Below are positions 1-64,000 of a stretch of 64,000 nucleotides of DNA, in pieces (position 1 is the stretch's first letter; each line of letters starts with the position of its first letter). Location: contig JAMXLO010000111.1 in NCBI GenBank assembly GCA_024280945.1, forward strand, positions 1 to 64,000, written 5' to 3'. The stretch comes from Acetobacteraceae bacterium. Lineage in GTDB: Bacteria; Pseudomonadota; Alphaproteobacteria; Acetobacterales; Acetobacteraceae. A program made the translations under genes and the position numbers. The notes below the pieces were generated by a model that was not told the DNA's origin, searched no databases, and saw nothing but the letters and a program-made list of their open reading frames with translations.

Positions 1-2
1 AT

Positions 3-362
3 TGCAACATCGTTGGCCGCATCAAGGATATGGTGATCCGCGGCGGCGAGAACGTGTATCCGCGCGAGATCGAGGAGTTCCTGTACCGTCATCCGAAGAT
101 CCAGGACGTGCAGGTATTCGGCGTGCCGGATGAACGCTATGGCGAAGAGCTGTGCGCATGGATCAGGCTGCGTCCAGGCGAGACGTTGACCGCGGAAGAT
201 GTTCGTGATTTCTGCCGCGACCAGATCGCGCATTATAAGGTCCCGCGCCATATCCGCTTCGTGGATGAATTCCCGATGACCGTTACCGGCAAGATTCAGA
301 AGTTCATCATGCGCGAGCAGATGACGCAGCAGCTCGGCGTCGAAGAGGCGGTGACCGCATGA
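3..362 (+). CDS. acyl-CoA synthetase (AMP-forming), C-terminal fragment
   Basis: The 5' end lies outside the window; the reading frame is open from base 3 and 119 codons are visible. They form the small C-terminal domain of an AMP-binding acyl-CoA/acid-thiol ligase: the hinge motif [16 protein letters not shown] is followed by the mixed fold and, near the end, the acyl-adenylation lysine in TVTGKIQKF (about residue 97 of the fragment). These enzymes activate a carboxylic acid to its CoA thioester in the cytoplasm using ATP. It is the first visible gene of a plus-strand cluster with an alcohol oxidase/dehydrogenase, an FAH-family protein, a thiolase and a lyase, so it probably activates an intermediate of the same catabolic route. 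The substrate cannot be read from this fragment. Confidence 0.93.
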
Positions 363-370
363 ACACCTCG

Positions 371-468
371 TGTCATTGCGACCCCCGCGAAGGGCGGGGG
401 GAAGCAATCCCGATGGGACAGCGTGAGTGCAGCGAGCTTGCTTCGTCACTGCGCTTCTCGCAATGACA
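371..468. repeat. palindromic dispersed intergenic repeat (about 98 bp)
   Basis: The ends are an inverted repeat: TGTCATTGCGA at 371-381 and TCGCAATGACA at 458-468. Inside, GAAGCAATCC (401-410) is mirrored by GCTTGCTTCG (436-445). It fills almost the whole gap between the acyl-CoA ligase and the GMC oxidoreductase and ends at the ribosome binding site of the latter. Elements with TCATTGCGA ends and GAAGCAATCC cores are common in alphaproteobacterial intergenic regions; that identification is from memory of such repeats. It could form a large hairpin in the polycistronic RNA. Confidence 0.75.
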
Positions 469-474
469 GGAGAC

Positions 475-2079
475 ATGTACGACTTCATCGTGACAGGCGC
501 CGGATCAGCCGGCTGTGCCGTTGCCTCGCGACTTTCCGAATCAGGACGCTATCGCGTGCTGTTGCTTGAGGCGGGTGTCCGCGACAGCAATCCATGGATC
601 CATATCCCGATTGGCTACACCAAGTCGTTTGCCAATCCGCGCGTCAACTGGATGTTCGAAAGCGCACCCGAAGCGCAGTTGAACGACCGGACGCTCTACC
701 TGCCGCGCGGCAAGTTGCTGGGCGGCACCAGCTCGATCAACGGCATGGTGTACATGCGCGGCGATCCCGCCGACTATGACCATTGGCGGCAGCTCGGCTG
801 CACCGGCTGGGATTGGGATTCCGTGCTGCCATTCTTCAAGAAGGCGGAAAACAATGTTCGTGGCGCCGATGAATTCCATGGCGTCGGTGGACCGTTGCGC
901 GTGTCAGACCCACCGCACATCTGGCCGCTCGGGAAGGCGATGGTGGACGCAGCGGTGCAGGCCGGTTTGACACGCACCGCTGACTTCAACGGCGCGCAGA
1001 AGGAAGGTGCCGGGTACTACCAGACCACGACGGGCGATGGACGCCGCTGGAGCTCCGCTCGTGCTTACCTGGCTCCGGCGCGTAAGCGGCCCAATCTCAC
1101 GATCGTGACCAACGCACATGCTACGCGCGTAGTGATCGAGAATGGCCGCGCGACAGGCGTCGAATATCGCACGCCACAGGGTCTGTCCACGGCGCGCGCG
1201 AATGGCGATGTCATCGTCTCCGGCGGCGCTTACGGTTCTCCGCACCTGCTGCAACTCTCCGGTCTCGGGCCGGGCGATGTGCTGAATGAGGTCGGCATCA
1301 CCGTTGTGCGCGACCTTCCGGCGGTTGGCGCCAACCTGCATGATCATTTCAACACCTACAGCAGCTACCGCCTTTCGCGGTCCGTCACATTGAACGACCT
1401 GGCACGCAGCAAGCTGCGCAAGCTCATGGTCGGTGTGCAGTACGCGTTCGGACGACGCGGAATGATGGCAAGCTCTGGACTGTTCGCCGGCGCTTTCCTG
1501 CGCAGTGATCCTCGGCTGGAGCGACCGGACATACAGATCAACATGACAGCATGGAGCACCGCGCGGCGCGATCGGGACGGTATTCATCCGCACCCGTTTC
1601 CCGGCATCACCCTGAGCCCGGTGCATCTGCGTCCTGAAGGACGTGGGACCGTGCGGGTGAAGAGCTCTGACCCGCTCGTCCCGCCGGAGATCCGCTTCAA
1701 TTTCCTGAAATCGGACTACGACATGCAGGCGCTGATCTTCGGCATTCGTACGTGCCGCAGGATCGCCGCACAGCCGGCGTTGGCGCAGTATATCGTCGAA
1801 GAGGTCGCCCCAGGTCCACGCTACGAGAGCGATGCGGAACTGGCCCAGGTTGTGCGCGACAACGGCGTATCGAATCATCATCCGGTCGGTTCATGCCGGA
1901 TGGGTACCGGAACAGATGCCGTGGTGGATCCGCGGCTGCGTGTGTACGGTATCGAGCGCTTGCGGGTGGCGGATGCATCGATCATGCCTGCGATCATTGC
2001 CGGCAACACCAACGCGCCGTCGATCATGATCGGCGAGAAGGCCGCCGCGATGATTCTGGAAGACGCCGGATCCGCATAA
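475..2079 (+). CDS. GMC-family FAD oxidoreductase (choline/alcohol dehydrogenase-like)
   Basis: 534 residues, the usual length for the glucose-methanol-choline family. An FAD-binding GAGSAG lies at residues 8-13, followed by the GMC signatures GKLLGGTSSINGMVYMRG and GAYGSPHLLQLSGLGP, and the C-terminal active-site segment HHPVGSCRMG with NTNAPSIMIGEKAA. The enzyme oxidises a primary or secondary alcohol with FAD; the substrate is unknown. The ATG at 475 is chosen because CAGGAG lies just upstream (467-472); an in-frame GTG at 427 would start inside the intergenic repeat. No signal peptide is visible, so it is probably cytoplasmic. Only 13 nt separate it from the next gene, implying co-transcription with the FAH-family gene. 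Confidence 0.93.
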   Translation: MYDFIVTGAGSAGCAVASRLSESGRYRVLLLEAGVRDSNPWIHIPIGYTKSFANPRVNWMFESAPEAQLNDRTLYLPRGKLLGGTSSINGMVYMRGDPADYDHWRQLGCTGWDWDSVLPFFKKAENNVRGADEFHGVGGPLRVSDPPHIWPLGKAMVDAAVQAGLTRTADFNGAQKEGAGYYQTTTGDGRRWSSARAYLAPARKRPNLTIVTNAHATRVVIENGRATGVEYRTPQGLSTARANGDVIVSGGAYGSPHLLQLSGLGPGDVLNEVGITVVRDLPAVGANLHDHFNTYSSYRLSRSVTLNDLARSKLRKLMVGVQYAFGRRGMMASSGLFAGAFLRSDPRLERPDIQINMTAWSTARRDRDGIHPHPFPGITLSPVHLRPEGRGTVRVKSSDPLVPPEIRFNFLKSDYDMQALIFGIRTCRRIAAQPALAQYIVEEVAPGPRYESDAELAQVVRDNGVSNHHPVGSCRMGTGTDAVVDPRLRVYGIERLRVADASIMPAIIAGNTNAPSIMIGEKAAAMILEDAGSA

Positions 2080-2092
2080 GAGGAAGAAGCAC

Positions 2093-2875
2093 ATGCGCTG
2101 GGCACGTTTCGATCAGAACGGCACACCGACCTACGGGGTGGTGGAGGGCGACGAGATCATTCCGGTTCGTGGCTCGCCGTTCGATATGTGGGAGCGCACG
2201 AGCACGCGGCTGAAGCTGGCCGATGTGAAGCTGCTGGTACCGGTTATCCCGCCGACCTTTTACGCCGCCGGCCTGAATTATGCCGAGCATGTACGCGAGG
2301 CGGCGGAGAAGATCGGCCTGAAGGTGGAACTGCCGAAGCAGGCCGATGCCGGCTACCGCGCCAACAATGCGCTGATTGCCCACGGCGAGAATATCGTGAT
2401 CCCGAAAGACGCAACCGATCAGGTGCAGTACGAAGGTGAACTGGTGGCGGTGATCGGTCGCAGATGCCGGCATCTGACGCGCGAAAACGCACTATCGGCA
2501 GTGCTGGGCTTCACGATCGGCAACGATGTGAGCGAACGCACCTGGCAGAAGGCGGACCGTACGCTGTGGCGTGCCAAGAACACCGACACCTTCAAGCCGA
2601 TGGGTCCATGGATCGAGACCGACGTGAAGCTTGACGACCTGGTCACCAAGGTGCGGCTGAATGGCAAAGAGCTGATCGCGTTCCCGACCAATCACATGGT
2701 GTTTGGTGTGGTCGACTTTCTCGTGAGCATGACGCGGTATCTCACTCTGTATCCTGGCGACGTGTTGTGGATGGGAACCGAAGGCGCTACCGAGAACATG
2801 AAGCACGGTGATGTCTGCGAAATCGAGATCACCGGCATCGGCACGTTGCGCAACCCGGTTGTGCGGGAGAGTTGA
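2093..2875 (+). CDS. fumarylacetoacetate hydrolase (FAH) family protein
   Basis: 260 residues. The FAH catalytic domain covers most of the protein, with metal-binding acidic residues in YEGELVAVIG (about 113-122) and GNDVSERTWQ, and a C-terminal GDVLWMGTEGATENMKHGD segment typical of the 2-hydroxyhepta-2,4-diene-1,7-dioate isomerase/5-oxopent-3-ene decarboxylase group. Family members hydrolyse C-C bonds, hydrate or isomerise oxo-dienoic acids using Mg2+ or Mn2+. The ATG at 2093 is preceded by AAGAGGAAGAAG. The next gene starts one base after its stop, so translation is probably coupled. The exact reaction is unassigned; the context suggests degradation of an aromatic or branched oxo-acid. Confidence 0.93.
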   Translation: MRWARFDQNGTPTYGVVEGDEIIPVRGSPFDMWERTSTRLKLADVKLLVPVIPPTFYAAGLNYAEHVREAAEKIGLKVELPKQADAGYRANNALIAHGENIVIPKDATDQVQYEGELVAVIGRRCRHLTRENALSAVLGFTIGNDVSERTWQKADRTLWRAKNTDTFKPMGPWIETDVKLDDLVTKVRLNGKELIAFPTNHMVFGVVDFLVSMTRYLTLYPGDVLWMGTEGATENMKHGDVCEIEITGIGTLRNPVVRES

Positions 2876-2876
2876 G

Positions 2877-4064
2877 ATGGACATGCAGCGCGAAGTGGTC
2901 GTGGTGTCAGGCGTGCGTACCGCGATCGGCGATTTTGGCGGCGGGTTGAAGGATGTGGCGCCAACTGAGCTCAGCGCACAGGTGGTGCGCGAAGCGCTGT
3001 CGCGCGCAAGCGTAGCCGGCGGTGAAGTCGGCCAAGTGGTGTTCGGCAACGTCATCCACACTGAACCGAAGGACATGTACCTCGCACGTGTTGCCGCCAT
3101 CAACGCCGGCATCGCGAAAGAGGCGCCGGCACTCACGCTGAACCGGCTGTGCGGCTCCGGCCTCCAGGCCGTCGTGTCAGCGGCGCAGGCCATCATGCTC
3201 GGCGACACCGACATCGCGGTTGCCGGCGGCGCCGAAAGCATGAGCCGGGCGCCGTATCTGGCGCAGGGCGTGCGTTGGGGCGCGCGGATGGGCGACGCGG
3301 CGATGGTCGATATGATGCTCGCCGCGCTGCATGACCCGTTCGACAACATTCATATGGGTGAGACCGCCGAGAACCTGGCGGAAAGTCATCAGATCACCCG
3401 CGCCGATCAGGACGCGCTGGCGCTGGAATCGCACCATCGCGCCTCGCGCGCCATCGCCGAAGGTCGGTTCACCCAGCAGATCCTGCCGGTCAAGCTGAAG
3501 ACGCGGCGAGGCGAGACGATGTTCGACACCGACGAACATCCGCGCGCCGACGCGACGCCAGAAGATTTGGCGAAACTGCGCCCGGTATTCCGCAAGGACG
3601 GCACGGTGACCGCGGGCAACGCATCCGGCATCAACGACGGCGCCGCGGCCGTCGTCCTGATGGAGCGTGGCATGGCGGACAAGCGCGGCGCGAAGCGGAT
3701 GGGCCGACTGGTTGCCTACGCGCACGCTGGTGTCGATCCAAAGATCATGGGCATCGGTCCGGTGCCCGCGACGCGGCTCGCACTGCAGCGTGCTGGCCTG
3801 GCGCTTGCCGATATCGACGTGATCGAGAGCAACGAGGCGTTTGCCGCGCAGGCCTGTGCCGTGGCGAAGGACCTGGGCTTCGATCCGGCAAAGACCAATC
3901 CGAATGGATCGGGCATTTCGCTCGGCCATCCCGTCGGCGCAACCGGCTGCATCCTCACGGTGAAGGCGCTGTACGAGCTGGAGCGCATCGGCGGCCGCTA
4001 CGCGCTGGTCACCATGTGCATCGGCGGCGGCCAGGGCATCGCGGCGATTTTCGAGCGCTTGTGA
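2877..4064 (+). CDS. thiolase family acetyl-CoA C-acyltransferase (BktB-like)
   Basis: 395 residues, the standard thiolase length. The nucleophilic cysteine is in LNRLCGSGLQA (Cys92), the catalytic histidine in GHPVGATG (about 351) and the second cysteine in CIGGGQG near the C terminus (about 381). The enzyme cleaves 3-ketoacyl-CoA with CoA, or condenses two acyl-CoAs, in the cytoplasm. An upstream in-frame start at 2808 exists but lies inside the FAH gene; the ATG at 2877 directly follows that gene's TGA (2873-2875) and gives the normal N terminus, MDMQREVVVVSG. In this cluster it would carry out the final thiolytic step. The NRLCGSGLQA pattern resembles BktB-type beta-ketothiolases. Confidence 0.94.
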   Translation: MDMQREVVVVSGVRTAIGDFGGGLKDVAPTELSAQVVREALSRASVAGGEVGQVVFGNVIHTEPKDMYLARVAAINAGIAKEAPALTLNRLCGSGLQAVVSAAQAIMLGDTDIAVAGGAESMSRAPYLAQGVRWGARMGDAAMVDMMLAALHDPFDNIHMGETAENLAESHQITRADQDALALESHHRASRAIAEGRFTQQILPVKLKTRRGETMFDTDEHPRADATPEDLAKLRPVFRKDGTVTAGNASGINDGAAAVVLMERGMADKRGAKRMGRLVAYAHAGVDPKIMGIGPVPATRLALQRAGLALADIDVIESNEAFAAQACAVAKDLGFDPAKTNPNGSGISLGHPVGATGCILTVKALYELERIGGRYALVTMCIGGGQGIAAIFERL

Positions 4065-4090
4065 CAGCAACAACAACCCAGGGGAGCGGC

Positions 4091-5449
4091 ATGAGCGATC
4101 AATTGCCGACTGCCACACGCGTGACCGATCCAGGAGTCCGGGCGCTGTATCGGCTGGAGAACCGCTGGCAGGCCTGGCTCGACGTGGAAGTGGCGCTGGC
4201 GCGCGCGCAGGCAGAACTCGGCATCGTTCCGCACGACGCGGCAGAGGCGATCGCCCGGGCGGCGAGGCTGGAACTGCTGGACCGCGCGCGGATCGATGAA
4301 GGCTTCGCCCGCACCGGCCACACGATTGTGCCGCTGGTCTGGGAATTGTCGCGTGTGGTGGGCGAACCGCACGGTGGCTGGGTGCACTGGGGTGCCACGA
4401 CGCAGAACATCACCCAGACCGGCGATCTCCTGGTGTTACGCCAGGCCCATCATATATTCCTGCGGCTGATCGGTCAGACCCTTACTGCGATGGCAGATCT
4501 CGCGGAACGCGGTGCGGAGATGCCGATGGCCGGGCGGACGCACGGCCAGCACGCCGTGCCGGCGACCTTCGGGTACAAAGTCGCCGTCTGGATCGATGAG
4601 CTGCTGCGCCACATCGAACGGCTGCGTCAGGCAGCACCGCGGCTATTCGTCGCCATGTTGGGAGGCGGCGCCGGAACATTCGCTTCACTCGGCGAACAGG
4701 GGCCGCTGGTTCAGGCAGGGATTGGCCGCCAGCTGGGCTTCGGCTCGATGAGCGTGCCATCGCGTGCTCTCGGTGACCACCTGGCGGAGAACATCTGTCT
4801 CCTTGGGATGCTGGCGGCGACCTGCGGGAAGATCGCCCGCGAAGTCTACACGCTGATGAAGACCGAGTTCGGCGAGGTGGAAGAACCGGTGCCGCCTGGC
4901 ACGGTCGGTAGCTCGACCATGCCGCAGAAGCGCAATCCGAAACTGTGCCAGGACATCATCGCCGCATCGGCGGAAGTGCGCGCGACGGTCCCTTTGGCGC
5001 TGGAAGCAATGCAGACCGAGCACGAAGCGGACCGCACAACCAGCCTGATCATGGACGCGGCCGAAGCACGCGCGTGCATAGAGACCGGCGATATGTTGGC
5101 GCGGCTCGCCGAGGTGATGCGCGGACTGCGCCTTGATCCGGCCCGCATGCGGCAGAACCTCGACCTGGGTGGCGGATTGATCATGGCCGAGGCAGTGATG
5201 TTGGATCTGGGCATGACACTCGGTCGGCAGCATGCGCACGACGTTGTCTACGATGCGGCGCAGGCGGCCTTTGTCGGGGGGCAGCCGTTCGGCGATCTTC
5301 TGGCGGCTGACAAGCGGGTCACCGCGCATTTGGATGCGAAGGCGATCGCGCAGCTATTGGACCCTACCAAGTACACGGGGCTGTGCAGCAGCATGGCCCG
5401 CGACGCCGCTGCACGAGCACGGCATCACGCAAAAGAATGCGCGACTTGA
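4091..5449 (+). CDS. fumarase/aspartase-superfamily lyase (PcaB/adenylosuccinate lyase-like)
   Basis: 452 residues. The superfamily signature GSSTMPQKRNPK is at about residues 274-285, with TGHTIVPLVWEL, HWGATTQNITQTGD and GRTHGQHAVP upstream, which together make the tetrameric active site. Members eliminate or cyclise fumarate-type products (adenylosuccinate lyase, argininosuccinate lyase, 3-carboxy-cis,cis-muconate cycloisomerase). The overall spacing is closest to the PcaB/adenylosuccinate-lyase-like group, but no purine genes are nearby, so housekeeping PurB is unlikely. ATG 4091 has AGGGGAGC upstream; longer in-frame starts overlap the thiolase gene. It is the last gene of the cluster; a role in the same catabolic pathway is inferred from position. 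Confidence 0.88.
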   Translation: MSDQLPTATRVTDPGVRALYRLENRWQAWLDVEVALARAQAELGIVPHDAAEAIARAARLELLDRARIDEGFARTGHTIVPLVWELSRVVGEPHGGWVHWGATTQNITQTGDLLVLRQAHHIFLRLIGQTLTAMADLAERGAEMPMAGRTHGQHAVPATFGYKVAVWIDELLRHIERLRQAAPRLFVAMLGGGAGTFASLGEQGPLVQAGIGRQLGFGSMSVPSRALGDHLAENICLLGMLAATCGKIAREVYTLMKTEFGEVEEPVPPGTVGSSTMPQKRNPKLCQDIIAASAEVRATVPLALEAMQTEHEADRTTSLIMDAAEARACIETGDMLARLAEVMRGLRLDPARMRQNLDLGGGLIMAEAVMLDLGMTLGRQHAHDVVYDAAQAAFVGGQPFGDLLAADKRVTAHLDAKAIAQLLDPTKYTGLCSSMARDAAARARHHAKECAT

Positions 5450-5803
5450 GCTGATCCGGCGCACCAATCTGGCGATGGAACGAGCAATACCTAACGATGT
5501 CCTAACTTACCGTAAGGATAACAGTCGGGCTCGCCAACATTAATGGCGAATTTGCGAACTGTTGCGGGACAGGGTGCAGACTTTGATTTCGAGAACAGTC
5601 GAACAGAGCAATAACCTTGAGGAACGGGATGACCTAAGACGCTGCACGGCGGCGTCTATCGCGCATCAGGCGGTCCTTCCGCACAGACAAACGTGCCATC
5701 GCAGTCTTGCGAGCTCACCTGTCGGTGCTGCTGGAAACGTAGCTGCCCGCGCATGCCTGCCGATCGGCGCGGGTCTCAATTCTGATGGGTGTCAGGAGGG
5801 TTT
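5450..5803. other. intergenic region between the catabolic cluster and rpsT
   Basis: No convincing gene is visible; short open frames here lack codon bias and recognisable sequence. The only structure noted is a perfect 11-base palindrome CTTACCGTAAG at 5506-5516, which could be an operator or part of a terminator, but it has no adjacent T-run. Confidence 0.5.
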
Positions 5804-5832
5804 CTTGACTTGCGGACCGAGCATGCATAGAA
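5804..5832 (+). promoter_or_regulatory. putative rpsT promoter
   Basis: CTTGAC at 5804-5809 and ATAGAA at 5827-5832 are separated by 17 nt, matching the alphaproteobacterial housekeeping pattern (CTTGAC, then an A/T-rich -10). Between this and rpsT lies a GC-rich self-complementary stretch (about 5837-5868) followed by T-rich sequence, so the leader may fold into a hairpin before the S20 start codon. The promoter call rests on motif and spacing alone. Confidence 0.55.
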
Positions 5833-5897
5833 GACCGCCTCCCCCGGGGCTGCCGCGGCCGCGGGCTTTCTTTGTTTGAAGCAGGCAAAAGAGGCAC

Positions 5898-6167
5898 ATG
5901 GCCAACACGGCGTCAGCGCGCAAGCGCATCCGGCAGACCAAGACCCGCACCGAGCGCAATCAGGCGCGCAAGTCGCGCATGCGGACCTTTATCAAGAAAG
6001 TGGAGGTCGCTATAGCCGGCGGCAACAAAGAGGCAGCTGCTCAGGCGTTGCGGGCCGCACAACCTGAGATGCAGCGCGCCGCGGGCAAGGGAGTGACGCA
6101 TGCGAACACAGTCGCGCGGAAACTGTCACGGCTTTCGGCACGCATAAAGGCACTATCGGCAGGTTGA
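5898..6167 (+). CDS. rpsT: 30S ribosomal protein S20
   Basis: 89 residues, basic and helical, beginning [17 protein letters not shown] and carrying the S20 features of Lys/Arg-rich helix 1, RTFIKKVE in the middle, and [20 protein letters not shown] at the C terminus. S20 binds the 5' domain and h44 of 16S rRNA during 30S assembly. It is transcribed alone from a strong-looking promoter and lies upstream of dnaA, an order conserved in many alphaproteobacteria. Length and sequence are normal. Confidence 0.98.
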
Positions 6168-6500
6168 GTTCCACCGCCACTGCGGGTTGACCGCAACGCC
6201 GAGGACGCCGATGATCGCAAAACGCCGGTGTCCCTGCGCTGCAAAGGCAACCTGCGGGTTGTGCTGCGAGACTTATACTGCGCCAATTCACAGTATTATC
6301 CACAACACCCGGCAATCTTGTTGCTATTTTAGTTTCTTGCTGTCGGCTGCATAGATTCTGTTTGGTTGGTGTTCCGCGAGGTGTCATAATCATTTCTGGG
6401 TCGGCACTGGCGAGCGTTGATCCGATCTTCTGATAAGTCGGTGCGATGGCGGTCAACACCGTCGTAAAGGGCTGGCTTCGTGACTCGGGGGAGCGAGTGC
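6168..6500 (+). promoter_or_regulatory. dnaA upstream region with one perfect DnaA box
   Basis: This 333-bp gap contains a consensus DnaA box, TTATCCACA, at 6296-6304 and a GANTC (CcrM-type methylation) site at 6354-6358, in a locally AT-richer stretch (about 6270-6400). A DnaA box upstream of dnaA is the usual autoregulatory arrangement. Only one good box was seen, so there is no support for calling a replication origin here. No small gene is visible. Confidence 0.7.
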
Positions 6501-7928
6501 ATGGCAAACGACATGTCTGCGACGTTGGAAGCACCGATCGCGGACATTTCGCAACTGGCGCCACACTGGGCTCGCATTCGCTCTCGCCTGCATAGCGAAG
6601 TCGGCGAAATGGAATATCGCAATTGGTTGCGCCAAATGACTCTGTCGGCCGTCGACGGCGACGAGATCACCGTGCTATTGCCGACGCGCTTCCTTTGCGA
6701 TTGGGTGCGCAGCCGCTACGGCGATCGATTGAATTCGATGTGGAGCGAGGAGAACCCAGCGATCCGGCGTGTCGATATCCGGGTTGGCGGCCCGGCAGCG
6801 CCCAGCACCGGACTGGCTGTCAGTCTGGCAACAACGACGGAGCCACAGGCAGTAGTCACGAAACTCGAGGAGCGAATGGATCAGCGCCCGGACCTGACGA
6901 TCGATCCTCGCTTCACGTTTGATGCCTTCGTGGTCGGTAAGCCAAACGAGTTCGCGTACGCATGCGCCCGGCGTGTCGCCGAACAACCATCCAGCCCCGG
7001 ATTCAACCCGCTGTTTCTTTACGGCGGTGTCGGCCTCGGCAAGACGCATCTCATGCACGCGGTTGCATGGGAACTGGTGGGCCGCGCCAACAGCGGCGTC
7101 GCGCGCCCGGTGTCGGTCGCCTACATGTCGGCTGAAAAATTCATGTACCGCTTCATTGCCGCGATCCGCAGCCAATCGACGATGCAGTTCAAGGAGCAAC
7201 TGCGCAGCGTCGATGTGCTGATGATCGACGATCTGCAATTCCTGATCGGAAAGGACAACACGCAGGAGGAGTTCTTCCACACCTTCAACGCCCTGGTCGA
7301 TGTGGGCAAGCAGATCGTCGTGTCAGCCGATAAATCCCCATCCGATCTGTCGGGGCTCGATGACAGACTGCGCACCAGGCTTGGCTACGGGATGGTCGCC
7401 GACCTGCACGCCACGACTTTCGAACTCCGCATTTCGATTCTGGAGGCGAAAGCATCGCGCGCCGGTGTCGCCGTGCCGGCAAAGGTATTGGATTTCCTCG
7501 CGCACAAGATTACCGGCAATGTGCGTGAGCTTGAGGGGGCGTTGAACCGCCTGGTGGCGCACGCCAACCTGTTCGGTCGCCCGATCACGGTCGAAACCAC
7601 GCAGGAGGTGCTGCACGACCTTCTGAAGGCGCATGACAAGCGGGTGACGATAGAGGAAATCCAGAAGCGGGTGGCCGAGCACTTCGCCATTCGCCTGACC
7701 GACATGTCGTCGGCGCGGCGTGCGCGCTCGGTTGCACGGCCGCGGCAGGTGGCGATGTACCTGGCCAAGCAGCTGACGTCGCGCAGTCTGCCGGACATCG
7801 GCCGGCGGTTCGGCAACCGGGACCACACGACGGTGATGCATGCGGTGTCCCGCGTGGGGGACCTGATGAACCGCGACGCCGCCTTCGCCGAGGACGTGGA
7901 ACTGCTGCGGCGGCTTTTGGAATCCTGA
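6501..7928 (+). CDS. dnaA: chromosomal replication initiator protein DnaA
   Basis: 475 residues with the full DnaA architecture: an N-terminal domain (W..IRSRL..E.....YRNWL), a variable linker, the AAA+ domain with Walker A GGVGLGKTH (about 175-183) and Walker B VLMIDDLQFL (about 239-248), and C-terminal domain IV with the DNA-binding segments ARPRQVAMYLAKQL and NRDHTTVMHA. ATP-DnaA binds DnaA boxes at oriC, melts the duplex and recruits DnaB. The ATG at 6501 is chosen because GGGGGAGCGA lies just upstream; a GTG at 6480 is in frame but less well placed. dnaN follows about 100 bp downstream. Confidence 0.98.
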   Translation: MANDMSATLEAPIADISQLAPHWARIRSRLHSEVGEMEYRNWLRQMTLSAVDGDEITVLLPTRFLCDWVRSRYGDRLNSMWSEENPAIRRVDIRVGGPAAPSTGLAVSLATTTEPQAVVTKLEERMDQRPDLTIDPRFTFDAFVVGKPNEFAYACARRVAEQPSSPGFNPLFLYGGVGLGKTHLMHAVAWELVGRANSGVARPVSVAYMSAEKFMYRFIAAIRSQSTMQFKEQLRSVDVLMIDDLQFLIGKDNTQEEFFHTFNALVDVGKQIVVSADKSPSDLSGLDDRLRTRLGYGMVADLHATTFELRISILEAKASRAGVAVPAKVLDFLAHKITGNVRELEGALNRLVAHANLFGRPITVETTQEVLHDLLKAHDKRVTIEEIQKRVAEHFAIRLTDMSSARRARSVARPRQVAMYLAKQLTSRSLPDIGRRFGNRDHTTVMHAVSRVGDLMNRDAAFAEDVELLRRLLES

Positions 7929-8030
7929 CCCGGCGGATCGGCCTTCCCCGCCGCACCACGCCATTGCTACAGTAGGCGCACGGATTCGCCTGGGCGGCGG
8001 TGTGACCCGGCCCTTTGAGGATTGGATGCC

Positions 8031-9155
8031 ATGAAGCTGAAGGCCGACCGGGCCACCCTGCTGAAGGCGCTGGCCCATGTGCAGAGTGTCGTGGAGCGGC
8101 GCAACACCATTCCGATCCTGGCCAACGTGATGATCGCGGTGCGCGACGGCAAACTGACGCTGACCGCCACCGATATGGAAATCGCCATCATCGAGGATGT
8201 CCCGGCCAGCGCCACGCGCAACGGCGCGTGCACCGCGCCAGCGGCAACCTTGTACGAGATCGTCCGCAAGCTCCCTGATGGTGCGGAGGTCGAATTGGAC
8301 CACCCAGGTGGCGATGCCCAGCTTGCCCTTCGGTCGGGGCGTTATTCGACCAGCCTGGTGGTGCTGCCCACCGAAGACTTTCCCTCGATGACCGCCGGCG
8401 CCCTCCCCCACAAGTTCAGCCTGCCGGCGCAGATGCTGCGGGGCCTGATCGACCGGACGCGGTTCGCGATCAGTACCGAGGAGACACGCTACTACCTGAA
8501 CGGCATCTACCTGCACGCGGCCGAAAGCGAGGGGACACGTGTGTTGCGCGCCGTGGCGACCGACGGCCATCGCCTCGCGCGGGTGGAGGAGCCGTTGCCG
8601 GAAGGCGCCGGATCAATGCCCGGTGTGATCATTCCACGCAAGACAGTGAATGAGCTGCGCAAACTGCTGGACGAGGTCACGGGCAACGTGGACGTCGCGT
8701 TGTCCGATACGCGCATCCAGTTCCATGCTGACGCCATACAGCTCACCAGCAAGCTGATTGACGGCACATTCCCCGAATATGAACGCGTTATCCCGCGCGG
8801 CAACGACAAGGTGCTGCGGGTGGGCAAGAGGGACTTCGCCGACGCCGTCGGCCGGGTGGCGGCGATCTCTGCCGAACGCTCGCGGCCCGTGAAGTTGTCA
8901 CTGGCGCGCGATCTGTTGGTGCTGTCGGCCTCCAGCCCCGAACAGGGTACAGCCACCGAGGAGCTTGATTCGGATCACGTCACCTACGAGGCTGGACCCC
9001 TGGAGATCGGTTTCCAGGCCCGCTACCTGAACGACATCACCGACCAGATCGAGGGCGACGTAGAGTTCCGGTTTGCCGATGGGTCGGCACCGACAGTGGT
9101 ACGTGACGCCGCCGACGCAAGCGCGCTTTATGTACTGATGCCGATGCGGGTCTGA
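8031..9155 (+). CDS. dnaN: DNA polymerase III beta subunit (sliding clamp)
   Basis: 374 residues, the standard clamp length. It begins MKLKADRATLLKALAHVQSV, followed by the ERRNTIPILANVM segment and the three repeated clamp domains, and ends ALYVLMPMRV, the typical C terminus. The homodimeric ring tethers DNA polymerase III to DNA and recruits partner proteins. ATG 8031 gives the conserved N terminus; an in-frame TTG at 8022 would add only three residues. dnaA-dnaN are co-oriented and separated by 102 bp. The downstream gene is convergent and begins only 7 nt after the dnaN stop. Confidence 0.98.
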   Translation: MKLKADRATLLKALAHVQSVVERRNTIPILANVMIAVRDGKLTLTATDMEIAIIEDVPASATRNGACTAPAATLYEIVRKLPDGAEVELDHPGGDAQLALRSGRYSTSLVVLPTEDFPSMTAGALPHKFSLPAQMLRGLIDRTRFAISTEETRYYLNGIYLHAAESEGTRVLRAVATDGHRLARVEEPLPEGAGSMPGVIIPRKTVNELRKLLDEVTGNVDVALSDTRIQFHADAIQLTSKLIDGTFPEYERVIPRGNDKVLRVGKRDFADAVGRVAAISAERSRPVKLSLARDLLVLSASSPEQGTATEELDSDHVTYEAGPLEIGFQARYLNDITDQIEGDVEFRFADGSAPTVVRDAADASALYVLMPMRV

Positions 9156-9162
9156 CCGTCCC

Positions 9163-10215
9163 TCAGTGCTTGAACTCGGGGATCACCTCCTCGCACAGCA
9201 ACTGTAGCGAGGTCAGCACCTGCTGGTGCGGAATGCGGTTGCCGCAGTTCATCTCGGCGAGGATGCCGGATAGACCGAGTTGCTCGCGCAGTTCGCCGAG
9301 CCGGTCGATCACCTGCTGCGGCGTCCCCACAATGATCTTGCTGCGCAGCACTTCGTCATAGCCGATATTCTGCAGCCGCTGTCCGCGTTCGGCACGGTTT
9401 TCGATCGCCCGGGCGCCTTCCAGCCTGGCCGACTCCTCGATGCGCTGTCCGAGATACCGGTAGAAGTGCATGATGCTTTCTTCCGGCTCCGAGCGCGCCC
9501 GTTGTTCGGTCGGTGCGACATAGACCGGCACACGCAGGAACACCTGGCCGTCACCGGGATGGCCGGCGGCCGTCCAACCCTCGCGATAGGCCGCGAGATT
9601 GGGACCGAGTTCGGACAGGTCGCCAAGTCGCGTGGCGACGAAAATCGGATTTCCCAGCGCGCCATTCGCCGGGTAGGTATCAGGACTAGTGGCTGCGACG
9701 CGGATCTCGGGATACGGTTTCTGATAGGGCTTCGGCACCAGGTACACGTCGTGGAAGCGATAGTACTTGCCGCTGAAACTGAAGCGCTCCTGAGTCCACG
9801 CACGCTTGAGAATCTCGAGCACTTCGCCGAAGCGCTCGCGGCTTTCCGCGTATGATACGCCATATGCCTGATAGACCCGGGGGAACCCGCTGCGCCCGAC
9901 GCCGAAGATGATGCGGCCATGGCTGATGTGGTCGACGGTCGCCACCTCTTCGGCCAGCTGCAGCGGATGACACAGCGGCAGCACCTGGACCGCGGTGCCG
10001 ATCTTCATCCGCTTGGTGCGGGCGGCGATCGCCGTCGCGAGCATCAGCGGCGATGCCAGCACCGAGCGCTCCGGCGCCGTGTGCAGCTCCGCCAGCCACA
10101 TCACGTCGAGCCCGTAGCGTTCCGCCGCATCCACCTGTTCGAAAGATTCGGTGAATGCGTCCTCCTCGGTTTGGCCCGGCACACGTTGAAACTCGTGGAA
10201 CATGCCGAATTCCAT
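9163..10215 (-). CDS. LLM-class flavin-dependent oxidoreductase (luciferase-like monooxygenase)
   Basis: 350 residues forming one bacterial-luciferase-like TIM barrel. Visible elements are the MEFGMFHEF start, AERYGLDVMWLAELH, the RTKRMKIGTAVQVLPLCHPLQLAEEVATVDH strand, and SHGRIIFGVGRSGFPRVYQAYG, which lines the FMN/F420 pocket. Such enzymes use reduced flavin (or F420) and O2 to oxidise diverse substrates; the substrate here is unknown. It is followed on the same strand, 22 bp upstream, by a 2-hydroxyacid dehydrogenase gene, so the two probably form an operon. Its 3' end nearly meets dnaN. Confidence 0.92.
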   Translation of the reverse strand: MEFGMFHEFQRVPGQTEEDAFTESFEQVDAAERYGLDVMWLAELHTAPERSVLASPLMLATAIAARTKRMKIGTAVQVLPLCHPLQLAEEVATVDHISHGRIIFGVGRSGFPRVYQAYGVSYAESRERFGEVLEILKRAWTQERFSFSGKYYRFHDVYLVPKPYQKPYPEIRVAATSPDTYPANGALGNPIFVATRLGDLSELGPNLAAYREGWTAAGHPGDGQVFLRVPVYVAPTEQRARSEPEESIMHFYRYLGQRIEESARLEGARAIENRAERGQRLQNIGYDEVLRSKIIVGTPQQVIDRLGELREQLGLSGILAEMNCGNRIPHQQVLTSLQLLCEEVIPEFKH

Positions 10216-10237
10216 GGTCGCTCTTCTCCTTCAGGCG

Positions 10238-11218
10238 TCAGTAGCCGCGCACCGGATCGAACAGATTGGGAGGTGTCTTGCCGTCGCGCCACGCGCGAAG
10301 GTTGGCGAAGAACAGGTCCAGGCTGCGTGGATTATAGGTTTTTGGATCATCGACGGAAGTATGCGGGCTTATGATCAGGTTGCGAGTACTCCAGAGCCGA
10401 TGCCCCTCCGGGATCGGCTCGGGGATGAACACGTCGAGCACGGCACCCGACAGGTGCCCCTCGTCCAACAGGTCGCACAGCGCGTCCTGATCGATCAGGG
10501 CACCGCGACCTATGTTCACGACCCCGGCGCCGCGAGGCAGCAGCTTCAACCGCTCCCGGTTCATCAGTCCGCGCGTGGCATTCGTCAGCGGGCAGGCGAG
10601 CACCAGGAACTCGGTCGTCGGCAGCACGCGATCGATGCCGGCGGTGGTTATGACCTCGGCGCAGTTCTGATGCGGCATCGCGGTGGCGCGTACTCCGGTG
10701 ACATGCATATCGAACCGTGCTGCCTGCATGACAGTCGCACCGCCCAGCGATCCGAGGCCGACGACCGTGATGCGGCGACCGGCCAGCACCACCCCCCACA
10801 GTTTTCGCCAGTGCCCGGCACGCTGATGCGTCACCATTTCCGGCACCCGGTTCGCCAGCATCAACACCGACATGATGGCGAACTCGCCCGCCTTGGTCGC
10901 GTGCACCCCCGCGTTGTTCAGCAACAGCACGCCGGGTGGCAGCCAGTCGAACGGGGCCAACCGATCCAGACCGGCATTGGTGATGAACAGCAGCTTCAGC
11001 CGTGGCGCATCGCACGGAAACTTGTCGGCGACGACGCCGATCTCAGTGATCAGCGCCTCCGCCTGCGCCATGCCGTCGGCAAACTCGGCATCCGTGTCGC
11101 CGATGGTGACCTCGTGCCCGGTTCCGACGTCCGCTGCGCGCGCGGCGGCAGCATTCCACATGTCACGAGAGAACAGGAACAGCGGGTCGTTGACCGGGTT
11201 CTGGATGTGAATGCGCAT
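10238..11218 (-). CDS. D-isomer-specific 2-hydroxyacid dehydrogenase
   Basis: 326 residues from ATG 11218. The Rossmann NAD(P)-binding segment is VVGLGSLGGATVMQ, followed by the conserved ACPLTNATRGLMNRE, VVNIGRGALIDQDAL (catalytic Arg), the Glu in IPEPIPEGHRLW, and the catalytic His in IISPHTSVDD. Family members interconvert 2-oxo acids and D-2-hydroxy acids (glyoxylate/hydroxypyruvate reductase, phosphoglycerate dehydrogenase). A longer frame upstream is open but runs antisense through the RluA gene, and ATG 11218 gives the expected N terminus MRIHIQNPV. It is divergent from the pseudouridine synthase gene; the two start codons are only about 16 bp apart. The substrate is unassigned. Confidence 0.92.
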   Translation of the reverse strand: MRIHIQNPVNDPLFLFSRDMWNAAAARAADVGTGHEVTIGDTDAEFADGMAQAEALITEIGVVADKFPCDAPRLKLLFITNAGLDRLAPFDWLPPGVLLLNNAGVHATKAGEFAIMSVLMLANRVPEMVTHQRAGHWRKLWGVVLAGRRITVVGLGSLGGATVMQAARFDMHVTGVRATAMPHQNCAEVITTAGIDRVLPTTEFLVLACPLTNATRGLMNRERLKLLPRGAGVVNIGRGALIDQDALCDLLDEGHLSGAVLDVFIPEPIPEGHRLWSTRNLIISPHTSVDDPKTYNPRSLDLFFANLRAWRDGKTPPNLFDPVRGY

Positions 11219-11234
11219 TACCGCACAGCCTGCC

Positions 11235-11921
11235 ATGGCTTTACCGCAGCGGACAAATCCCGTGCGTGAGGGTCCACCGTTGCCGCCGCTGCTGTTCCGT
11301 GATGATCGGTTCGTCGTGCTGAACAAGCCTGCGGGCCTGGCTGTGCATCCCGGTCCACGCGGACGTCGCAGCGTCGAAGACTGGTTTCCATTGTTGTCGC
11401 GTCGCCGCCACGGCCCCTGGCTGGTGCATCGGCTCGATGCCGATACCGCTGGCTGCCTGCTGGTCGCGTTGCGCCGGACGGCTTTGATCGCTGCCCAGCA
11501 GGAGCTCGAAGCCGGTCGCGCGGGCAAGACCTATTGGGCTATCGTGCGCGGCGCACCGTCGGACGCTTGCGGAACAGTGGACGCACCGCTGCTGCGGCAA
11601 AGCTCATCGAATGGCTGGCGTATGGTGGTCGATGCCTCAGGCAAGCGGGCCGTCACGGATTGGCAGCTGATGGGCACTCTCGGAAAGCTGAGTTGGCTGG
11701 AGCTGTCGCCGCGCACCGGCCGCACCCACCAAGTACGCGTGCACTGCTCCGTCCTTGGTTGCCCGGTGCTGGGTGATCCGATCTACGGTGATGCCAAGGG
11801 TGCGCTGCATCTGCTGGCCCGCTCGATCGCACTGGATCTCAATCCGCCTGTCGCGGCAACCGCACCGGTGCCGGACCACATGCAGGCGACGATGAGGCGG
11901 TTCCGACCAGGCGCGGATTGA
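11235..11921 (+). CDS. RluA-family RNA pseudouridine synthase
   Basis: 228 residues from ATG 11235. The RluA/RluC/RluD signature HRLDADTAGCLL contains the catalytic Asp; VLNKPAGLAVHPG precedes it and ELSPRTGRTHQVRVH follows. It isomerises uridine to pseudouridine in rRNA or tRNA. There is no N-terminal S4 domain and the protein is short, resembling single-domain RluA or TruC-type enzymes, so the target RNA is uncertain. An in-frame ATG at 11211 would overlap the divergent dehydrogenase start codon; 11235 is preferred but both are possible. Confidence 0.92.
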   Translation: MALPQRTNPVREGPPLPPLLFRDDRFVVLNKPAGLAVHPGPRGRRSVEDWFPLLSRRRHGPWLVHRLDADTAGCLLVALRRTALIAAQQELEAGRAGKTYWAIVRGAPSDACGTVDAPLLRQSSSNGWRMVVDASGKRAVTDWQLMGTLGKLSWLELSPRTGRTHQVRVHCSVLGCPVLGDPIYGDAKGALHLLARSIALDLNPPVAATAPVPDHMQATMRRFRPGAD

Positions 11922-11995
11922 CCGCTGCGGGCTGATCAATAGGCTCCCGTACCGAGGTCGCCGGGCCGCTCCGGCCGCAACCGGAGCATCGCGTC

Positions 11996-12901
11996 ATGCC
12001 GTTATGGATCCCCGTCACTGTCTCGGCCGCGCTGTTCCAGTGCTGGCGGACCGCGATGCAGCAGAAGCTTCGCCACTTGCTGTCGGTCAACGGCGCCGGC
12101 TTTGTCAGATTCCTCTACGGCGCGCCGACCGCTCTGGTGTTGTTCATCGGTTCGCTGATCGGCACGGGGCTGGCTGTGCCGCAGCCGAACGCTGCCTTCC
12201 TTTTCCACTGCGCCGCCGGCGGCCTGCTGCAGATCCTCGCCACGAACCTGCTGATCCTGTCGTTTGGTTATCGCAATTTCGCCGTCGGGACCGCCTATTC
12301 AAAAACCGAGACGGCGCAGAGCGCCATTGTCGCGCTGATCGTCCTGCACGAGGTCCTCAAACCGGTTTCCTGGCTCGGCATCTGCGTCGGTCTGGCCGGT
12401 GTCATGACCCTGTCGCTTGCGGGACGCGGCCTTCGGCCGGCCGACCTCGCACACGCGACGGTGCAACCGGCCGCGCTGGCGGGCCTCGGTGCCGGCCTGC
12501 TGTTCGCCTTCACCACCGTCTTCATCAAACTCGCCAATCAGGCGCTCACCGGTCCCAGCCTGTTCGTTCGCGCACTTTTCGTGCTGGTGGTGACCAACAC
12601 GCTGCAGATATTGATGCAGGGCGCCTATCTCGCGTGGCGTGAACCCCGGGAACTGCTCAAGGCCTTCAGCACGTGGCGCAGTTCGTCATGGGTCGGCACG
12701 CTGTCGGCGCTCGGCTCGGCCTGCTGGTTTTTCGCCTTCGCCATCGCCCCGGTGGCGCTGGTGCGTTCCGTAGGACAGGTGGAGATTGTCTTCACCCTGC
12801 TGTTCAGCCGCTTTTATCTGAAAGAAACCCTGAAACCGGGGGACGTGGCTGGGCTGGTGCTGGTCGTATGTGGCGTCTTGCTGATCGTGCTCGCGAGTTA
12901 A
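11996..12901 (+). CDS. DMT/EamA-family membrane transporter
   Basis: 301 residues, almost entirely hydrophobic, with about ten predicted transmembrane helices arranged as two EamA repeats (about 1-140 and 150-300). Loops such as YSKTETAQSAIVALIVLHEVLKPVSWLGI and the C-terminal VRSVGQVEIVFTLLFSRFYLKETLKPGD are typical of drug/metabolite exporters of the inner membrane. The substrate cannot be inferred. It stands alone on the plus strand after the pseudouridine synthase, with a 74-bp gap upstream and no visible partner gene. Confidence 0.9.
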   Translation: MPLWIPVTVSAALFQCWRTAMQQKLRHLLSVNGAGFVRFLYGAPTALVLFIGSLIGTGLAVPQPNAAFLFHCAAGGLLQILATNLLILSFGYRNFAVGTAYSKTETAQSAIVALIVLHEVLKPVSWLGICVGLAGVMTLSLAGRGLRPADLAHATVQPAALAGLGAGLLFAFTTVFIKLANQALTGPSLFVRALFVLVVTNTLQILMQGAYLAWREPRELLKAFSTWRSSSWVGTLSALGSACWFFAFAIAPVALVRSVGQVEIVFTLLFSRFYLKETLKPGDVAGLVLVVCGVLLIVLAS

Positions 12902-13000
12902 GGCCCACAGGCTCGGGCGTTGCCGGCCCGGCCGGGGTAGCGCCCCTCGGCTCAGCCGGTGATAGGGTGGGGGCGTAAAACAGAAGAGGAGACAGACCCG

Positions 13001-13324
13001 ATGGCGTTCTACGAACTCCGCCAGTATTTCGTGCGGCCCGGAAAGGTGAACGAGTGGGTGAAGATCATGGAGGAGGAGATCATTCCCTTCCAGGTCTCCA
13101 AGGGCATGGTGATTTGCGGCAGCTTCCGCGGTGAAACCGACGAGTCCTGCTACATTTGGCTGCGTCGGTTCAACAGTGAGGCGGAACGCGAGGCGCAGTA
13201 CAAGGCGGTCTACGAGACCGACTACTGGAAGACCAAGATCGCCCCGCGGGTGCCTGATTGCCTGGACCGGGAGAAGATGCACATCCAGCGCATCGTGCCG
13301 ACGTCAAGGTCAACCATGCAGTAA
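13001..13324 (+). CDS. NIPSNAP family protein
   Basis: 107 residues from ATG 13001, preceded by AGAAGAGGAG. The sequence MAFYELRQYFVRPGKVNEW, then GMVICGSFRGETDESCYIWLRRF and EREAQYKAVYETDYWK, is the ferredoxin-like dimeric alpha-beta NIPSNAP fold. Bacterial NIPSNAP proteins are small cytoplasmic dimers of mostly unknown function, often near catabolic or detoxification genes. There is no operon partner. Confidence 0.9.
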   Translation: MAFYELRQYFVRPGKVNEWVKIMEEEIIPFQVSKGMVICGSFRGETDESCYIWLRRFNSEAEREAQYKAVYETDYWKTKIAPRVPDCLDREKMHIQRIVPTSRSTMQ

Positions 13325-13443
13325 CCTGGAAGGCCGTGGCCGGTATCCTGCTGCCGGCCATGTGGCCTTCGGCAACCATTGGTTGATCAAACAGAATGTG
13401 AACTTGTATCAAAACGTGCGCCGAGGCCGGCCTGGATGTCGGC

Positions 13444-13641
13444 ATGATCTTCGGCTGCCTGACCGTGGCGGCACTGGTGTGGGTAGGCGTCGGACCACCG
13501 ATCGCTGTGCTGCCGGCCGCATTTGGCGTCGTTGTGGTCTTCGGTTGCCTGCGGACTGGCCGGCCGGCCAGCCCGGGAGCTTCCCTCCTGCACATGAAAG
13601 CCGGTCTGTTCCACGCACGGCTGTCGCGCGCTGCAATCTGA
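13444..13641 (+). CDS. possible small membrane protein
   Basis: A 65-codon frame whose first 35 residues (MIFGCLTVAALVWVGVG, then PIAVLPAAFGVVVVFGCL) could make one or two transmembrane helices. No family is recognised and the ribosome binding site is weak (GGATG). It lies in the 400-bp gap between the NIPSNAP gene and sdhC, which otherwise holds nothing recognisable. It may be spurious. Confidence 0.25.
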   Translation: MIFGCLTVAALVWVGVGPPIAVLPAAFGVVVVFGCLRTGRPASPGASLLHMKAGLFHARLSRAAI

Positions 13642-13730
13642 TCGCGTCGCGTTGACCCTTCAGCATCGGCAGCGTAAGCAAATGCAGTGGCCTGGGATCC
13701 GTCGGCCGGCCGACAGGATGGAGCGATCCG

Positions 13731-14162
13731 TTGCGAGACGTACGCGACGCGCTGTTCGTGGCGCGAAACTCCGATGACAAACTGATCAGTCGACCGCTCT
13801 CTCCTCACCTCCAGGTCTATCGCTGGCCGCTCAGCATGGCGTTGTCGATATCGCATCGGGTTACCGGTGTTGGTCTGGCGATCGGCACGCTCCTGATGAC
13901 CTGGTGGCTGGTTGCCGCCGCCGTGTCGGACGACGCTTTCGCTCAGGTGCAGTGGTTCCTCGGGACGCCACTCGGCATCCTGCTACTGCTGGGTTGGTCG
14001 GCCGCGCTGTTCTTTCACTTCTTCACCGGGCTTCGGCACCTTGCCTGGGACGCGGGGTATGGTTTCGATAAGCCGTGGTACGAGCGTTCCGGCTGGGCTG
14101 TCATTGCCGCGACGATCGTGGCGACGCTCTTGCTGTGGATTATCGGCTTCGCGGTCTGGTGA
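13731..14162 (+). CDS. sdhC: succinate dehydrogenase cytochrome b556 subunit
   Basis: 143 residues with three transmembrane helices. The conserved RPLSPHLQVYRWPLSMALSISHRVTG near the N terminus contributes to the quinone site, and HFFTGLRHLAWD contains the haem b histidine. SdhC anchors the SdhAB catalytic dimer in the inner membrane and passes electrons to ubiquinone. The start is a TTG at 13731 with AGGATGGAG upstream; no in-frame ATG precedes the conserved region, and the resulting MRDVRDALFVARNSD is family-like. It is the first gene of the operon sdhC-D-A-B. Confidence 0.95.
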   Translation: MRDVRDALFVARNSDDKLISRPLSPHLQVYRWPLSMALSISHRVTGVGLAIGTLLMTWWLVAAAVSDDAFAQVQWFLGTPLGILLLLGWSAALFFHFFTGLRHLAWDAGYGFDKPWYERSGWAVIAATIVATLLLWIIGFAVW

Positions 14163-14171
14163 GGGCGACCT

Positions 14172-14567
14172 ATGGCAAAGACACCGCAACTCGACGTCAT
14201 GCGCTCGCCGCTCGGTCGGGCGCGCGGCCTGGGCTCAGCCAGAGCAGGAGCGCACCACTGGTGGATGGTGCGGCTGACCTCGCTTGCACTGGTGCCGCTG
14301 ACCCTGTGGTTCCTCTGCGCCATGGTACGCATGGTCGGCGCAACGCGTGACGACGTCGCTTCCTGGATGGCTGGTCCGCTTCCGATCGTGTTGATGATCG
14401 CGTTGGTGATCGCCACGTTCCACCACATGCAGGCCGGCCTGCAGGTTGTGATTGAGGACTATATCGACACCGACTGGTTGCGCCTTGGGTCGATCCTGCT
14501 GGTGAAGGGACTGTCGCTGCTGCTGGCGCTGGCCTGCATCGTCTCGGTGCTGCGATTGGGCCTCTAG
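14172..14567 (+). CDS. sdhD: succinate dehydrogenase membrane anchor subunit
   Basis: 131 residues with three hydrophobic helices; [14 protein letters not shown] in the second helix region is the SdhD signature with the haem-facing histidine and quinone-site residues. With SdhC it forms the membrane anchor of complex II. It lies 9 nt after sdhC and 11 nt before sdhA, so all four genes are co-transcribed. The N-terminal [21 protein letters not shown] segment is typical of alphaproteobacterial SdhD. Confidence 0.95.
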
Positions 14568-14578
14568 AAGGAAAACCG

Positions 14579-16393
14579 ATGAACGCGATCACGCTGCCTT
14601 CGTCGCGCGCCTATAACATTGTCGATCACACCTACGACACCGTCGTGGTGGGCGCCGGCGGTTCGGGCCTGCGGGCTACCTTCGGCATGGGGGCGGCCGG
14701 GTTGAAGACCGCCTGCATCAGCAAGGTATTTCCGACGCGCAGCCACACCGTAGCGGCGCAGGGCGGCATCGGCGCCGCGCTGGGCAACATGGGTGCGGAC
14801 GACTGGCGCTGGCACATGTACGACACCGTGAAAGGTTCGGACTGGCTCGGCGATCAGGACGCGATCGAATACCTCTGTCGTGAGGCGATCCCAGCCGTCT
14901 ACGAGCTGGAGCATTACGGCATGCCGTTCAGCCGCACCGAGGATGGCCGGATCTATCAGCGCCCATTCGGCGGGCACATGACGAAGAACGGCGAAGGGCC
15001 GCCGGCGCTGCGTGCCTGTGCCGCGGCAGACCGGACCGGGCACGCAATGCTGCATACGCTGTACCAGCAGAGCCTCAGGAACGACGTCGAGTTCTTCAAC
15101 GAGTATTTCGCGCTCGACCTGATCGTCGACGACGAGGGCGCCGCGCGCGGTGTCACCGCATGGTGCCTGGAGGATGGCAGCATCCATCGCTTCCGCGCGC
15201 AGATGGTGGTGATCGCCACCGGCGGCTACGGACGCATCTATGAGGTCTGCACCTCGGCACATATCTGCACGGGCGACGGCAACGGCATGGTGCTGCGCGC
15301 CGGCCTGCCGTGCCAGGACATGGAGTTTGTGCAGTTTCACCCGACGGGGATCTTCCCTGCCGGCTGTCTGATCACTGAGGGTGCGCGCGGCGAAGGCGGC
15401 TATCTGACCAACTCGGAGGGCGAGCGCTTCATGGAGCGCTACGCGCCGAGTGCCAAGGACCTGGCGAGCCGCGACGTGGTGTCGCGCTCGATGACCGTGG
15501 AGATCAGCGAGGGGCGGGGCTGCGGCCCGAACAAGGACCACATCCTGCTGCACCTGGAGCATCTTGGCGCCGATATCCTGCACGAAAGGCTGCCTGGAAT
15601 TTCCGAGACGTCTCGGGTGTTCGCAGGCGTCGATGTGACCAAGGCGCCAATCCCGGTGAAGCCGACAGTGCACTACAACATGGGCGGCATCCCGACGAAC
15701 CATCACGGCGAAGTACTCAGGCCGACGCCCACCGACCCTGATGCGGTGGCGCCGGGGCTGATGGCGGTGGGTGAAGCCGCATGCGTCTCGGTGCACGGCG
15801 CCAACCGGCTGGGCACCAATTCGCTGATCGATCTGTTGGTATTCGGCAGGGCCGCCGCGCATAGGGCAGCGAAGATCGTTCGGCCCGGTGCGAGTCAGGC
15901 TCCGCTGCCGCCGCGCGCCGGCGAACGTTCGCTGGACCGGTTCGACGCCACACGGCATGCGAAGGGCGGCACGCGTGTTGCCGACCTGCGGCTGGAGATG
16001 CAAAAGACCATGCAAACCCATGCCGCAGTGTTCCGCAACAGCAGGACGCTGGCCGAGGGTGTGACGAAGATGCAGGCAGTGTGGCAGGGCATGGCGGACA
16101 TGTCCGTGTCCGACCGCAGCCTGGTCTGGAACAGCGACCTGATGGAGGCGCTGGAACTGCAGAACCTGATGGGCAACGCGATGACCACCATGGTCGGCGC
16201 CGAAGCTCGGCACGAAAGCCGTGGCGCGCACGCACACGATGACTACCCTGAGCGCGACGACGCAGAGTGGATGAAGCACACTCTTGCCTGGTGCGATGAG
16301 GGTGGTGCGACTCGCTTGGCCTATCGTCCGGTGAAGATGCAGACGCTGACCAATGAAGTGTCGGTTATCCCACCGAAGCAGCGGGTGTACTGA
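14579..16393 (+). CDS. sdhA: succinate dehydrogenase flavoprotein subunit
   Basis: 604 residues. The dinucleotide-binding motif GAGGSG is at 25-30; [10 protein letters not shown] contains His56, the site of covalent FAD attachment. The active-site region [30 protein letters not shown] and [13 protein letters not shown] follow, and the C terminus ends with the conserved PPKQRVY. It oxidises succinate to fumarate in the TCA cycle and passes electrons to SdhB. The length is normal, the gene is intact, and sdhB follows 5 nt later. Confidence 0.98.
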
Positions 16394-16398
16394 CGGCC

Positions 16399-17181
16399 AT
16401 GGCCAACTTTACCCTTCCCTCGAACAGCCGCATCGGCCTTGGCAAGGATTGGAAGGCGCCCGCCGGTGCGAAGCGCGTGCGCGAGTTCCGCATCTATCGC
16501 TGGTCTCCCGATGACGGCCAGAACCCGCGCACTGACACGTATGAGGTGGATCTCGATACCTGCGGCCCGATGGTTCTCGACGCACTGATCAAGATCAAGA
16601 ACGAGATCGACCCGACGCTGACCTTCCGTCGCTCCTGCCGGGAAGGCATTTGCGGCTCCTGCGCGATGAATATCGATGGCGGCAACACGCTCGCCTGCCT
16701 GAAGCCGATCGAGGAGGTGACGGGCGCGGTGCGCATCACGCCGCTGCCGCACATGCCTGTGGTGAAGGACCTGGTGCCGGATTTGTCGCAGATCTATGCG
16801 CAGTTGCGCAGCATCGATCCGTGGCTGAAGACGGACAGCCCTGCGCCGCCGGACGCTGAACGATTGCAAAGTCGCGAGGAACGGGCGGAACTGGACGGTC
16901 TATGGGAATGCATCCTGTGCTTCTGCTGCTCTACCGCCTGCCCCAGCTATTGGTGGAACGGTGATCGCTACCTCGGCCCCGCGGTGCTGCTGCAGGCGTA
17001 TCGCTGGATTGCCGACTCGCGTGACGAACGGACCGGCGAACGCCTGGATTCACTGGAGGACCCATTCAAGCTGTATCGCTGCCACACCATCATGAACTGC
17101 ACCGACACGTGCCCGAAGGGATTGAACCCCGCCAAGGCGATCGGTGCCATCAAGCAGCTGATCGTGGAACGACAGGTTTAA
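16399..17181 (+). CDS. sdhB: succinate dehydrogenase iron-sulfur subunit
   Basis: 260 residues with all three cluster motifs. The 2Fe-2S ligands are C80, C85, C88 and C100 (CREGICGSC...C). The 4Fe-4S and 3Fe-4S clusters share [12 protein letters not shown] (C171, C174, C177, C181) and [14 protein letters not shown] (C228, C234, C238). It carries electrons from FAD to the quinone site. Its TAA (17179-17181) directly abuts the stop codon of the convergent metH, leaving no intergenic DNA for a terminator. Confidence 0.98.
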
Positions 17182-20100
17182 TCAGACAGAAAAATACTTC
17201 GCGTTCGGATTGAGCACTACGATCGCGCTGGTGGACTGCTCCGGGTGCAGCTGGAACTCTTCGGACATCGACACGCCGATGCGCTCTGCGCCGAGCAGCG
17301 ACAAGATCGGCGTCTGGTCTTCCAGCCGCGGACACGCCGGGTATCCAAACGAATAGCGCGAGCCGCGATAGCCCTGCGCCAGCATCTTATCCATGTCGCG
17401 ATCATCTTCCGCGGCGAAGCCGAGTTCCGCGCGGATGCGCTTGTGCACGTATTCCGCCATCGCCTCGGCCATCTCCACCGACAACCCGTGCAGATAGAGA
17501 TAGTCCTGATAGCGATTGTCCTCGAACCACGCCCGCGCGGTCTCCGACGCCTTCTGTCCCACCGTGACCACCTGCAAGGCGATCACGTCGCGCTCGGCGT
17601 CATCGACGTCACGGAAGAAGTCGGCGATGCATTCGCCGTCTTCCTTCGGCTGGCGCGGCAGCGTGAAACGGGCCAGCTCCGTGCTGCCATCCTGATCAAA
17701 TATGATCAGATCATTGCCCTGCCCTGCGGCGAGCCAATAGCCATACGCGGCCTGCGGCTTCAGAATGTCTTCTGCTTCGCATATAGCCAGCATGCGCCGC
17801 ATCACCGGACGCAGTTCCTGCTTTGCCCAGCCCAGGAAATCCTCCAGCGAGCGCCCCTGTTTCCGGAAGCCCCACTGGAACTGGTACAGGCTGCGCTCGT
17901 TGACGAACGGCACGATCGCTTTCGGGGCAGCCTCGATCACCCGCGCACCCCAGAACGGCGGCGCCGAGACCGGCACGTCGCGCGTCAGCCGCCGGCGCCG
18001 CGCCTGCACCGTGCCGACATCCACCGGCCGAAATGCGCGCGCGTCGGCCTGGCCCAGCGTGCGTGACGTGTTGCGCGCCTTGCCGGTCCGCTTGGCCTGG
18101 ATTGCAGCGAGATAGTCGTCGAACGCGTTGCCGGTCACCTTGTCCATCAGATGCAGTCCGTCGAACGCATCGCGCGCATAGGCGACGCGGCCACAGGCAT
18201 AAGCCTGGACGCAGGCGTCTTCGACATAGGTGCGGGTCAGCGCCGCGCCGCCAAGCAGCACCGGCACCTCGAGCCCCTGGCGGGTCATCTCTTCCAGGTT
18301 CTCGCGCATGACGACGGTTGATTTCACCAGCAGTCCCGACATGCCGATGGCATGCGCCTGGTGCTCCTTCGCCGCCGCCAGCATGTCGGTCAGCGGCACC
18401 TTGATCCCGAGATTGACAACGCGATAGCCGTTGTTGGTCAGGATGATGTCGACCAGGTTCTTGCCGATGTCGTGCACGTCGCCCTTCACCGTGGCGAGCA
18501 CGATCGTGCCCTTCTCCTGGCCTTCGACGCGCTCCATGAACGGCTCGAGATACGCCACCGCCGTCTTCATCGTTTCGGCGCTCTGCAGCACGAAAGGCAG
18601 CTGCATCTTGCCGGCACCGAACAGATCGCCCACTACCTTCATGCCGTCGAGCAGCACGTTGTTGATGATGTCGAGCGGCGACAGTGACTTCAGCGCTTGG
18701 TCCAGGTCCTCGGTCAGCCCCTTGCGGTCGCCATCGACGATGCGATCCTTCAGCCGGCCTTCCACCGTGTCGGCGCGCTTCTTGGCGGTGGCATCCGCCG
18801 CCTTGCGATCAGCAAAAATCTCCAACATGCGCTGCAGCGGATCGTAGCCATCCGAACGGCGGTCAAAGATCAGGTCCTCGGCGACCTTCACCTCCTCCGG
18901 CGCGATCATATGCAGCGGCCGGATCTTCGACACATGCACGATCGCGCCGGTCATTCCGGCGCGCACCGCGTGGTCGAGGAACACGCTGTTCAGCACCGCC
19001 CGCGCCGCCGGGTTCAACCCGAAGCTGACGTTCGACAGGCCGAGAATGATCTGGATGTCGGGGAATTCGGCGCGGATCGCGGCGATGCCTTCCAGCGTCC
19101 ACAACGCCAGCTTGCGATCGTCCTCGTTGCCGGTGGCGATGGTGAAGGTCAGCGGGTCGATCAGCAGATCCGACTGCGGCAGGCCATGGCGATTGCAGGC
19201 GAAATCCACCAGCCGTCGCGCGACTTCGAGCTTGCGTTCCGCGGTCTTCGCCATGCCGGTCTCGTCGATCGTCAGCGCGATCACCGCTGCGCCGAACTGC
19301 TTTGCCAGCTGCAGGCGATCCGCCGCGTGCTGCTCGCCATCCTCGAAATTGATCGAATTGATGATCGGCTTGCCACCGTGCAGCTTCAGCGCCGCCGCGA
19401 TCACCGGCGTTTCCGTGCTGTCGATCACCAGCGGCGCGTTCACAGACGAGGTGAAGCGACGCACGACTTCGGTCATCTCCGCCATTTCATCACGGCCGAC
19501 GAATGCGGTGCAGACATCGAGCGCGTTGGAGCCTTCGCCCAACTGCTCGCGACCCATCGACACGCAGCCGTCCCAGTCGTGGCGCTCCTGCAAATCACGC
19601 CATTTCTTCGAACCATTCGCATTGCAGCGTTCGCCGATGGCAAAGAACGCGTTCTCCTGCCGCAGCGGCACCGACTGATAAAGACTGGCGACCGATGGCA
19701 CCCAGACAGAGTTCCGCTGGACCGGGGTCGGGCGGTTATCGCCGCGCCGACGCAACATCGCATCGAGGGCCGCGATGTGCTGCACGTTGGTGCCGCAGCA
19801 GCCGCCGATCAGGTTCACACCGTCCTGTTCGACGAAGCGCTCGAGCCACGTCGTGAGATCAGCCGGCGTCAGCGGAAAGTGTGTCTGGCCATCGACAAGT
19901 TCCGGCAGCCCGGCATTTGGCTGCACCGACAGCAGGCCCGACCAACTGCCGGACAGCCAGCGGATATGCTCCGCCATTTCCTGCGGTCCGGTGGCACAGT
20001 TTAGCCCCATCAGCGGCACATCGAGCGCATTGACGATCGCCGCAGCGCTGGCGATGTCCGGGCCGACCAGCAGGGTACCCGTGGTCTCCACCGTGACCTG

Positions 20101-20667
20101 CACGAAGATCGGAATGTCGCTGCCGGCCTCGGCGCGCGCAATCTTGGCGCCATTGACCGCCGCCTTGATCTGCAGCGGGTCCTGGCAGGTCTCGATCAGG
20201 ATCGCATCGACGCCGCCGGCGATCAGGCCACGGCACTGTTCCGTCAGCGCCGCTTCCAAGGGGTCGTAGGCGATATTGCCGAGAGTGGGCAGTTTGGTGC
20301 CCGGGCCGACACTGCCGAGTACCCAACGATGCCGGCCATCGCTGAACTGACCCGCGGCCTCGCGCGCCAGTTCGGCGCCGCGCCGGTTGACTTCGAAGGC
20401 GCGGTCCGCAATGCCGAATTCGCCCAGCGTGATCGGCGAGCCGCCGAATGTGTCGGTCTCCACCATATCGGCGCCGGCCTCGAAGTAGCCGCGGTGCAGT
20501 TCGCGCACCAGGTCGGGCCGTGTCAGACACAGAATATCGGTGCAGTTCTCCTTGCCGAGAAAATCGCGCTCGATGTCCAACGGCATCCCGAGAATGCGCG
20601 TGCCGATGGCACCGTCGCACAGCAGCACCCTCTCTCGCAGCACATCGAGCAGGTGGGGTCGGGCCAT
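17182..20667 (-). CDS. metH: cobalamin-dependent methionine synthase
   Basis: 1161 residues, a full-length MetH. The order is a homocysteine-binding barrel (zinc cysteines in GLNCATGP about 222 and GGCCGT about 287), a pterin/folate-binding domain (from about 355, containing VIDSTETPVIAAALK and INSINFEDGE), a helical cap (LDGMKVVGDLFGAGKMQLPFVLQ), the B12-binding domain with DVHDIGKN (His about 730), and the SAM-dependent reactivation domain (YRGSRYSFGYPACPRLEDQ). It transfers methyl from 5-methyl-THF to homocysteine. ATG 20667 gives MARPHLLDVL; further upstream codons overlap the deaminase gene, whose stop is one base away. It is the last gene of the sahR-like/deaminase/metH operon. Confidence 0.97.
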   Translation of the reverse strand: MARPHLLDVLRERVLLCDGAIGTRILGMPLDIERDFLGKENCTDILCLTRPDLVRELHRGYFEAGADMVETDTFGGSPITLGEFGIADRAFEVNRRGAELAREAAGQFSDGRHRWVLGSVGPGTKLPTLGNIAYDPLEAALTEQCRGLIAGGVDAILIETCQDPLQIKAAVNGAKIARAEAGSDIPIFVQVTVETTGTLLVGPDIASAAAIVNALDVPLMGLNCATGPQEMAEHIRWLSGSWSGLLSVQPNAGLPELVDGQTHFPLTPADLTTWLERFVEQDGVNLIGGCCGTNVQHIAALDAMLRRRGDNRPTPVQRNSVWVPSVASLYQSVPLRQENAFFAIGERCNANGSKKWRDLQERHDWDGCVSMGREQLGEGSNALDVCTAFVGRDEMAEMTEVVRRFTSSVNAPLVIDSTETPVIAAALKLHGGKPIINSINFEDGEQHAADRLQLAKQFGAAVIALTIDETGMAKTAERKLEVARRLVDFACNRHGLPQSDLLIDPLTFTIATGNEDDRKLALWTLEGIAAIRAEFPDIQIILGLSNVSFGLNPAARAVLNSVFLDHAVRAGMTGAIVHVSKIRPLHMIAPEEVKVAEDLIFDRRSDGYDPLQRMLEIFADRKAADATAKKRADTVEGRLKDRIVDGDRKGLTEDLDQALKSLSPLDIINNVLLDGMKVVGDLFGAGKMQLPFVLQSAETMKTAVAYLEPFMERVEGQEKGTIVLATVKGDVHDIGKNLVDIILTNNGYRVVNLGIKVPLTDMLAAAKEHQAHAIGMSGLLVKSTVVMRENLEEMTRQGLEVPVLLGGAALTRTYVEDACVQAYACGRVAYARDAFDGLHLMDKVTGNAFDDYLAAIQAKRTGKARNTSRTLGQADARAFRPVDVGTVQARRRRLTRDVPVSAPPFWGARVIEAAPKAIVPFVNERSLYQFQWGFRKQGRSLEDFLGWAKQELRPVMRRMLAICEAEDILKPQAAYGYWLAAGQGNDLIIFDQDGSTELARFTLPRQPKEDGECIADFFRDVDDAERDVIALQVVTVGQKASETARAWFEDNRYQDYLYLHGLSVEMAEAMAEYVHKRIRAELGFAAEDDRDMDKMLAQGYRGSRYSFGYPACPRLEDQTPILSLLGAERIGVSMSEEFQLHPEQSTSAIVVLNPNAKYFSV

Positions 20668-20668
20668 G

Positions 20669-21706
20669 CTAATTCCTCGGTGCGGCTGAAAGTCGGCGGT
20701 CGGCGACGTAGGCGTCCAGTCGCGCGACATGATTTGCTATTTCTGCTGAGGGCAGGAAGCTCGCAGTCAGGCTGTTGCGCGCAAGCGTGACGATCTGGTC
20801 ATCCGACAACGCAAGAGCATCGCGGCACTCGATGAAGTTGTCGTTGACATAGCCAGCGAAGTACGCCGGATCGTCCGAGTTCATCGAGACGTTCAGCCCG
20901 GCTTCCAGCATCGCGCGCAATGGATGTGCCGCAAGCGACGGCACCACATTGAGCCGCAGGTTGGAAAGCGGACAGACAGTGAGCGGCGTCTGGCGTTCCG
21001 CCAATAGGCGCACCAGCGTCGGATCGCTCATGCAGGCGACACCGTGATCGATACGGTCAATCTGCAGCAGGTCTGCCGCTTCGCGCACATACGAAGCTGG
21101 CCCCTCTTCGCCGGCATGCACGGTGATACGGAAGCCTCGCTCGCGGCAGGTGCGGAAGTAGCGCGCGAAGCGTGACGGTGGATTGCCCACCTCTGCGCCA
21201 CCCAGACCAAACCCGGCGATCTGTTCGGCCCACGGCATGACGGCGTCCAGCAGCTGCAACGCCTCGGCCTCGCTGCGATGGCGCTGCGCGCTGACCAGTA
21301 GACCGGCGCTGATGCCATCGTTTCGTGTCGCGTCGCGTATGGCGGCCAGGACACCGTCCATTACCGCTTCTATCGCAATGCCGCGCTCGGTGAAGCTCTG
21401 CGGACCAAGGAAAAGCTCGGCACGAACCACGGCGTCTGAGTGCGCACGGCGCAAATAGGCGTGGGTGATGTCGTAGAAGTCGCGCTCCTGCATCAGCACG
21501 CGACAGCCCTCGTAATACAGATCGAGGAAGGCTTGCAGATTGCGGAAGCGGTATGCGCCGCGCAGTGCCTCCGGTGTTTCCCAGCGCGGACGCAGGCCAT
21601 TGCGCGCCGCGAGCTCCAGCAGCAACTCAGCCTCGATGCTGCCTTCGAGGTGCATGTGCAACTCGGCCTTCGGCATGCAGCGGATGAATGCGTCGGGATC
21701 GGCCAT
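20669..21706 (-). CDS. add: adenosine/adenine deaminase family protein
   Basis: 345 residues of the metal-dependent purine deaminase family. The zinc ligands are H17 and H19 (HMHLEGS), a histidine in HAGEEG, and the Asp of NSDDPAYF; HGVAC supplies the catalytic His. The enzyme hydrolytically deaminates adenosine to inosine, or adenine to hypoxanthine. The DDPAYF variant, rather than a DDPxxFGT form, is what I associate with the adenine-deaminase branch, so adenine may be the true substrate; this is inferred. The start codon directly follows the stop of the sahR-like gene (TGA-ATG) and its stop is one base before the metH start, so the three genes are translationally coupled. Confidence 0.9.
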   Translation of the reverse strand: MADPDAFIRCMPKAELHMHLEGSIEAELLLELAARNGLRPRWETPEALRGAYRFRNLQAFLDLYYEGCRVLMQERDFYDITHAYLRRAHSDAVVRAELFLGPQSFTERGIAIEAVMDGVLAAIRDATRNDGISAGLLVSAQRHRSEAEALQLLDAVMPWAEQIAGFGLGGAEVGNPPSRFARYFRTCRERGFRITVHAGEEGPASYVREAADLLQIDRIDHGVACMSDPTLVRLLAERQTPLTVCPLSNLRLNVVPSLAAHPLRAMLEAGLNVSMNSDDPAYFAGYVNDNFIECRDALALSDDQIVTLARNSLTASFLPSAEIANHVARLDAYVADRRLSAAPRN

Positions 21707-22666
21707 TCACATGACCAGTTCACGCGGCGGCGCCACCGGCGCCTGTGCGGCGGCCGTCGCCGGCCAGAGTTGGATGCTGAGCGGTCCATGGATCGTCACT
21801 GGTGACGCCGGGCTCATGCCAACGCCTTGCAACAGACCCTGCATCGCCTCGTCGCTGAACCCAGGCCAGCGGTGCGCCAGTCGGGTCAGCAGCTCATCGC
21901 GCTCATGCTGTGCCAGGTCGATGACAATCAATTGCCCGCCAGGTTGCAGCACGCGCGCAACTTCGGCCAGCACGCCGGGCGGGTCCTCGGCGTAGTGCAG
22001 CACCATCTGCAAGACGGCCAGATCGAACGACGCGTCCGGAAACGGCAGGCGATACATGTCGGCCAGCCGCACAGAACAGTGGTCCAGGCCAGCCCGCGCG
22101 AGCCGCGCCCGGGCCAGCGCCAGCATGGCCTTGGAAGCATCGACCCCGATCCCTTGGCTGATGCGCGGCGCCAGCAGTTCCAGCACGCGTCCCGTACCGG
22201 TGCCGATGTCCAGCAGCCGGCCGGCGTGCTGTTGCGGCACCAAGTCGAGCAGCGCCGTCTCCACCGCAGTCGCCGGCAGATCGAGCGCCCGCATCTCGTC
22301 CCAATCGGCGCCCTGTCGTCGGAAGCTTTCTGACGCCACGCGGGCCCTCTCGGCCAGCACGCGGGCCGCCTGCCGACGATCGGCATCAAGCACCGGATCG
22401 CCGTCCGGCAGCCGTGCCACGAGATCGCGCGCCAGCGAGCCTGCCTCCCCATGGGGCAGGGCAAACCAGGCATTGGCGCCCTCGCGGACCCGTTCGAGCA
22501 GTCCGCAGTCACACAACAGCTTCAGATGGCGTGACAGACGGGGCTGCGACTGGCCAAGGATCTCGGTGAACTCCGAGACGCAATAGGCGCCCCGCGCGGC
22601 CAGCGCCAGGAGCCGAAGGCGGGTCGGCTCGGCAGCGGCACGCAGACTGGTCAGCAGAGCGTCCAT
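21707..22666 (-). CDS. sahR: SahR-like ArsR-family regulator with C-terminal methyltransferase domain
   Basis: 319 residues from ATG 22666. Residues 1-75 are an ArsR-type winged helix (AAEPTRLRLLALAA, then SQPRLSRHLKLL recognition helix). Residues about 145-270 are a class I SAM-dependent methyltransferase fold with the binding loop LLDIGTGTGR at 151-160. SahR repressors, known from comparative genomics and tested in Desulfovibrio, have this architecture, sense S-adenosylhomocysteine with the methyltransferase-like domain and control SAM-cycle genes. Being first in an operon with metH fits that role. A TTG at 22675 is an alternative start. There are no metal-binding ArsR cysteine motifs of the ArsR/SmtB type, so a metalloregulator is less likely. 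Confidence 0.85.
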   Translation of the reverse strand: MDALLTSLRAAAEPTRLRLLALAARGAYCVSEFTEILGQSQPRLSRHLKLLCDCGLLERVREGANAWFALPHGEAGSLARDLVARLPDGDPVLDADRRQAARVLAERARVASESFRRQGADWDEMRALDLPATAVETALLDLVPQQHAGRLLDIGTGTGRVLELLAPRISQGIGVDASKAMLALARARLARAGLDHCSVRLADMYRLPFPDASFDLAVLQMVLHYAEDPPGVLAEVARVLQPGGQLIVIDLAQHERDELLTRLAHRWPGFSDEAMQGLLQGVGMSPASPVTIHGPLSIQLWPATAAAQAPVAPPRELVM

Positions 22667-22677
22667 CGGCTCCAAAT

Positions 22678-22699
22678 GACATAAACATATCCTTATGTC
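22678..22699. promoter_or_regulatory. palindromic operator upstream of sahR-add-metH
   Basis: A 22-bp imperfect palindrome: left arm GACATAA (22678-22684), right arm TTATGTC (22693-22699), with a symmetric ATAT at the centre; 18 of 22 positions are symmetric. It sits 12 bp upstream of the regulator's ATG and overlaps the predicted -10 box and transcription start, the expected place for an autorepressor site. It is the best operator candidate in the window and most likely bound by the adjacent SahR-like protein. Confidence 0.75.
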
Positions 22700-22720
22700 C
22701 AGTTATCCCAATGCATCAAG
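22692..22720 (-). promoter_or_regulatory. putative promoter of the sahR-add-metH operon
   Basis: Read on the minus strand, CTTGAT (22720-22715) and CATAAG (22697-22692) are spaced by 17 nt. The -10 box overlaps the palindromic operator, so repressor binding would block RNA polymerase. The leader would be short (about 20 nt). The call is from motif and spacing only. Confidence 0.5.
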
Positions 22721-22770
22721 TCTACGTGCGGCGCCACGGTCCGGCTGACGGCTAACGCCAGATCGGCGGC

Positions 22771-23361
22771 ATGCGCGTCCTGGTCATCTATTGCCATCCC
22801 GTGGCGGAAAGCTTCGCCGCATCGGCGCATCGGACGGTGCTGGAGGCGCTGGCCGAAGCCGGCCACGAGGTCACCGAGGTCGATCTCTACGCCGAACGCT
22901 TCGATCCGGTGATGAGCCGGCAGGAGCGCCTGGAGTATCTCAATACCGAGCGCAACGAGCGCCTGGTGCAGCGCTATGACGACCAACTCGCAACTGCCGA
23001 AGCGCTGGTGCTGGTCTACCCGTCCTGGTGGTACGGCATGCCGGCGATGCTGAAGGGCTACTTCGATCGCGTCTGGCTGCCTGGGGTGGCATTCGACGTC
23101 ACGCCGGACGGCAAGGTGAAGACCGATCGGCTGAGGCAGCTACGGCGTATCCTGGTGGTGACAACCTATGGCGCCTCTTGGTCGATGGTCCGGCTCGTTC
23201 TCGGCGATCCGGCGCGCAAGCTGATCGGCCGGGCGATCCGCGCGCTTTGTGCGCGTGGATGCCGCGTGACCTGGTGCGTTCACTATAAAATGGACCGAGC
23301 CCGACCACCGGAATTGCGGTGGTTCCTGCAACGCATCCGTCAGGCTACGCTGCGACTGTAA
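22771..23361 (+). CDS. NAD(P)H quinone oxidoreductase / flavodoxin-fold protein
   Basis: 196 residues with the NQO1/KefF/MdaB-type flavodoxin fold. MRVLVIYCHPVAESFAASAHR is the FMN/FAD phosphate-binding start, followed by the ALVLVYPSWWYGMPAMLKGYFDRVWLPGVAF flavin-site segment. Such enzymes reduce quinones by two electrons with NAD(P)H. The C-terminal 40 residues are basic and less conserved. It is divergent from the sahR operon, and the regulator's palindrome lies about 72 bp from its start, so co-regulation is possible but not shown. Confidence 0.9.
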   Translation: MRVLVIYCHPVAESFAASAHRTVLEALAEAGHEVTEVDLYAERFDPVMSRQERLEYLNTERNERLVQRYDDQLATAEALVLVYPSWWYGMPAMLKGYFDRVWLPGVAFDVTPDGKVKTDRLRQLRRILVVTTYGASWSMVRLVLGDPARKLIGRAIRALCARGCRVTWCVHYKMDRARPPELRWFLQRIRQATLRL

Positions 23362-23385
23362 AGAGCCTGAGGGGGAGGCGATCCA

Positions 23386-24972
23386 ATGAAGCGACGCGAG
23401 TTGCTGGCTGCCGGCGCCTTGCTGTCGGCCGGGCTGGCGCGACCAGCCATCGCACAGGGCGCGACCAAGCCGTTGAAGTTCATCCCTGAGGGCAACCTGC
23501 AGAACCCGGATCCGATCTGGTCCACCACCACGGTGGCACGCAACTTCGGCTACATGATCTGGGACACGCTCTACGGCTGGGACATCGATCTCTCGCCGCA
23601 GCCGCAGATGGTCGAAGGTCACTCCATTGAGGACAGCGGGCGGACCTGGCGCTTCCGCCTGCGCGACGGGCAGACATTCCATGATGGCACGCCGGTGCGC
23701 GCGGCCGACTGTGTGGCCTCGATCCGACGCTGGATGAAGCGCGATGGCTTCGCCCAGCGGATCGAAGCTGTCACCAACGAGCTCATTGCGACCGACGACC
23801 GCAGCTTCGTATTCCGCCTGAAGCAGCCGTTCCCGCTTTTGGCACATGGCCTGGGCAAGCCTACCGCCAATGTCTGCTTCATCATGCCGGAAAGGATCGC
23901 CAAGACCGATCCATACAAGCAGATCGAAGAATATGTCGGCTCCGGCCCCTATGTGTTCAATCGCAGCGAATGGGCGCCGGGCGCGCTCGCCACATTCAAG
24001 CGATTCGATGCGTATGCGCCGCGCCAAGAGCCACCGAGTTTCGTCGCCGGCGGCAAGCACGCGAACTTCGAGCGCATCGAGTGGAACATCATTCCCGACC
24101 CCGCCACGTCGTCGGCGGCGATCCAATCGGGCGAGGAAGAATGGTGGCAGACGCCGACCGTCGATCTGTTGCCATTGCTGCGCAAGGCCAATGGCGTGGT
24201 TGTCGAGCGGCTCGACGATTTCGGCATCGTCGGCTGCATGCGCTTCAACATGCTGCATCCGCCATTCGACAACGTGAAGCTGCGGCGTGCATTGCTGCCG
24301 GCAATCAGCCAGGCGGACTTCATGAATGCGGCGATGGGCGGCGATCCGGAGTTGACGCGGATCGGGGTTGGCGTGTTCACGCCGGGCTCGCCGCTGGCCA
24401 ATACGGCGGGCCTTGAGACATTGACAGGACCGCGCGACACGACGCTGGCGAAGAAGCTGGTGGCAGAGAGCGGCTACAATGGCGAGAAGGTCCTGTTTAT
24501 TGCGCCGACCGACTATCCGGTGCTGAACGCCGAATGCCTGGTCGGCGTCGACCTGATGCAGAAGGTAGGCATCAATGTCGAACTGCAGAGCATGGACTGG
24601 GGCACCATGATCCAGCGCCGCAACAACAAGGACACGATCGACAAGGGCGGTTGGAGTGCATTCTGCACCGGCTGGGAAGGATTGAACCTTGTCGATCCCG
24701 GCGCGCACTATCCGATTGCCGGCACCGGCGAGAAGGGTTGGTTCGGCTGGTTCAAGAGCGACAAGATGGAGACCCTGCGCACTGCCTGGTTCAGCGCTGC
24801 CGATCTGGCGACGCAAAAGAGGGTCGCAGAAGAGATACAGCTCGATGTGTGGGCAGAGGCGCCGTACTACCCGCTCGGGCAGTGGCTGCAGCCGATCGCA
24901 CACCGCACGACGATCGAGGGCGTCGTCAAGTCGCCGTTTCCGCTGTTCTGGAACGTGAAGCGGAGCGCCTAA
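23386..24972 (+). CDS. ABC transporter substrate-binding protein, family 5 (peptide/solute)
   Basis: 528 residues with an exported N terminus: twin arginines in [16 protein letters not shown] and a cleavage site near ARPAIAQG. The rest is a SBP_bac_5 periplasmic binding fold ([47 protein letters not shown]). These proteins deliver peptides, nickel, opines or other solutes to an inner-membrane ABC permease. No permease or ATPase gene is adjacent, so it is an orphan. It is clearly paralogous to the protein at 32610-34187 along its whole length. The 3' end overlaps the convergent metX by 4 bp. Ligand unknown. Confidence 0.93.
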
Positions 24973-26129
24973 GTCTCCAGCCCCGCATGTATCGCGCAGC
25001 CGGCCAGAAAACCGGCCAGGGTGCGGTGAAAGTCGGGCTCGTCGAGCAGGAATGCGTCGTGGCCCTTGTCGGAGGGGATCTCCACGAAAGACACGTTGGC
25101 GCCAGCCCGGTTCAGGGCGCGGGCGATCGCACGGCTCTCCGCGGTCGGAAACAGCCAGTCAGAGGTGAACGACACCAGCAGGAAGCGCGTACTGGTGCCG
25201 CGGAACGCATTCGCAACGTCGCCATGGAACTCCACGGCGAGGTCGAAATAGTCCATCGCGCGCGTGATCGTCAGATACGAGTTCGCATCGAAGCGCTGGA
25301 CGAAGGTCGAACCCTGGTGACGCAGGTAGCTCTCGACCTCGAACATCTCACCGAACAGGCCGATCGCCTCGGAGGGATCCTTGGGTGCGTTCTGCAGGCG
25401 GCGCCCAAACTTACGCGTCATCGCTTCCTCGGAGAGGTAGGTGATGTGCGCGCACATCCGCGCCACGGCGAGGCCACGCGCCGGCACCCGACCGCTCGCC
25501 CAGTAGCGGCCGCCGTCCCAGTCGGGATCGGCGAAGATCGCCTGACGGCCGACTTCGTGGAAGGCGATGTTCTGCGCGGAATGATACGCCGCGCAGGCAA
25601 TCGGCAGAGCGGCCAACACTGCGTCGGGATAGCTCGCCACCCATTGCAGCACCTGCATGCCACCCATCGAGCCACCCATGACCGCGAACAGTCGCGTGAT
25701 GCCCAGGTGGTCGATCAGCATCTTCTGCGCCCGCACCATGTCGCCGATGGTCACGGGGGGAAAGTCAGTACCCCAGAGCCCCATCCCATCGTCACGCATG
25801 CTGCGTGGCCCAGATGAGCCCATGCACCCGCCAAGCACATTGACGCAGATCACGAAGTAGCGGTCGGTATCCACCGGCAGGCCCGGGCCGACCACCATGT
25901 CCCACCAGCCATCCTTGCCGGTGAGCGGATGCCGTTCGGCGACATACTGGTCGCCGGTGAGCGCATGACAGACCAGAATGGCATTGGACCGCGCCGCGTT
26001 GAGCGTGCCGTAGGTGCGATACGCGACCGTCATCCGCCGCAGGCGCACGCCGCAGTCCAGCGCCATTCCGTCCTCGAACGTGACGCTGGGGCTGTGTTCG
26101 GTGGCGGCGAGCGCTGTAGCCGTGTCCAT
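24969..26129 (-). CDS. metX: homoserine O-acyltransferase
   Basis: 386 residues, alpha/beta-hydrolase fold. The nucleophilic serine is in [12 protein letters not shown] (about 153), the Asp in FTSDWLFPT (about 323) and the His in [10 protein letters not shown] (about 355); [24 protein letters not shown] is the family-specific N-terminal segment. It acylates L-homoserine with acetyl-CoA (or succinyl-CoA in some relatives) as the first committed step of methionine synthesis. In many alphaproteobacteria metW follows directly, but here the downstream neighbour is a convergent substrate-binding protein gene. No SAM-II riboswitch pattern is visible upstream. Confidence 0.95.
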
Positions 26130-26231
26130 CTCGCATTTGCATAGGCCCGGCGCGGGCCGGTCGCAACGGTCCGCGTGCTGTTTGCACGTCGGCCCGCTTC
26201 GGCTATCAGTGCCGGCCTTGTTCCGGCCGGT

Positions 26232-27140
26232 ATGATGTCCAGTCCGATTTCTCTCGATACCTCACCCGCTCCGGCCGCTTCGGCGGAAGAGCCCGCGGCG
26301 CCCGATGGCTGGCGGGGCGGGCTTGCCACGCTGCGCAGCGAACTCGATCGGATCGACGGTGCACTGCATGACCTGCTGATGGAGCGCGCCCGCGTGGTCG
26401 AGCAGGTGGCGAAGTCCGGCAAGCGCGGCGCCTACCGGCCGGGACGCGAGGCCTCGATCATCCGGCGCCTGCTGAATCGACATAACGGGGCGCTGCCGCC
26501 GCAGACGATCGTGCGATTGTGGCGCGAGTTGCTGGCCGGCACCACCGCGATGCAGGGGCCGTTCGCGGTTTCGGTCTACGAGCCGGATGGTGATGCGGTG
26601 TTCACCCAGGCGGCGCGCGAGCACTTCGGCGCATTGACGCCGCTGCATGCCTTCAGGCGGTCCTCGCAGGCGATGGCCGAAGTCAGCCGGGGCGTGTCAG
26701 CCGTCGGAGTGCTGCCGTTGCCGTCGGAGACCAGTGGCGTGCGCGACGACTGGTGGACCGCCATGTTGCAGCAAGAGCAGCCGCGCCTGCATATCGTTGC
26801 CCGGTTGCCGTTCTGGGCACCGCGACCCGATGGTGCCCCCGAGGTGCAGGCCCTGGTGATCGCAGGGACCGAGCCAGATCCGTCTGGGCACGACCGGTCC
26901 TTGCTGGGGGTCGATCTCGATGCGCCTGTCAGCCGGGGGCGAGTGGCGGCGATGCTGGCGGCTGCAGACCTGGCCGCCGAAACCGTTGTCCTGAGCCGCG
27001 ACAGCGTTGCCCGTGCGCTGGTCGAGGTCGCGGGCTTCCTCACCGACGATGACCCGCGTCTGGCCCGGCTCAATGCAGCCCTGCGCCGGCCAGTGGTGCT
27101 GGGTGCCTACGCGATACCCGAGCCCGGAGCCGCCGCATGA
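26232..27140 (+). CDS. chorismate mutase with degenerate prephenate-dehydratase-like domain
   Basis: 302 residues from ATG 26232. Residues about 25-110 are an AroQ-type chorismate mutase ([23 protein letters not shown], then [18 protein letters not shown]), which converts chorismate to prephenate. The remaining 190 residues align in layout with a prephenate dehydratase (a [12 protein letters not shown] segment in place of PIENS..G) but the catalytic TRF motif is not visible (EVQALVIAG instead), so this part is probably structural or regulatory. An upstream in-frame start at 26175 would lengthen the N terminus. It overlaps hisC by 4 bp and heads an aromatic amino-acid operon. Confidence 0.85.
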
Positions 27141-28255
27141 CCCCCCCTCGCCCACGGCCCGAAGTGCTGGAGATTTCGCCCTATGTCGGCGGCGAGTCGA
27201 CCGTGCCTGGGGTCAACCGGGTCTTGAAGCTGTCGTCCAACGAGGGCGCATTCGGAGTGCCACCGGGCGCTCAGGAGGCCTATCGGCGCACAGCGGAAGA
27301 ACTGCACAGATATCCCGATGGAGACGCTGCGGAACTGCGCCGGGCGATCGGCGCGCGTTTCAAGCTTGACCCGGCGCGGATCGTCTGTGGCTGCGGCTCC
27401 GACGACCTGATCTATCAGCTCTGCCTTGCCTATGGTGGGCACGGCCGCGACATCGTCATGAGCGCGCACGGCTTCGCCATCTACCATATTGCGGGCACCT
27501 ATGCCGGCAGCCGGGTGATCAAGACGCCGGAGCGCGATCTGACCGCGGATGTCGACGCCTTGCTCGCGGCAGTATCGGCCTCGACGCGGCTGGTATTCCT
27601 GGCCAACCCCAACAATCCAACAGGCAGCATGCTGTCGTACGAAGAGGTGGCGCGGCTGCGCGCGGGCCTGCCGCAGGAAGTGCTGCTGGTACTCGATGCC
27701 GCGTATGCCGAATACATCGACCGGCCCGACTATGATCCCGGCATCCGCATTGTAGACGCTACCGACAACACGGTGATGCTGCGGACATTCTCCAAGATCT
27801 TCGGCCTCGGTGGCATGCGGATCGGTTGGGCCTATGGCCCGCCTGCGGTGATCGACGTGTTCAATCGGGTGCGGGCGCCGTTCAATATCTCGATCGCTGC
27901 GCAGGCGGCGGCGATCGCCGCGCTGGCCGAGCCGGGATGGGTCGAGAAGGGTCGAGCGCACAACAAGGAATATCGCGCGAAGCTGACCGAGGGACTGCGT
28001 GCTGCGCGGATCAAGGTGTGGCCATCTGAGGGCAACTTCGTGCTGGCCGATTTCGCCACACCCGAACGGGCCAAGGCGGCGGACGAGTTCATGCGCTCAC
28101 GCGGGGCGATCACGCGTCCGGTCGGCGGTTATGGACTGCCTCATTGCCTGCGCATCACGGTCGGCACCGCCGAGGAGGTGGAGATCGTCATCGCAACCCT
28201 CACCGAGTTTATGGGATCTCCGGGACAAGTTCCGGGATTGGCTTCGCGTGCCTGA
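27137..28255 (+). CDS. hisC: histidinol-phosphate / aromatic aminotransferase
   Basis: 372 residues, class I/II PLP aminotransferase of the HisC group: [13 protein letters not shown], the ANPNNPTG segment, LDAAYAEY, and the PLP lysine in [16 protein letters not shown] (about 221). HisC makes L-histidinol phosphate from imidazole acetol phosphate; homologues between chorismate mutase and prephenate dehydrogenase also transaminate phenylpyruvate, 4-hydroxyphenylpyruvate or prephenate. The operon suggests that aromatic role, but the histidine role is not excluded. It starts with an ATGA overlap on the previous gene and its 3' end overlaps the next start by 8 bp. Confidence 0.93.
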
Positions 28256-29135
28256 ACCGCTGTTCCGACGGCTGGCGCTGATCGGCATCGGGCTGATCGG
28301 CAGCTCCGTGGCGCGCATCGCCAAACAGCGTGGCGACCTGGCGGGCGAAGTCGTGGTGACGGCGCGCACGGCCAAGACCCTCGCGCGGGTGCGCGAGCTT
28401 GGTTTCGCCGACCGGATCGAGACGGATGCCGGCCGCGCGGTACAGGGCGCCGATGGCGTAATGCTGTGCGCGCCAGTGGGCGCGTTCGCCGACATCGCGA
28501 TGGCGATTGCGCCGCATCTGATGCCGGGAGCGGTGCTGACCGATGTGGGTTCCACCAAGCAGTCGGCCATCCGCGACATCGGGCCGCTGGTGCCGGCGGG
28601 CGTGCACTTCGTGCCGGCCCACCCGGTGGCGGGGACCGAGTACTCCGGCCCGGACTCCGGGTTCACCACCTTGTTTGAAGGCCGCTGGGCGCTGCTGACA
28701 CCCCCGCCTGGAACGGACGAATCCGCTGTAGCGAAAATGGAAGAATTCTGGCGCCGCTGCGGATCGATGGTGCAGCGGATGGAGCCGGGGCACCACGACC
28801 GGGTGCTGGCGGTAGTATCGCACCTGCCGCACCTGATCGCCTTCACCATCTGCGGCACAGCCGATGACCTGGAGGGCGAAACGCGTCAGGAGGTGCTGCA
28901 ATTCGCCGCCTCGGGCTTCCGCGACTTCACCCGTATTGCGGCGAGCGATCCTGTGATGTGGCGCGACATCTTCCTGAACAACCGCGAGGCGCTGCTGGAG
29001 ATGCTGGCCCGCTTCGTCGAGGACGCACAGGCGATGTCGCGCGCAGTACGCTGGGGAGACGCCGGATATATCGAGGACAAGGTTGAGCGCGGGCGAAAGA
29101 TCAGACGGAGCCTGATCGAGCTGAAGCAGGCGTGA
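28248..29135 (+). CDS. tyrC: prephenate/arogenate dehydrogenase family protein
   Basis: 295 residues from GTG 28248, which overlaps the hisC stop by 8 bp. The NAD(P)-binding motif [14 protein letters not shown] begins the protein, followed by [32 protein letters not shown] (substrate His) and [18 protein letters not shown]. It oxidatively decarboxylates prephenate or arogenate, giving 4-hydroxyphenylpyruvate or tyrosine. The frame is open further upstream inside hisC, but GTG 28248 gives the conserved N terminus. It completes the operon chorismate mutase-hisC-tyrC. The substrate preference is not decidable from sequence. Confidence 0.93.
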
Positions 29136-29152
29136 TCCTGCTCCGGATAGCG

Positions 29153-29500
29153 CTACGGCAACCGGTTGTTCCTTAACGCAAGCAACTCGTGCGCTATATC
29201 GAACAGGCGTCGCCCGACCTGCGGATCGTCGATCTCTTCGGCGAGTTGCCAGGTGTCGTGAAACAGTTCCGACAGATCCTGTGCAAGGGTGTCGGTGCTC
29301 GCGTCGTGTAGAGCCATAGCCGCTCTGTCCTGCGGCAGGAGACCGACGAAGCGGGCGCCGGTCCAGATTTCGACACCGGCGTGCTGGTTCAGGAGAGAAA
29401 ACGCGGCATCGAGTGCATCCTGATCGGCGGCGAATTCCGCGCCTCGCGCCTCCACGGCGCCACCATCATCACTCAGACTGATCAGCCGGTAGAATGCCAT
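29153..29500 (-). CDS. conserved small protein, paralogue of the 58047 gene
   Basis: 115 residues from ATG 29500, with GGAGG five bases upstream. The first 55 residues (MAFYRLISLSDDGG, then EFAADQDALDAAFSLLNQHAGVEIWTGARFVGLL) match the plan of the 63-residue protein at 58047-58238 (MALYRIYMIG, ATDQEA, AEVWEARRLVARI). The C-terminal half (DLSELFHDTWQLAEEIDDPQVGRRLFDIAHELLALRN) is extra and probably helical. No function is known to me. It has no signal peptide or transmembrane segment and stands convergent to tyrC. Confidence 0.7.
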   Translation of the reverse strand: MAFYRLISLSDDGGAVEARGAEFAADQDALDAAFSLLNQHAGVEIWTGARFVGLLPQDRAAMALHDASTDTLAQDLSELFHDTWQLAEEIDDPQVGRRLFDIAHELLALRNNRLP

Positions 29501-29623
29501 CCGTGCCTCCACACAGTGTGGACAGGAGCACGCATCTCCAATCACGCGAGATTGGCACACGGATCCCTCGTCGAGGCAAGTGATTAAATTCTGCGGTAGA
29601 AATAATGGCGCAAGCGTGTCCGG

Positions 29624-29791
29624 TCAGCCACGCTGGCGCGCCACCGCCTCATAACGCGCGGCCAATCGCAGCAGTGAGCTGATCGCGTCTTCCGTCGTCG
29701 CGGTCGCCGCCATGCGGCGAAGTTCGGCAGCCTTCTTCTTCAGCTCCGCGACTGTCCGCGCAGACACCGGCACGTCATAGGACCCTTCCAT
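29624..29791 (-). CDS. small conserved helical protein (55 aa)
   Basis: An ATG-initiated 56-codon frame (ATG at 29791, TGA at 29624-29626) encoding MEGSYDVPVSARTVAELKKK, then AAELRRMAATATTEDAISSL and LRLAARYEAVARQRG. It is predicted to be a helical hairpin and resembles short LRRMAxxATT...LLRLAxRYEALA proteins that I have seen annotated as hypothetical in alphaproteobacteria. It is too short for usual ORF cut-offs. Function unknown; it lies downstream of another unknown small gene on the same strand but 124 bp away from it. Confidence 0.6.
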   Translation of the reverse strand: MEGSYDVPVSARTVAELKKKAAELRRMAATATTEDAISSLLRLAARYEAVARQRG

Positions 29792-29954
29792 AAGCCGCAG
29801 ATATACCGTCTTCCACTACAGCCTGGTTAAAGCGGCGATCAGCTCACGCCGTGGTGACAAGAGCATCGCGCCATGGTGCCCGATCAGGCAACGCGCTTGC
29901 ATCCGCGCCAGGGTTGGGCTGAAACAATCGCAAACTGCTCAGGTTCTGCTTCTC

Positions 29955-30701
29955 ATGCCTCCGCTCATCGGCATTCCGGCTTGTGCCCGTCTGGTGGTGA
30001 ATGGGCAATTGCGCCACGACACGCCGGCGCGCTACCCGGCCGCCGTACTCGGCGGCGCTGGGGCGGTGCCGATCCTGATCCCACCAATGGGCGAGGCTGC
30101 GCTTGCGGTGCTCGATGCGCTCGATGGCCTGATGCTGCCCGGCAGCCCGAGCAACGTGCATCCGTCGCATTACGATGGTGGCGACAGCCTGACCCCGGAA
30201 CAGCACGACCTGGAGCGTGATGCCACGACCTTGCGCCTGATCCCAGAGGCGCTGTCGCGCGGCATGCCGCTGCTGGCGATCTGTCGCGGCATCCAGGAGC
30301 TGAACGTCGCACTCGGAGGGACCCTGCACCAGAGGCTGCACGAGGTGCCGGAGCGGATGGATCATCGTCCCGAACCGGGCACGATCGAGGAGAAATACGC
30401 ACCGCGACACCTGGTGTTTCTGTCGGGGCAGCTCGCTCGCATCGTCGGCAGCAGCAAGATCCTGGTGAACTCGCTGCACGGCCAGGGTATCGATGTGCTG
30501 GCGCCCGGACTGGTGGTGGAGGCGACGGCGACCGACGGCACGATAGAGGCAGTACGCGTCGAGCCGGCGCGCTCATTCGCCTTCGGCGTTCAGTGGCATC
30601 CGGAGTGGGGCTATGCCGATGACAGCGCGAGCCTCGCCATCTTCCGTGCCTTTGGCGCTGCCTGCGCCGCATATCGCTCAGGGCTGCGCAGCGCGGCTTG
30701 A
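29955..30701 (+). CDS. gamma-glutamyl-gamma-aminobutyrate hydrolase family protein (class I amidotransferase, PuuD-like)
   Basis: 248 residues, peptidase C26 type. The nucleophilic Cys is in LLAICRGIQELNVALGG (about 110) and the His-Glu pair in FGVQWHPEW (about 215); GLMLPGSPSNVHPSHY is the family N-terminal substrate loop. PuuD hydrolyses gamma-glutamyl-GABA in putrescine degradation. No other puu genes are nearby, so the substrate may be another gamma-glutamyl compound. ATG 29955 gives the expected start MPPLIGIPAC. It stands alone; the SDR gene follows about 100 bp later. Confidence 0.9.
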   Translation: MPPLIGIPACARLVVNGQLRHDTPARYPAAVLGGAGAVPILIPPMGEAALAVLDALDGLMLPGSPSNVHPSHYDGGDSLTPEQHDLERDATTLRLIPEALSRGMPLLAICRGIQELNVALGGTLHQRLHEVPERMDHRPEPGTIEEKYAPRHLVFLSGQLARIVGSSKILVNSLHGQGIDVLAPGLVVEATATDGTIEAVRVEPARSFAFGVQWHPEWGYADDSASLAIFRAFGAACAAYRSGLRSAA

Positions 30702-30800
30702 GACAGGTCCATAGCGCAGCGATACGCCGCGCGAGCGGCGCTCGTTGACGAAATGGCGCGCGTCCAGGACGGTGTCGGCCAGTGAATTCGGAAGGGGACC

Positions 30801-31562
30801 ATGGATCTGCAGCTGGCTGGCAAACGGGTGCTGATCACCGGCGGCTCGAAGGGAATCGGCCGCGCCACGGCCGACGTGCTGGCAGACGAGGGGTGCGACC
30901 TGACGCTGGTCGCGCGCGACCAGGGCGCGCTGGACGAGGCGGCGGCAGCAATTCGCGGACGGCGCCAGGTCAACGTGCGAACGATTTCCGCTGATCTTTC
31001 CTCGGACGCGGCAGTGCGGCGCGTCGCGGCCGAGGCGGGCGAACTCGACGTCCTGGTGAACAATGCGGGGGCGATCCCACCTGGGGATCTGCTGTCGGTG
31101 GACGACGCCAGGTGGCGCGAGGCGTGGGATCTGAAGGTGTTCGGCTACATCTCGTTCTGTCGCGTCGTGTACGCGCAGATGAAGGCGCGACGCATGGGCG
31201 TGATCATCAACATCATAGGCGCCGCCGGTGAGAGTTTCCCGACCGGCTATATCGCCGGTGCCGCGGGCAATGCATCGCTGATGGCATTCACTCGCGCGCT
31301 CGGCAAGGGCGCGCCGGCGGATGGGCTGCGTGTGGTGGCGATCAACCCAGGGCCGGTAGAGACCGATCGGCTGGTGATGCTGCGTCGCGCCGAAGCACAG
31401 GCGAAGTTCGGTGATCCTGAGCGATGGCGCGAGCTGACCGCGAACATGCCGTTCGGACGCGCGGCCACGCCGAAGGAGATCGGCAACGCCGTGGCGTTTC
31501 TCGCTAGTCCATTGTCCGCCTATACCACCGGGACGGTGCTCACCATCAACGGCGGCGGGTGA
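30801..31562 (+). CDS. SDR-family protein lacking the usual Tyr-x3-Lys motif
   Basis: 253 residues with a classical SDR Rossmann fold: TGGSKGIG at the N terminus, LVNNAG, and the C-terminal NPGPVETDRL...FLASPLSAYTTGTVLTINGG. Where YxxxK should be, before LMAFTRALG, the sequence reads GAAGN, so both the catalytic Tyr and Lys appear to be replaced; YIAGAAGNASL shows the only nearby Tyr is four residues earlier. It may use a shifted Tyr or be a non-catalytic or unusual reductase. ATG 30801 has GGAAGGGG upstream. Substrate unknown. Confidence 0.9.
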   Translation: MDLQLAGKRVLITGGSKGIGRATADVLADEGCDLTLVARDQGALDEAAAAIRGRRQVNVRTISADLSSDAAVRRVAAEAGELDVLVNNAGAIPPGDLLSVDDARWREAWDLKVFGYISFCRVVYAQMKARRMGVIINIIGAAGESFPTGYIAGAAGNASLMAFTRALGKGAPADGLRVVAINPGPVETDRLVMLRRAEAQAKFGDPERWRELTANMPFGRAATPKEIGNAVAFLASPLSAYTTGTVLTINGGG

Positions 31563-31873
31563 CGGCTGCTTGACGTGTTGCCACGCGCGAGTGTCGGCAT
31601 GCCTGATTTCGCCGCAACCGCCTCCTCGCCGTTTACCGAAGCGCTCAATGCGATGAAGAGGGCGCCGGAGTTCTACGACCGAGGCCGGATTGGGCGACCG
31701 TGGCACCGTCGCCGCATGGTTTGGCCGCCTCGCCTAGGAACGCCGGGCAGTGCGGCAATTTCCATCGCAGTTCTTATGACTACCATGGCGTTGGACATCG
31801 AACGTGTGCTGTTCGCTCAGGCTTGGGCGAGGTAAGCGAAACCTGTAACCGATTTTGCTGAGACGGCACGTGC
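31563..31873. other. intergenic region without a supportable gene
   Basis: 311 bp between the convergent SDR and DsrE-like genes. One open frame (31575-31835) has neither a good ribosome binding site nor a recognisable protein. No clear terminator or repeat was found. Confidence 0.5.
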
Positions 31874-32362
31874 TTAGTCAGCCGAGATGTAGGTGTAACC
31901 CTTGGCCTGATATGCGGCCAGGGAAATCCATCCGTTGCCGACCACCACTATGCCAGGATCGACATCTTCCGGATTGGTGCCAGAAAGACGCGCGGCAATG
32001 GAGCACTGTTCAATACCCGCGATGCCTTCGGCCGTATGCAGTGCCTTGATTTTGGCTGCGATATTCTGCGCGTTGGCACGATCTTCCGACTTGATCTTGC
32101 TCTGATCCGTCTGCACGAGTTTGGTCGCGCCGCTACGGAACCCGATCACGATGCTGGGCTTGATGCCTTGCTTTATCAACGATTGCCGGGTTTCATCAAT
32201 CACGTCGAGTTCGCGGACCAGCGCATCGCTGTTGCCGGTAGTGACATCAAACGCGATCTTGAGTTCCTTCAATCCCGACAAAGCGGCTTGATCCTGCGCA
32301 TATGCCGTGGTGGCTATAACAGAGAATGCTGCACCAGTCGCGATGGACAGAATCTTTGACAT
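31874..32362 (-). CDS. exported DsrE/DsrF-like protein
   Basis: 162 residues from ATG 32362, with AAGGGGAGGGAAAGC upstream. The first 24 residues (MSKILSIATGAAFSVIATTAYAQ) are a Sec signal peptide. The mature part has DsrE-like strands (LKIAFDVTTG, SIVIGFRSGATKLVQ), a single cysteine in GIEQCSIAARLSG and the terminal QAKGYTYISAD. DsrE-like proteins are involved in sulfur-transfer or thiol chemistry; periplasmic members are of unknown function. It is 248 bp downstream of the substrate-binding protein gene on the same strand; co-transcription is uncertain. Confidence 0.8.
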   Translation of the reverse strand: MSKILSIATGAAFSVIATTAYAQDQAALSGLKELKIAFDVTTGNSDALVRELDVIDETRQSLIKQGIKPSIVIGFRSGATKLVQTDQSKIKSEDRANAQNIAAKIKALHTAEGIAGIEQCSIAARLSGTNPEDVDPGIVVVGNGWISLAAYQAKGYTYISAD

Positions 32363-32609
32363 GCTTTCCCTCCCCTTGTGCGCTATTACACGGTCTTCCT
32401 TGGTTGCACCCAAGGCGCCTTAGCAAAGAAAGATGCGCTCGAAAGTGTCAACAAGCAATAGGCATTGGCCGAATCCACATATTGCGCGCTGGCGTTATTC
32501 AAAAAAGGAGCTGGTGCGATCAACCTCCGCACGATCACGCGCGGATCTTGCCAGCCCGATCGGCATCCCGGTCCATCGCAACGAACCGGGATACCGATCG
32601 TCGCTGCCG

Positions 32610-34187
32610 TCAGGTCTTCTTCAGGTTCCAGTGCAGAATGCCCGGTGCTTTGACAATATCAACAATATTGTTGCGGAACGCCGTCGGATAGAACCACTGC
32701 CCGATCGGGATGAATGGGACCTGCTCGAACGCATAGCTCTGCATGTCCTCGCAGATCTTCTTCTGCGCCGCGAGATCCGATGCATCGAACCATGAATCGC
32801 GCAACGCTTCCATCTTTGCGTCGGTTGGCCAGCCGAACCATGCTCCATTGCCATTGCCGCGAATAGGGAAGTGCCCTCCTGGATCAGCGACCGACAGGCC
32901 AGACCAGGATGTGCAGAAGGCGTTCCAGCCGCCTTTCTCTGGCGTCTCGCGCGATGCACGGCGGGCGACCAGTGTCGACCAATCCATCGCCGCGTAGTTG
33001 ACGTTGATGCCGACCTTCTCGAAGACGGATCGCGTCACCTGTGCGACCTGCTCCAATGCAGGCTGATCGGTCGGCGACATCAGCAGGACCGGTTCGCCCT
33101 TATAGCCGCTTTCGCCGACCAGCCGCTTGGCCTTTTCCACATCGCGCGGACCGGTGAGCGCATCGATGCCCGCCGTGTTCGCCATGGCGCTGCCGACGGT
33201 AAAGTAACCGGCCGGCAGCTTGCCGAGATCGGATTGTTCGCCGATGACCGCCGCAAGGAACTCGCGCTGGTCGATTGCCGGTAAGATGGCGCGCAGCAAC
33301 TTGCGATTATCGAACGGCGGGAAAAGGAAATTCGGCCGGATGATGCCAAGCCAGCCAAGCGGATCGTAGACGGCCACCATGACGCCGGGACTCTTCTTCA
33401 GCATCGGCACCAGGTCGATCAGCGGCACATGCACCCAATCGACCTCGCCCGTCTGCAGCGCGGCGGCGGCCGTCGCGCCATCTGGCATCACGGTATGCTC
33501 GACGCGCTCGACATAGACGCGCTTGCCGCCGGCGTAGAAGTCCGCCGGCTCATCGCGCGGCACATATTTGTCATTTTTCACCCAGGCGGCGCGCGCGCCT
33601 GATACCCATTCGTCCTTGACGAATTTGAACGGACCGGAACCGGTTGCGTCGGAAATCTGCTTGAACGGATCGGTCTTCGCGATGCGCTCCGGCATGATGA
33701 AGCATCCGGACACACCGAGCGCGTACAGGATCGTGGAGAACGGCTTCTTCAGATGAATCACGAAGCGGTTGTCGTCCAGCACTGCCAACTCGTCGGTGAC
33801 CGCACCCAATGCCTGCCCCCAAGCCGCCCGCTTGGACCAGCGATCGATAGACGCTATGCAGTCAGCCGAACGCACCTTCTCGCCGTCGTGGAACATCAGT
33901 CCGTCACGCAGCGTGAAGGTCCAGGTCCTGCTGTCGTCCGACATGTTGTGTCCGGCGACCATCTGTGGACGCGGCGTAAGAGACAAGTCCACGCCGTACA
34001 GCGTATCGTAAACCATATAGCCGTGATTGATCGCAACGGTGGCGGTGGTCCAAATCGGATCAATGCTGGCCAGATTGGCTTCAGGCGCACAGCGCAGCAC
34101 CTTGGCACTGCCTTGAGCGATGGCTGGAGCAGCGAGTGTGCTGGCCAGCGCGGCCGTCGATGCTTTGAGCAAAGTCCTGCGATACAT
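32610..34187 (-). CDS. ABC transporter substrate-binding protein, family 5 (paralogue of 23386-24972)
   Basis: 525 residues, exported: twin arginines in MYRRTLLKASTAALAST with cleavage near LAAPAIAQG. It shares with the other paralogue the order [68 protein letters not shown] and GGWNAFCTSW.GL..DPGGHFPI. It binds a peptide-like or other solute in the periplasm; the ligand is unknown. No permease or ATPase gene is adjacent. The two orphan paralogues probably serve a transporter encoded elsewhere or have diverged in ligand. Confidence 0.93.
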   Translation of the reverse strand: MYRRTLLKASTAALASTLAAPAIAQGSAKVLRCAPEANLASIDPIWTTATVAINHGYMVYDTLYGVDLSLTPRPQMVAGHNMSDDSRTWTFTLRDGLMFHDGEKVRSADCIASIDRWSKRAAWGQALGAVTDELAVLDDNRFVIHLKKPFSTILYALGVSGCFIMPERIAKTDPFKQISDATGSGPFKFVKDEWVSGARAAWVKNDKYVPRDEPADFYAGGKRVYVERVEHTVMPDGATAAAALQTGEVDWVHVPLIDLVPMLKKSPGVMVAVYDPLGWLGIIRPNFLFPPFDNRKLLRAILPAIDQREFLAAVIGEQSDLGKLPAGYFTVGSAMANTAGIDALTGPRDVEKAKRLVGESGYKGEPVLLMSPTDQPALEQVAQVTRSVFEKVGINVNYAAMDWSTLVARRASRETPEKGGWNAFCTSWSGLSVADPGGHFPIRGNGNGAWFGWPTDAKMEALRDSWFDASDLAAQKKICEDMQSYAFEQVPFIPIGQWFYPTAFRNNIVDIVKAPGILHWNLKKT

Positions 34188-34267
34188 ACCTGTCTCCCGA
34201 GCTCAGTTGATGAACGGGCCTCCCGGTTCTTGTTCCTGCGCTCATATTCCCGCCGGCTCGCAGTGCA

Positions 34268-35317
34268 TCAGCGCGCCAGCCGTGGCAGCCGATCGTAACC
34301 CTTCCAGCGATAGATCAGCGACGACGAGAGCCAGCTTGCGGCGAAGATTCCCGCGACCGCATAGCCCAGATTGGTGAAGCTGTCGTTCAGGTGTGCGACG
34401 AAGCTCCAGAACACACCGTCGAGGCGGAACCTGTCGCCGATCAGGCCGAGTGCCTCGATACCGCCGATGAACAGTGCAACGATGACCGAGGCGGCGGTGA
34501 TAGTCAGGTTGTACCAAAGTTTTCGCAGCGGATTGACGAATGCCCAGCCATAGGCACGCACCATCATCACGCTGTCGGTGGTGTCCAGAAGCGACATGCC
34601 GGCGGTGAACAGCGCGGGAAAGACCAGGATCGTCCAGAACGACATGCCCTCGGCTGCCTGGGTTGCGGCAATGCCAAGCAGGCCAATCTCGGTCGCGGTG
34701 TCAAAGCCGAGACCGAACAGGAAGCCAACCGGGTACATATGCCACGAGTGGCCGACGGCGCGGAACGCCGGACGAAACAGGCGCGTCAGCGGCCCGCCGC
34801 CGGCGAGCAAGGCGTCGAGCGCGGTCTCGCTCACAGTCTCGCCGGCACGAACGCGAATGAATGCTGCCCAGACGCCGCGCAGGATGAATAGGTTGGCGAT
34901 GCCGATGATCAGCAGAAACAGCGCGGAGGCGAACGCGCCGATCATGCCGCCGAGCTCATGCAGCGCGGCGAGGCGGCCCTGGAATGCGGTCGCCGTCACA
35001 GCGATAGCGATCGAGGCAAGAACCACGATCGTCGAGTGGCCAAGCGAGAAGAAGAAGCCGGTGGTGTAAGGCGCCTTTCCTTGCTGCATCAGCTTGCGAA
35101 CGACGTTGTCGATCGCAGCGATATGGTCAGCATCGAATGCATGCCGCAGGCCAAAGACATAGGCGAGTGACGCGATGCCAAGCAGGGCCGGCCTGTCGGC
35201 AAAGGCGCGCCAGGCCCACAGCCAGGCAGCGAAATTGCCGACCACCAGCAATCCATACGTCATCGCCAGCTTGGTGGATGCCCGCAATGGTTCGTCGTCG
35301 AACGGGTTGGGCGGCAT
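34268..35317 (-). CDS. NiCoT-family nickel/cobalt transporter
   Basis: 349 residues, about eight transmembrane helices. The first helix-loop carries the NiCoT signature RHAFDADHIAAID (58-70), followed by FFFSLGHSTIVV and the third motif GLGFDTATEIG. These secondary permeases import Ni2+ and/or Co2+ across the inner membrane; the metal specificity is not readable here. The start codon directly follows the stop of the dioxygenase gene (TGA-ATG), so the two are translationally coupled. Ni is needed for urease or hydrogenase, Co for cobalamin (MetH is encoded nearby), but no such biosynthesis genes are in the window. Confidence 0.93.
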   Translation of the reverse strand: MPPNPFDDEPLRASTKLAMTYGLLVVGNFAAWLWAWRAFADRPALLGIASLAYVFGLRHAFDADHIAAIDNVVRKLMQQGKAPYTTGFFFSLGHSTIVVLASIAIAVTATAFQGRLAALHELGGMIGAFASALFLLIIGIANLFILRGVWAAFIRVRAGETVSETALDALLAGGGPLTRLFRPAFRAVGHSWHMYPVGFLFGLGFDTATEIGLLGIAATQAAEGMSFWTILVFPALFTAGMSLLDTTDSVMMVRAYGWAFVNPLRKLWYNLTITAASVIVALFIGGIEALGLIGDRFRLDGVFWSFVAHLNDSFTNLGYAVAGIFAASWLSSSLIYRWKGYDRLPRLAR

Positions 35318-36370
35318 TCAGCCGGCTTCAAACACGGCAAATGCCTTGGGCGCGCCATAGATGTAAGTTTCCGCAAGATCGGTCCAGACCGGCCGCCGGC
35401 CGAGTTCCGTCATCGCGCCGGCCACACATACCCAGTTGAGCAGTTCCTGCTGCCCGGCATCCTCCAGCTGCTCGGTGGTCAGCGCCCGCCAGCGATCGAG
35501 CTGGCCGTCGCGCATTTCCTCGAAGCGTGCCCGGTCTGATGCGAGATCCGGATAAAGATAGTGATGCTTCGCGGTCAGGAAGGAATGCGACCAGCTCGAC
35601 GAGGCAATAATGGCGACACGCCAGGGCGAGGCACGCAGAGCGCGTGCGGTGGCAGCACCCAGATCGAAGCAGCGTTCCGGCGACGGACCCGGCGGATCGG
35701 GTTCGTCCCCTCCAGTGCCGTCGATGTGCGCGAAGGCACCGCGCTTGGCGATCGCCGAAGTGCCGTAGCAGTTGACGTGGAACGGCACGATCGGCCACGG
35801 CAGGCCTTGGCGGTCATCGTCGAGCAGCAGCAGCGCGTTGATGAATGCGTGCGGCAGCCCGGCTTCGTGCCGCATCGTGTAGGCGTAGCTGATGTCGAAC
35901 CCTTGTTCGATCAGAGAGCGTGCCAGATAGCGGCCACCGGTGCGATGTCCGGTGTGGCGCACGACCGTGTCCGCCGGCTCGCCCCAGGCATTTGCGATGC
36001 CGGTGCGGTGATAGGGACGCGAGTCGATCGCATCGAGCGCGAAGACACAGAAGGGCGCCACGCCGTCTTCGCGGAAGTTTTCGTACTGATCGTCGCCGAA
36101 CATCAGCAGGAAATCCGGGTTGAACGCGTCGAGCGCGGCACGCACGGCGCGGAACCCTTCCATCGCGCGCCGGCGGTGTGTCGGTGCGGCCTCGCCAGAC
36201 TGATGCGCGGCCCATTCCTGTTGCATCGCCGCAGGCCAGTTGGCTGGATCGGTGGCGGCTGGCGGCACGCGCGGGTTCTGCAGCAGGCGTTCGAAGATCA
36301 CTGACATGCGGGCATCGTTGCCGACCAGCAGCGGCGAATGGGTTGCCCCCAGCCCGAGGATTTCTGCCAC
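35318..36370 (-). CDS. class III extradiol ring-cleavage dioxygenase (LigB family)
   Basis: 350 residues with a LigB-type fold. Likely metal-ligand histidines include H11 in GLGATHSPLL and one near DFLLMFGDDQYENF; the SSSWSHSFL segment near residue 264 is typical of the active site. LigB enzymes use Fe(II) and O2 to open catechol-like rings; many family members act on other aromatic or homocyclic substrates. It is the promoter-proximal gene of the dioxygenase-NiCoT pair and is divergent from phnD. There is no LigA-type small subunit alongside. The physiological substrate is unknown. Confidence 0.9.
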   Translation of the reverse strand: MAEILGLGATHSPLLVGNDARMSVIFERLLQNPRVPPAATDPANWPAAMQQEWAAHQSGEAAPTHRRRAMEGFRAVRAALDAFNPDFLLMFGDDQYENFREDGVAPFCVFALDAIDSRPYHRTGIANAWGEPADTVVRHTGHRTGGRYLARSLIEQGFDISYAYTMRHEAGLPHAFINALLLLDDDRQGLPWPIVPFHVNCYGTSAIAKRGAFAHIDGTGGDEPDPPGPSPERCFDLGAATARALRASPWRVAIIASSSWSHSFLTAKHHYLYPDLASDRARFEEMRDGQLDRWRALTTEQLEDAGQQELLNWVCVAGAMTELGRRPVWTDLAETYIYGAPKAFAVFEAG

Positions 36371-36506
36371 CGATCTCTCCTGGTTCGGTTCCGCTGTCGT
36401 CCAAGCCTATCACCGGCGGCCGGCCGGGCAGAAGTGGCGCCGACCCGATCTGGGCGGCCGGCTGCGCGTGAGATATTCTGACGCGTTGCAGCAGACGGTG
36501 CATCGA

Positions 36507-37463
36507 ATGATCACACGACGAGGCGCAGCTTCCGGGCTTGCTGGGCTGTTGCTGGTGCGGCACGCACTGGCGCAGGAGATGCCGAAGCCCGGCAAGCGTG
36601 ACTGGGCGAAGGAAATCCCGGTGATGCGCATCGGGCTGCTCGGCGGTGAGAACGACGCCGACCGGCTGGCGCGGGTCGATGGCTACAAGAAGCTGATGGA
36701 GAGTACGTTCGAGGTGCCGGTGAAGCTGCTGGTCGCAGCCGACTATGCCGGGGTGATCCAGGCGTTTGCCGCGAAGCAGCTCGAGACGGCGTATATGAGT
36801 CCCGCAGCCTATGCCTCCGCGTGGCTGGAGAGCGGCGGCGACGTCGTGCCCCTGGTGGTGACGCAAGAGCAGGACGGGAGCAACTCGTACGTGGCGGTGA
36901 TGTATACACGCGCCGACAGCGGCATCACCTCCCTGGCGGACATGAAGGGGCACTCGCTGGCCTGGTCAGATCCGAACAGCGCCTCCGGCTATCTGATTCC
37001 GCGCGCGGAGTTCCGTGCGCAGGGAATCGATCCGGAATCAGGCAGGTATTTCGGCCGCACGGGTTTTGCCGGCGGCCACGAACAGGCGGTGGTGGCGGTG
37101 CTCAATCACCAGTATGACGCGGGCGTCACCTGGACCTCGGGCGTCGGCGATCCAGCGCAGGGCTATACGCGCGGCGCCCTGCGCATGATGGTCGACAAGC
37201 ATATGCTGGACATGACGGACCTCCGCATCATCTGGAAGTCGCGGCCGATCCTGAACGGGCCGCTGACGGTGCGGAAGAGCACGCCGGCGAGCTACCAGGC
37301 GGACATGCTGGCATTCCACCTGGCGCTGCCAACGGCGTTTCCGGACGTTTACCACACCTTCGACATGGGCAGCGGCAAGGGTTGGGTGCCGGTGAAGCAT
37401 GCCGACTTTCAGGTGTTCATCGACATGCTGCAACAGGAGGCGGCACAGCGGCGGCATCGGTGA
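36507..37463 (+). CDS. phnD: phosphonate-type ABC transporter substrate-binding protein
   Basis: 318 residues from ATG 36507, with a signal peptide (MITRRGAASGLAGLLLVRHALAQ). The mature part has the PhnD features IGLLGGENDADRL, YMSPAAYASAW, SLADMKGHSLAWSDPNSASGYLIP and GVTWTSG. PhnD binds phosphonates or phosphite-like anions in the periplasm. It overlaps phnE1 by GTGA. The phnD-phnE-phnE order resembles E. coli phnCDE or two-permease phn systems but lacks phnC next to it. The ligand could be any phosphonate or related anion. Confidence 0.93.
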   Translation: MITRRGAASGLAGLLLVRHALAQEMPKPGKRDWAKEIPVMRIGLLGGENDADRLARVDGYKKLMESTFEVPVKLLVAADYAGVIQAFAAKQLETAYMSPAAYASAWLESGGDVVPLVVTQEQDGSNSYVAVMYTRADSGITSLADMKGHSLAWSDPNSASGYLIPRAEFRAQGIDPESGRYFGRTGFAGGHEQAVVAVLNHQYDAGVTWTSGVGDPAQGYTRGALRMMVDKHMLDMTDLRIIWKSRPILNGPLTVRKSTPASYQADMLAFHLALPTAFPDVYHTFDMGSGKGWVPVKHADFQVFIDMLQQEAAQRRHR

Positions 37464-38329
37464 GCGACGTCGCCACGGCAGAAGCGGCATTCCTGGCGCG
37501 CCGCCGGACGCGGATCGTCAGCGGTCTCGGTTCGGCACTGGTGGTATGCGCAGCCCTGGTGCTGTCAGCATGGGTGTCGGAGGCATATCCGTCCGCGCTG
37601 CTCGCCGGCGCGCCGCGCGTTGGCGAGTATCTGGCCAAGTTGGCTCCCGATCTGCGCATACCGGTGCTGTTCGCCGGGACCGAGACGCAGGGTTCGCTCG
37701 CCTACTGGATGTACCGGCTCGACATCTGGCTGTGGCTGCTGTTCGAGACCAGCCAGATGGCGGCGTTGGCAACTTTTGGTGGCGCCGTGCTGGCCCTGCT
37801 GCTGTGCTTTCCGGCGGCGCGCAACCTGGCGCCGAACCGGGCAGTGTATTTCGTCTTTCGACGACTGCTGGAATTGTTCCGCTCGGTACCGGACATCGTC
37901 TACGCGCTGATCCTTGTGTGGACGTTCGGTGTGGGTCCACTGGCCGGCATTCTGGCGATCGCGCTGCACACGGTTGGTGCACTGGGCAAGCTGTTTGCTG
38001 AAGTAGTGGAGAACGCCGAGATGGGTCCGTGGGATGCGATGCGCGGCGCCGGTGCCAACTGGGCGAAGAGCGTGCGCTTCGGCATCCTGCCGCAGGTGTT
38101 GCCGAATTTTCTGTCCTACGTACTGCTGCGGTTCGAGATCAATGTACGCGGCGCCACGGTGATTGGCTTTGTCGGCGCCGGCGGGATTGGGCAGGAGCTC
38201 TATTCGGTCATCAGCTTCAACTATTATCAGGAGATCGGTGCGATCATCGTGCTGATCATCCTGACGGTGAGCGCGATCGACCTGACGTCGGAGCGATTGC
38301 GACGTGCGGCAATGCGCGGCCGAATATAA
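37460..38329 (+). CDS. phnE: phosphonate ABC transporter permease, first copy
   Basis: 289 residues from GTG 37460, overlapping the phnD stop (GTGA). About six transmembrane helices, with the EAA loop seen in EVVENAEMGPWDAMRGAGANWAKSVRFGILPQVLP and then GFVGAGGIGQELY. It is the inner-membrane channel of a phosphonate-type importer and probably heterodimerises with the next gene. A longer frame exists upstream inside phnD but is not preferred because the GTGA overlap is the standard coupling. Confidence 0.92.
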   Translation: MSDVATAEAAFLARRRTRIVSGLGSALVVCAALVLSAWVSEAYPSALLAGAPRVGEYLAKLAPDLRIPVLFAGTETQGSLAYWMYRLDIWLWLLFETSQMAALATFGGAVLALLLCFPAARNLAPNRAVYFVFRRLLELFRSVPDIVYALILVWTFGVGPLAGILAIALHTVGALGKLFAEVVENAEMGPWDAMRGAGANWAKSVRFGILPQVLPNFLSYVLLRFEINVRGATVIGFVGAGGIGQELYSVISFNYYQEIGAIIVLIILTVSAIDLTSERLRRAAMRGRI

Positions 38330-38332
38330 CCG

Positions 38333-39160
38333 ATGGACACACCGGCCGACATTGCCGCTGTGCGCGCGCGCTTCCCACGTGCCTTCGCGCCTACACCACT
38401 GACGCGCGTGCTGCGGTGGGTCGGTGGGGTGCTGTTCATCGCGTGGCTGATCGCGCTCCTCGCCTGGTTCGATATCACGCCGGCGCGGCTGTCGCGCGGT
38501 GTGTCGGGGTTGTTCGTCATCCTGCGCCAGATGGTCCCGCCGAGTCCGGGCGCGCAGTGGCAGGACATTCTGCAAGGGCTGGCACAGAGCGTGGCGATGG
38601 CGTTTCTCGGCACGTTCGCCGCTGCAGTGGTTGCGCTGCCACTGGGTTTTCTTGGTGCGCGCAACGTGCTGGTCAACGCTCTGGCGCATTTCTCGATCCG
38701 CCGGGTGTTCGATGGGTTCCGCGGGGTGGATCAGCTTATCTGGGCGTTGGCCTTCGTGCGCGCGGTGGGGTTGGGTCCGCTGGCCGGGGTGATGGCGATC
38801 GCGGCTGCGGATATCTGCGTGCTGGCAAAATTGTTCGCCGAGGCGATTGAAAACGCCGATCCTCGGCAAACCGACGCAGTGACGGCGGCAGGCGGCACGC
38901 GGCTCCTGGAAATACGCTATGGACTGCTGCCGCAGGTGCTGCCGGTGCTGCTGGCGCAGGTGCTTTATTCGTTCGAAAGCAATACGCGCAGTGCGGCGAT
39001 CCTCGGCGTGGTGGGGGCGGGCGGTATCGGGCTGCAGATCGCCGAGAGGATCAAGGTTCGATACTGGGACGAGGTATCGTTCATCATCATCCTGATCCTG
39101 CTGACGGTCGCGGTGATCGATCAGCTGTCAGCACGGGTGAGGCGGCGACTGATCGGCTGA
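38333..39160 (+). CDS. phnE: phosphonate ABC transporter permease, second copy
   Basis: 275 residues, 3 nt after the first permease. It has about six transmembrane helices and the EAA-type loop EAIENADPRQTDAVTAAGGTRLLEIRYGLLPQVLPVLL, then GVVGAGGIGLQIAE. It pairs with the upstream PhnE to form the transmembrane channel. The two copies share this loop region but differ at the N terminus, so they are an old duplication rather than a recent one. No ATPase (phnC) gene follows within the window; the next gene is the convergent protease. Confidence 0.92.
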   Translation: MDTPADIAAVRARFPRAFAPTPLTRVLRWVGGVLFIAWLIALLAWFDITPARLSRGVSGLFVILRQMVPPSPGAQWQDILQGLAQSVAMAFLGTFAAAVVALPLGFLGARNVLVNALAHFSIRRVFDGFRGVDQLIWALAFVRAVGLGPLAGVMAIAAADICVLAKLFAEAIENADPRQTDAVTAAGGTRLLEIRYGLLPQVLPVLLAQVLYSFESNTRSAAILGVVGAGGIGLQIAERIKVRYWDEVSFIIILILLTVAVIDQLSARVRRRLIG

Positions 39161-39251
39161 CACAAAGCTGACCCGTTAGACGACATCGTCGTCGGACGAA
39201 GCTTACGCTGACACGTCATCGCTGGTCACATTGTCGCTGCACGGTACGCAG

Positions 39252-40151
39252 TCATACGAATTGCAAGTGCTGTTGGCTCTCAGGCGACTGGGCAATCCCA
39301 GCCAACACGCCTGCTCTGTCCAAGCTTCCTCCCTGCAGCGCGCTCAGCCAGCCCTGCAGACCTCCAGCATCTGCAGGTCTGCCCAAGCCATTCTCGTAAA
39401 GGCTCTCAATGTACGCCGGGTCAGCCTGCTGAGCATGCAGAGATTGAAACTCGGGGGATTGGCTGATCATCTGAGCAAGCTGCGCAGTCGTACCTCCGTT
39501 GCCGAGAAAATCGGCCCAGTGGTTCAGCCCATCAGATTCAGGTTCCCGCCCGAGACCCGTGAGATAGTCCTCGCGCACGATCGTTATGAACTGCAGTCGG
39601 GGTGCCGGCGGACCATACAACGATTGAATGGCCTGGATATCGGAGAGATCTGGTCCCGAGTTGTTGGCTGGACCTTCGCTCGGATACATCACGGCGCTTG
39701 GGTCACTGGGATTGTGAGCAAGACCAAGCGCATGGCCAAATTCATGCTCGAACGCCTGCAGCAGGCCAGTCAAATAGCCGGAATATCTAAAATCACCGAA
39801 TGGCTGTGGAATCAGTGGAACTTCAGCCGGGTCCTCCGCCGCCACGACCGTGCCCGGCCGAAAATAGGGGCCGCTCCAAGACCAGTAGGTCGTACCTATA
39901 TCGCCCCCCTGCGCGGGATGCAGCATCGCGAAACCCACGCGTATGTCCACGGTCGGCGAGTCCGGCACGAGCTGAAATTGTATGCCCGACACCGCAGACC
40001 ATGCCGCCGCAGCTTTCTCGACAACCGCTTGATACCCCTGGTCGGTGATGAAATTCGAAAACGACAGTGGTTGGCCGGCGAAGTTGGTCGTCGCGAACGT
40101 GTAAGTGATGACATTTGATGGCCATCGAGGGCCTTCCAATGGATCAGGCAT
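39252..40151 (-). CDS. matrixin-like zinc metalloprotease with DUF4214 domain
   Basis: 299 residues. A zinc-binding HEFGHALGLAH (136-146) with the Met-turn VMYP (Met155) identifies a metzincin of the M10A/matrixin type; the fold begins with a WPSNVITYTFATTNF strand. Residues about 195-290 are a DUF4214-like segment (two copies of a YLTGLGREPESDGLNHWADFL...Q-type motif), often found in proteins exported by type I secretion. There is no N-terminal signal peptide and no clear RTX repeats. It probably acts outside the cell, but export is inferred. It is convergent with phnE and stands alone. Confidence 0.88.
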   Translation of the reverse strand: MPDPLEGPRWPSNVITYTFATTNFAGQPLSFSNFITDQGYQAVVEKAAAAWSAVSGIQFQLVPDSPTVDIRVGFAMLHPAQGGDIGTTYWSWSGPYFRPGTVVAAEDPAEVPLIPQPFGDFRYSGYLTGLLQAFEHEFGHALGLAHNPSDPSAVMYPSEGPANNSGPDLSDIQAIQSLYGPPAPRLQFITIVREDYLTGLGREPESDGLNHWADFLGNGGTTAQLAQMISQSPEFQSLHAQQADPAYIESLYENGLGRPADAGGLQGWLSALQGGSLDRAGVLAGIAQSPESQQHLQFV

Positions 40152-40318
40152 CGTGCGGTGCTCTCGCTGTCAGACCACCATTAAGGCCTGGGGCACGACA
40201 GACGGCAACAATAAGAAGCCCGGGATGGAGCGTGGTCACCACGTCGACACACGCGACACGCGAAGTGGCACGACACAGGCCACCACCGATACGGAAAATT
40301 CCGTCGCTCTGGGAAATC

Positions 40319-40600
40319 CTATCGCCGGTCCGGCGCGGTGGGCGCGATGGTGCAGCTTGTACGGAGCAGCGGGGTCACAAGTACCGGGTCGTCGACGCTG
40401 CCGGCGTAGTAAGGGCCACCGCCGCACACCGATCTTTTGACCTGCTCAAGGACCCGGGCCGGTTCATCCAGGATCCTCTGCTCCACGCGCCGCCTGGCGG
40501 AAGTATTGGATACCTCGCGATCGTCCGACAAAATCGCGGAGGCGACACCAGGTGGCAAGGCAATCACGGCCAAGGTCAGCATCACGGGAAAACGCCGCAT
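40319..40600 (-). CDS. possible small exported protein (93 aa)
   Basis: Starts at ATG 40600 with GAGGTTTCT just upstream. The first 22 residues (MRRFPVMLTLAVIALPPGVASA) look like a signal peptide, followed by an Arg-rich helix (RRRVEQRILDEPARVLEQVKR) and two cysteines. No family is recognised. It lies between the protease gene and the glycosyltransferase-like gene, in a region otherwise holding nothing recognisable. The ribosome binding site and signal peptide make it more likely real than not, but the composition is not decisive. Confidence 0.4.
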   Translation of the reverse strand: MRRFPVMLTLAVIALPPGVASAILSDDREVSNTSARRRVEQRILDEPARVLEQVKRSVCGGGPYYAGSVDDPVLVTPLLRTSCTIAPTAPDRR

Positions 40601-40740
40601 AGAAACCTCGATCTGTGTCATGCCGCGGCCTTCTTGGCGATTGCCGTCAAGCCGCCGGCTGATCCGCGGACGACCGTTCCGCGCAGCAACGTGTCATAGG
40701 TGAACGGATGAAGCCAGTTGGTTCTTTGGTTTAATAGGGA

Positions 40741-42186
40741 TCAGGTCTCACCCAAGTTCAGATCGATCCTCAGCTTCAGCATCAGTGGCGTCTCGGTATG
40801 TCCCGCCAGCACGACGCTGGGGACGGCGCCGCCGATCCGCACCCCGTGCCTGGTATCCACCGCGAGATCCGAGCCTAATATATCGAAATAGACTTCTGCT
40901 CCGTTCGGATAGGCGGTCATGGGAAAACCAAGTTCGCCGCCATAACACAGCTTGTTAACCACGCCCTGGACCACCTTGTGCACCTTCAGCAACTCGGCGC
41001 GACCCACCAGTTCCAGGAAAATGCGGCGATAGAATTCGCGCAAAATGGGCAGCCTGCCGCGCAACACCATCGACGACACGACCGGGTTTCGCAGCAATTG
41101 CTCGTTTGGCGTGCTGAACAGCTCGAGCCTCGCGCGATTGTAGCCAGAGTCGGCAATGCGGGCCGGCCCTTCACAGAATACCGAAAGGCCAATCGTCTTG
41201 GCCCCGAACGGGTCACGCGGGAACACTGCGCGCATGTTGTCGATCAGCAGGACTTGGTCCGGCTGCGCCTCCGCAGCCGACATCTGATCGAGCAGCTGGC
41301 TCAGGTAAAAGTGCGCGATGTTCTCGGCCACAGCGAGTTCGGTTGCCGGAATGACATAAGCGGCACAGTTGTACCGCGCGAGGATGGCCAGCTCGTCCTG
41401 GTCGAAATCGCCGATGCAATGCACGGCAACCGATGGGCTCGCGCAGCGCAGACTGCCCAGAAACAGGTGCAGCCAACCGGCATCGCGCTGGCGCACGTAA
41501 AATGCCAGCACGGCGTCGGTCGCCGACGATGCCGGTTCGGGAGCGACGAGGGTCTGGCTGGCACCCTGCAGCCAGGCGCCACGCAATGGATGCATATGCA
41601 CGACGTAGTTATGGATTGCCTGATCCATCGCGCCGGTGATCGGCACGGTGCGTCCGGCGAGCTGGTGCGTCATCGCCGCGAGGTAGCGCAGCATTCCGGC
41701 TCGCGTCGCGCTGGTGGCGTCGGCATTCGAAAGGATGCAGTCGCGAATGTTATGCGCGAGCGCCTCGCCATAGGCCTGCACCACGGCGCTGTGCACGACC
41801 GGGGTGTCGCCGATCCGGTTTGGCGTCGCGGCGTAGACGATGTCCGCCGACAGTGGCGCGGCGAACGGGTCGGCCTGGAAGGTTACGCCTGTTGGATCGA
41901 GCAGCAGGACATTGGCGTAGGCGTCGCCATGGCGCAGCAGAAAATTGAGATAGGCGAAGAAGCGGCTCGCTTTCGCCGCCATGCGCGGCTGGGCCAATGG
42001 TGCTGCGCGTTCGACGATGACTCCCCGGCTTCGCAATTCGCGGATCGTCTCGGCGGCGACATCTTCCACCAACAGACAGACATCACCGGCGAATCCGGTG
42101 CCGCGCAGCGAGGCGATGAACGGATCGAGCCGGTGCATCGGCAACGCCGTGCAGGCACCCAGTACCAGGTTCTTCAAGCCGTCCAC
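40741..42186 (-). CDS. glycosyltransferase-like protein with two duplicated domains
   Basis: 481 residues from GTG 42186, with AAGGGCGCGAC upstream. The halves (about 1-230 and 231-481) share one plan: an initial KNLVLGACTALP or DAVLAFYVRQRDAG stretch, a segment ending in FDQDELAILARYNC, then VLLLDPTGVTFQADPF or VLLIDNMRAVFPRDPF. This resembles GT-A glycosyltransferases in which a DxD metal motif sits in LLSDxRDVVFQ.DPF; both copies have altered acidic residues, so catalytic activity is doubtful. No signal peptide or transmembrane helix is visible. It follows cca by 36 nt and may be in the same operon; acceptor and donor are unknown. Confidence 0.6.
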   Translation of the reverse strand: MDGLKNLVLGACTALPMHRLDPFIASLRGTGFAGDVCLLVEDVAAETIRELRSRGVIVERAAPLAQPRMAAKASRFFAYLNFLLRHGDAYANVLLLDPTGVTFQADPFAAPLSADIVYAATPNRIGDTPVVHSAVVQAYGEALAHNIRDCILSNADATSATRAGMLRYLAAMTHQLAGRTVPITGAMDQAIHNYVVHMHPLRGAWLQGASQTLVAPEPASSATDAVLAFYVRQRDAGWLHLFLGSLRCASPSVAVHCIGDFDQDELAILARYNCAAYVIPATELAVAENIAHFYLSQLLDQMSAAEAQPDQVLLIDNMRAVFPRDPFGAKTIGLSVFCEGPARIADSGYNRARLELFSTPNEQLLRNPVVSSMVLRGRLPILREFYRRIFLELVGRAELLKVHKVVQGVVNKLCYGGELGFPMTAYPNGAEVYFDILGSDLAVDTRHGVRIGGAVPSVVLAGHTETPLMLKLRIDLNLGET

Positions 42187-42222
42187 GTCGCGCCCTTGGT
42201 CATCGAATCCAAGGGCAGGAGT

Positions 42223-43407
42223 CTACATCCGTCTCAGCAGCTCCGCACGGCACGCTTCCTTATCGGCGACGCAACCGCCGTCGAGCCACCATTGGCGCAC
42301 GGCGCGCAGCAGCTCACCAACGCGCGGGCCCTCAGTCTCACCAAGCGCCAGCACATCTCGGCCTTCCAATGGAAACACCGGGCGCGGCATGGCGGCCAGG
42401 CGTGCGCGCAGCGCTGCCCAGTCGGGCGCAGCGCCCCCGGCAAGCCAGGCGCGATCGACCAACACATCCGCCGGCTCCTCCGCCAGCAGCCGCCGGAGCG
42501 CGGCGTCGCTATCTCCAGGATGCGCTGTGGGGCCGTGCCGCAGCACCGCCAGCCGATCGCGCTCCGCCGCCGACATCCGCAACCGATTGGCGAGCGTCGC
42601 GTCATCGCCGGTCAGCAAGGCCGCCAGCCGAAGGATCGGGCAGGCGGGGGCACCGGCGGCCACCAGTCGAGCGAGCCGGCTCTGATCAGTTCCCTCCGGC
42701 AGTGCTGCGGCCAGTACCCCGAACTCCGCCATCAGAGCGACCGCCTCGCGCGGGTCGGGTGTCGCCAGGATGCGCGCCAGTTCGCTCCAGACCCGCTCGA
42801 CGGACAGCCGGGCGAGACCTGGCACGCCCGCCCGGATCGCCGCCAGCGCTGCCGGGTCGGCGTTGCCGCGGCCGTAGCGTGCGAAGAACCGGAAATAGCG
42901 CAGGATCCTTAGATAGTCCTCGGCGATCCTGGTCGCGGGGTCGCCAACGAAACGAACAAGACCTGAGCGCAGGTCGGAGACGCCTCCGAAATAATCGAAC
43001 ACCTCACCGCCCTGCGTCATCGACATGGCATTGATGGTGAAGTCGCGCCGTGCGGCGTCGGCGCGCCAGTCATCGGTGAACGCCACCATTGCATGGCGCC
43101 CATCGGTCTCCACGTCACGGCGGAGCGTTGTGATCTCGAAGCTCTGCCCCTCCAGTACCGCGGTGACCGTGCCGTGCCGCACACCAGTCGGCACGCTGCG
43201 GATGCCCGCGGCTTGCAATGCCTTCCCGACGTCCTCGGGCGTGCGCGGCGTGGCCAGGTCGATCTCGGTTATGGGGCAGCCGGCAAGGGTATCGCGCACC
43301 GCACCACCGACCACACGTGCCTCTGGAAGCGCCGTCAGCACGGCAGCGAGGGCTGGCTCGGCCAGGAATGCCGGAGGCGCAATGCGCAGAGCCGGCGTGT
43401 CGGTCAC
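42223..43407 (-). CDS. cca: CCA tRNA nucleotidyltransferase / poly(A) polymerase family
   Basis: 394 residues. The class II nucleotidyltransferase head has GGAVRD at 34-39, the acidic catalytic pair in TEIDLAT (E48 and D50), RRDFTINAM and DYFGGVSDLRSGLVRFVGDPATRIAEDYLRILRYFRFFARYG; a helical C-terminal body follows. The enzyme adds CCA to tRNA 3' ends; some homologues are poly(A) polymerases. The first catalytic residue is Glu rather than the usual Asp of DxD. It is part of the DUF1285-NUDIX-DUF6111-cca block, conserved in related bacteria. Confidence 0.93.
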   Translation of the reverse strand: MTDTPALRIAPPAFLAEPALAAVLTALPEARVVGGAVRDTLAGCPITEIDLATPRTPEDVGKALQAAGIRSVPTGVRHGTVTAVLEGQSFEITTLRRDVETDGRHAMVAFTDDWRADAARRDFTINAMSMTQGGEVFDYFGGVSDLRSGLVRFVGDPATRIAEDYLRILRYFRFFARYGRGNADPAALAAIRAGVPGLARLSVERVWSELARILATPDPREAVALMAEFGVLAAALPEGTDQSRLARLVAAGAPACPILRLAALLTGDDATLANRLRMSAAERDRLAVLRHGPTAHPGDSDAALRRLLAEEPADVLVDRAWLAGGAAPDWAALRARLAAMPRPVFPLEGRDVLALGETEGPRVGELLRAVRQWWLDGGCVADKEACRAELLRRM

Positions 43408-43413
43408 CTCTGG

Positions 43414-43487
43414 TTCCGGGCGTGAGCCCGGTCTTCTGTCGTCATGGCCTGGCGCGGCCAGGCCATCACGCCCGGCTCCATGGCCGT
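43414..43487. repeat. dispersed intergenic repeat, copy A
   Basis: The segment TTCCGGGCGTGAGCCCGG (43414-43431) then TCTTCTGTCGTCATGGCC (43432-43449) is nearly identical, on the opposite strand, to 47051-47087. It also contains GGCCTGGCGCGGCCAGGCC, a perfect-stem inverted repeat. It lies between cca and the DUF6111 gene. Confidence 0.7.
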
Positions 43488-43497
43488 GTGACCAGCC

Positions 43498-43743
43498 TCA
43501 TTGTGAGGCGGCATGTCCGGAGACGATCTTGCCATCCTCCAGCCGGGCTGGTTGGTAGGTGGCACCAGGCGGAAGTGCATCGTCCTGGCTGAGCCAGATC
43601 AAGGCACCAGCCAGCAAGGCGAGCACGCACGCGGCAATGGCAACGAAGCGGCCCGAGGGGCCGCCTTCGACCGCCATGAACCGCCACAAGGCAAACAGAA
43701 CAAACGGCGCGACGAACAGCGCCAGTTCAACCAGCCGCAGCAT
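43498..43743 (-). CDS. DUF6111-family small membrane protein
   Basis: 81 residues from ATG 43743, with two hydrophobic segments (LRLVELALFVAPFVLFALWRF and FVAIAACVLALLAGALIWLS). The C-terminal tail is polar (DALPPGATYQPARLEDGKIVSGH). This pattern matches small DUF6111 proteins located between NUDIX and cca genes in alphaproteobacteria. It is probably an inner-membrane protein; function unknown. It overlaps the NUDIX gene 3' end by 17 bp, so the two are co-translated. Confidence 0.8.
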   Translation of the reverse strand: MLRLVELALFVAPFVLFALWRFMAVEGGPSGRFVAIAACVLALLAGALIWLSQDDALPPGATYQPARLEDGKIVSGHAASQ

Positions 43744-44344
43744 GCGGCTCCAACGCCCGCAGCTTCTGCGCCAGATGCACCAGGATCGCCGCCGTCGCAC
43801 CCCAGATGTAATGCTCGGGATGTGGCCAGACCCAGTACTCGCGCCAGATGCCACGCACGTGGTGGCGCTGGCGCTTTGGCGCAGCAGGGTCGAGCAGCGT
43901 GCCAATCGGAAATTCGAACACCGCCTCCACTTCTTCCGGCGCCGGACGCAGGGATATGCCCGGGGGCAGCAGTCCGAGCACCGGCGTGATCCGGTAACCG
44001 GTGCCAGTGACATAGTCGGCCATGCGCCCGAGAATCTCGACCCGGGTTGGATCCAGGGCAATTTCCTCCTCTGCCTCACGCAAGGCGGCGGTTTCCGGAT
44101 CCGGATCAGTGGCGTCGATGCGGCCGCCTGGGAAGCTCACCTGGCCAGCATGTTTGCTCAGATGCGTGTTCCGCTTGGTGAGCAGAACAGCAGGCGGTGC
44201 GCCAAGGATGATCGGCACGAGTACTGCCGCGGGCACGGGAGGGCGATCGAGTATCTCCAGAACGTCGTCGCCATGCGCGACATCGCCTGACAGCGGTTCA
44301 GCGGTGATCGCGCTCAGTCGAGCGCGCAACTCGGCGGCCGTCAT
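43727..44344 (-). CDS. NUDIX hydrolase, CoA pyrophosphatase (NudL)-like
   Basis: 205 residues from ATG 44344. The NUDIX box is GGRIDATDPDPETAALREAEEEI, of the spacing used by coenzyme A pyrophosphatases, preceded by VLLTKRNTHLSKHAGQVSFPGG. It likely hydrolyses CoA and acyl-CoA (or oxidised CoA) to phosphopantetheine and 3',5'-ADP, needing Mg2+. A longer frame upstream is open but runs into the DUF1285 gene; ATG 44344 gives a typical start. It is co-oriented with the DUF6111 and DUF1285 genes. Confidence 0.92.
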   Translation of the reverse strand: MTAAELRARLSAITAEPLSGDVAHGDDVLEILDRPPVPAAVLVPIILGAPPAVLLTKRNTHLSKHAGQVSFPGGRIDATDPDPETAALREAEEEIALDPTRVEILGRMADYVTGTGYRITPVLGLLPPGISLRPAPEEVEAVFEFPIGTLLDPAAPKRQRHHVRGIWREYWVWPHPEHYIWGATAAILVHLAQKLRALEPHAAAG

Positions 44345-44354
44345 GATGGCGCGA

Positions 44355-44948
44355 TCATTCCTCGCCGGGGGGCAACTCTCCCAGCGAAAAAAATCGGCCC
44401 CGGCTCCAAACGCCAAGCATGCGGCGGCAGCCGACCCACTCGGGCACGGCAAGGGCAACCAGTTCGTAATACACGGCGCGGTTGATGCGCGCCTCGATGC
44501 CTTGCCGGATCAGAATGTAAGGAGTCGGTTCACAGGTCAGCAGATCATGCGCGACCCTGACCGGATGGTCGGGCCCCGCGGTCACCACCTGATCGACATT
44601 GGTGCGGAACGAGAGCGTCTGGTGACGACCGTCGCCTGTCCAATCGAGCTCAACGGCGACGAACGGTGCATCCTCGACCTCGATGCGACCTCGTTCGGCC
44701 GGCGTCTCGAGCAGGAAGCTGCCATCCTCGCCCCGCTTCAGGACGCTGGCGAACAGGCAAACCAATTCCTTCCGCTGAATGGGACTGCCGCGATACAGCC
44801 AGGTGCCGTCGCGCTTGATCACGAACGGAAGGTCGCCGCAATCGACGGGCACGCGGCGCGGGCCGTCGCGGCGGCAAACACTCCGCGGGATCGGCTCGGC
44901 CAGGGCCGCGGCATGGTAAAGTGGTGCTGGAGAACGGGTATCAGTCAC
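44355..44948 (-). CDS. DUF1285 domain-containing protein
   Basis: 197 residues. The DUF1285 core is LPFVIKRDGTWLYRGSPIQRKELVCLFASVLKRGEDGSFLLETP, followed by VEDAPFVAVELDW and LSFRTNVDQVVTAGPDHPVRV. Cytoplasmic, function unknown. It overlaps no neighbour and sits 10 bp upstream of the NUDIX gene on the minus strand, divergent from the moxR gene, consistent with the conserved block DUF1285-NUDIX-DUF6111-cca. Confidence 0.92.
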   Translation of the reverse strand: MTDTRSPAPLYHAAALAEPIPRSVCRRDGPRRVPVDCGDLPFVIKRDGTWLYRGSPIQRKELVCLFASVLKRGEDGSFLLETPAERGRIEVEDAPFVAVELDWTGDGRHQTLSFRTNVDQVVTAGPDHPVRVAHDLLTCEPTPYILIRQGIEARINRAVYYELVALAVPEWVGCRRMLGVWSRGRFFSLGELPPGEE

Positions 44949-45067
44949 GTCTGCGTCTCCATACCCTGGCGGCCTTTAACCCATGCCGCCGATATAGGGA
45001 GCATCCCCCCGCGCGTGAAAGTGCCTATATGAAGGCTTCGTAAGTTTTCTCCGAGGTGTTCCGCGGT

Positions 45068-46084
45068 ATGTCGATCAGTATGGCCAGCACGCAACAAGGT
45101 GCCATCGATCCCACCACCATACTGCCCGAGATCGAAGCGCTCGGCGCACGCATCGGTCGCGTCCGGACTGCGATCGGCCGGGTAATCTTCGGCCAGGACG
45201 AGGTTGTGGATCAGACGCTGATCACACTGCTGTCCGGTGGACATGCGTTGCTCGTGGGGGTGCCTGGACTGGGCAAGAGCCGGCTGGTCGAAACTCTCGG
45301 CACGGTTCTCGGCGTGGCGACGAAGCGCGTGCAGTTCACGCCCGACCTCATGCCGGCGGACATCATCGGCAGCGAGGTACTCGATGAAACAGAGGGTCGT
45401 CGCAGCTTTCGCTTCGTTCCTGGACCGGTGTTCTGCCAGCTGCTGATGGCCGACGAGATCAATCGCGCCAGCCCACGCACGCAGTCCGCCCTGCTGCAGG
45501 CGATGCAGGAGCAGCGGGTCGCCGTCGCCGGTGTCGAGCACGGGTTGCCCCGGCCGTTCCACGTGCTGGCCACCCAGAACCCCATCGAGCAGGAGGGCAC
45601 CTATCCGTTGCCGGAGGCGCAGCTCGACCGGTTCCTGCTGGAGATCGATGTCAGCTACCCGGCGCTGGAAGCCGAGAGGACCATGCTGCTCGCCACCACC
45701 GGCGTGGCGGATGCGCCGCCGCAGCAGGCGATGACGGCTGAGGAGCTGCGTGCTGCTCAGGCGCTGATCCGACGCGTGCCGGTGGGCGAGAAAGTGGTCG
45801 ATGCGATCCTCCTTCTGGTGCGGGGCGGCCGGCCGGAGACCACCGATGACGACACCGTGCGGCGCCATGTGGCCTGGGGTCCGGGACCACGGGCCGCACA
45901 GGCACTGATGCTCGCGTCGCGTGCGCGTGCCGTGCTGGGGGGACGACTCGCGCCCAGCATCGATGACGTGGTGGCGCTGGCGCGCCCGGTGCTGCGCCAC
46001 CGGATGGCGCTGAACTTCTCAGCGCGCGCCGATGGTGTCGTGCTGGCCGATGTGATCGATCGGCTGGTCGAGCGGCTTGCCTAG
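45068..46084 (+). CDS. MoxR-family AAA+ ATPase
   Basis: 338 residues from ATG 45068. Walker A is GVPGLGKS (64-71), Walker B lies in FCQLLMADEINRASPRTQSALLQAMQEQ, and ATQNPIEQEGTYPLPEAQLDRF is the MoxR sensor/arginine-finger stretch. MoxR ATPases are thought to act as chaperones in assembly of vWA-domain or metal-containing complexes. It is the first gene of an operon: its stop overlaps the TTG start of the DUF58 gene, and DUF4159 and vWA-like membrane genes follow. The ATG at 45080 is an alternative start. It is divergent from the DUF1285 gene. Confidence 0.93.
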   Translation: MSISMASTQQGAIDPTTILPEIEALGARIGRVRTAIGRVIFGQDEVVDQTLITLLSGGHALLVGVPGLGKSRLVETLGTVLGVATKRVQFTPDLMPADIIGSEVLDETEGRRSFRFVPGPVFCQLLMADEINRASPRTQSALLQAMQEQRVAVAGVEHGLPRPFHVLATQNPIEQEGTYPLPEAQLDRFLLEIDVSYPALEAERTMLLATTGVADAPPQQAMTAEELRAAQALIRRVPVGEKVVDAILLLVRGGRPETTDDDTVRRHVAWGPGPRAAQALMLASRARAVLGGRLAPSIDDVVALARPVLRHRMALNFSARADGVVLADVIDRLVERLA

Positions 46085-46973
46085 CGCCTCGACGCAGGCC
46101 GCGGCGGCAGCCAGGCGGGCCGAGGCGCTCGGGGCGCGGCTGCCGCCGCTGCTGGTGGCAGCCGAACGGGTGGCCGCCACCGTGGCCCAGGGCGTGCACG
46201 GGCGACGCCGGGTGGGACAGGGCGACAGCTTCTGGCAATTCCGCCGCTTCATTGCGGGCGACCCGATTGGGCGCATCGACTGGCGGCAATCGGCCAAGTC
46301 GGGGCGGCCCGCCCCAGACGGATGGTTTATCCGCGAAACCGAGTGGGAGGCGGCACAGACCGTCTGCCTGTGGCGCGATACATCGGCGTCCATGCGCTGG
46401 CGCTCGCGCGGGGCAGCAGTCGAGAAGCGCGAGCGGGCGGGACTGCTGCTGCTGGCGCTGGCGTCGCTGCTGCTGCGCGGCGGCGAGCGCGTGACGATGA
46501 TCGCCCCCGATGCCCGGCCGGTCTCGGGGCGTTCGGGCCTGGACCGGCTGGCGGACGCGCTGGGCACCGAGGCGGATGACGATGCCGGGGTGCCACCCCA
46601 TGTGTCGTTGCCGCGCCATGCACGAGTCGTCCTGTTCGGCGACTTCCTCTCGCCGCTGGAGGAAATCCAGGCGGCAGTGGGCCGGCTCGCGGCCATCCCT
46701 GTCAGTGGCTACCTGCTGCAGATACTTGATCCGGCCGAAGCGGACCTGCCGTATAGTGGCCGCATCCGCTTCCGCGGACTGGAGCGCGAAGGCGACACGC
46801 TGATCCCACGTGTGGAAGGTGTGCGCCACGAATACGGCAGGCGCCTGACAGCACAACAGGAGGGTCTGGCTGCGATCTGCGCCGCCGCCGCGTTCGGCTT
46901 CGCAATCCACCATACCGACCATTCGCCGGAAACGGCGTTGCTCGGACTGTATACGGCTTTGACTGCTCGATGA
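46077..46973 (+). CDS. DUF58 domain-containing protein
   Basis: 298 residues from a TTG start at 46077 that overlaps the MoxR stop (TTGCCTAG). The DUF58 region is GRRRVGQGDSFWQFRRFIAGDPIGRIDWRQSAKSGRP, followed by a vWA-like MIDAS-related segment (VCLWRDTSASMRWRS). Such proteins partner MoxR ATPases and, with BatA/B-like membrane proteins, form an envelope complex. It has no transmembrane helix near the N terminus and may be cytoplasmic. The next gene is 121 bp away, across a dispersed repeat. Confidence 0.92.
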   Translation: MPSASTQAAAAARRAEALGARLPPLLVAAERVAATVAQGVHGRRRVGQGDSFWQFRRFIAGDPIGRIDWRQSAKSGRPAPDGWFIRETEWEAAQTVCLWRDTSASMRWRSRGAAVEKRERAGLLLLALASLLLRGGERVTMIAPDARPVSGRSGLDRLADALGTEADDDAGVPPHVSLPRHARVVLFGDFLSPLEEIQAAVGRLAAIPVSGYLLQILDPAEADLPYSGRIRFRGLEREGDTLIPRVEGVRHEYGRRLTAQQEGLAAICAAAAFGFAIHHTDHSPETALLGLYTALTAR

Positions 46974-47094
46974 TGGCCGGAACGAGCCTGGCCACGACGG
47001 CCAAGGACCGGGCTTCCGCCCAAAGAGGTGTACGGATGGCCCGATCAAGTCCCGCCATCGCGAGAGAAGACCGGGCTTGCGCCCGGATCGACGC
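46974..47094. repeat. dispersed intergenic repeat, copy B, between DUF58 and DUF4159 genes
   Basis: CCCGCCATCGCGAGAGAAGA (47051-47070) then CCGGGCTTGCGCCCGGATCG (47071-47090) matches copy A at 43414-43449 in inverse orientation. The 5' part contains GGCCGGAACGAGCCTGGCC and GACCGGGCTTCCGCCC, so the element can fold into several hairpins. It lies inside an otherwise tightly packed operon and adds about 120 nt of RNA structure. It may be a mobile-derived repeat, but no transposase is present. Confidence 0.65.
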
Positions 47095-49881
47095 ATGATT
47101 TTCGCCGCTCCCTGGGTACTGCTTGCCCTGCCAGCCCTGCCGCTTCTGTGGTGGCTCCTTCGCGTCACACCGCCAGCACCCCGCAGCGAGAACTTCCCGG
47201 CAATCCGTCTGCTCATGGGGCTGCATGCACGCGAGGAGACGCCTGCCCGCACGCCTTGGTGGCTGCTGCTCCTGCGCATGGTCGCTGCGACCTTGGTGAT
47301 TCTGGCGCTCGCACGGCCCGTGCTGGATGCAGGCTCCCTGCTGCCGGGATCCGGTCCAGTGCTGCTGGTCGTGGACAACGGGTGGGCGGCGGCGGGTGAC
47401 TGGCCGCGTCGAATGCAGGCGATCAACACCGTGCTGGATCGCGCCGAGCGCGCCAACCGTCAGGTCGCGCTGCTCGTGACGGCGCCGGACGAAACCGGTG
47501 CCGCGCCACGGATTGCGGCACCGTCACCGGTCGCCGACCTCCGCCCGAGGACGGCGGCTTTGCACCCAGAGCCGTGGCCGCCGGACCGAGCGGCGGCGGC
47601 GATTGCGCTCGCGGCCTGGCATCAGCCTGGGACGGCGGTGGTCTACCTCGGGGACGGCCTGGCGCATGAGGGCGTCCCCGGATCAGGTCCGGGGCAGGCT
47701 CCCGGATCAGGTTCGGGGCAGGCCCCCGGATCGGGTCCGGGGCAGGCCCCCAGATCAGGTCCCGAGCAGGCCTTCTCTGGCTTTGCTGCGGCACTTGGGC
47801 AGGCGGGAACGGTAACCGAACTGCGCAGCAATGCGGCCCCGCCTGCGCGGGTGTTGCTGCCCCCAAGGAGCGAGGCAGACCGGCTGGTGGTCCGAGTGGC
47901 GCAGGCACCGCAGCCGTTGGGGAGCGAGGCAACGGTATTGGCGCAGAGCGGTGACGGCCGCACCCTGGCGCGCGCTGTTGTGAACCTATCGGCCGGCGCC
48001 GGCGAGGGGAGCGCCTCGATCACGCTGCCGCCGGAACTCCGCAACCGCCTCACCCGGCTGGTCCTGGAAGGACCGCCGAGTGCCGCCTCGGTCGTGCTGC
48101 TGGACGAACGCTGGCGACGGCGGCCGGTCGGCTTGCTGGCCGGCGAACTCGCCACGGCTGACACTCCGTTCGCCGGCTCGCTGTATTACCTGCGGCGCGC
48201 CCTGACGCCCTATACCGAGGTGCGCGAAGCAGACCTTGCCACACTGTTGAAGCGTGAGATCTCGGTGCTGATCCTGGCTGACCGCCCGCTGCCCGAGGGC
48301 GCGGAGCTGGACACGCTGACAAAATGGGTGGAGCAGGGTGGCCTGCTGATCCGCTTTGCCGGCCCGCGAACAGCGGAGCAGCCAATCGGCGAAACCGACC
48401 CGCTGATGCCCGTCAAGCTGCTGGGCGGCGACCGGCAACTGGGCGGCGCGCTGTCGTGGGCGGAGCCGGCAGGTGTGGCCCAGTTCAGCGCGAGTTCGCC
48501 GTTCGCCGGCCTGAGCGTGCCGGACGAGGTCAAGGTGAACCGACAGGTTCTGGCCGAGCCCTCCGCCGCCCTCTCCAGCCATACCTGGGCAGCGCTCGCC
48601 GACGGCACACCGCTGGTCACCGAGGCGGCCCGCGGCGCCGGCCGCATTGTGCTGTTCCATGTGACCGCCAACGCCGACTGGTCGAACCTGCCGCTGTCCG
48701 GTCTGTTCGTGGACATGCTGCGGCGCCTGGTGGCCATGTCGGCTGGCGTCGCGCCGACTTCCGACACCGCCGTCCTTGCACCGGCAGAGACTCTGGACGG
48801 CTATGGGCTGCTGGGCGATCCGCCGCAGGCCGCGACGGGGCTGCCTGCCAACGAAATCGCCACCACCGTTGCATCGCCGCGTCATCCTCCCGGACTGTAC
48901 GGACCAGAAAACGGACGGCGGGCGCTGAATCTCGGCGGCAACCTGGCAGGACTGCAGGCCACTCCGCCCGTGGCAGGCGCCCGCATTGAGGACTATGCCG
49001 CCGCAGTGCCTGAACATGCGCTTGGCCCGCCCCTGCTGGCCGCTGCGCTCGTGCTGCTGGCGCTCGATCTGCTGGTCGCCCTCGGCCTGCGGGGACTGCT
49101 GCGGCCGAGCAGAGTTGGCGTGACCGTTCTGCTGCTGGGACTGGCGTCGGTGCCGGGTGCGCATGCGCTCGAGACGGATACCAATCCAGCGCTCGCGACG
49201 CGGCTCGGATATATCGTCACCGGCGATGCCCAGTTGGACTCGGTATCGCGTGCCGGCTTGGAAGGCCTGTCAGATTACGTCAACCGGCGAACCGCGGCGA
49301 CACTGGTGGAACCTGATCCGGTCGAACCAGGTAGGACAGATCTCAGTTATTATCCGTTGCTCTATTGGCCGATCGCCCCAGAAGCGCAGGGGCTCGCGCC
49401 GGAGCAAGCGGCGGCCCTGAACGACTACATGAGCCGCGGCGGAATCATCTTGATGGACACGCGCGACTCCGGCTCCGGTGCCGGATTTGCCCCGGGCGCC
49501 GGGTCAGCATTGCAGCGGGTCGGGCAAGGGCTGGTGGTGCCGCCATTGGCGCCCTTGACCACCGAGCACGTGCTTGCACGTGCCTTCTACCTGCTCCAGG
49601 ATTTCCCCGGGCGCTACACCGGCGACGCCGTCTGGGTGCAGCGCGACCAGGATCGCGCCAACGACAGCGTCAGCCCGGTGATCATTGGCGGCAACGACTG
49701 GGCCGCGGCCTGGGCAGTGGATAGTGCTGGGCGCAATCCGTATGCCGTCATGCCGGGTGGGGCGCGGCAACGGACGCTGGCCTATCGGTTCGGAGTGAAC
49801 CTCGTGATGTATGCGCTGACCGGCAACTACAAGGGCGATCAGGTGCACGTGCCGGCGATCCTGCAGAGGTTGGGGCAGTGA
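47095..49881 (+). CDS. BatA-type membrane protein with DUF4159 domain
   Basis: 928 residues from ATG 47095. The N-terminal region (MIFAAPWVLLALPALPLLWWLLR, then LLLRMVAATLVILALARPVL) has two transmembrane helices and the BatA-like motif before a large soluble part. Residues about 640-670 hold another hydrophobic segment (LLAAALVLLALDLLVALGLRGLL), and DUF4159 follows (ATRLGYIVTGDAQLDSV, YPLLYWPI, RGGIILMDTRDSG). It is likely anchored in the inner membrane with soluble domains outside. Residues about 195-226 are a Gly/Pro/Gln-rich repeat encoded by a 24-bp tandem repeat. It works with MoxR, DUF58 and the 701-aa protein; molecular function unknown. Confidence 0.9.
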   Translation: MIFAAPWVLLALPALPLLWWLLRVTPPAPRSENFPAIRLLMGLHAREETPARTPWWLLLLRMVAATLVILALARPVLDAGSLLPGSGPVLLVVDNGWAAAGDWPRRMQAINTVLDRAERANRQVALLVTAPDETGAAPRIAAPSPVADLRPRTAALHPEPWPPDRAAAAIALAAWHQPGTAVVYLGDGLAHEGVPGSGPGQAPGSGSGQAPGSGPGQAPRSGPEQAFSGFAAALGQAGTVTELRSNAAPPARVLLPPRSEADRLVVRVAQAPQPLGSEATVLAQSGDGRTLARAVVNLSAGAGEGSASITLPPELRNRLTRLVLEGPPSAASVVLLDERWRRRPVGLLAGELATADTPFAGSLYYLRRALTPYTEVREADLATLLKREISVLILADRPLPEGAELDTLTKWVEQGGLLIRFAGPRTAEQPIGETDPLMPVKLLGGDRQLGGALSWAEPAGVAQFSASSPFAGLSVPDEVKVNRQVLAEPSAALSSHTWAALADGTPLVTEAARGAGRIVLFHVTANADWSNLPLSGLFVDMLRRLVAMSAGVAPTSDTAVLAPAETLDGYGLLGDPPQAATGLPANEIATTVASPRHPPGLYGPENGRRALNLGGNLAGLQATPPVAGARIEDYAAAVPEHALGPPLLAAALVLLALDLLVALGLRGLLRPSRVGVTVLLLGLASVPGAHALETDTNPALATRLGYIVTGDAQLDSVSRAGLEGLSDYVNRRTAATLVEPDPVEPGRTDLSYYPLLYWPIAPEAQGLAPEQAAALNDYMSRGGIILMDTRDSGSGAGFAPGAGSALQRVGQGLVVPPLAPLTTEHVLARAFYLLQDFPGRYTGDAVWVQRDQDRANDSVSPVIIGGNDWAAAWAVDSAGRNPYAVMPGGARQRTLAYRFGVNLVMYALTGNYKGDQVHVPAILQRLGQ
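47678..47773 (+). repeat. 24-bp tandem repeat, four copies, in frame in a coding sequence
   Basis: Four adjacent 24-nt units (47678-47701, 47702-47725, 47726-47749, 47750-47773) each begin CCGGATCAGGTCCGGGGCAG or a close variant, encoding PGSGPGQA, PGSGSGQA, PGSGPGQA and PRSGPEQA. Because the length is a multiple of three the gene stays open. The unit is made of CCGGATCAGGTCC-like partial palindromes that I associate with intergenic repeats of GC-rich alphaproteobacteria, so the array may be such a repeat inserted into the coding sequence. Confidence 0.85.
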
Positions 49882-49929
49882 GCGATTGTCCGCTCTTCTT
49901 CCCCGCCCCCGCATCTAGTCCACGGCAGG

Positions 49930-49956
49930 CTCCCCTCCCGTGGGGGGCGGGGGAGG
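49930..49956 (+). promoter_or_regulatory. hairpin over the ribosome binding site of the 701-aa gene
   Basis: CTCCCC at 49930-49935 can pair with GGGGAG at 49950-49955, and CCC (49937-49939) with GGG (49945-49947). The Shine-Dalgarno GGGAGG (49951-49956), eight bases before ATG 49965, would be mostly hidden in this stem. It may couple translation to the preceding gene or simply be a GC-rich repeat. Inferred from pairing only. Confidence 0.35.
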
Positions 49957-49964
49957 CGCCCTAG

Positions 49965-52070
49965 ATGCATCCGACCGAAGCCATTGCCGCACTCCGCTTC
50001 GAACCGCTGCTGCCTGTCGGGGTGATTGCTGTCCTCGCGGCGCTGGCGCTGGCCATCGTGGCGTTGGCCGCGATACGGCGCGCGCGCGGCACGATCTGGC
50101 GACTGGCAGCCTTCGCCGTGCTCGTGCTGTGGCTCTTGGGTCCGCGGCTGGTACAGGAGAGCCGTGAGAACCTGCCCGACGTTGGGCTGTTGGTGGTCGA
50201 TCAGACAGCATCGATGCAGATCGGCGAGCGGGCGCGGCTTGCCAATGCGGCGCGAGCTGCACTGACCCAGGAGGCATCGAAGCTGCACGACCTGGAGCTT
50301 CGCACTGTCACCGTGCCGGAGAGTGGCGATGCCGGAACGCGGATGTTCGCCGCGATCGATCGGGCCTTGGCGGATATACCACGGTCGCGCTTTGCCGGAA
50401 CAATCGCGATCTCTGATGGCCAGGTGCATGACATTCCCGAAACGGCCCCCGGCGGCGCACCGCTCAACGTACTGATACCCGCGGCCGGCGAGGAGACCGA
50501 CCGCCGCATGCGCGTCATCGAGGCGCCAGGTTACGGCATCGTTGGCAAATCGGTGACGCTGCGCGTCGCGGTGGAGGACCTGGGGGTAGCGCACCCTGCT
50601 CCGTCGGCCAATCTGACGATCCGTCGCGATGGCGAGCCGCCGCGCGTCGTGAGTGTTCCCATAGGGGTCGAGCAGCGCATCGACGTGCCGATCACCCGTG
50701 CCGGACCAACAGTCGTGGAAATGTCCGCCAGCCAGTTGCCCGGCGCTGTGACCAACGTCAACAACCGGGCAGTCGTCGAGATCAACGGCGTGCGCGACCG
50801 GCTGCGCGTGCTGCTGATCTCCGGTGAGCCGCATCCCGGTGAACGCACCTGGCGCCGGCTGCTGAAGGCGGATCCCTCGGTGGATCTGGTGCACTTCACC
50901 ATTCTGCGTCCGCCCGAGAAGGACGATCTTACACCGCTGACCGAGCTAGCGCTGATCGCTTTCCCCGTGCGCGAGCTGTTCCTGGACAAGATCAACGAGT
51001 TCGACCTGATCATCCTGGATCGGTTTCAAAATCGCGGCCTCCTGCCGATGCCCTACATCGCCAACATCGCCGAGCGGGTCCGCGATGGCGGGGCCCTGCT
51101 GCTGAGCGTGGGTCCTGAATTTTCCGGTGCCAGCAGCCTGGCGGCGACACCGATCGGCCAGGTGCTCCCAGGCATTCCTGCGTCGATGAGTGCCGTGGTG
51201 GACGGGGAGTTCCGGCCGAGAGTGACGGATCTCGGACAGCGGCATCCGGTCACCGAGGGGCTCGAAGGCGCCAATCCGCCTGCCAGTCCGAATGCTCCCG
51301 CTGAGTGGGGATCGTGGTACCGCCGCATCCAACCCGCGGACGTTCACGGCGACGCTCTGCTCGGCACGCGCGACGGCCAGCCGTTGCTGCTGCTGGACCG
51401 GGTCGGCAAGGGTCGCGTTGCCCTGCTGCTGTCCGACCAGATGTGGCTCTGGTCGCGCGGCCATCAGGGGGGCGGGCCGCAGGCGGAGCTGCTGCGGCGG
51501 GTTGCGCACTGGCTGATGCAGGAGCCGGACCTCGAGGAGAACGCACTGACCGCGCACGTTGCCGACGGAAAACTGTCCATCAAGCGACGATCCACCGATC
51601 CTGCGCCGCCAGGCCAGGTGACCGTCACCGATCCTGACGGCAAGGCTCAGACGCTGAACCTGACGCCAGTGACGGCGGGTACGGCAACTGCGTCGCTGCC
51701 GGCCGCCACCCCCGGAGTGTGGCAGGCCAGTGATGGCGCACGGACGGCATACGCCGCGGCGGGCGCGACCAATCAGTTGGAATTCGCCGATCTGCGGGCG
51801 ACGGCAACCCTGCTGCGCAAGCTCGCGCGGACTTCAGGCGGCGGTGTGCATTTCATCGGCACGGGCAAACCAGGCGCGCCGCCGGACGTGCCCGAGTTGC
51901 GGCGGACCGAGCCGAATCGATCCGCGGCGGGCGGATCGTGGATCGGGTTGGAGCGCCGGCACGACCACGTTGTGACCGGAATTGCCTCGCTGACCCTGTT
52001 GCCGTCCTGGGCGGCGCTGCCACTGATGTTGGGCCTGATGGTCCTGGCGTGGCGGCGCGAGGGCACCTGA
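49965..52070 (+). CDS. vWA/glutamine-amidotransferase-like large membrane protein
   Basis: 701 residues. Two N-terminal transmembrane helices (LLPVGVIAVLAALALAIVALAAI, TIWRLAAFAVLVLWLLG) are followed by VGLLVVDQTASMQIGERA (vWA-like MIDAS sequence), and a C-terminal helix near SWAALPLMLGLMVLAWRR. The middle has RLRVLLISGEPHPGERTWRRLL, LIILDRFQNRGLLPMPYIANIAERVRDGGALLLSVGPEFSG and RGGSW-like stretches, the pattern of membrane proteins annotated as glutamine-amidotransferase-like. No catalytic cysteine triad is obvious, so amidotransferase activity is doubtful. It is the fourth gene of the MoxR operon and probably forms the envelope complex with the DUF4159 protein. Confidence 0.85.
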   Translation: MHPTEAIAALRFEPLLPVGVIAVLAALALAIVALAAIRRARGTIWRLAAFAVLVLWLLGPRLVQESRENLPDVGLLVVDQTASMQIGERARLANAARAALTQEASKLHDLELRTVTVPESGDAGTRMFAAIDRALADIPRSRFAGTIAISDGQVHDIPETAPGGAPLNVLIPAAGEETDRRMRVIEAPGYGIVGKSVTLRVAVEDLGVAHPAPSANLTIRRDGEPPRVVSVPIGVEQRIDVPITRAGPTVVEMSASQLPGAVTNVNNRAVVEINGVRDRLRVLLISGEPHPGERTWRRLLKADPSVDLVHFTILRPPEKDDLTPLTELALIAFPVRELFLDKINEFDLIILDRFQNRGLLPMPYIANIAERVRDGGALLLSVGPEFSGASSLAATPIGQVLPGIPASMSAVVDGEFRPRVTDLGQRHPVTEGLEGANPPASPNAPAEWGSWYRRIQPADVHGDALLGTRDGQPLLLLDRVGKGRVALLLSDQMWLWSRGHQGGGPQAELLRRVAHWLMQEPDLEENALTAHVADGKLSIKRRSTDPAPPGQVTVTDPDGKAQTLNLTPVTAGTATASLPAATPGVWQASDGARTAYAAAGATNQLEFADLRATATLLRKLARTSGGGVHFIGTGKPGAPPDVPELRRTEPNRSAAGGSWIGLERRHDHVVTGIASLTLLPSWAALPLMLGLMVLAWRREGT

Positions 52071-52139
52071 CCGGCGCTTACACCCGACGTTAAGCCGCGA
52101 CGCTGAATAATACCGCTTTCGCGCAATGGAGGCGGGCTG

Positions 52140-53708
52140 GTGGATTCCGCGCAGCGGCAGTCGTGCCTGCAGGCCGCGCTGGTCGGAATACAGGACGGCC
52201 GCGCCGAGGCAGCCGAACGTATCTGTCGAGATCTGATCAGACAGGATCCCAGCGACATCCATCCGCTGCTGTTGCTTGGACTGGCGCTTGGGATCTCCGG
52301 CAAGCCGCAACAGGCGGCGCCGGTGCTGAACCGCGTTGCAGCGCTGCGCAGCGAATTTGCGCATCCCTGCACCGATCTAGCGCACCTGATGGCGGCGCAG
52401 GGCAAGACGCGACTGGTGGCACCGCAGTATCAGGCGTGCCTGGCGTTGACGCCGCTCGACCGTCGATTGCGCTTTGGTCTGGCTGACTCTCTGCGCGATC
52501 AAGGCGATGGAGCCGCTGCCCTCGCGGTCCTGCATCCGCTGCTGGCACATACCGATGCGGAGGTGCACTACCAGGTGGGTATGGCGCTGGCCGAAGCCGG
52601 ACGGTTCGCCGAGGCGGCAAACAGGTTCCAGATGGCTATTGCCGACGATCCAGCGCCTGCGGCGTTCTGGGCGAACCTCGGTATGATGCTGAAGGTCGAA
52701 GGCCAGTTCGACGCCGCGCTCGACGCCTACGAGCAGGCACTGGCGCGTGCACCGAACGACCAGCAGATCAGAGGCAATCGCGCTGTCGCCCTGCTGCGGG
52801 CCGGACGGCTTGCCGAGGCCTGGCAGGACCAGGACTGGCGACCGGACCATACGATGCTGCCTGCCGAGACGTTGCTGCCGCCGATCTCGCGCCTGCCGGA
52901 CCTGAGCGGACGGACTGTGCTGGTGGTGCATGAAGAGGGCTTTGGCGACACGCTGCAATTCCTGCGCTACCTGCCGCTACTGGCGCAGCGAGGTGCCAGA
53001 GTGTCGGTCGCCGTGCCACCGCCGCTGACACGGCTGCTGCGCGCGGTGCCTGGCGTCAGCGACGTGCCGGACGGCGGTGCGCCTGTGCCGGCGCACGACT
53101 TCCACTGCTCGTTCAACGGCCTGCCGCGCGCGTTCGAGACGACGCTGGAAACGATACCGTGCGATGTGCCGTATCTCCCCGCAGACCGCGCCCTGTCGCA
53201 GCAGTGGGCCGTGCGGCTCACGGACAATGGCAGGTTGCGAGTTGGCTTGTGCTGGGCCGGGCAGGCGCGGCCCTGGCTGCCCGGATTTTTGGGGCTCGAT
53301 CACCGGCGCAGCATTCAGTTGGCGGCGCTGGCGCCGCTCGCTGCTGTGCCGGGCGTGCAGTTCGTTTCGCTGCAGAAGGGGCCGGCCGGCGAAGAGGCAC
53401 GCGCGGCGGCGCTCGCGTTGCTTGATGTGATGGACGACGTGCACGACTTCGCCGATACCGCTGCGCTGGTCGCCAATCTCGACCTGGTGATCAGTGTAGA
53501 TACATCCGTGGTGCACCTTGCAGGTGCACTTGGCAAGCCGGTGTTCCTGCTCGATCGTTACGACAATTGCTGGCGCTGGTTGAGCGGACGCGAAGACAGC
53601 CCCTGGTACCCAACGCTGCGCATCTTCCGCCAGGTGCGGAGCGGCGAGTGGGGGTCGGTTATCGAAGCGGTGGCGACAGCGCTCGCAGACATGGCTGTCT
53701 CAAGCTGA
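52140..53708 (+). CDS. TPR-repeat protein with glycosyltransferase-9-like C-terminal domain
   Basis: 522 residues from GTG 52140, preceded by GGAGG. Residues about 1-230 are TPR-type helix pairs (AERICRDLIRQDPSDIHPLLLLGLALG, FWANLGMMLKVEGQFDAALDAYEQALARAP). The C-terminal half has the GT9/GT41-like order VVHEEGFGDTLQFLRYLPLLAQRG, LRVGLCWAGQ, VQFVSLQKG and VDTSVVHLAGALGKPVFLLDRYDNCWRWLSGREDSPWYP. It probably transfers or recognises a sugar on a protein or lipid, but donor and acceptor are unknown. It lies 69 bp after the 701-aa gene and could be in the same transcript; the pathway is not evident. Confidence 0.88.
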   Translation: MDSAQRQSCLQAALVGIQDGRAEAAERICRDLIRQDPSDIHPLLLLGLALGISGKPQQAAPVLNRVAALRSEFAHPCTDLAHLMAAQGKTRLVAPQYQACLALTPLDRRLRFGLADSLRDQGDGAAALAVLHPLLAHTDAEVHYQVGMALAEAGRFAEAANRFQMAIADDPAPAAFWANLGMMLKVEGQFDAALDAYEQALARAPNDQQIRGNRAVALLRAGRLAEAWQDQDWRPDHTMLPAETLLPPISRLPDLSGRTVLVVHEEGFGDTLQFLRYLPLLAQRGARVSVAVPPPLTRLLRAVPGVSDVPDGGAPVPAHDFHCSFNGLPRAFETTLETIPCDVPYLPADRALSQQWAVRLTDNGRLRVGLCWAGQARPWLPGFLGLDHRRSIQLAALAPLAAVPGVQFVSLQKGPAGEEARAAALALLDVMDDVHDFADTAALVANLDLVISVDTSVVHLAGALGKPVFLLDRYDNCWRWLSGREDSPWYPTLRIFRQVRSGEWGSVIEAVATALADMAVSS

Positions 53709-53941
53709 GGAATGGAAAGCTCCGTCCGGCGCCGTGGCTGCAGACCTGGAAAACGCCCCCCATCGTAATGCTGGTCGAGCTCCTGCCGCTCGATGAATGC
53801 ACCGCTGGGTTCGATGACTCTGCGCACATCATACGCCTGGTGCAATAGTTCGCAGGCGAGATGGATGGCGGAGTCGCGCGATCTGGCTGCGCGGGATTTC
53901 GGCAGTGCACCGGGCTCGGCGAAGACAACGTGCCACATCAT
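53558..53941 (-). CDS. possible small conserved protein, overlapping the TPR gene 3' end
   Basis: 127 residues from ATG 53941. The stretch SRDSAIHLACELLHQAYDVRRVIEPSGAFIERQELDQHY has the layout of small alphaproteobacterial proteins with A..A..LL..G..V..I..P.G..I...EL...Y. However, its last 150 nt lie antisense to the TPR gene, so part of the C-terminal sequence may be read-through of a non-stop region, and the real protein may be shorter than annotated. Function unknown. Confidence 0.4.
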   Translation of the reverse strand: MMWHVVFAEPGALPKSRAARSRDSAIHLACELLHQAYDVRRVIEPSGAFIERQELDQHYDGGRFPGLQPRRRTELSIPQLETAMSASAVATASITDPHSPLRTWRKMRSVGYQGLSSRPLNQRQQLS

Positions 53942-54020
53942 CGGCACGACTCCATCGCTGTTGCTGTGCCGCTTGCTTGCCGGAGCCCTGCGCTGCGCGC
54001 AATCAGGTTCTGCAGCGACA

Positions 54021-54114
54021 CTTACGATGGATCGCCGTAAGTTGCCGAAAAGTCACAGTGTTGCAATCGGCTTTTTACGGTGCGGCGTTGCAATGTTCGC
54101 AGCAATTTACGGTG
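54021..54114. repeat. inverted and direct repeats upstream of the paoABC-like operon
   Basis: CTTACG (54021-54026) and CGTAAG (54036-54041) are inverted around a 9-bp spacer. Two direct repeats follow: GTTGCAAT...TTTACGGTG at 54060-54082 and again at 54087-54114 (with a 28-bp span). They lie about 140-235 bp upstream of the paoA start and could be regulator sites. The rest of the 53942-54255 region shows no clear gene. Confidence 0.45.
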
Positions 54115-54255
54115 TGCAGATGACTGCCACAACAGAACGTGTGCAGGAAAAATCCGACGCACGGGTGCAAGAGCGCCGGCCTGCTCATAGACTTTAGCGT
54201 CGCGCCGCACGAGGTGGTACGCAGCGGCAGCTCCTAATGCCAAGTGGAGACCAAG

Positions 54256-54771
54256 ATGACGCGGACCAGTCCACAAGGACGAGCCGAAGATGGCATTTCG
54301 TTACCGGAGAAACTTCCGGTTGCTATCACGGTGAACGGCGTCGCGAGACAGCTCAGGCTCGCACCATGGACGACACTTCTCGATGCACTGCGCGATCACC
54401 TTGGCCTCACCGGAACCAAGAAGGGCTGTGACCACGGTCAGTGCGGCGCATGCACGGTGCTGGTTGACGGAAGAAGGATCAATTCCTGCCTTGCGCTCGC
54501 TGTCATGCAGGATGGCGCCAGCGTGACCACGATAGAAGGCCTGGCGTCGAACGGCGTGCTGCACGCGCTGCAGCAGGCGTTCATCGACCACGACGCGTTC
54601 CAGTGCGGTTACTGTACACCGGGACAGATCTGTTCTGCCGCAGGTCTGCTGGCCGAGGGCAGGGCAGGCAGCGCCGAAGAGATCCGCGAGCTGATGAGCG
54701 GCAATATCTGCCGTTGCGGCGCCTATCCGAACATCGTTGCAGCAATTCAGCAGGCGATGGGCCAGCCATGA
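54256..54771 (+). CDS. paoA: aldehyde oxidoreductase 2Fe-2S subunit (PaoA/YagT-like)
   Basis: 171 residues from ATG 54256, with GGAG at 54246-54249. The plant-type 2Fe-2S ligands are C58, C63, C66, C78 (KGCDHGQCGACTVLV...SC); the second cluster uses C117, C120, C152, C154 (CGYCTPGQ ... CRCG). It passes electrons from the molybdenum site to the FAD subunit. E. coli PaoA carries a Tat signal, but none is visible here, so this version may be cytoplasmic. It overlaps paoB by ATGA. Confidence 0.93.
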   Translation: MTRTSPQGRAEDGISLPEKLPVAITVNGVARQLRLAPWTTLLDALRDHLGLTGTKKGCDHGQCGACTVLVDGRRINSCLALAVMQDGASVTTIEGLASNGVLHALQQAFIDHDAFQCGYCTPGQICSAAGLLAEGRAGSAEEIRELMSGNICRCGAYPNIVAAIQQAMGQP

Positions 54772-55784
54772 TCGGCTTTCAGTATTCGCGCGCGCAGGAT
54801 GTTGCCGATGCTGTGCGGCAGATTGCGGCCGAGCCGTCCGCGAAATTCATTGCGGGCGGTACCAACCTGATCGATCTGATGAAGCAGGATGTCGAACGCC
54901 CCTCCCGGCTGATCGACATCTCGCGATTGCCGCTCAGAAGCGTGGAGGAGACAGCGAGTGGAGGATTGCGCATCGGCGCGCTCGTGCCGAATGCCGATCT
55001 CGCCTATCACCCGCTGATTGCGCAACGCTATCCGATGCTGGCCAGCTCGATCTTGGCGGGTGCATCGGCACAACTGCGCAACATGGCCTCGACCGGCGGT
55101 AACCTGCTGCAGCGCACACGCTGCTACTACTTCTATGACACTGCGACGCCGTGCAACAAGCGCGTACCTGGCAGCGGCTGCTCGGCGATCGCCGGTCTCA
55201 ACCGCATGCACGCAATCCTTGGCACGAGCGAGTCCTGCATCGCGACGCATCCCTCGGACATGTGTGTGGCACTGGTTGCACTCGATGCGACGGTACATGT
55301 TGCGGGGCCTGCGGGCGCGCGCGTCATTGCATTTGCCGATTTCCATCGACTGCCAGGGGACGAACCGCAGCGGGATACGACCCTGCAGGACGGCGAGATC
55401 GTCACGGCGGTCGAGCTTCCGGAACGGGGTTTTTCCGCGCACTATACCTACCTGAAGATCCGCGATCGCCTGTCCTATGCGTTTGCACTCGTGTCCGTTG
55501 CGGCCGGGCTGGAGCTGGAGGGTGACAGGATCAAAGACGCACGCCTGGCTCTCGGTGGTGTGGCGCACAAACCATGGCGTGATCCGACGGCGGAAACAGC
55601 ATTGCGTGGACAGCCTGCTTCGCAGGCCACGTTCGCCAGTGCCGCTACTATCCTGCTGCGTGATGCCAAGGGCTACGAGCACAACCGATTCAAGATCGAT
55701 CTTGCCCGCCGCGCCATCGTGCGTGCGCTGACGCAGGCCGCGGCCGGCACGCCGCAGCTGCAGTCCAGCAAGAAGATCGCGTGA
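54768..55784 (+). CDS. paoB: aldehyde oxidoreductase FAD-binding subunit (PaoB/YagS-like)
   Basis: 338 residues from ATG 54768, overlapping the previous stop. The N-terminal AGGTNLIDLMKQ and ASTGGNLLQRTRCYY are FAD-binding; cysteines C119, C129, C138 and C157 (CYYFYDTATPCNKRVPGSGC...SC) match the extra 4Fe-4S site of PaoB. It accepts electrons from PaoA and passes them to O2 or another acceptor. An upstream open frame exists within paoA but is not preferred. It lies 19 bp before paoC. Confidence 0.93.
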   Translation: MIGFQYSRAQDVADAVRQIAAEPSAKFIAGGTNLIDLMKQDVERPSRLIDISRLPLRSVEETASGGLRIGALVPNADLAYHPLIAQRYPMLASSILAGASAQLRNMASTGGNLLQRTRCYYFYDTATPCNKRVPGSGCSAIAGLNRMHAILGTSESCIATHPSDMCVALVALDATVHVAGPAGARVIAFADFHRLPGDEPQRDTTLQDGEIVTAVELPERGFSAHYTYLKIRDRLSYAFALVSVAAGLELEGDRIKDARLALGGVAHKPWRDPTAETALRGQPASQATFASAATILLRDAKGYEHNRFKIDLARRAIVRALTQAAAGTPQLQSSKKIA

Positions 55785-55803
55785 GCAGCCAGCGAGCACA
55801 TCC

Positions 55804-58035
55804 ATGACCACTTACATCGGCACCGCCACCTCCCGCATCGACGGCCATGCCAAGGTCACCGGCACAGCGAAATACGCGGCCGAGTTCAATGCCCCCCACC
55901 TCGCACATGCGAGCGTCGTCGGATCCACCATCGCCAGGGGCCGCATCGCGCGCATCGACACGAGCCGGGCCCGGTCAGTGCCTGGCGTACTGGCGGTGCT
56001 TACGCATCAGAACCGGCCGCCGATGGCAAGCGACGACAGCGCCTACAAGGATGATGTTGCGCCGGAGGGTGCGCCGTTCCGTCCGCTGTACAATGACCGA
56101 ATCCTGTTCAGCGACCAACCGGTCGCTCTCGTTGTCGCCGAAGAGCCGGAGATCGCCCGGCTCGCGGCGTCACTGGTCCGGGTGGAATACCACGTGGATC
56201 TGCACGTCACGGATGTGCATCGGCAGCGCCATAGCACCTTCGCGTTGGAGCCAGTCGAGCGGCTGGACGACAATCCGTTTGCCCCGCCGCCGCCGCGTGG
56301 CCAGCCAGAACATTCGCTCGCCTCAGCCGACATGCGGCATCGCGCCGAGTATTTTGTTCCAATCGAGCATCACAACCCGATGGAACTGTATGCCTCAACG
56401 GTCGTCTTTGAAGACGAGGGCAGGCTGACCATCTACGACAAGACGCAGGGCGTACAGAATGTCCAGCGCTATGTGGCCAGCGTATTCGAATTGGATCCGT
56501 CCCACGTGCGCGTCATGTCGCCTTTCGTTGGCGGCGCGTTCGGCTCGGGGCTGCGACCGCAGTATCAGGTCGTCCTCGCCGTACTTGCGTCGCTCTCGCT
56601 GAAACGCTCGGTGCGGCTCGTGCTGACACGGCAGCAGATGTATGGACTGGGCTACCGGCCCGCGATGCTTCAGGAGATCGAACTGGGCATCAATGCCCAC
56701 GGAGCACTGGCGGCGATTACCCATGAAGCAACCACGGTAACATCGCAACACGAGAACTACTATCGCCAGGAGACCGGCTGGTCAGGCCTGCTGTACCGCT
56801 CGGAGCACGCGCGGTATGCCCACAAGCTTGCACGGCTGGATCTCGCAACGTCGTGCGATATGCGTGCACCCAGCGCCGCGACCGCGGTCTATGCGCTGGA
56901 ATGTGCGATGGATGAGCTCGCAGTCGCCCTGAAGCTGGATCCGTTGGAGCTTCGTCTGCGATGCTATTCCGAACGCGATCAGCACAACGACCGGCCGTAC
57001 AGCAGCAAGGGGCTGCGCGACTGCTACCGGCGCGGAGCCGAGGCCTTCGGGTGGAGCGAACGCTCCCCCGAGCCGCGCTCGATGCGCGACGGCACCGAGC
57101 TTGTAGGATGGGGGATGGCTACCGGCGTATGGGAAGCGCTGCAGGTCCCCATCGCCGTGCGCATAGCCCTGACGGCGAACGGACATGCAGAGATTGCCTG
57201 TGCAACCTCCGATATCGGCACCGGAACCTACACCATCATGGCCCAGGTTGCAGCCGACATGCTGGGGCTGCCGCTGGATAACATCACCGTCCGCATTGGT
57301 GACTCAACGCTGCCGCAATCGCCGGTCGAGGGTGGATCGTGGATAGCGGCCTCGGTATCGAACGGCATCGCGACAACGGCACAGGCGATTCGTGCAGAGC
57401 TGCTGCACCTTGCGAAGGCAGTTCCAGGCTCACCTCTGCGGGATCTGGCGCCCGACGACGTTGTCCTGCTGGATGGCAGGCTTGTCAGCAAACGCGATGC
57501 CGCGCACGCAGTGTCGATCGCAGATGTGATGCGCCATGGCGGCGTGGACCGCATCGAGCAAGAGAAGACGGCCAGCTTCCACCACACCGGCGCGCACTCG
57601 CACAACACCCACTCGGCGGTCTTCGCCGAGGTCAAGGTGGATGAGCAGATCGGTATCATTCGCGTCACCCGGGTCGTCAGTGCTGTTGCGGGCGGCCGCA
57701 TCCTGAATGCCAAGACTGCGCGCAGTCAGATCATGGGCGGTGTCGTGTGGGGCATCGGCATGGCGCTGCACGAGGAGACGCTGATCGACCATACGTTCGG
57801 CCGGATCATGAATGCCGACATCGCTGAATATCATGTGCCGGTGAATGCCGACGTGCACGACATCGAGGTCATCTTCGTGGACGAACCCGACGGCATCGTC
57901 AATCCACTCGGCATCAAGGGGCTCGGCGAGATCGGTATCGTGGGAGTGGCTGCGGCGATAGCGAATGCTGTGCATCACGCAACCGGCAAGCGAGTGCGCG
58001 ATCTTCCGATCACCCTCGATAAGTTGCAGCGCTGA
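55804..58035 (+). CDS. paoC: aldehyde oxidoreductase molybdopterin-binding subunit (PaoC/YagR-like)
   Basis: 743 residues of the xanthine dehydrogenase/aldehyde oxidase large-subunit family: RIDGHAKVTGTAKYAAE at the N terminus, FVGGAFGSGLRPQYQV, and the catalytic Glu in IKGLGEIGIVGVAAA (about 707). It hydroxylates aldehydes (or related substrates) at a molybdopterin-cytosine-dinucleotide Mo site. The paoABC order matches the E. coli periplasmic aldehyde oxidoreductase. No paoD-like chaperone gene is adjacent, so maturation must be encoded elsewhere. Substrate unknown. Confidence 0.94.
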   Translation: MTTYIGTATSRIDGHAKVTGTAKYAAEFNAPHLAHASVVGSTIARGRIARIDTSRARSVPGVLAVLTHQNRPPMASDDSAYKDDVAPEGAPFRPLYNDRILFSDQPVALVVAEEPEIARLAASLVRVEYHVDLHVTDVHRQRHSTFALEPVERLDDNPFAPPPPRGQPEHSLASADMRHRAEYFVPIEHHNPMELYASTVVFEDEGRLTIYDKTQGVQNVQRYVASVFELDPSHVRVMSPFVGGAFGSGLRPQYQVVLAVLASLSLKRSVRLVLTRQQMYGLGYRPAMLQEIELGINAHGALAAITHEATTVTSQHENYYRQETGWSGLLYRSEHARYAHKLARLDLATSCDMRAPSAATAVYALECAMDELAVALKLDPLELRLRCYSERDQHNDRPYSSKGLRDCYRRGAEAFGWSERSPEPRSMRDGTELVGWGMATGVWEALQVPIAVRIALTANGHAEIACATSDIGTGTYTIMAQVAADMLGLPLDNITVRIGDSTLPQSPVEGGSWIAASVSNGIATTAQAIRAELLHLAKAVPGSPLRDLAPDDVVLLDGRLVSKRDAAHAVSIADVMRHGGVDRIEQEKTASFHHTGAHSHNTHSAVFAEVKVDEQIGIIRVTRVVSAVAGGRILNAKTARSQIMGGVVWGIGMALHEETLIDHTFGRIMNADIAEYHVPVNADVHDIEVIFVDEPDGIVNPLGIKGLGEIGIVGVAAAIANAVHHATGKRVRDLPITLDKLQR

Positions 58036-58046
58036 ACCCAGCGAGC

Positions 58047-58238
58047 CTACTTGGCAGGACGGTCGGGCGCCCGGATGCGCGCGACCAACCGACGCGCTTC
58101 CCACACTTCCGCCGCGGGGTAGGTATCGAGCATGCGCTCAGCGTGAAGACAGGCCTCCTGATCGGTGGCGCATTCAACGTTCTGCGCCTCCTTAATGTGA
58201 TCGTCGGAACCAATCATATAGATCCGATAAAGCGCCAT
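58047..58238 (-). CDS. small conserved protein, paralogue of the 29153 gene
   Basis: 63 residues from ATG 58238, preceded by GGGGAGAGCGG. The sequence MALYRIYMIGSDDHIKE, then ATDQEACLHAERMLDTYPAAEVWEARRLVARI, matches the first half of the protein at 29153-29500 in spacing and key residues (MAxYR, xDQxA, EVW/EIW, RxV). It is acidic-neutral and soluble. Function unknown. It sits convergent to paoC with a 12-bp gap, unlikely to be in that operon. Confidence 0.75.
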   Translation of the reverse strand: MALYRIYMIGSDDHIKEAQNVECATDQEACLHAERMLDTYPAAEVWEARRLVARIRAPDRPAK

Positions 58239-58362
58239 CCGCTCTCCCCTGGGGGCATCGGATAAAGCAGGGGAAGCGTAACAAGTCACTTACGCCTTTT
58301 GACTATGGCTCGCCCGAGTTGGCCATGACGTGGACCGCGGGGCGCCGTCGGCGTCGATCAAT

Positions 58363-59667
58363 CTATTGCGCTGGAACGCGCGTGTCCGCCACTTCCGCGT
58401 CCACTGCCGACTGCGCCACTGCCAGTGTGTGGCGCACGTCGGCCGCATCATGCGCGAGCGAGACGTAGAATTTGCTCTCGCCCTTCAGGATGCCGCCCTC
58501 GCGGAAACGACGGTTGAAGCGGCGGCTCATCTCGGCGTCGGCACGCAGCCAGCCGCGGTAGTCGGAGATATCGCCGCTGGCATAGACGATGTCGAACAGC
58601 GGCGGCACGCCGATCACCTGCGCCGGCAGGCCGGCCTTTTCCAGCATGGCTGAGATGCCGCTCATCAGCTCGCGTCCGGTGGCAAAGACCTTTTCGTAGG
58701 CTCCTGCGCGACGCAGGATCTCCAGCGTTGCCAGTCCCGCGACGGCCGCCACGGGATTGCCTGACAGCGTGCCGATCTGGGTGAGGAAGCGATCGTCACC
58801 GACCTTGCCGCGATCGAACAGCGACATGATGTCCTCGCGACCGGCGATCGCCGCGAGCGGAAAGCCTCCGCCGATGATCTTTCCCAGCGTGCAGAGATCG
58901 GGCGTGACGCCATAGAATTCCTGCGCGCCGCCGTAGGCGAAGCGAAATCCGGTCACCACCTCATCGAAGATCAGCGGAATGCCATGCTCGGCGGTGGCAT
59001 CGCGCAGCGCCTGCAGAAAGCCAGGCTTCGGTGGCAGCAGACGCTGGAATGGCTCGACGATGACGCCGCCCAGCTCATCGTGATGTTCGTGGATCAGGCT
59101 CGCCGCCATCGCCGGGTCGTTGAACGGTGCGATGATCATCTCGTCGCGCACGCTGCGCGGAATCCCCGGAGAGTCTGGCACCGCTTGTGGGAAATTGCCG
59201 GGGCGCTTCGGTGCAAGGCTCATCAGGCTGTAGTCGCTCATGCCATGATAGCCGCCCTCGAACTTGAGGATCTTGTCGCGGCCGCGGAAGGCGCGGGCGA
59301 CGCGCATGGCATAGGCGTCGGCCTCGGTACCGCTGGAGACGAAGCGCACCTTCTCGGCGCAGGCGACCGCGTCGACGATGGCCTCGGCCAGCTTGATGCC
59401 GTGCTCGTTGTTGGCGAAGAACGTGGTCCCGCGCGGGATCTGCGCCTGCACAGCAGCCATCACGTCCGGATGGCAGTGGCCGATGAACATGGGGCCGGAG
59501 CCAAGCAGGAAGTCCACGTATTGGTTGCCGCTGACGTCCCAGACCCGGCCACCGCGACCCTCGCGGATGACGATGTCCGCGGCCAGATTCCCGAAGCTGC
59601 CGGCAGGCAGCACGCGCTGCGCCAGATCCAGCAGGGTTTGTTCTTCCTCGCCGCGTGTCCGTGCCAT
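58363..59667 (-). CDS. class III PLP-dependent aminotransferase (glutamate-1-semialdehyde aminomutase-like)
   Basis: 434 residues. The sequence has RVWDVSGNQYVDFLLGSGPMFIGHCHPDV, VRFVSSGTEADAYAMRVARAFRGRDKILKFEGGYHG, LIFDEVVTGFR and the PLP lysine in TLGKIIGGGFPLAAIAG (about 262). This is the HemL-like branch of class III aminotransferases. The gene is not next to haem genes and is coupled with an MFS transporter (6-bp gap), so a catabolic aminotransferase or aminomutase role on an amino-acid-like substrate is more likely than tetrapyrrole synthesis. Substrate unassigned. Confidence 0.92.
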   Translation of the reverse strand: MARTRGEEEQTLLDLAQRVLPAGSFGNLAADIVIREGRGGRVWDVSGNQYVDFLLGSGPMFIGHCHPDVMAAVQAQIPRGTTFFANNEHGIKLAEAIVDAVACAEKVRFVSSGTEADAYAMRVARAFRGRDKILKFEGGYHGMSDYSLMSLAPKRPGNFPQAVPDSPGIPRSVRDEMIIAPFNDPAMAASLIHEHHDELGGVIVEPFQRLLPPKPGFLQALRDATAEHGIPLIFDEVVTGFRFAYGGAQEFYGVTPDLCTLGKIIGGGFPLAAIAGREDIMSLFDRGKVGDDRFLTQIGTLSGNPVAAVAGLATLEILRRAGAYEKVFATGRELMSGISAMLEKAGLPAQVIGVPPLFDIVYASGDISDYRGWLRADAEMSRRFNRRFREGGILKGESKFYVSLAHDAADVRHTLAVAQSAVDAEVADTRVPAQ

Positions 59668-59673
59668 CCTCGC

Positions 59674-60900
59674 CTACTCCGCCAGAGCCACACCAACGGC
59701 GCGCCGTCGCGCGCGCCAGTCACCGACCAGCACCATCAGTACGGTCGCCAGCATGAAACAGACCGAGCTGTAGAAGATCCAGCGCGGCGCGCCATTGTCC
59801 ATGAACCAGCCCCCGAGCATAGGGCCAATCGTCCCCCCGATGTTGAAGCCGGTGGTGACGACGCCGAATACACGCCCCGCCATGCCTGGTGGTGCGGCGG
59901 CGCGCACCAGCATGTCGCGCGACGGCATGATCATGCCGGCGAGGAACCCGGCCGCAGCCATCGCCGGCAGCAGCAGCACCACGCCGAGATCGAAGGTGCC
60001 GATTGTGAAGGTAATCGCCGCGGCGGCGCCGAACCCGGCGGCGGCAACCTCGGCGTGGCGGCGGGTCGCATCGGCGATGAAGCCCCCGGCCAGCACGCCG
60101 ACAGCGGTGGCCGCGAGATAGGCGGACAAAGCCGCGTTGGCAGCGGAGAGCTGCACGCCGTAGAGCGCAACCAAAGCCACCACCGAGAAGGCGGTGATGG
60201 CGCCGGAGGACAGGCTCAGCAAGGCGAACAAGCCGGTCAGGCTGATCACGGCGGGAGAAAGCAAGACCCGGCCATGCGCCTCCTCGCGCCGCGTTGCCGG
60301 CCTGGACGCCGCGACCTGGTCCAGCGCTGGTGCAAGCAGTAGTGGCACGGCGACGATCAGGCCGAGTGCGCCGGCGCAGAGCAGCGCGACGCGAAAACCG
60401 AAGGTGGTCGCCAGCAGGACCATCACAGTCGGCGCGATCGCACCGCCAAGGAAGCCGGAGAAGGTGTGGATCGAGAACGCACGACCGACCCGTACCGGAT
60501 CAATCACTGCACCCAGGATCGAGTAGTCCGATGGGTGATAGACGGCGTTGGCGACACCGAACAGCGCGGCGGCACAGATCAACCACTGGTAGGACGGAAA
60601 CACCCCTACCGAGCCAAAGGCGATGCCTGAGAGGCAAAGGCCGAAAATCAGCATGCGGCGCGGACCGAAGCGGTCCACTGCATAGCCGATCGGCGCCTGC
60701 ACCAGCGCCGAGGTGACGTTGGAGATGGTGATGACCAGGCCGAGTTCGACGAAGCCCACTCCCATGCGCTCGCGCAGCAGGTAGAACAGCGGAGGCAGGA
60801 CCAGATAGTGGAAGTGGCTTACGAGATGCGCAGCCGAGATCAGCCAGAGCGCACGCGCCTCGCTCGATCTTGGTGTCGTGAACGTCATGGAGGCATCCAT
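59674..60900 (-). CDS. MFS-family transporter
   Basis: 408 residues from ATG 60900 (ATG 60888 is an alternative), with about 12 transmembrane helices. The MFS signature follows helix 2: [20 protein letters not shown] typical two-domain layout is seen, with a cytoplasmic loop rich in Arg/Glu ([17 protein letters not shown]) between the halves. It moves a small solute across the inner membrane using the proton gradient. It is translated 6 bp upstream of the aminotransferase gene on the minus strand, so the pair is probably for uptake or export of the same compound; which one is unknown. Confidence 0.92.
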
Positions 60901-61165
60901 ACGCCATTCCGGCCAAGGCGGGAACCAGGACAGGGGCACGGTGTACACGCGTTCACGCTACGTTTGCACTCATGATCATCGGGTCCCGCCTTCAATGGCA
61001 GCGCACCGCCTTGCGCCAGTCCCATGCGTCGCCCAGGCCAAGCGGCCACACGATGCGAGGCACGCTGCCGTTTCGCGGCTGTGCGGGCTTGACCCGCCTT
61101 AACCCATCTCTAGTTGCATCGCCTCAGATTGTTCAGCCCGCCATCCAGCATCGGAGTGTCCGCGC

Positions 61166-61700
61166 ATGTCTGGGCTGTGGAACAGCATTCGCCACCCACA
61201 TCTTGCCGTCCGCCTGCAACCGATAGCTGCCACTTCTCTTCTGTGTCTGGTGGCGCTTGGCGGGACTTTCCATCTATGAGCGCTACAATCAGATGCTGGA
61301 GGCGCGGGTCGAAAGCTTCGCGCTATTGCCGAGCAGATAGTCTCGATCGCTGCTGAACTCGGGCGAGGGGTGCAGGCAGGCACTTTGACGCACGACAAGG
61401 CCATACAACGATATCGCGATATGATTCGTCCGATCCGCTATGAGGGCGGAGCAGGCTACTATTTTGCCTACGGCTATGGATGCAAACACCCTCGTCCTTG
61501 GGCCGACTCCCCAAAGTTGAAGGCACCAACCGCATCGATATGGGGCGCTGACGGCAAGTTCTTCCTGAAGATCTGATTGCGGTTGCACCGCCGGGAGGAG
61601 AGACAAGTATCTATCGCTGTCCGAAGCCCGGATCGGAAAATCCGCAACCAAAGCTCGCTACGTCCTGGCCAGTTCCTGGCTGGAACATGTGTTCAATGCG
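61166..61700 (+). pseudogene. degraded chemoreceptor sensor (sCache-type) gene
   Basis: Starting at ATG 61166 (MSGLWNSIRHPHLAV, then RLQPIAATSLLCLVALGG) the sequence reads like the N terminus and first membrane helix of a methyl-accepting chemotaxis protein; YERYNQMLEARVE, LRAIAEQIVSIAAELGRGVQ, THDKAIQRYRDMIRPIRYEG, GAGYYFAYG, VEGTNRIDM, GADGKFF and YRCPKPGS...PVPGWNM follow in different frames. At least six single-base insertions or deletions (near 61265, 61308, 61472, 61514, 61543 and 61569) separate these pieces. The sCache ligand domain is recognisable but the gene cannot be translated, and the signalling domain is absent downstream. It is an intergenic relic, surrounded by intact genes. 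Confidence 0.8.
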
Positions 61701-62051
61701 GTCACCAGGCTTGGATTCATTATCGCCTGGTCGAGATGGTGAAGGCGCCACCAAGCGTGCGCCGCCCAGGCGCACTACCGCAGGCACCAGGCACAACTGC
61801 AGTACTGGTGCAGTGGAGATTCTTGCAGTGGAGATTCTAGTGTGGTCTCTGGTTCCGCAGGTCCACTTGCGACGGCTGATCCCTTGGCGCGTTGGAAGCA
61901 AGCTCAGTCCCGGCAGGGCAAACACCAGAAAATAGGCGTGGGCGATGTAAAGGCCCGTGCCAACTAACAATGGATGCTCGTGTCCTTATCGGTTCGGAAC
62001 TGCGCATCTAGCGGATCCACACTGCGACGGACTTCCTCATCGGGACACTAG
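61701..62051. other. intergenic region with a 15-bp tandem duplication
   Basis: Directly downstream of the chemoreceptor relic. A perfect 15-bp tandem repeat, TGCAGTGGAGATTCT, occupies 61809-61823 and 61824-61838. On the minus strand, 61968-61935 encodes VGTGLYI, which is close to the end of the sCache domain but inverted; this may be chance. No gene is supportable. Confidence 0.55.
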
Positions 62052-63302
62052 CTAGGCGCCCGGTACATTGCCCGACTGCGGCGCTGGCTCCAGCATCTGC
62101 GGACCGCCACGCTCGACCGTGAACACTGCCAGCGCCCGCCGCACCTGGCCATCGGCCAGAAGTGCGAGCCAGCCGTCGGCACCAACAAAGCCGGATGGCT
62201 GGGTCAACGCGCCGACCGAATAACCCTGCCCCGCCAGCACGCGCGCTATAGAGGCGGCGTCGTACGCCAGATCGGCGACCGCCGGCGGCGGGCTGCCGTA
62301 TTTGGCGGTGTACGCCTGTTCGAAAGCAGTGCGCGCGGCCGGATCAGGAGCGGCGTACCAGGCGTGGATGAACTGGCCGGAGCCGCTCGACGGGTTGGCC
62401 CACAGCGCTGGTCCCAGGATCTGCACCTGCGAGCGATCCACATCGTAGTACGGCAGCACGGCAGCGATCTCCGCCAAGGCCTCACCGGTATCGGCCAGCA
62501 GCAGAGCGTTGAAGCTTGGGGGAGCGATCGACGACTTGGCCAGTTCCTGCGCCTCGCGGCGACCTTCCGGCGTACCGAGCGCGCGCGCCTGGCGGATCTG
62601 TGCGTCGATCGGTCCGCGTCGGCTCGCATACCCGGACAGATCGCGCGCCGCCGCATTGATCGCAGGCATACCGCGTGCGTAGAAGCGTACCTGCGGCTCT
62701 GGCAGGCCGTTGCCGGTCGCGGCCTGGGTCAGCGCCTGTCCCATGGCATGGCCGAAGTCGTTGTCCGGCAACAGCCCCGCGAACTGCGATTTGCCCTGGC
62801 CCAGTCCGGCGGCGACCAGGCGCCGCACCTGCTGGCCAGGAGTAATGCCCAGCGTCCATACACCTGGCTGGGCCTGTGACGGATCGTTGGTGAAGGCGAG
62901 CAGCGCCACGTTGGCGGAACGCGCAATCGGCGCGACCGCGGCGGTTTCCGGCGAGGTCAGCGGCCCGAGAATCAAGCCGACGCGGTCGGCGACGGCCTGC
63001 TGCGCTGCCGCTGCAGCACCTTCGGGCGTCCCGCCGGTGTCCTTCGGCTCGAGCGGTGGCGCACCCGGCCCATCGAGGGCGAGCTGCGCGGCGCGCAGCA
63101 TGTTCTGGCCGAGGTCGGCCCGAGGCCCCGATAGCGGCAGCAGGATGGCCACCCGCTGCCCGGCCGGTCCCCCTGGCCCTGCGCGACCGAGCGGGACCGG
63201 TCCACCGCCATAGCCGTAGCCCGGTGGCCGATAGCCATATCCACCACCGCATGCAGCAAGTGTTATTGTGCCGAGAAGGAGCACGAATGCCCGACGAAGC
63301 AT
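62052..63302 (-). CDS. penicillin-binding protein activator (LpoA-like lipoprotein)
   Basis: 416 residues from ATG 63302, with a lipobox LAAC (Cys18) after MLRRAFVLLLGTITLAAC, so it is likely an outer-membrane lipoprotein. A Gly/Tyr-rich linker (GGGYGYRPPGYGYGGG) leads into a periplasmic-binding-like domain (VAILLPLSGPRADLGQNMLRAAQLAL, LILGPLTSPETAAVAPIARSANVALLAFTNDP). LpoA binds and activates PBP1A; homologues in this order, opposite rsmI, are seen in many proteobacteria. It is divergent from rsmI with overlapping 5' ends. Confidence 0.88.
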   Translation of the reverse strand: MLRRAFVLLLGTITLAACGGGYGYRPPGYGYGGGPVPLGRAGPGGPAGQRVAILLPLSGPRADLGQNMLRAAQLALDGPGAPPLEPKDTGGTPEGAAAAAQQAVADRVGLILGPLTSPETAAVAPIARSANVALLAFTNDPSQAQPGVWTLGITPGQQVRRLVAAGLGQGKSQFAGLLPDNDFGHAMGQALTQAATGNGLPEPQVRFYARGMPAINAAARDLSGYASRRGPIDAQIRQARALGTPEGRREAQELAKSSIAPPSFNALLLADTGEALAEIAAVLPYYDVDRSQVQILGPALWANPSSGSGQFIHAWYAAPDPAARTAFEQAYTAKYGSPPPAVADLAYDAASIARVLAGQGYSVGALTQPSGFVGADGWLALLADGQVRRALAVFTVERGGPQMLEPAPQSGNVPGA

Positions 63303-64000
63303 GCCCTGCATCTCCTGAACCATCCGCCCTCGCAAACGGACTTGTCCTGGTTTCCACGCCGATCGGCAACCTGCACGATCTCGCCCCGCGTGCCAAAGCG
63401 ACCTTGCTCAGCGCCGACCTGATCCTGTGTGAGGATACGCGTCACTCGGCCAGGCTGATCACCACGATTGGCGCCAAGGTGAAACTGCAGCCGCTGCACG
63501 AGCACAACGAGGACGCCGCCATCCCGCGCGTGTTGGAGCAGTTGCGCCAGGGCAAGCGTATCGCGCTGATCTCCGATGCCGGCGTACCATTGGTGTCCGA
63601 TCCGGGTTATCGCCTGGTACGCGCCGCGTTGGCCGATGGCCTGCCGGTGACCGCGGTGCCCGGGGCGAATGCCGCAGTCATGGCGCTCGTGCTGTCAGGG
63701 CTGCCGCCGTTGCCATTTCTCATGCTGGGCTTTCCACCGCCGCGCCGGGCTGCCCGCCGCGCGGCACTTGGCCGCTTGCGCGCCGCGGAGAGAGCCGGTC
63801 TGTCCGCCACGTTCGTCTGGTACGAGGCGCCCCACCGGCTTGCGCAAACACTCGCCGACATGTCGGACGCATTTGGTCCGCGGCAGGCAGCGGTGGCGCG
63901 TGAACTGACCAAGCGGTTCGAGGAAGTGCGACGGGGAACCTTGTCGGAACTCGCTGCACATTATCGCGATCACGCCGCGCGCGGTGAGGTCACTGTCGTC
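63287..64000 (+). CDS. rsmI: 16S rRNA (cytidine(1402)-2'-O)-methyltransferase, 5' part
   Basis: The gene runs off the window end; 238 codons are visible. ATG 63287 gives MPDEACPASPEPSAL, followed by VLVSTPIGNLHDLAPRA, LILCEDTRHSARL, ALISDAGVPLVSDPGYRLV and VPGANAAVMALVLSGLP, which are the RsmI/YraL tetrapyrrole-methylase-fold motifs. It 2'-O-methylates C1402 in the 30S decoding centre. Its first 16 bases overlap the start of the divergent LpoA-like gene, so both promoters must lie inside the opposite coding sequence. Adjacent LpoA-like and rsmI genes are a conserved arrangement. Confidence 0.94.
   Translation, partial: MPDEACPASPEPSALANGLVLVSTPIGNLHDLAPRAKATLLSADLILCEDTRHSARLITTIGAKVKLQPLHEHNEDAAIPRVLEQLRQGKRIALISDAGVPLVSDPGYRLVRAALADGLPVTAVPGANAAVMALVLSGLPPLPFLMLGFPPPRRAARRAALGRLRAAERAGLSATFVWYEAPHRLAQTLADMSDAFGPRQAAVARELTKRFEEVRRGTLSELAAHYRDHAARGEVTVV

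Follow-up and report, generated by a model that had tools for sequence, protein, structure and literature searches.

A SahR-type regulator with its own conserved operator heads an operon of an adenine-deaminase-like gene and metH in an Acetobacteraceae genome

Introduction

Which signal governs metH in this Acetobacteraceae genome, where the gene lies in a cluster headed by an ArsR-type regulator fused to a methyltransferase fold? The same fusion characterizes the SahR regulators of Alpha-/Deltaproteobacteria (Novichkov et al. 2014; Leyn et al. 2014, PMC4239095), which are SAH-responsive, recognize a 20-bp palindrome, have sahR, ahcY, metH, metF and metK as core targets, and were reported in seven of nine Rhodospirillales genomes (PMC4239095). 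Genes of the SAM cycle such as ahcY are under the control of SahR but not of SamR (PMC4239095), and autoregulation of SahR is supported in Ensifer (PMC8877191). A sequence-only reading of the 64-kb window, by which we mean the whole stretch of DNA that was analyzed, had proposed a SahR-type SAH sensor that binds an operator before its own gene and controls SAM-cycle genes. We find the SahR identity, the operator and the control of SAM-cycle genes supported by conservation of the operator and by the genome-wide set of sites (before sahR-metH, ahcY and metE). The gene is very probably sahR, encoding a repressor that acts on its own operon and on the methionine/SAM cycle. The domain architecture, the operon, the conserved operator, the genome-wide site set and the co-occurrence of sahR with ahcY sites were observed directly; DNA binding, repression and the response to SAH are what we infer, the last two from membership of the SahR family.

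Results

The regulator gene and its operon

The locus comprises the following genes:
21707..22666, minus strand: sahR, ArsR-type winged helix plus class I methyltransferase fold, 319 aa, assigned from domain matches and the orthologue-aligned start ATG 22666
20669..21706, minus strand: deaminase (ade) of the adenosine/adenine deaminase family, adenine-deaminase-like (PF00962, E 9e-84)
17182..20667, minus strand: metH, cobalamin-dependent methionine synthase (TIGR02082), start ATG 20667 from orthologues
16399-17181, plus strand: convergent gene downstream, by reading the iron-sulphur subunit of a succinate dehydrogenase
22771-23361, plus strand: divergent flavodoxin-fold NAD(P)H oxidoreductase gene upstream of sahR, starting 72 bp from the SahR operator

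The proposed fusion of an ArsR winged helix to a SAM-methyltransferase fold was borne out by domain searches of the regulator open reading frame (21707-22675, minus strand), which matched PF01022 (ArsR HTH) at residues 17-61 (E 7e-11) and Methyltransf_11 (PF08241) at residues 155-251 (E 3e-27). As listed, this frame starts at TTG 22675; because every orthologue begins at the residue corresponding to its Met-4, we place the start of sahR at ATG 22666. Its position as first gene of an operon with the deaminase and metH likewise holds: the three genes share a strand, and since their junctions abut (sahR TGA|ATG deaminase) or leave a single base (deaminase TAG-C-ATG metH), we regard them as a tight operon. 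MetH scored 1219 bits against TIGR02082 (cut-off 1011), with all domains present. The divergent oxidoreductase gene has a counterpart in the genus's other genome (L003, 83%) and was seen at none of the remaining relatives' sahR loci. No Rfam element was found in the 64-kb window, so the sahR operon and metX carry no known SAM/SAH riboswitch.

The deaminase within the operon

The sequence-only reading had called the middle gene a purine deaminase; the family assignment (PF00962) stands, and comparison with solved structures sharpens it to adenine-deaminase-like. Its nearest solved relatives are Pa0148 of Pseudomonas aeruginosa (PDB 3ou8, E 4e-96; also 3pan, 3pao and 3pbm) and 3rys (E 6e-95), which we take to be an adenine deaminase. 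Homology to both is full-length, with the HxHLEG, HAGEEGP and SDDPAYF motifs aligned. Adenine deamination by Pa0148 has been reported (Goble et al. 2011, cited in PMC6281700). From its sequence, the window's enzyme thus resembles adenine deaminases such as Pa0148 more than adenosine deaminases, and adenine is its predicted substrate; it differs from Pa0148 and 3rys in being encoded within a sahR-metH operon.

If the enzyme instead acted on adenosine, it would pull the AhcY equilibrium forward, and the operon would dispose of both compounds that SAH hydrolysis yields. Functionally this is an attractive scheme, adenosine being a product of AhcY, and NCBIfam does name the protein an adenosine deaminase (NF006850, TIGR01430). 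Other adenosine deaminases, however, matched at E 1e-36 or weaker, leaving Pa0148 and 3rys ahead by some 60 orders of magnitude in E-value, and the genome encodes an MTA phosphorylase as a source of adenine, so that we consider action on adenosine rather doubtful. No clear SAH nucleosidase was found among the genome's phosphorylase-family matches.

Few members of the family carry the gene: at E <= 1e-40 it occurs in 10 of the 150 genomes. It adjoins sahR or metH in none of the other nine genomes that carry it and lies within the sahR operon at none of 80 GTDB loci; the nearest relative found (G102, 63% identical) sits beside a phenylacetate-CoA-ligase-like gene. The genus's other genome (assembly 73% complete) has sahR adjoining metH, with no deaminase between them. 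As the operon position is absent from all other genomes examined, the adenine-deaminase-like gene was probably inserted in this lineage and, lying inside the operon, should share its control.

A conserved operator before sahR

22678-22699, minus strand: SahR operator GACATAAGGATATGTTTATGTC, 22 bp, a 42.5-bit match, conserved in the family

The letters of this palindrome are exactly those given in the earlier reading, and it lies just 5' of the start codon. With a matrix built from the operators of 23 relatives, the window's own site being left out, it scored 42.5 bits, and the next best match in the 64-kb window reached 2.5 bits. The earlier reading would have been undermined by a palindrome that is not conserved before orthologous operons; the block T-R-GACATAA-RGATATCT-TTATG was instead found just 5' of the start codon in 24 of 24 family orthologues, the window's included, and the operator is conserved in 73 distinct Acetobacteraceae promoters. 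Scanning 854,421 bases around 73 Acetobacteraceae sahR loci returned 71 matches of at least 12 bits, every one of them (71/71) proximal to sahR.

Among 80 GTDB sahR loci, 76 have the Acetobacteraceae arrangement, with the site 32-37 bases before the ATG in 74 of these 76; it was not found before sahR at locus L180, and the second locus without a site, L187, has almost no upstream sequence to scan. In Azospirillum-like genomes the site lies 67-106 bases upstream of sahR, and the gap from sahR to metH is about 1.9 kb. Two of the 74 Acetobacteraceae-type operators, those at L172 and L174 (some 34 bp from sahR), have intact arms and a GC-rich center (GACATAAAGCGGGCTTTATGCG), which suggests that the center of the operator is read less strictly than its arms.

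Further probable targets in the genome

Three operator-type sites were identified in the genome, before sahR (42.5 bits), ahcY and metE:
C110:10594-10613: ahcY site, 19.0 bits, 68 bases before the gene
C17:10732-10751: metE SahR-type site, 24.7 bits, directly 5' of a cobalamin riboswitch
G000:C17, L143:4010-4252, minus strand: tandem of metE site and riboswitch

With three mismatches allowed, the strict operator pattern matched only the sahR site in the 6.42-Mb genome; the ahcY and metE sites came from a relaxed pattern. Two further relaxed-pattern matches with three mismatches, on C33 and C115, were set aside because their scores (-9.4 and 0.7 bits) are at chance level.

In the fetched loci, the ahcY site was present in 14 of 14 Acetobacteraceae that have both sahR and ahcY, 56-175 bases upstream, and in none of five sahR-negative Acetobacteraceae; these genomes share ancestry and are not independent trials, and the agreement is complete. 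No site precedes ahcY in G002, which encodes a sahR-like protein 43% identical to SahR. SAM-cycle targets of the kind expected for SahR, including metH and ahcY, are thus in place. In a matrix scan, neither metK nor the two intact metF copies of the genome (L132, L133, L137) showed a site, so the regulon here is smaller than the published core, in which both targets are common but not defining. Sites before metF were seen in family members G005 and G019, and in ten other alphaproteobacterial families metF lies directly downstream of sahR, as SahR predicts.

The cobalamin riboswitch (RF00174) before metE scored 122.7 bits. Riboswitch control of metE is known in itself; what differs from that plain arrangement is the SahR-type site directly 5' of the element, an order that recurs in other Acetobacteraceae (L265, L267, L268, L270, L272, L280 and L287). 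We infer that expression of metE takes two conditions, a repressor off its site (SAH high) and low B12. A SahR-like gene, 43% identical, is divergent from metE in G002, G031 and G033 (G002:C1:312010-315298, G031:C17:30076-33824, G033:C23:30617-34147), where close SahR is absent; in G002, a 33.6-bit site lies between this gene and metE.

The likely ligand

The SAM/SAH-pocket motifs D153-x-G155-x-GTG, D176 and D203-M204 are invariant in our protein alignment (A1), and no cysteine that could form a conserved metal site is invariant across seven diverse SahR orthologues; the methyltransferase fold is therefore the likely sensor. Sequence alone cannot separate SAH from SAM, and we favor SAH because the regulon includes ahcY, following the argument of PMC4239095. 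Release of SahR from DNA by SAH would accordingly be a property expected from family membership.

SamR of Xanthomonadales offers a precedent for the converse, a protein that senses SAM or the SAM:SAH ratio with SAM as co-repressor: it is a distant SahR homologue that adjoins metH, and its effector is itself a proposal (PMC4239095). The intact pocket motifs would suit either ligand. We nevertheless consider SAM sensing unlikely, since the site set includes ahcY and not metK, the authors' criterion for dividing SAH from SAM sensing (PMC4239095), and the window protein shares 42-54% identity with its SahR relatives from other families of the Alphaproteobacteria. Identity with SamR itself was also considered and rejected: the 24-bp ATC-N10-GAT motif is, by reading, absent from the operator, and an ahcY site is present.

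Still less probable, to the point of being very hard to sustain, is a plain sensor of metals or redox state, of the ArsR/SmtB type, with an incidental methyltransferase domain, as the metalloregulator label of NCBIfam (NF033788) on the N-terminal part might suggest, given a family without an invariant cysteine and sites that all precede SAM-cycle genes. A palindrome that arose by chance or serves a structural role, with no tie to the regulator, can practically be dismissed, for although the window holds nine perfect 7+8+7 inverted repeats, so that the evidence for the operator lies in conservation and not in symmetry, family members share the sequence and position of the palindrome, and its occurrence goes with that of sahR.

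Predicted geometry of the sahR promoter

The earlier reading had also placed a CTTGAT-N17-CATAAG promoter at the operator. These letters are present, but they are not conserved, with the -35 columns carrying 0.02-0.24 bit in the 73 distinct promoters. The same alignment points to different elements:
22697..22702, minus strand: predicted -35 box CTGGAC, which shares bases with the left arm of the operator, with CTR-GAC conserved on one side of the palindrome
22673..22678, minus strand: predicted -10 element CATTTG, 17 bp from TGGACA, with A (93%) and T (82%) conserved at +22/+23

Across the 73 promoters the left operator arm is intact in 93% and the right in 58%; outside the palindrome, the conserved letters are CTR to its left and AT to its right, and upstream of CTR-GAC the information falls to less than about 0.4 bit. 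Such additional constraint on a single side is consistent with a -35 box CTRGACA that lies in the left arm and is separated by a 17-bp spacer from a weak -10 element. For comparison, the alphaproteobacterial -35 box is CTTGAC. A repressor on the operator is predicted to cover both promoter elements.

From the predicted promoter, transcription of sahR would start at or beside ATG 22666, giving a leaderless mRNA. A leaderless start agrees with the use of ATG in 73 of 73 sahR promoters, with the nearly fixed distance from operator to ATG (32-37 bp) and with the family-wide absence of a Shine-Dalgarno sequence before sahR (mean duplex energy -0.2 kcal/mol, versus -4.0 before metH and -1.2 in shuffled sequence). 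The window's sahR is a partial exception, with GGAG three bases before the ATG.

Discussion

The locus belongs to a true SahR regulon, of a type that earlier work has documented in Rhodospirillales as well. It shares with the published regulon (PMC4239095) the fusion protein, a palindrome of about 20 bp before the regulator's own gene, and metH, ahcY and metE as targets; it differs in having no metF or metK site, with metF outside the operon, and in the adenine-deaminase-like gene between sahR and metH. What is new here is small, namely the deaminase insertion, the geometry of promoter and operator, and the tandem of SahR site and riboswitch before metE.

In the mechanism we propose, the ArsR domain of SahR would bind the palindrome that fills its own promoter and shut off sahR-ade-metH, and would also bind the sites before ahcY and metE. 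When methyltransferase activity raises SAH, the ligand would occupy the methyltransferase-fold domain and SahR would leave the DNA, allowing SAH hydrolase and the methionine synthases to be made, together with the adenine-deaminase-like enzyme in this lineage. We hold it about an even chance that the full picture is correct, in which an adenine-deaminase-like gene was captured between sahR and metH in an SAH-controlled operon, purine salvage is co-induced with methionine regeneration as methylation by-products accumulate, and a leaderless promoter has its -35 box inside the operator.

These results put the Rhodopila/Acidisphaera side of the Acetobacteraceae firmly on the map of SahR regulons and yield a sharp family-wide operator. 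The operon provides a probable example of how a regulon changes when a gene is inserted into an autoregulated operon, and the metE promoter, with its SahR site and cobalamin riboswitch, a testable two-input switch that would respond to SAH and B12.
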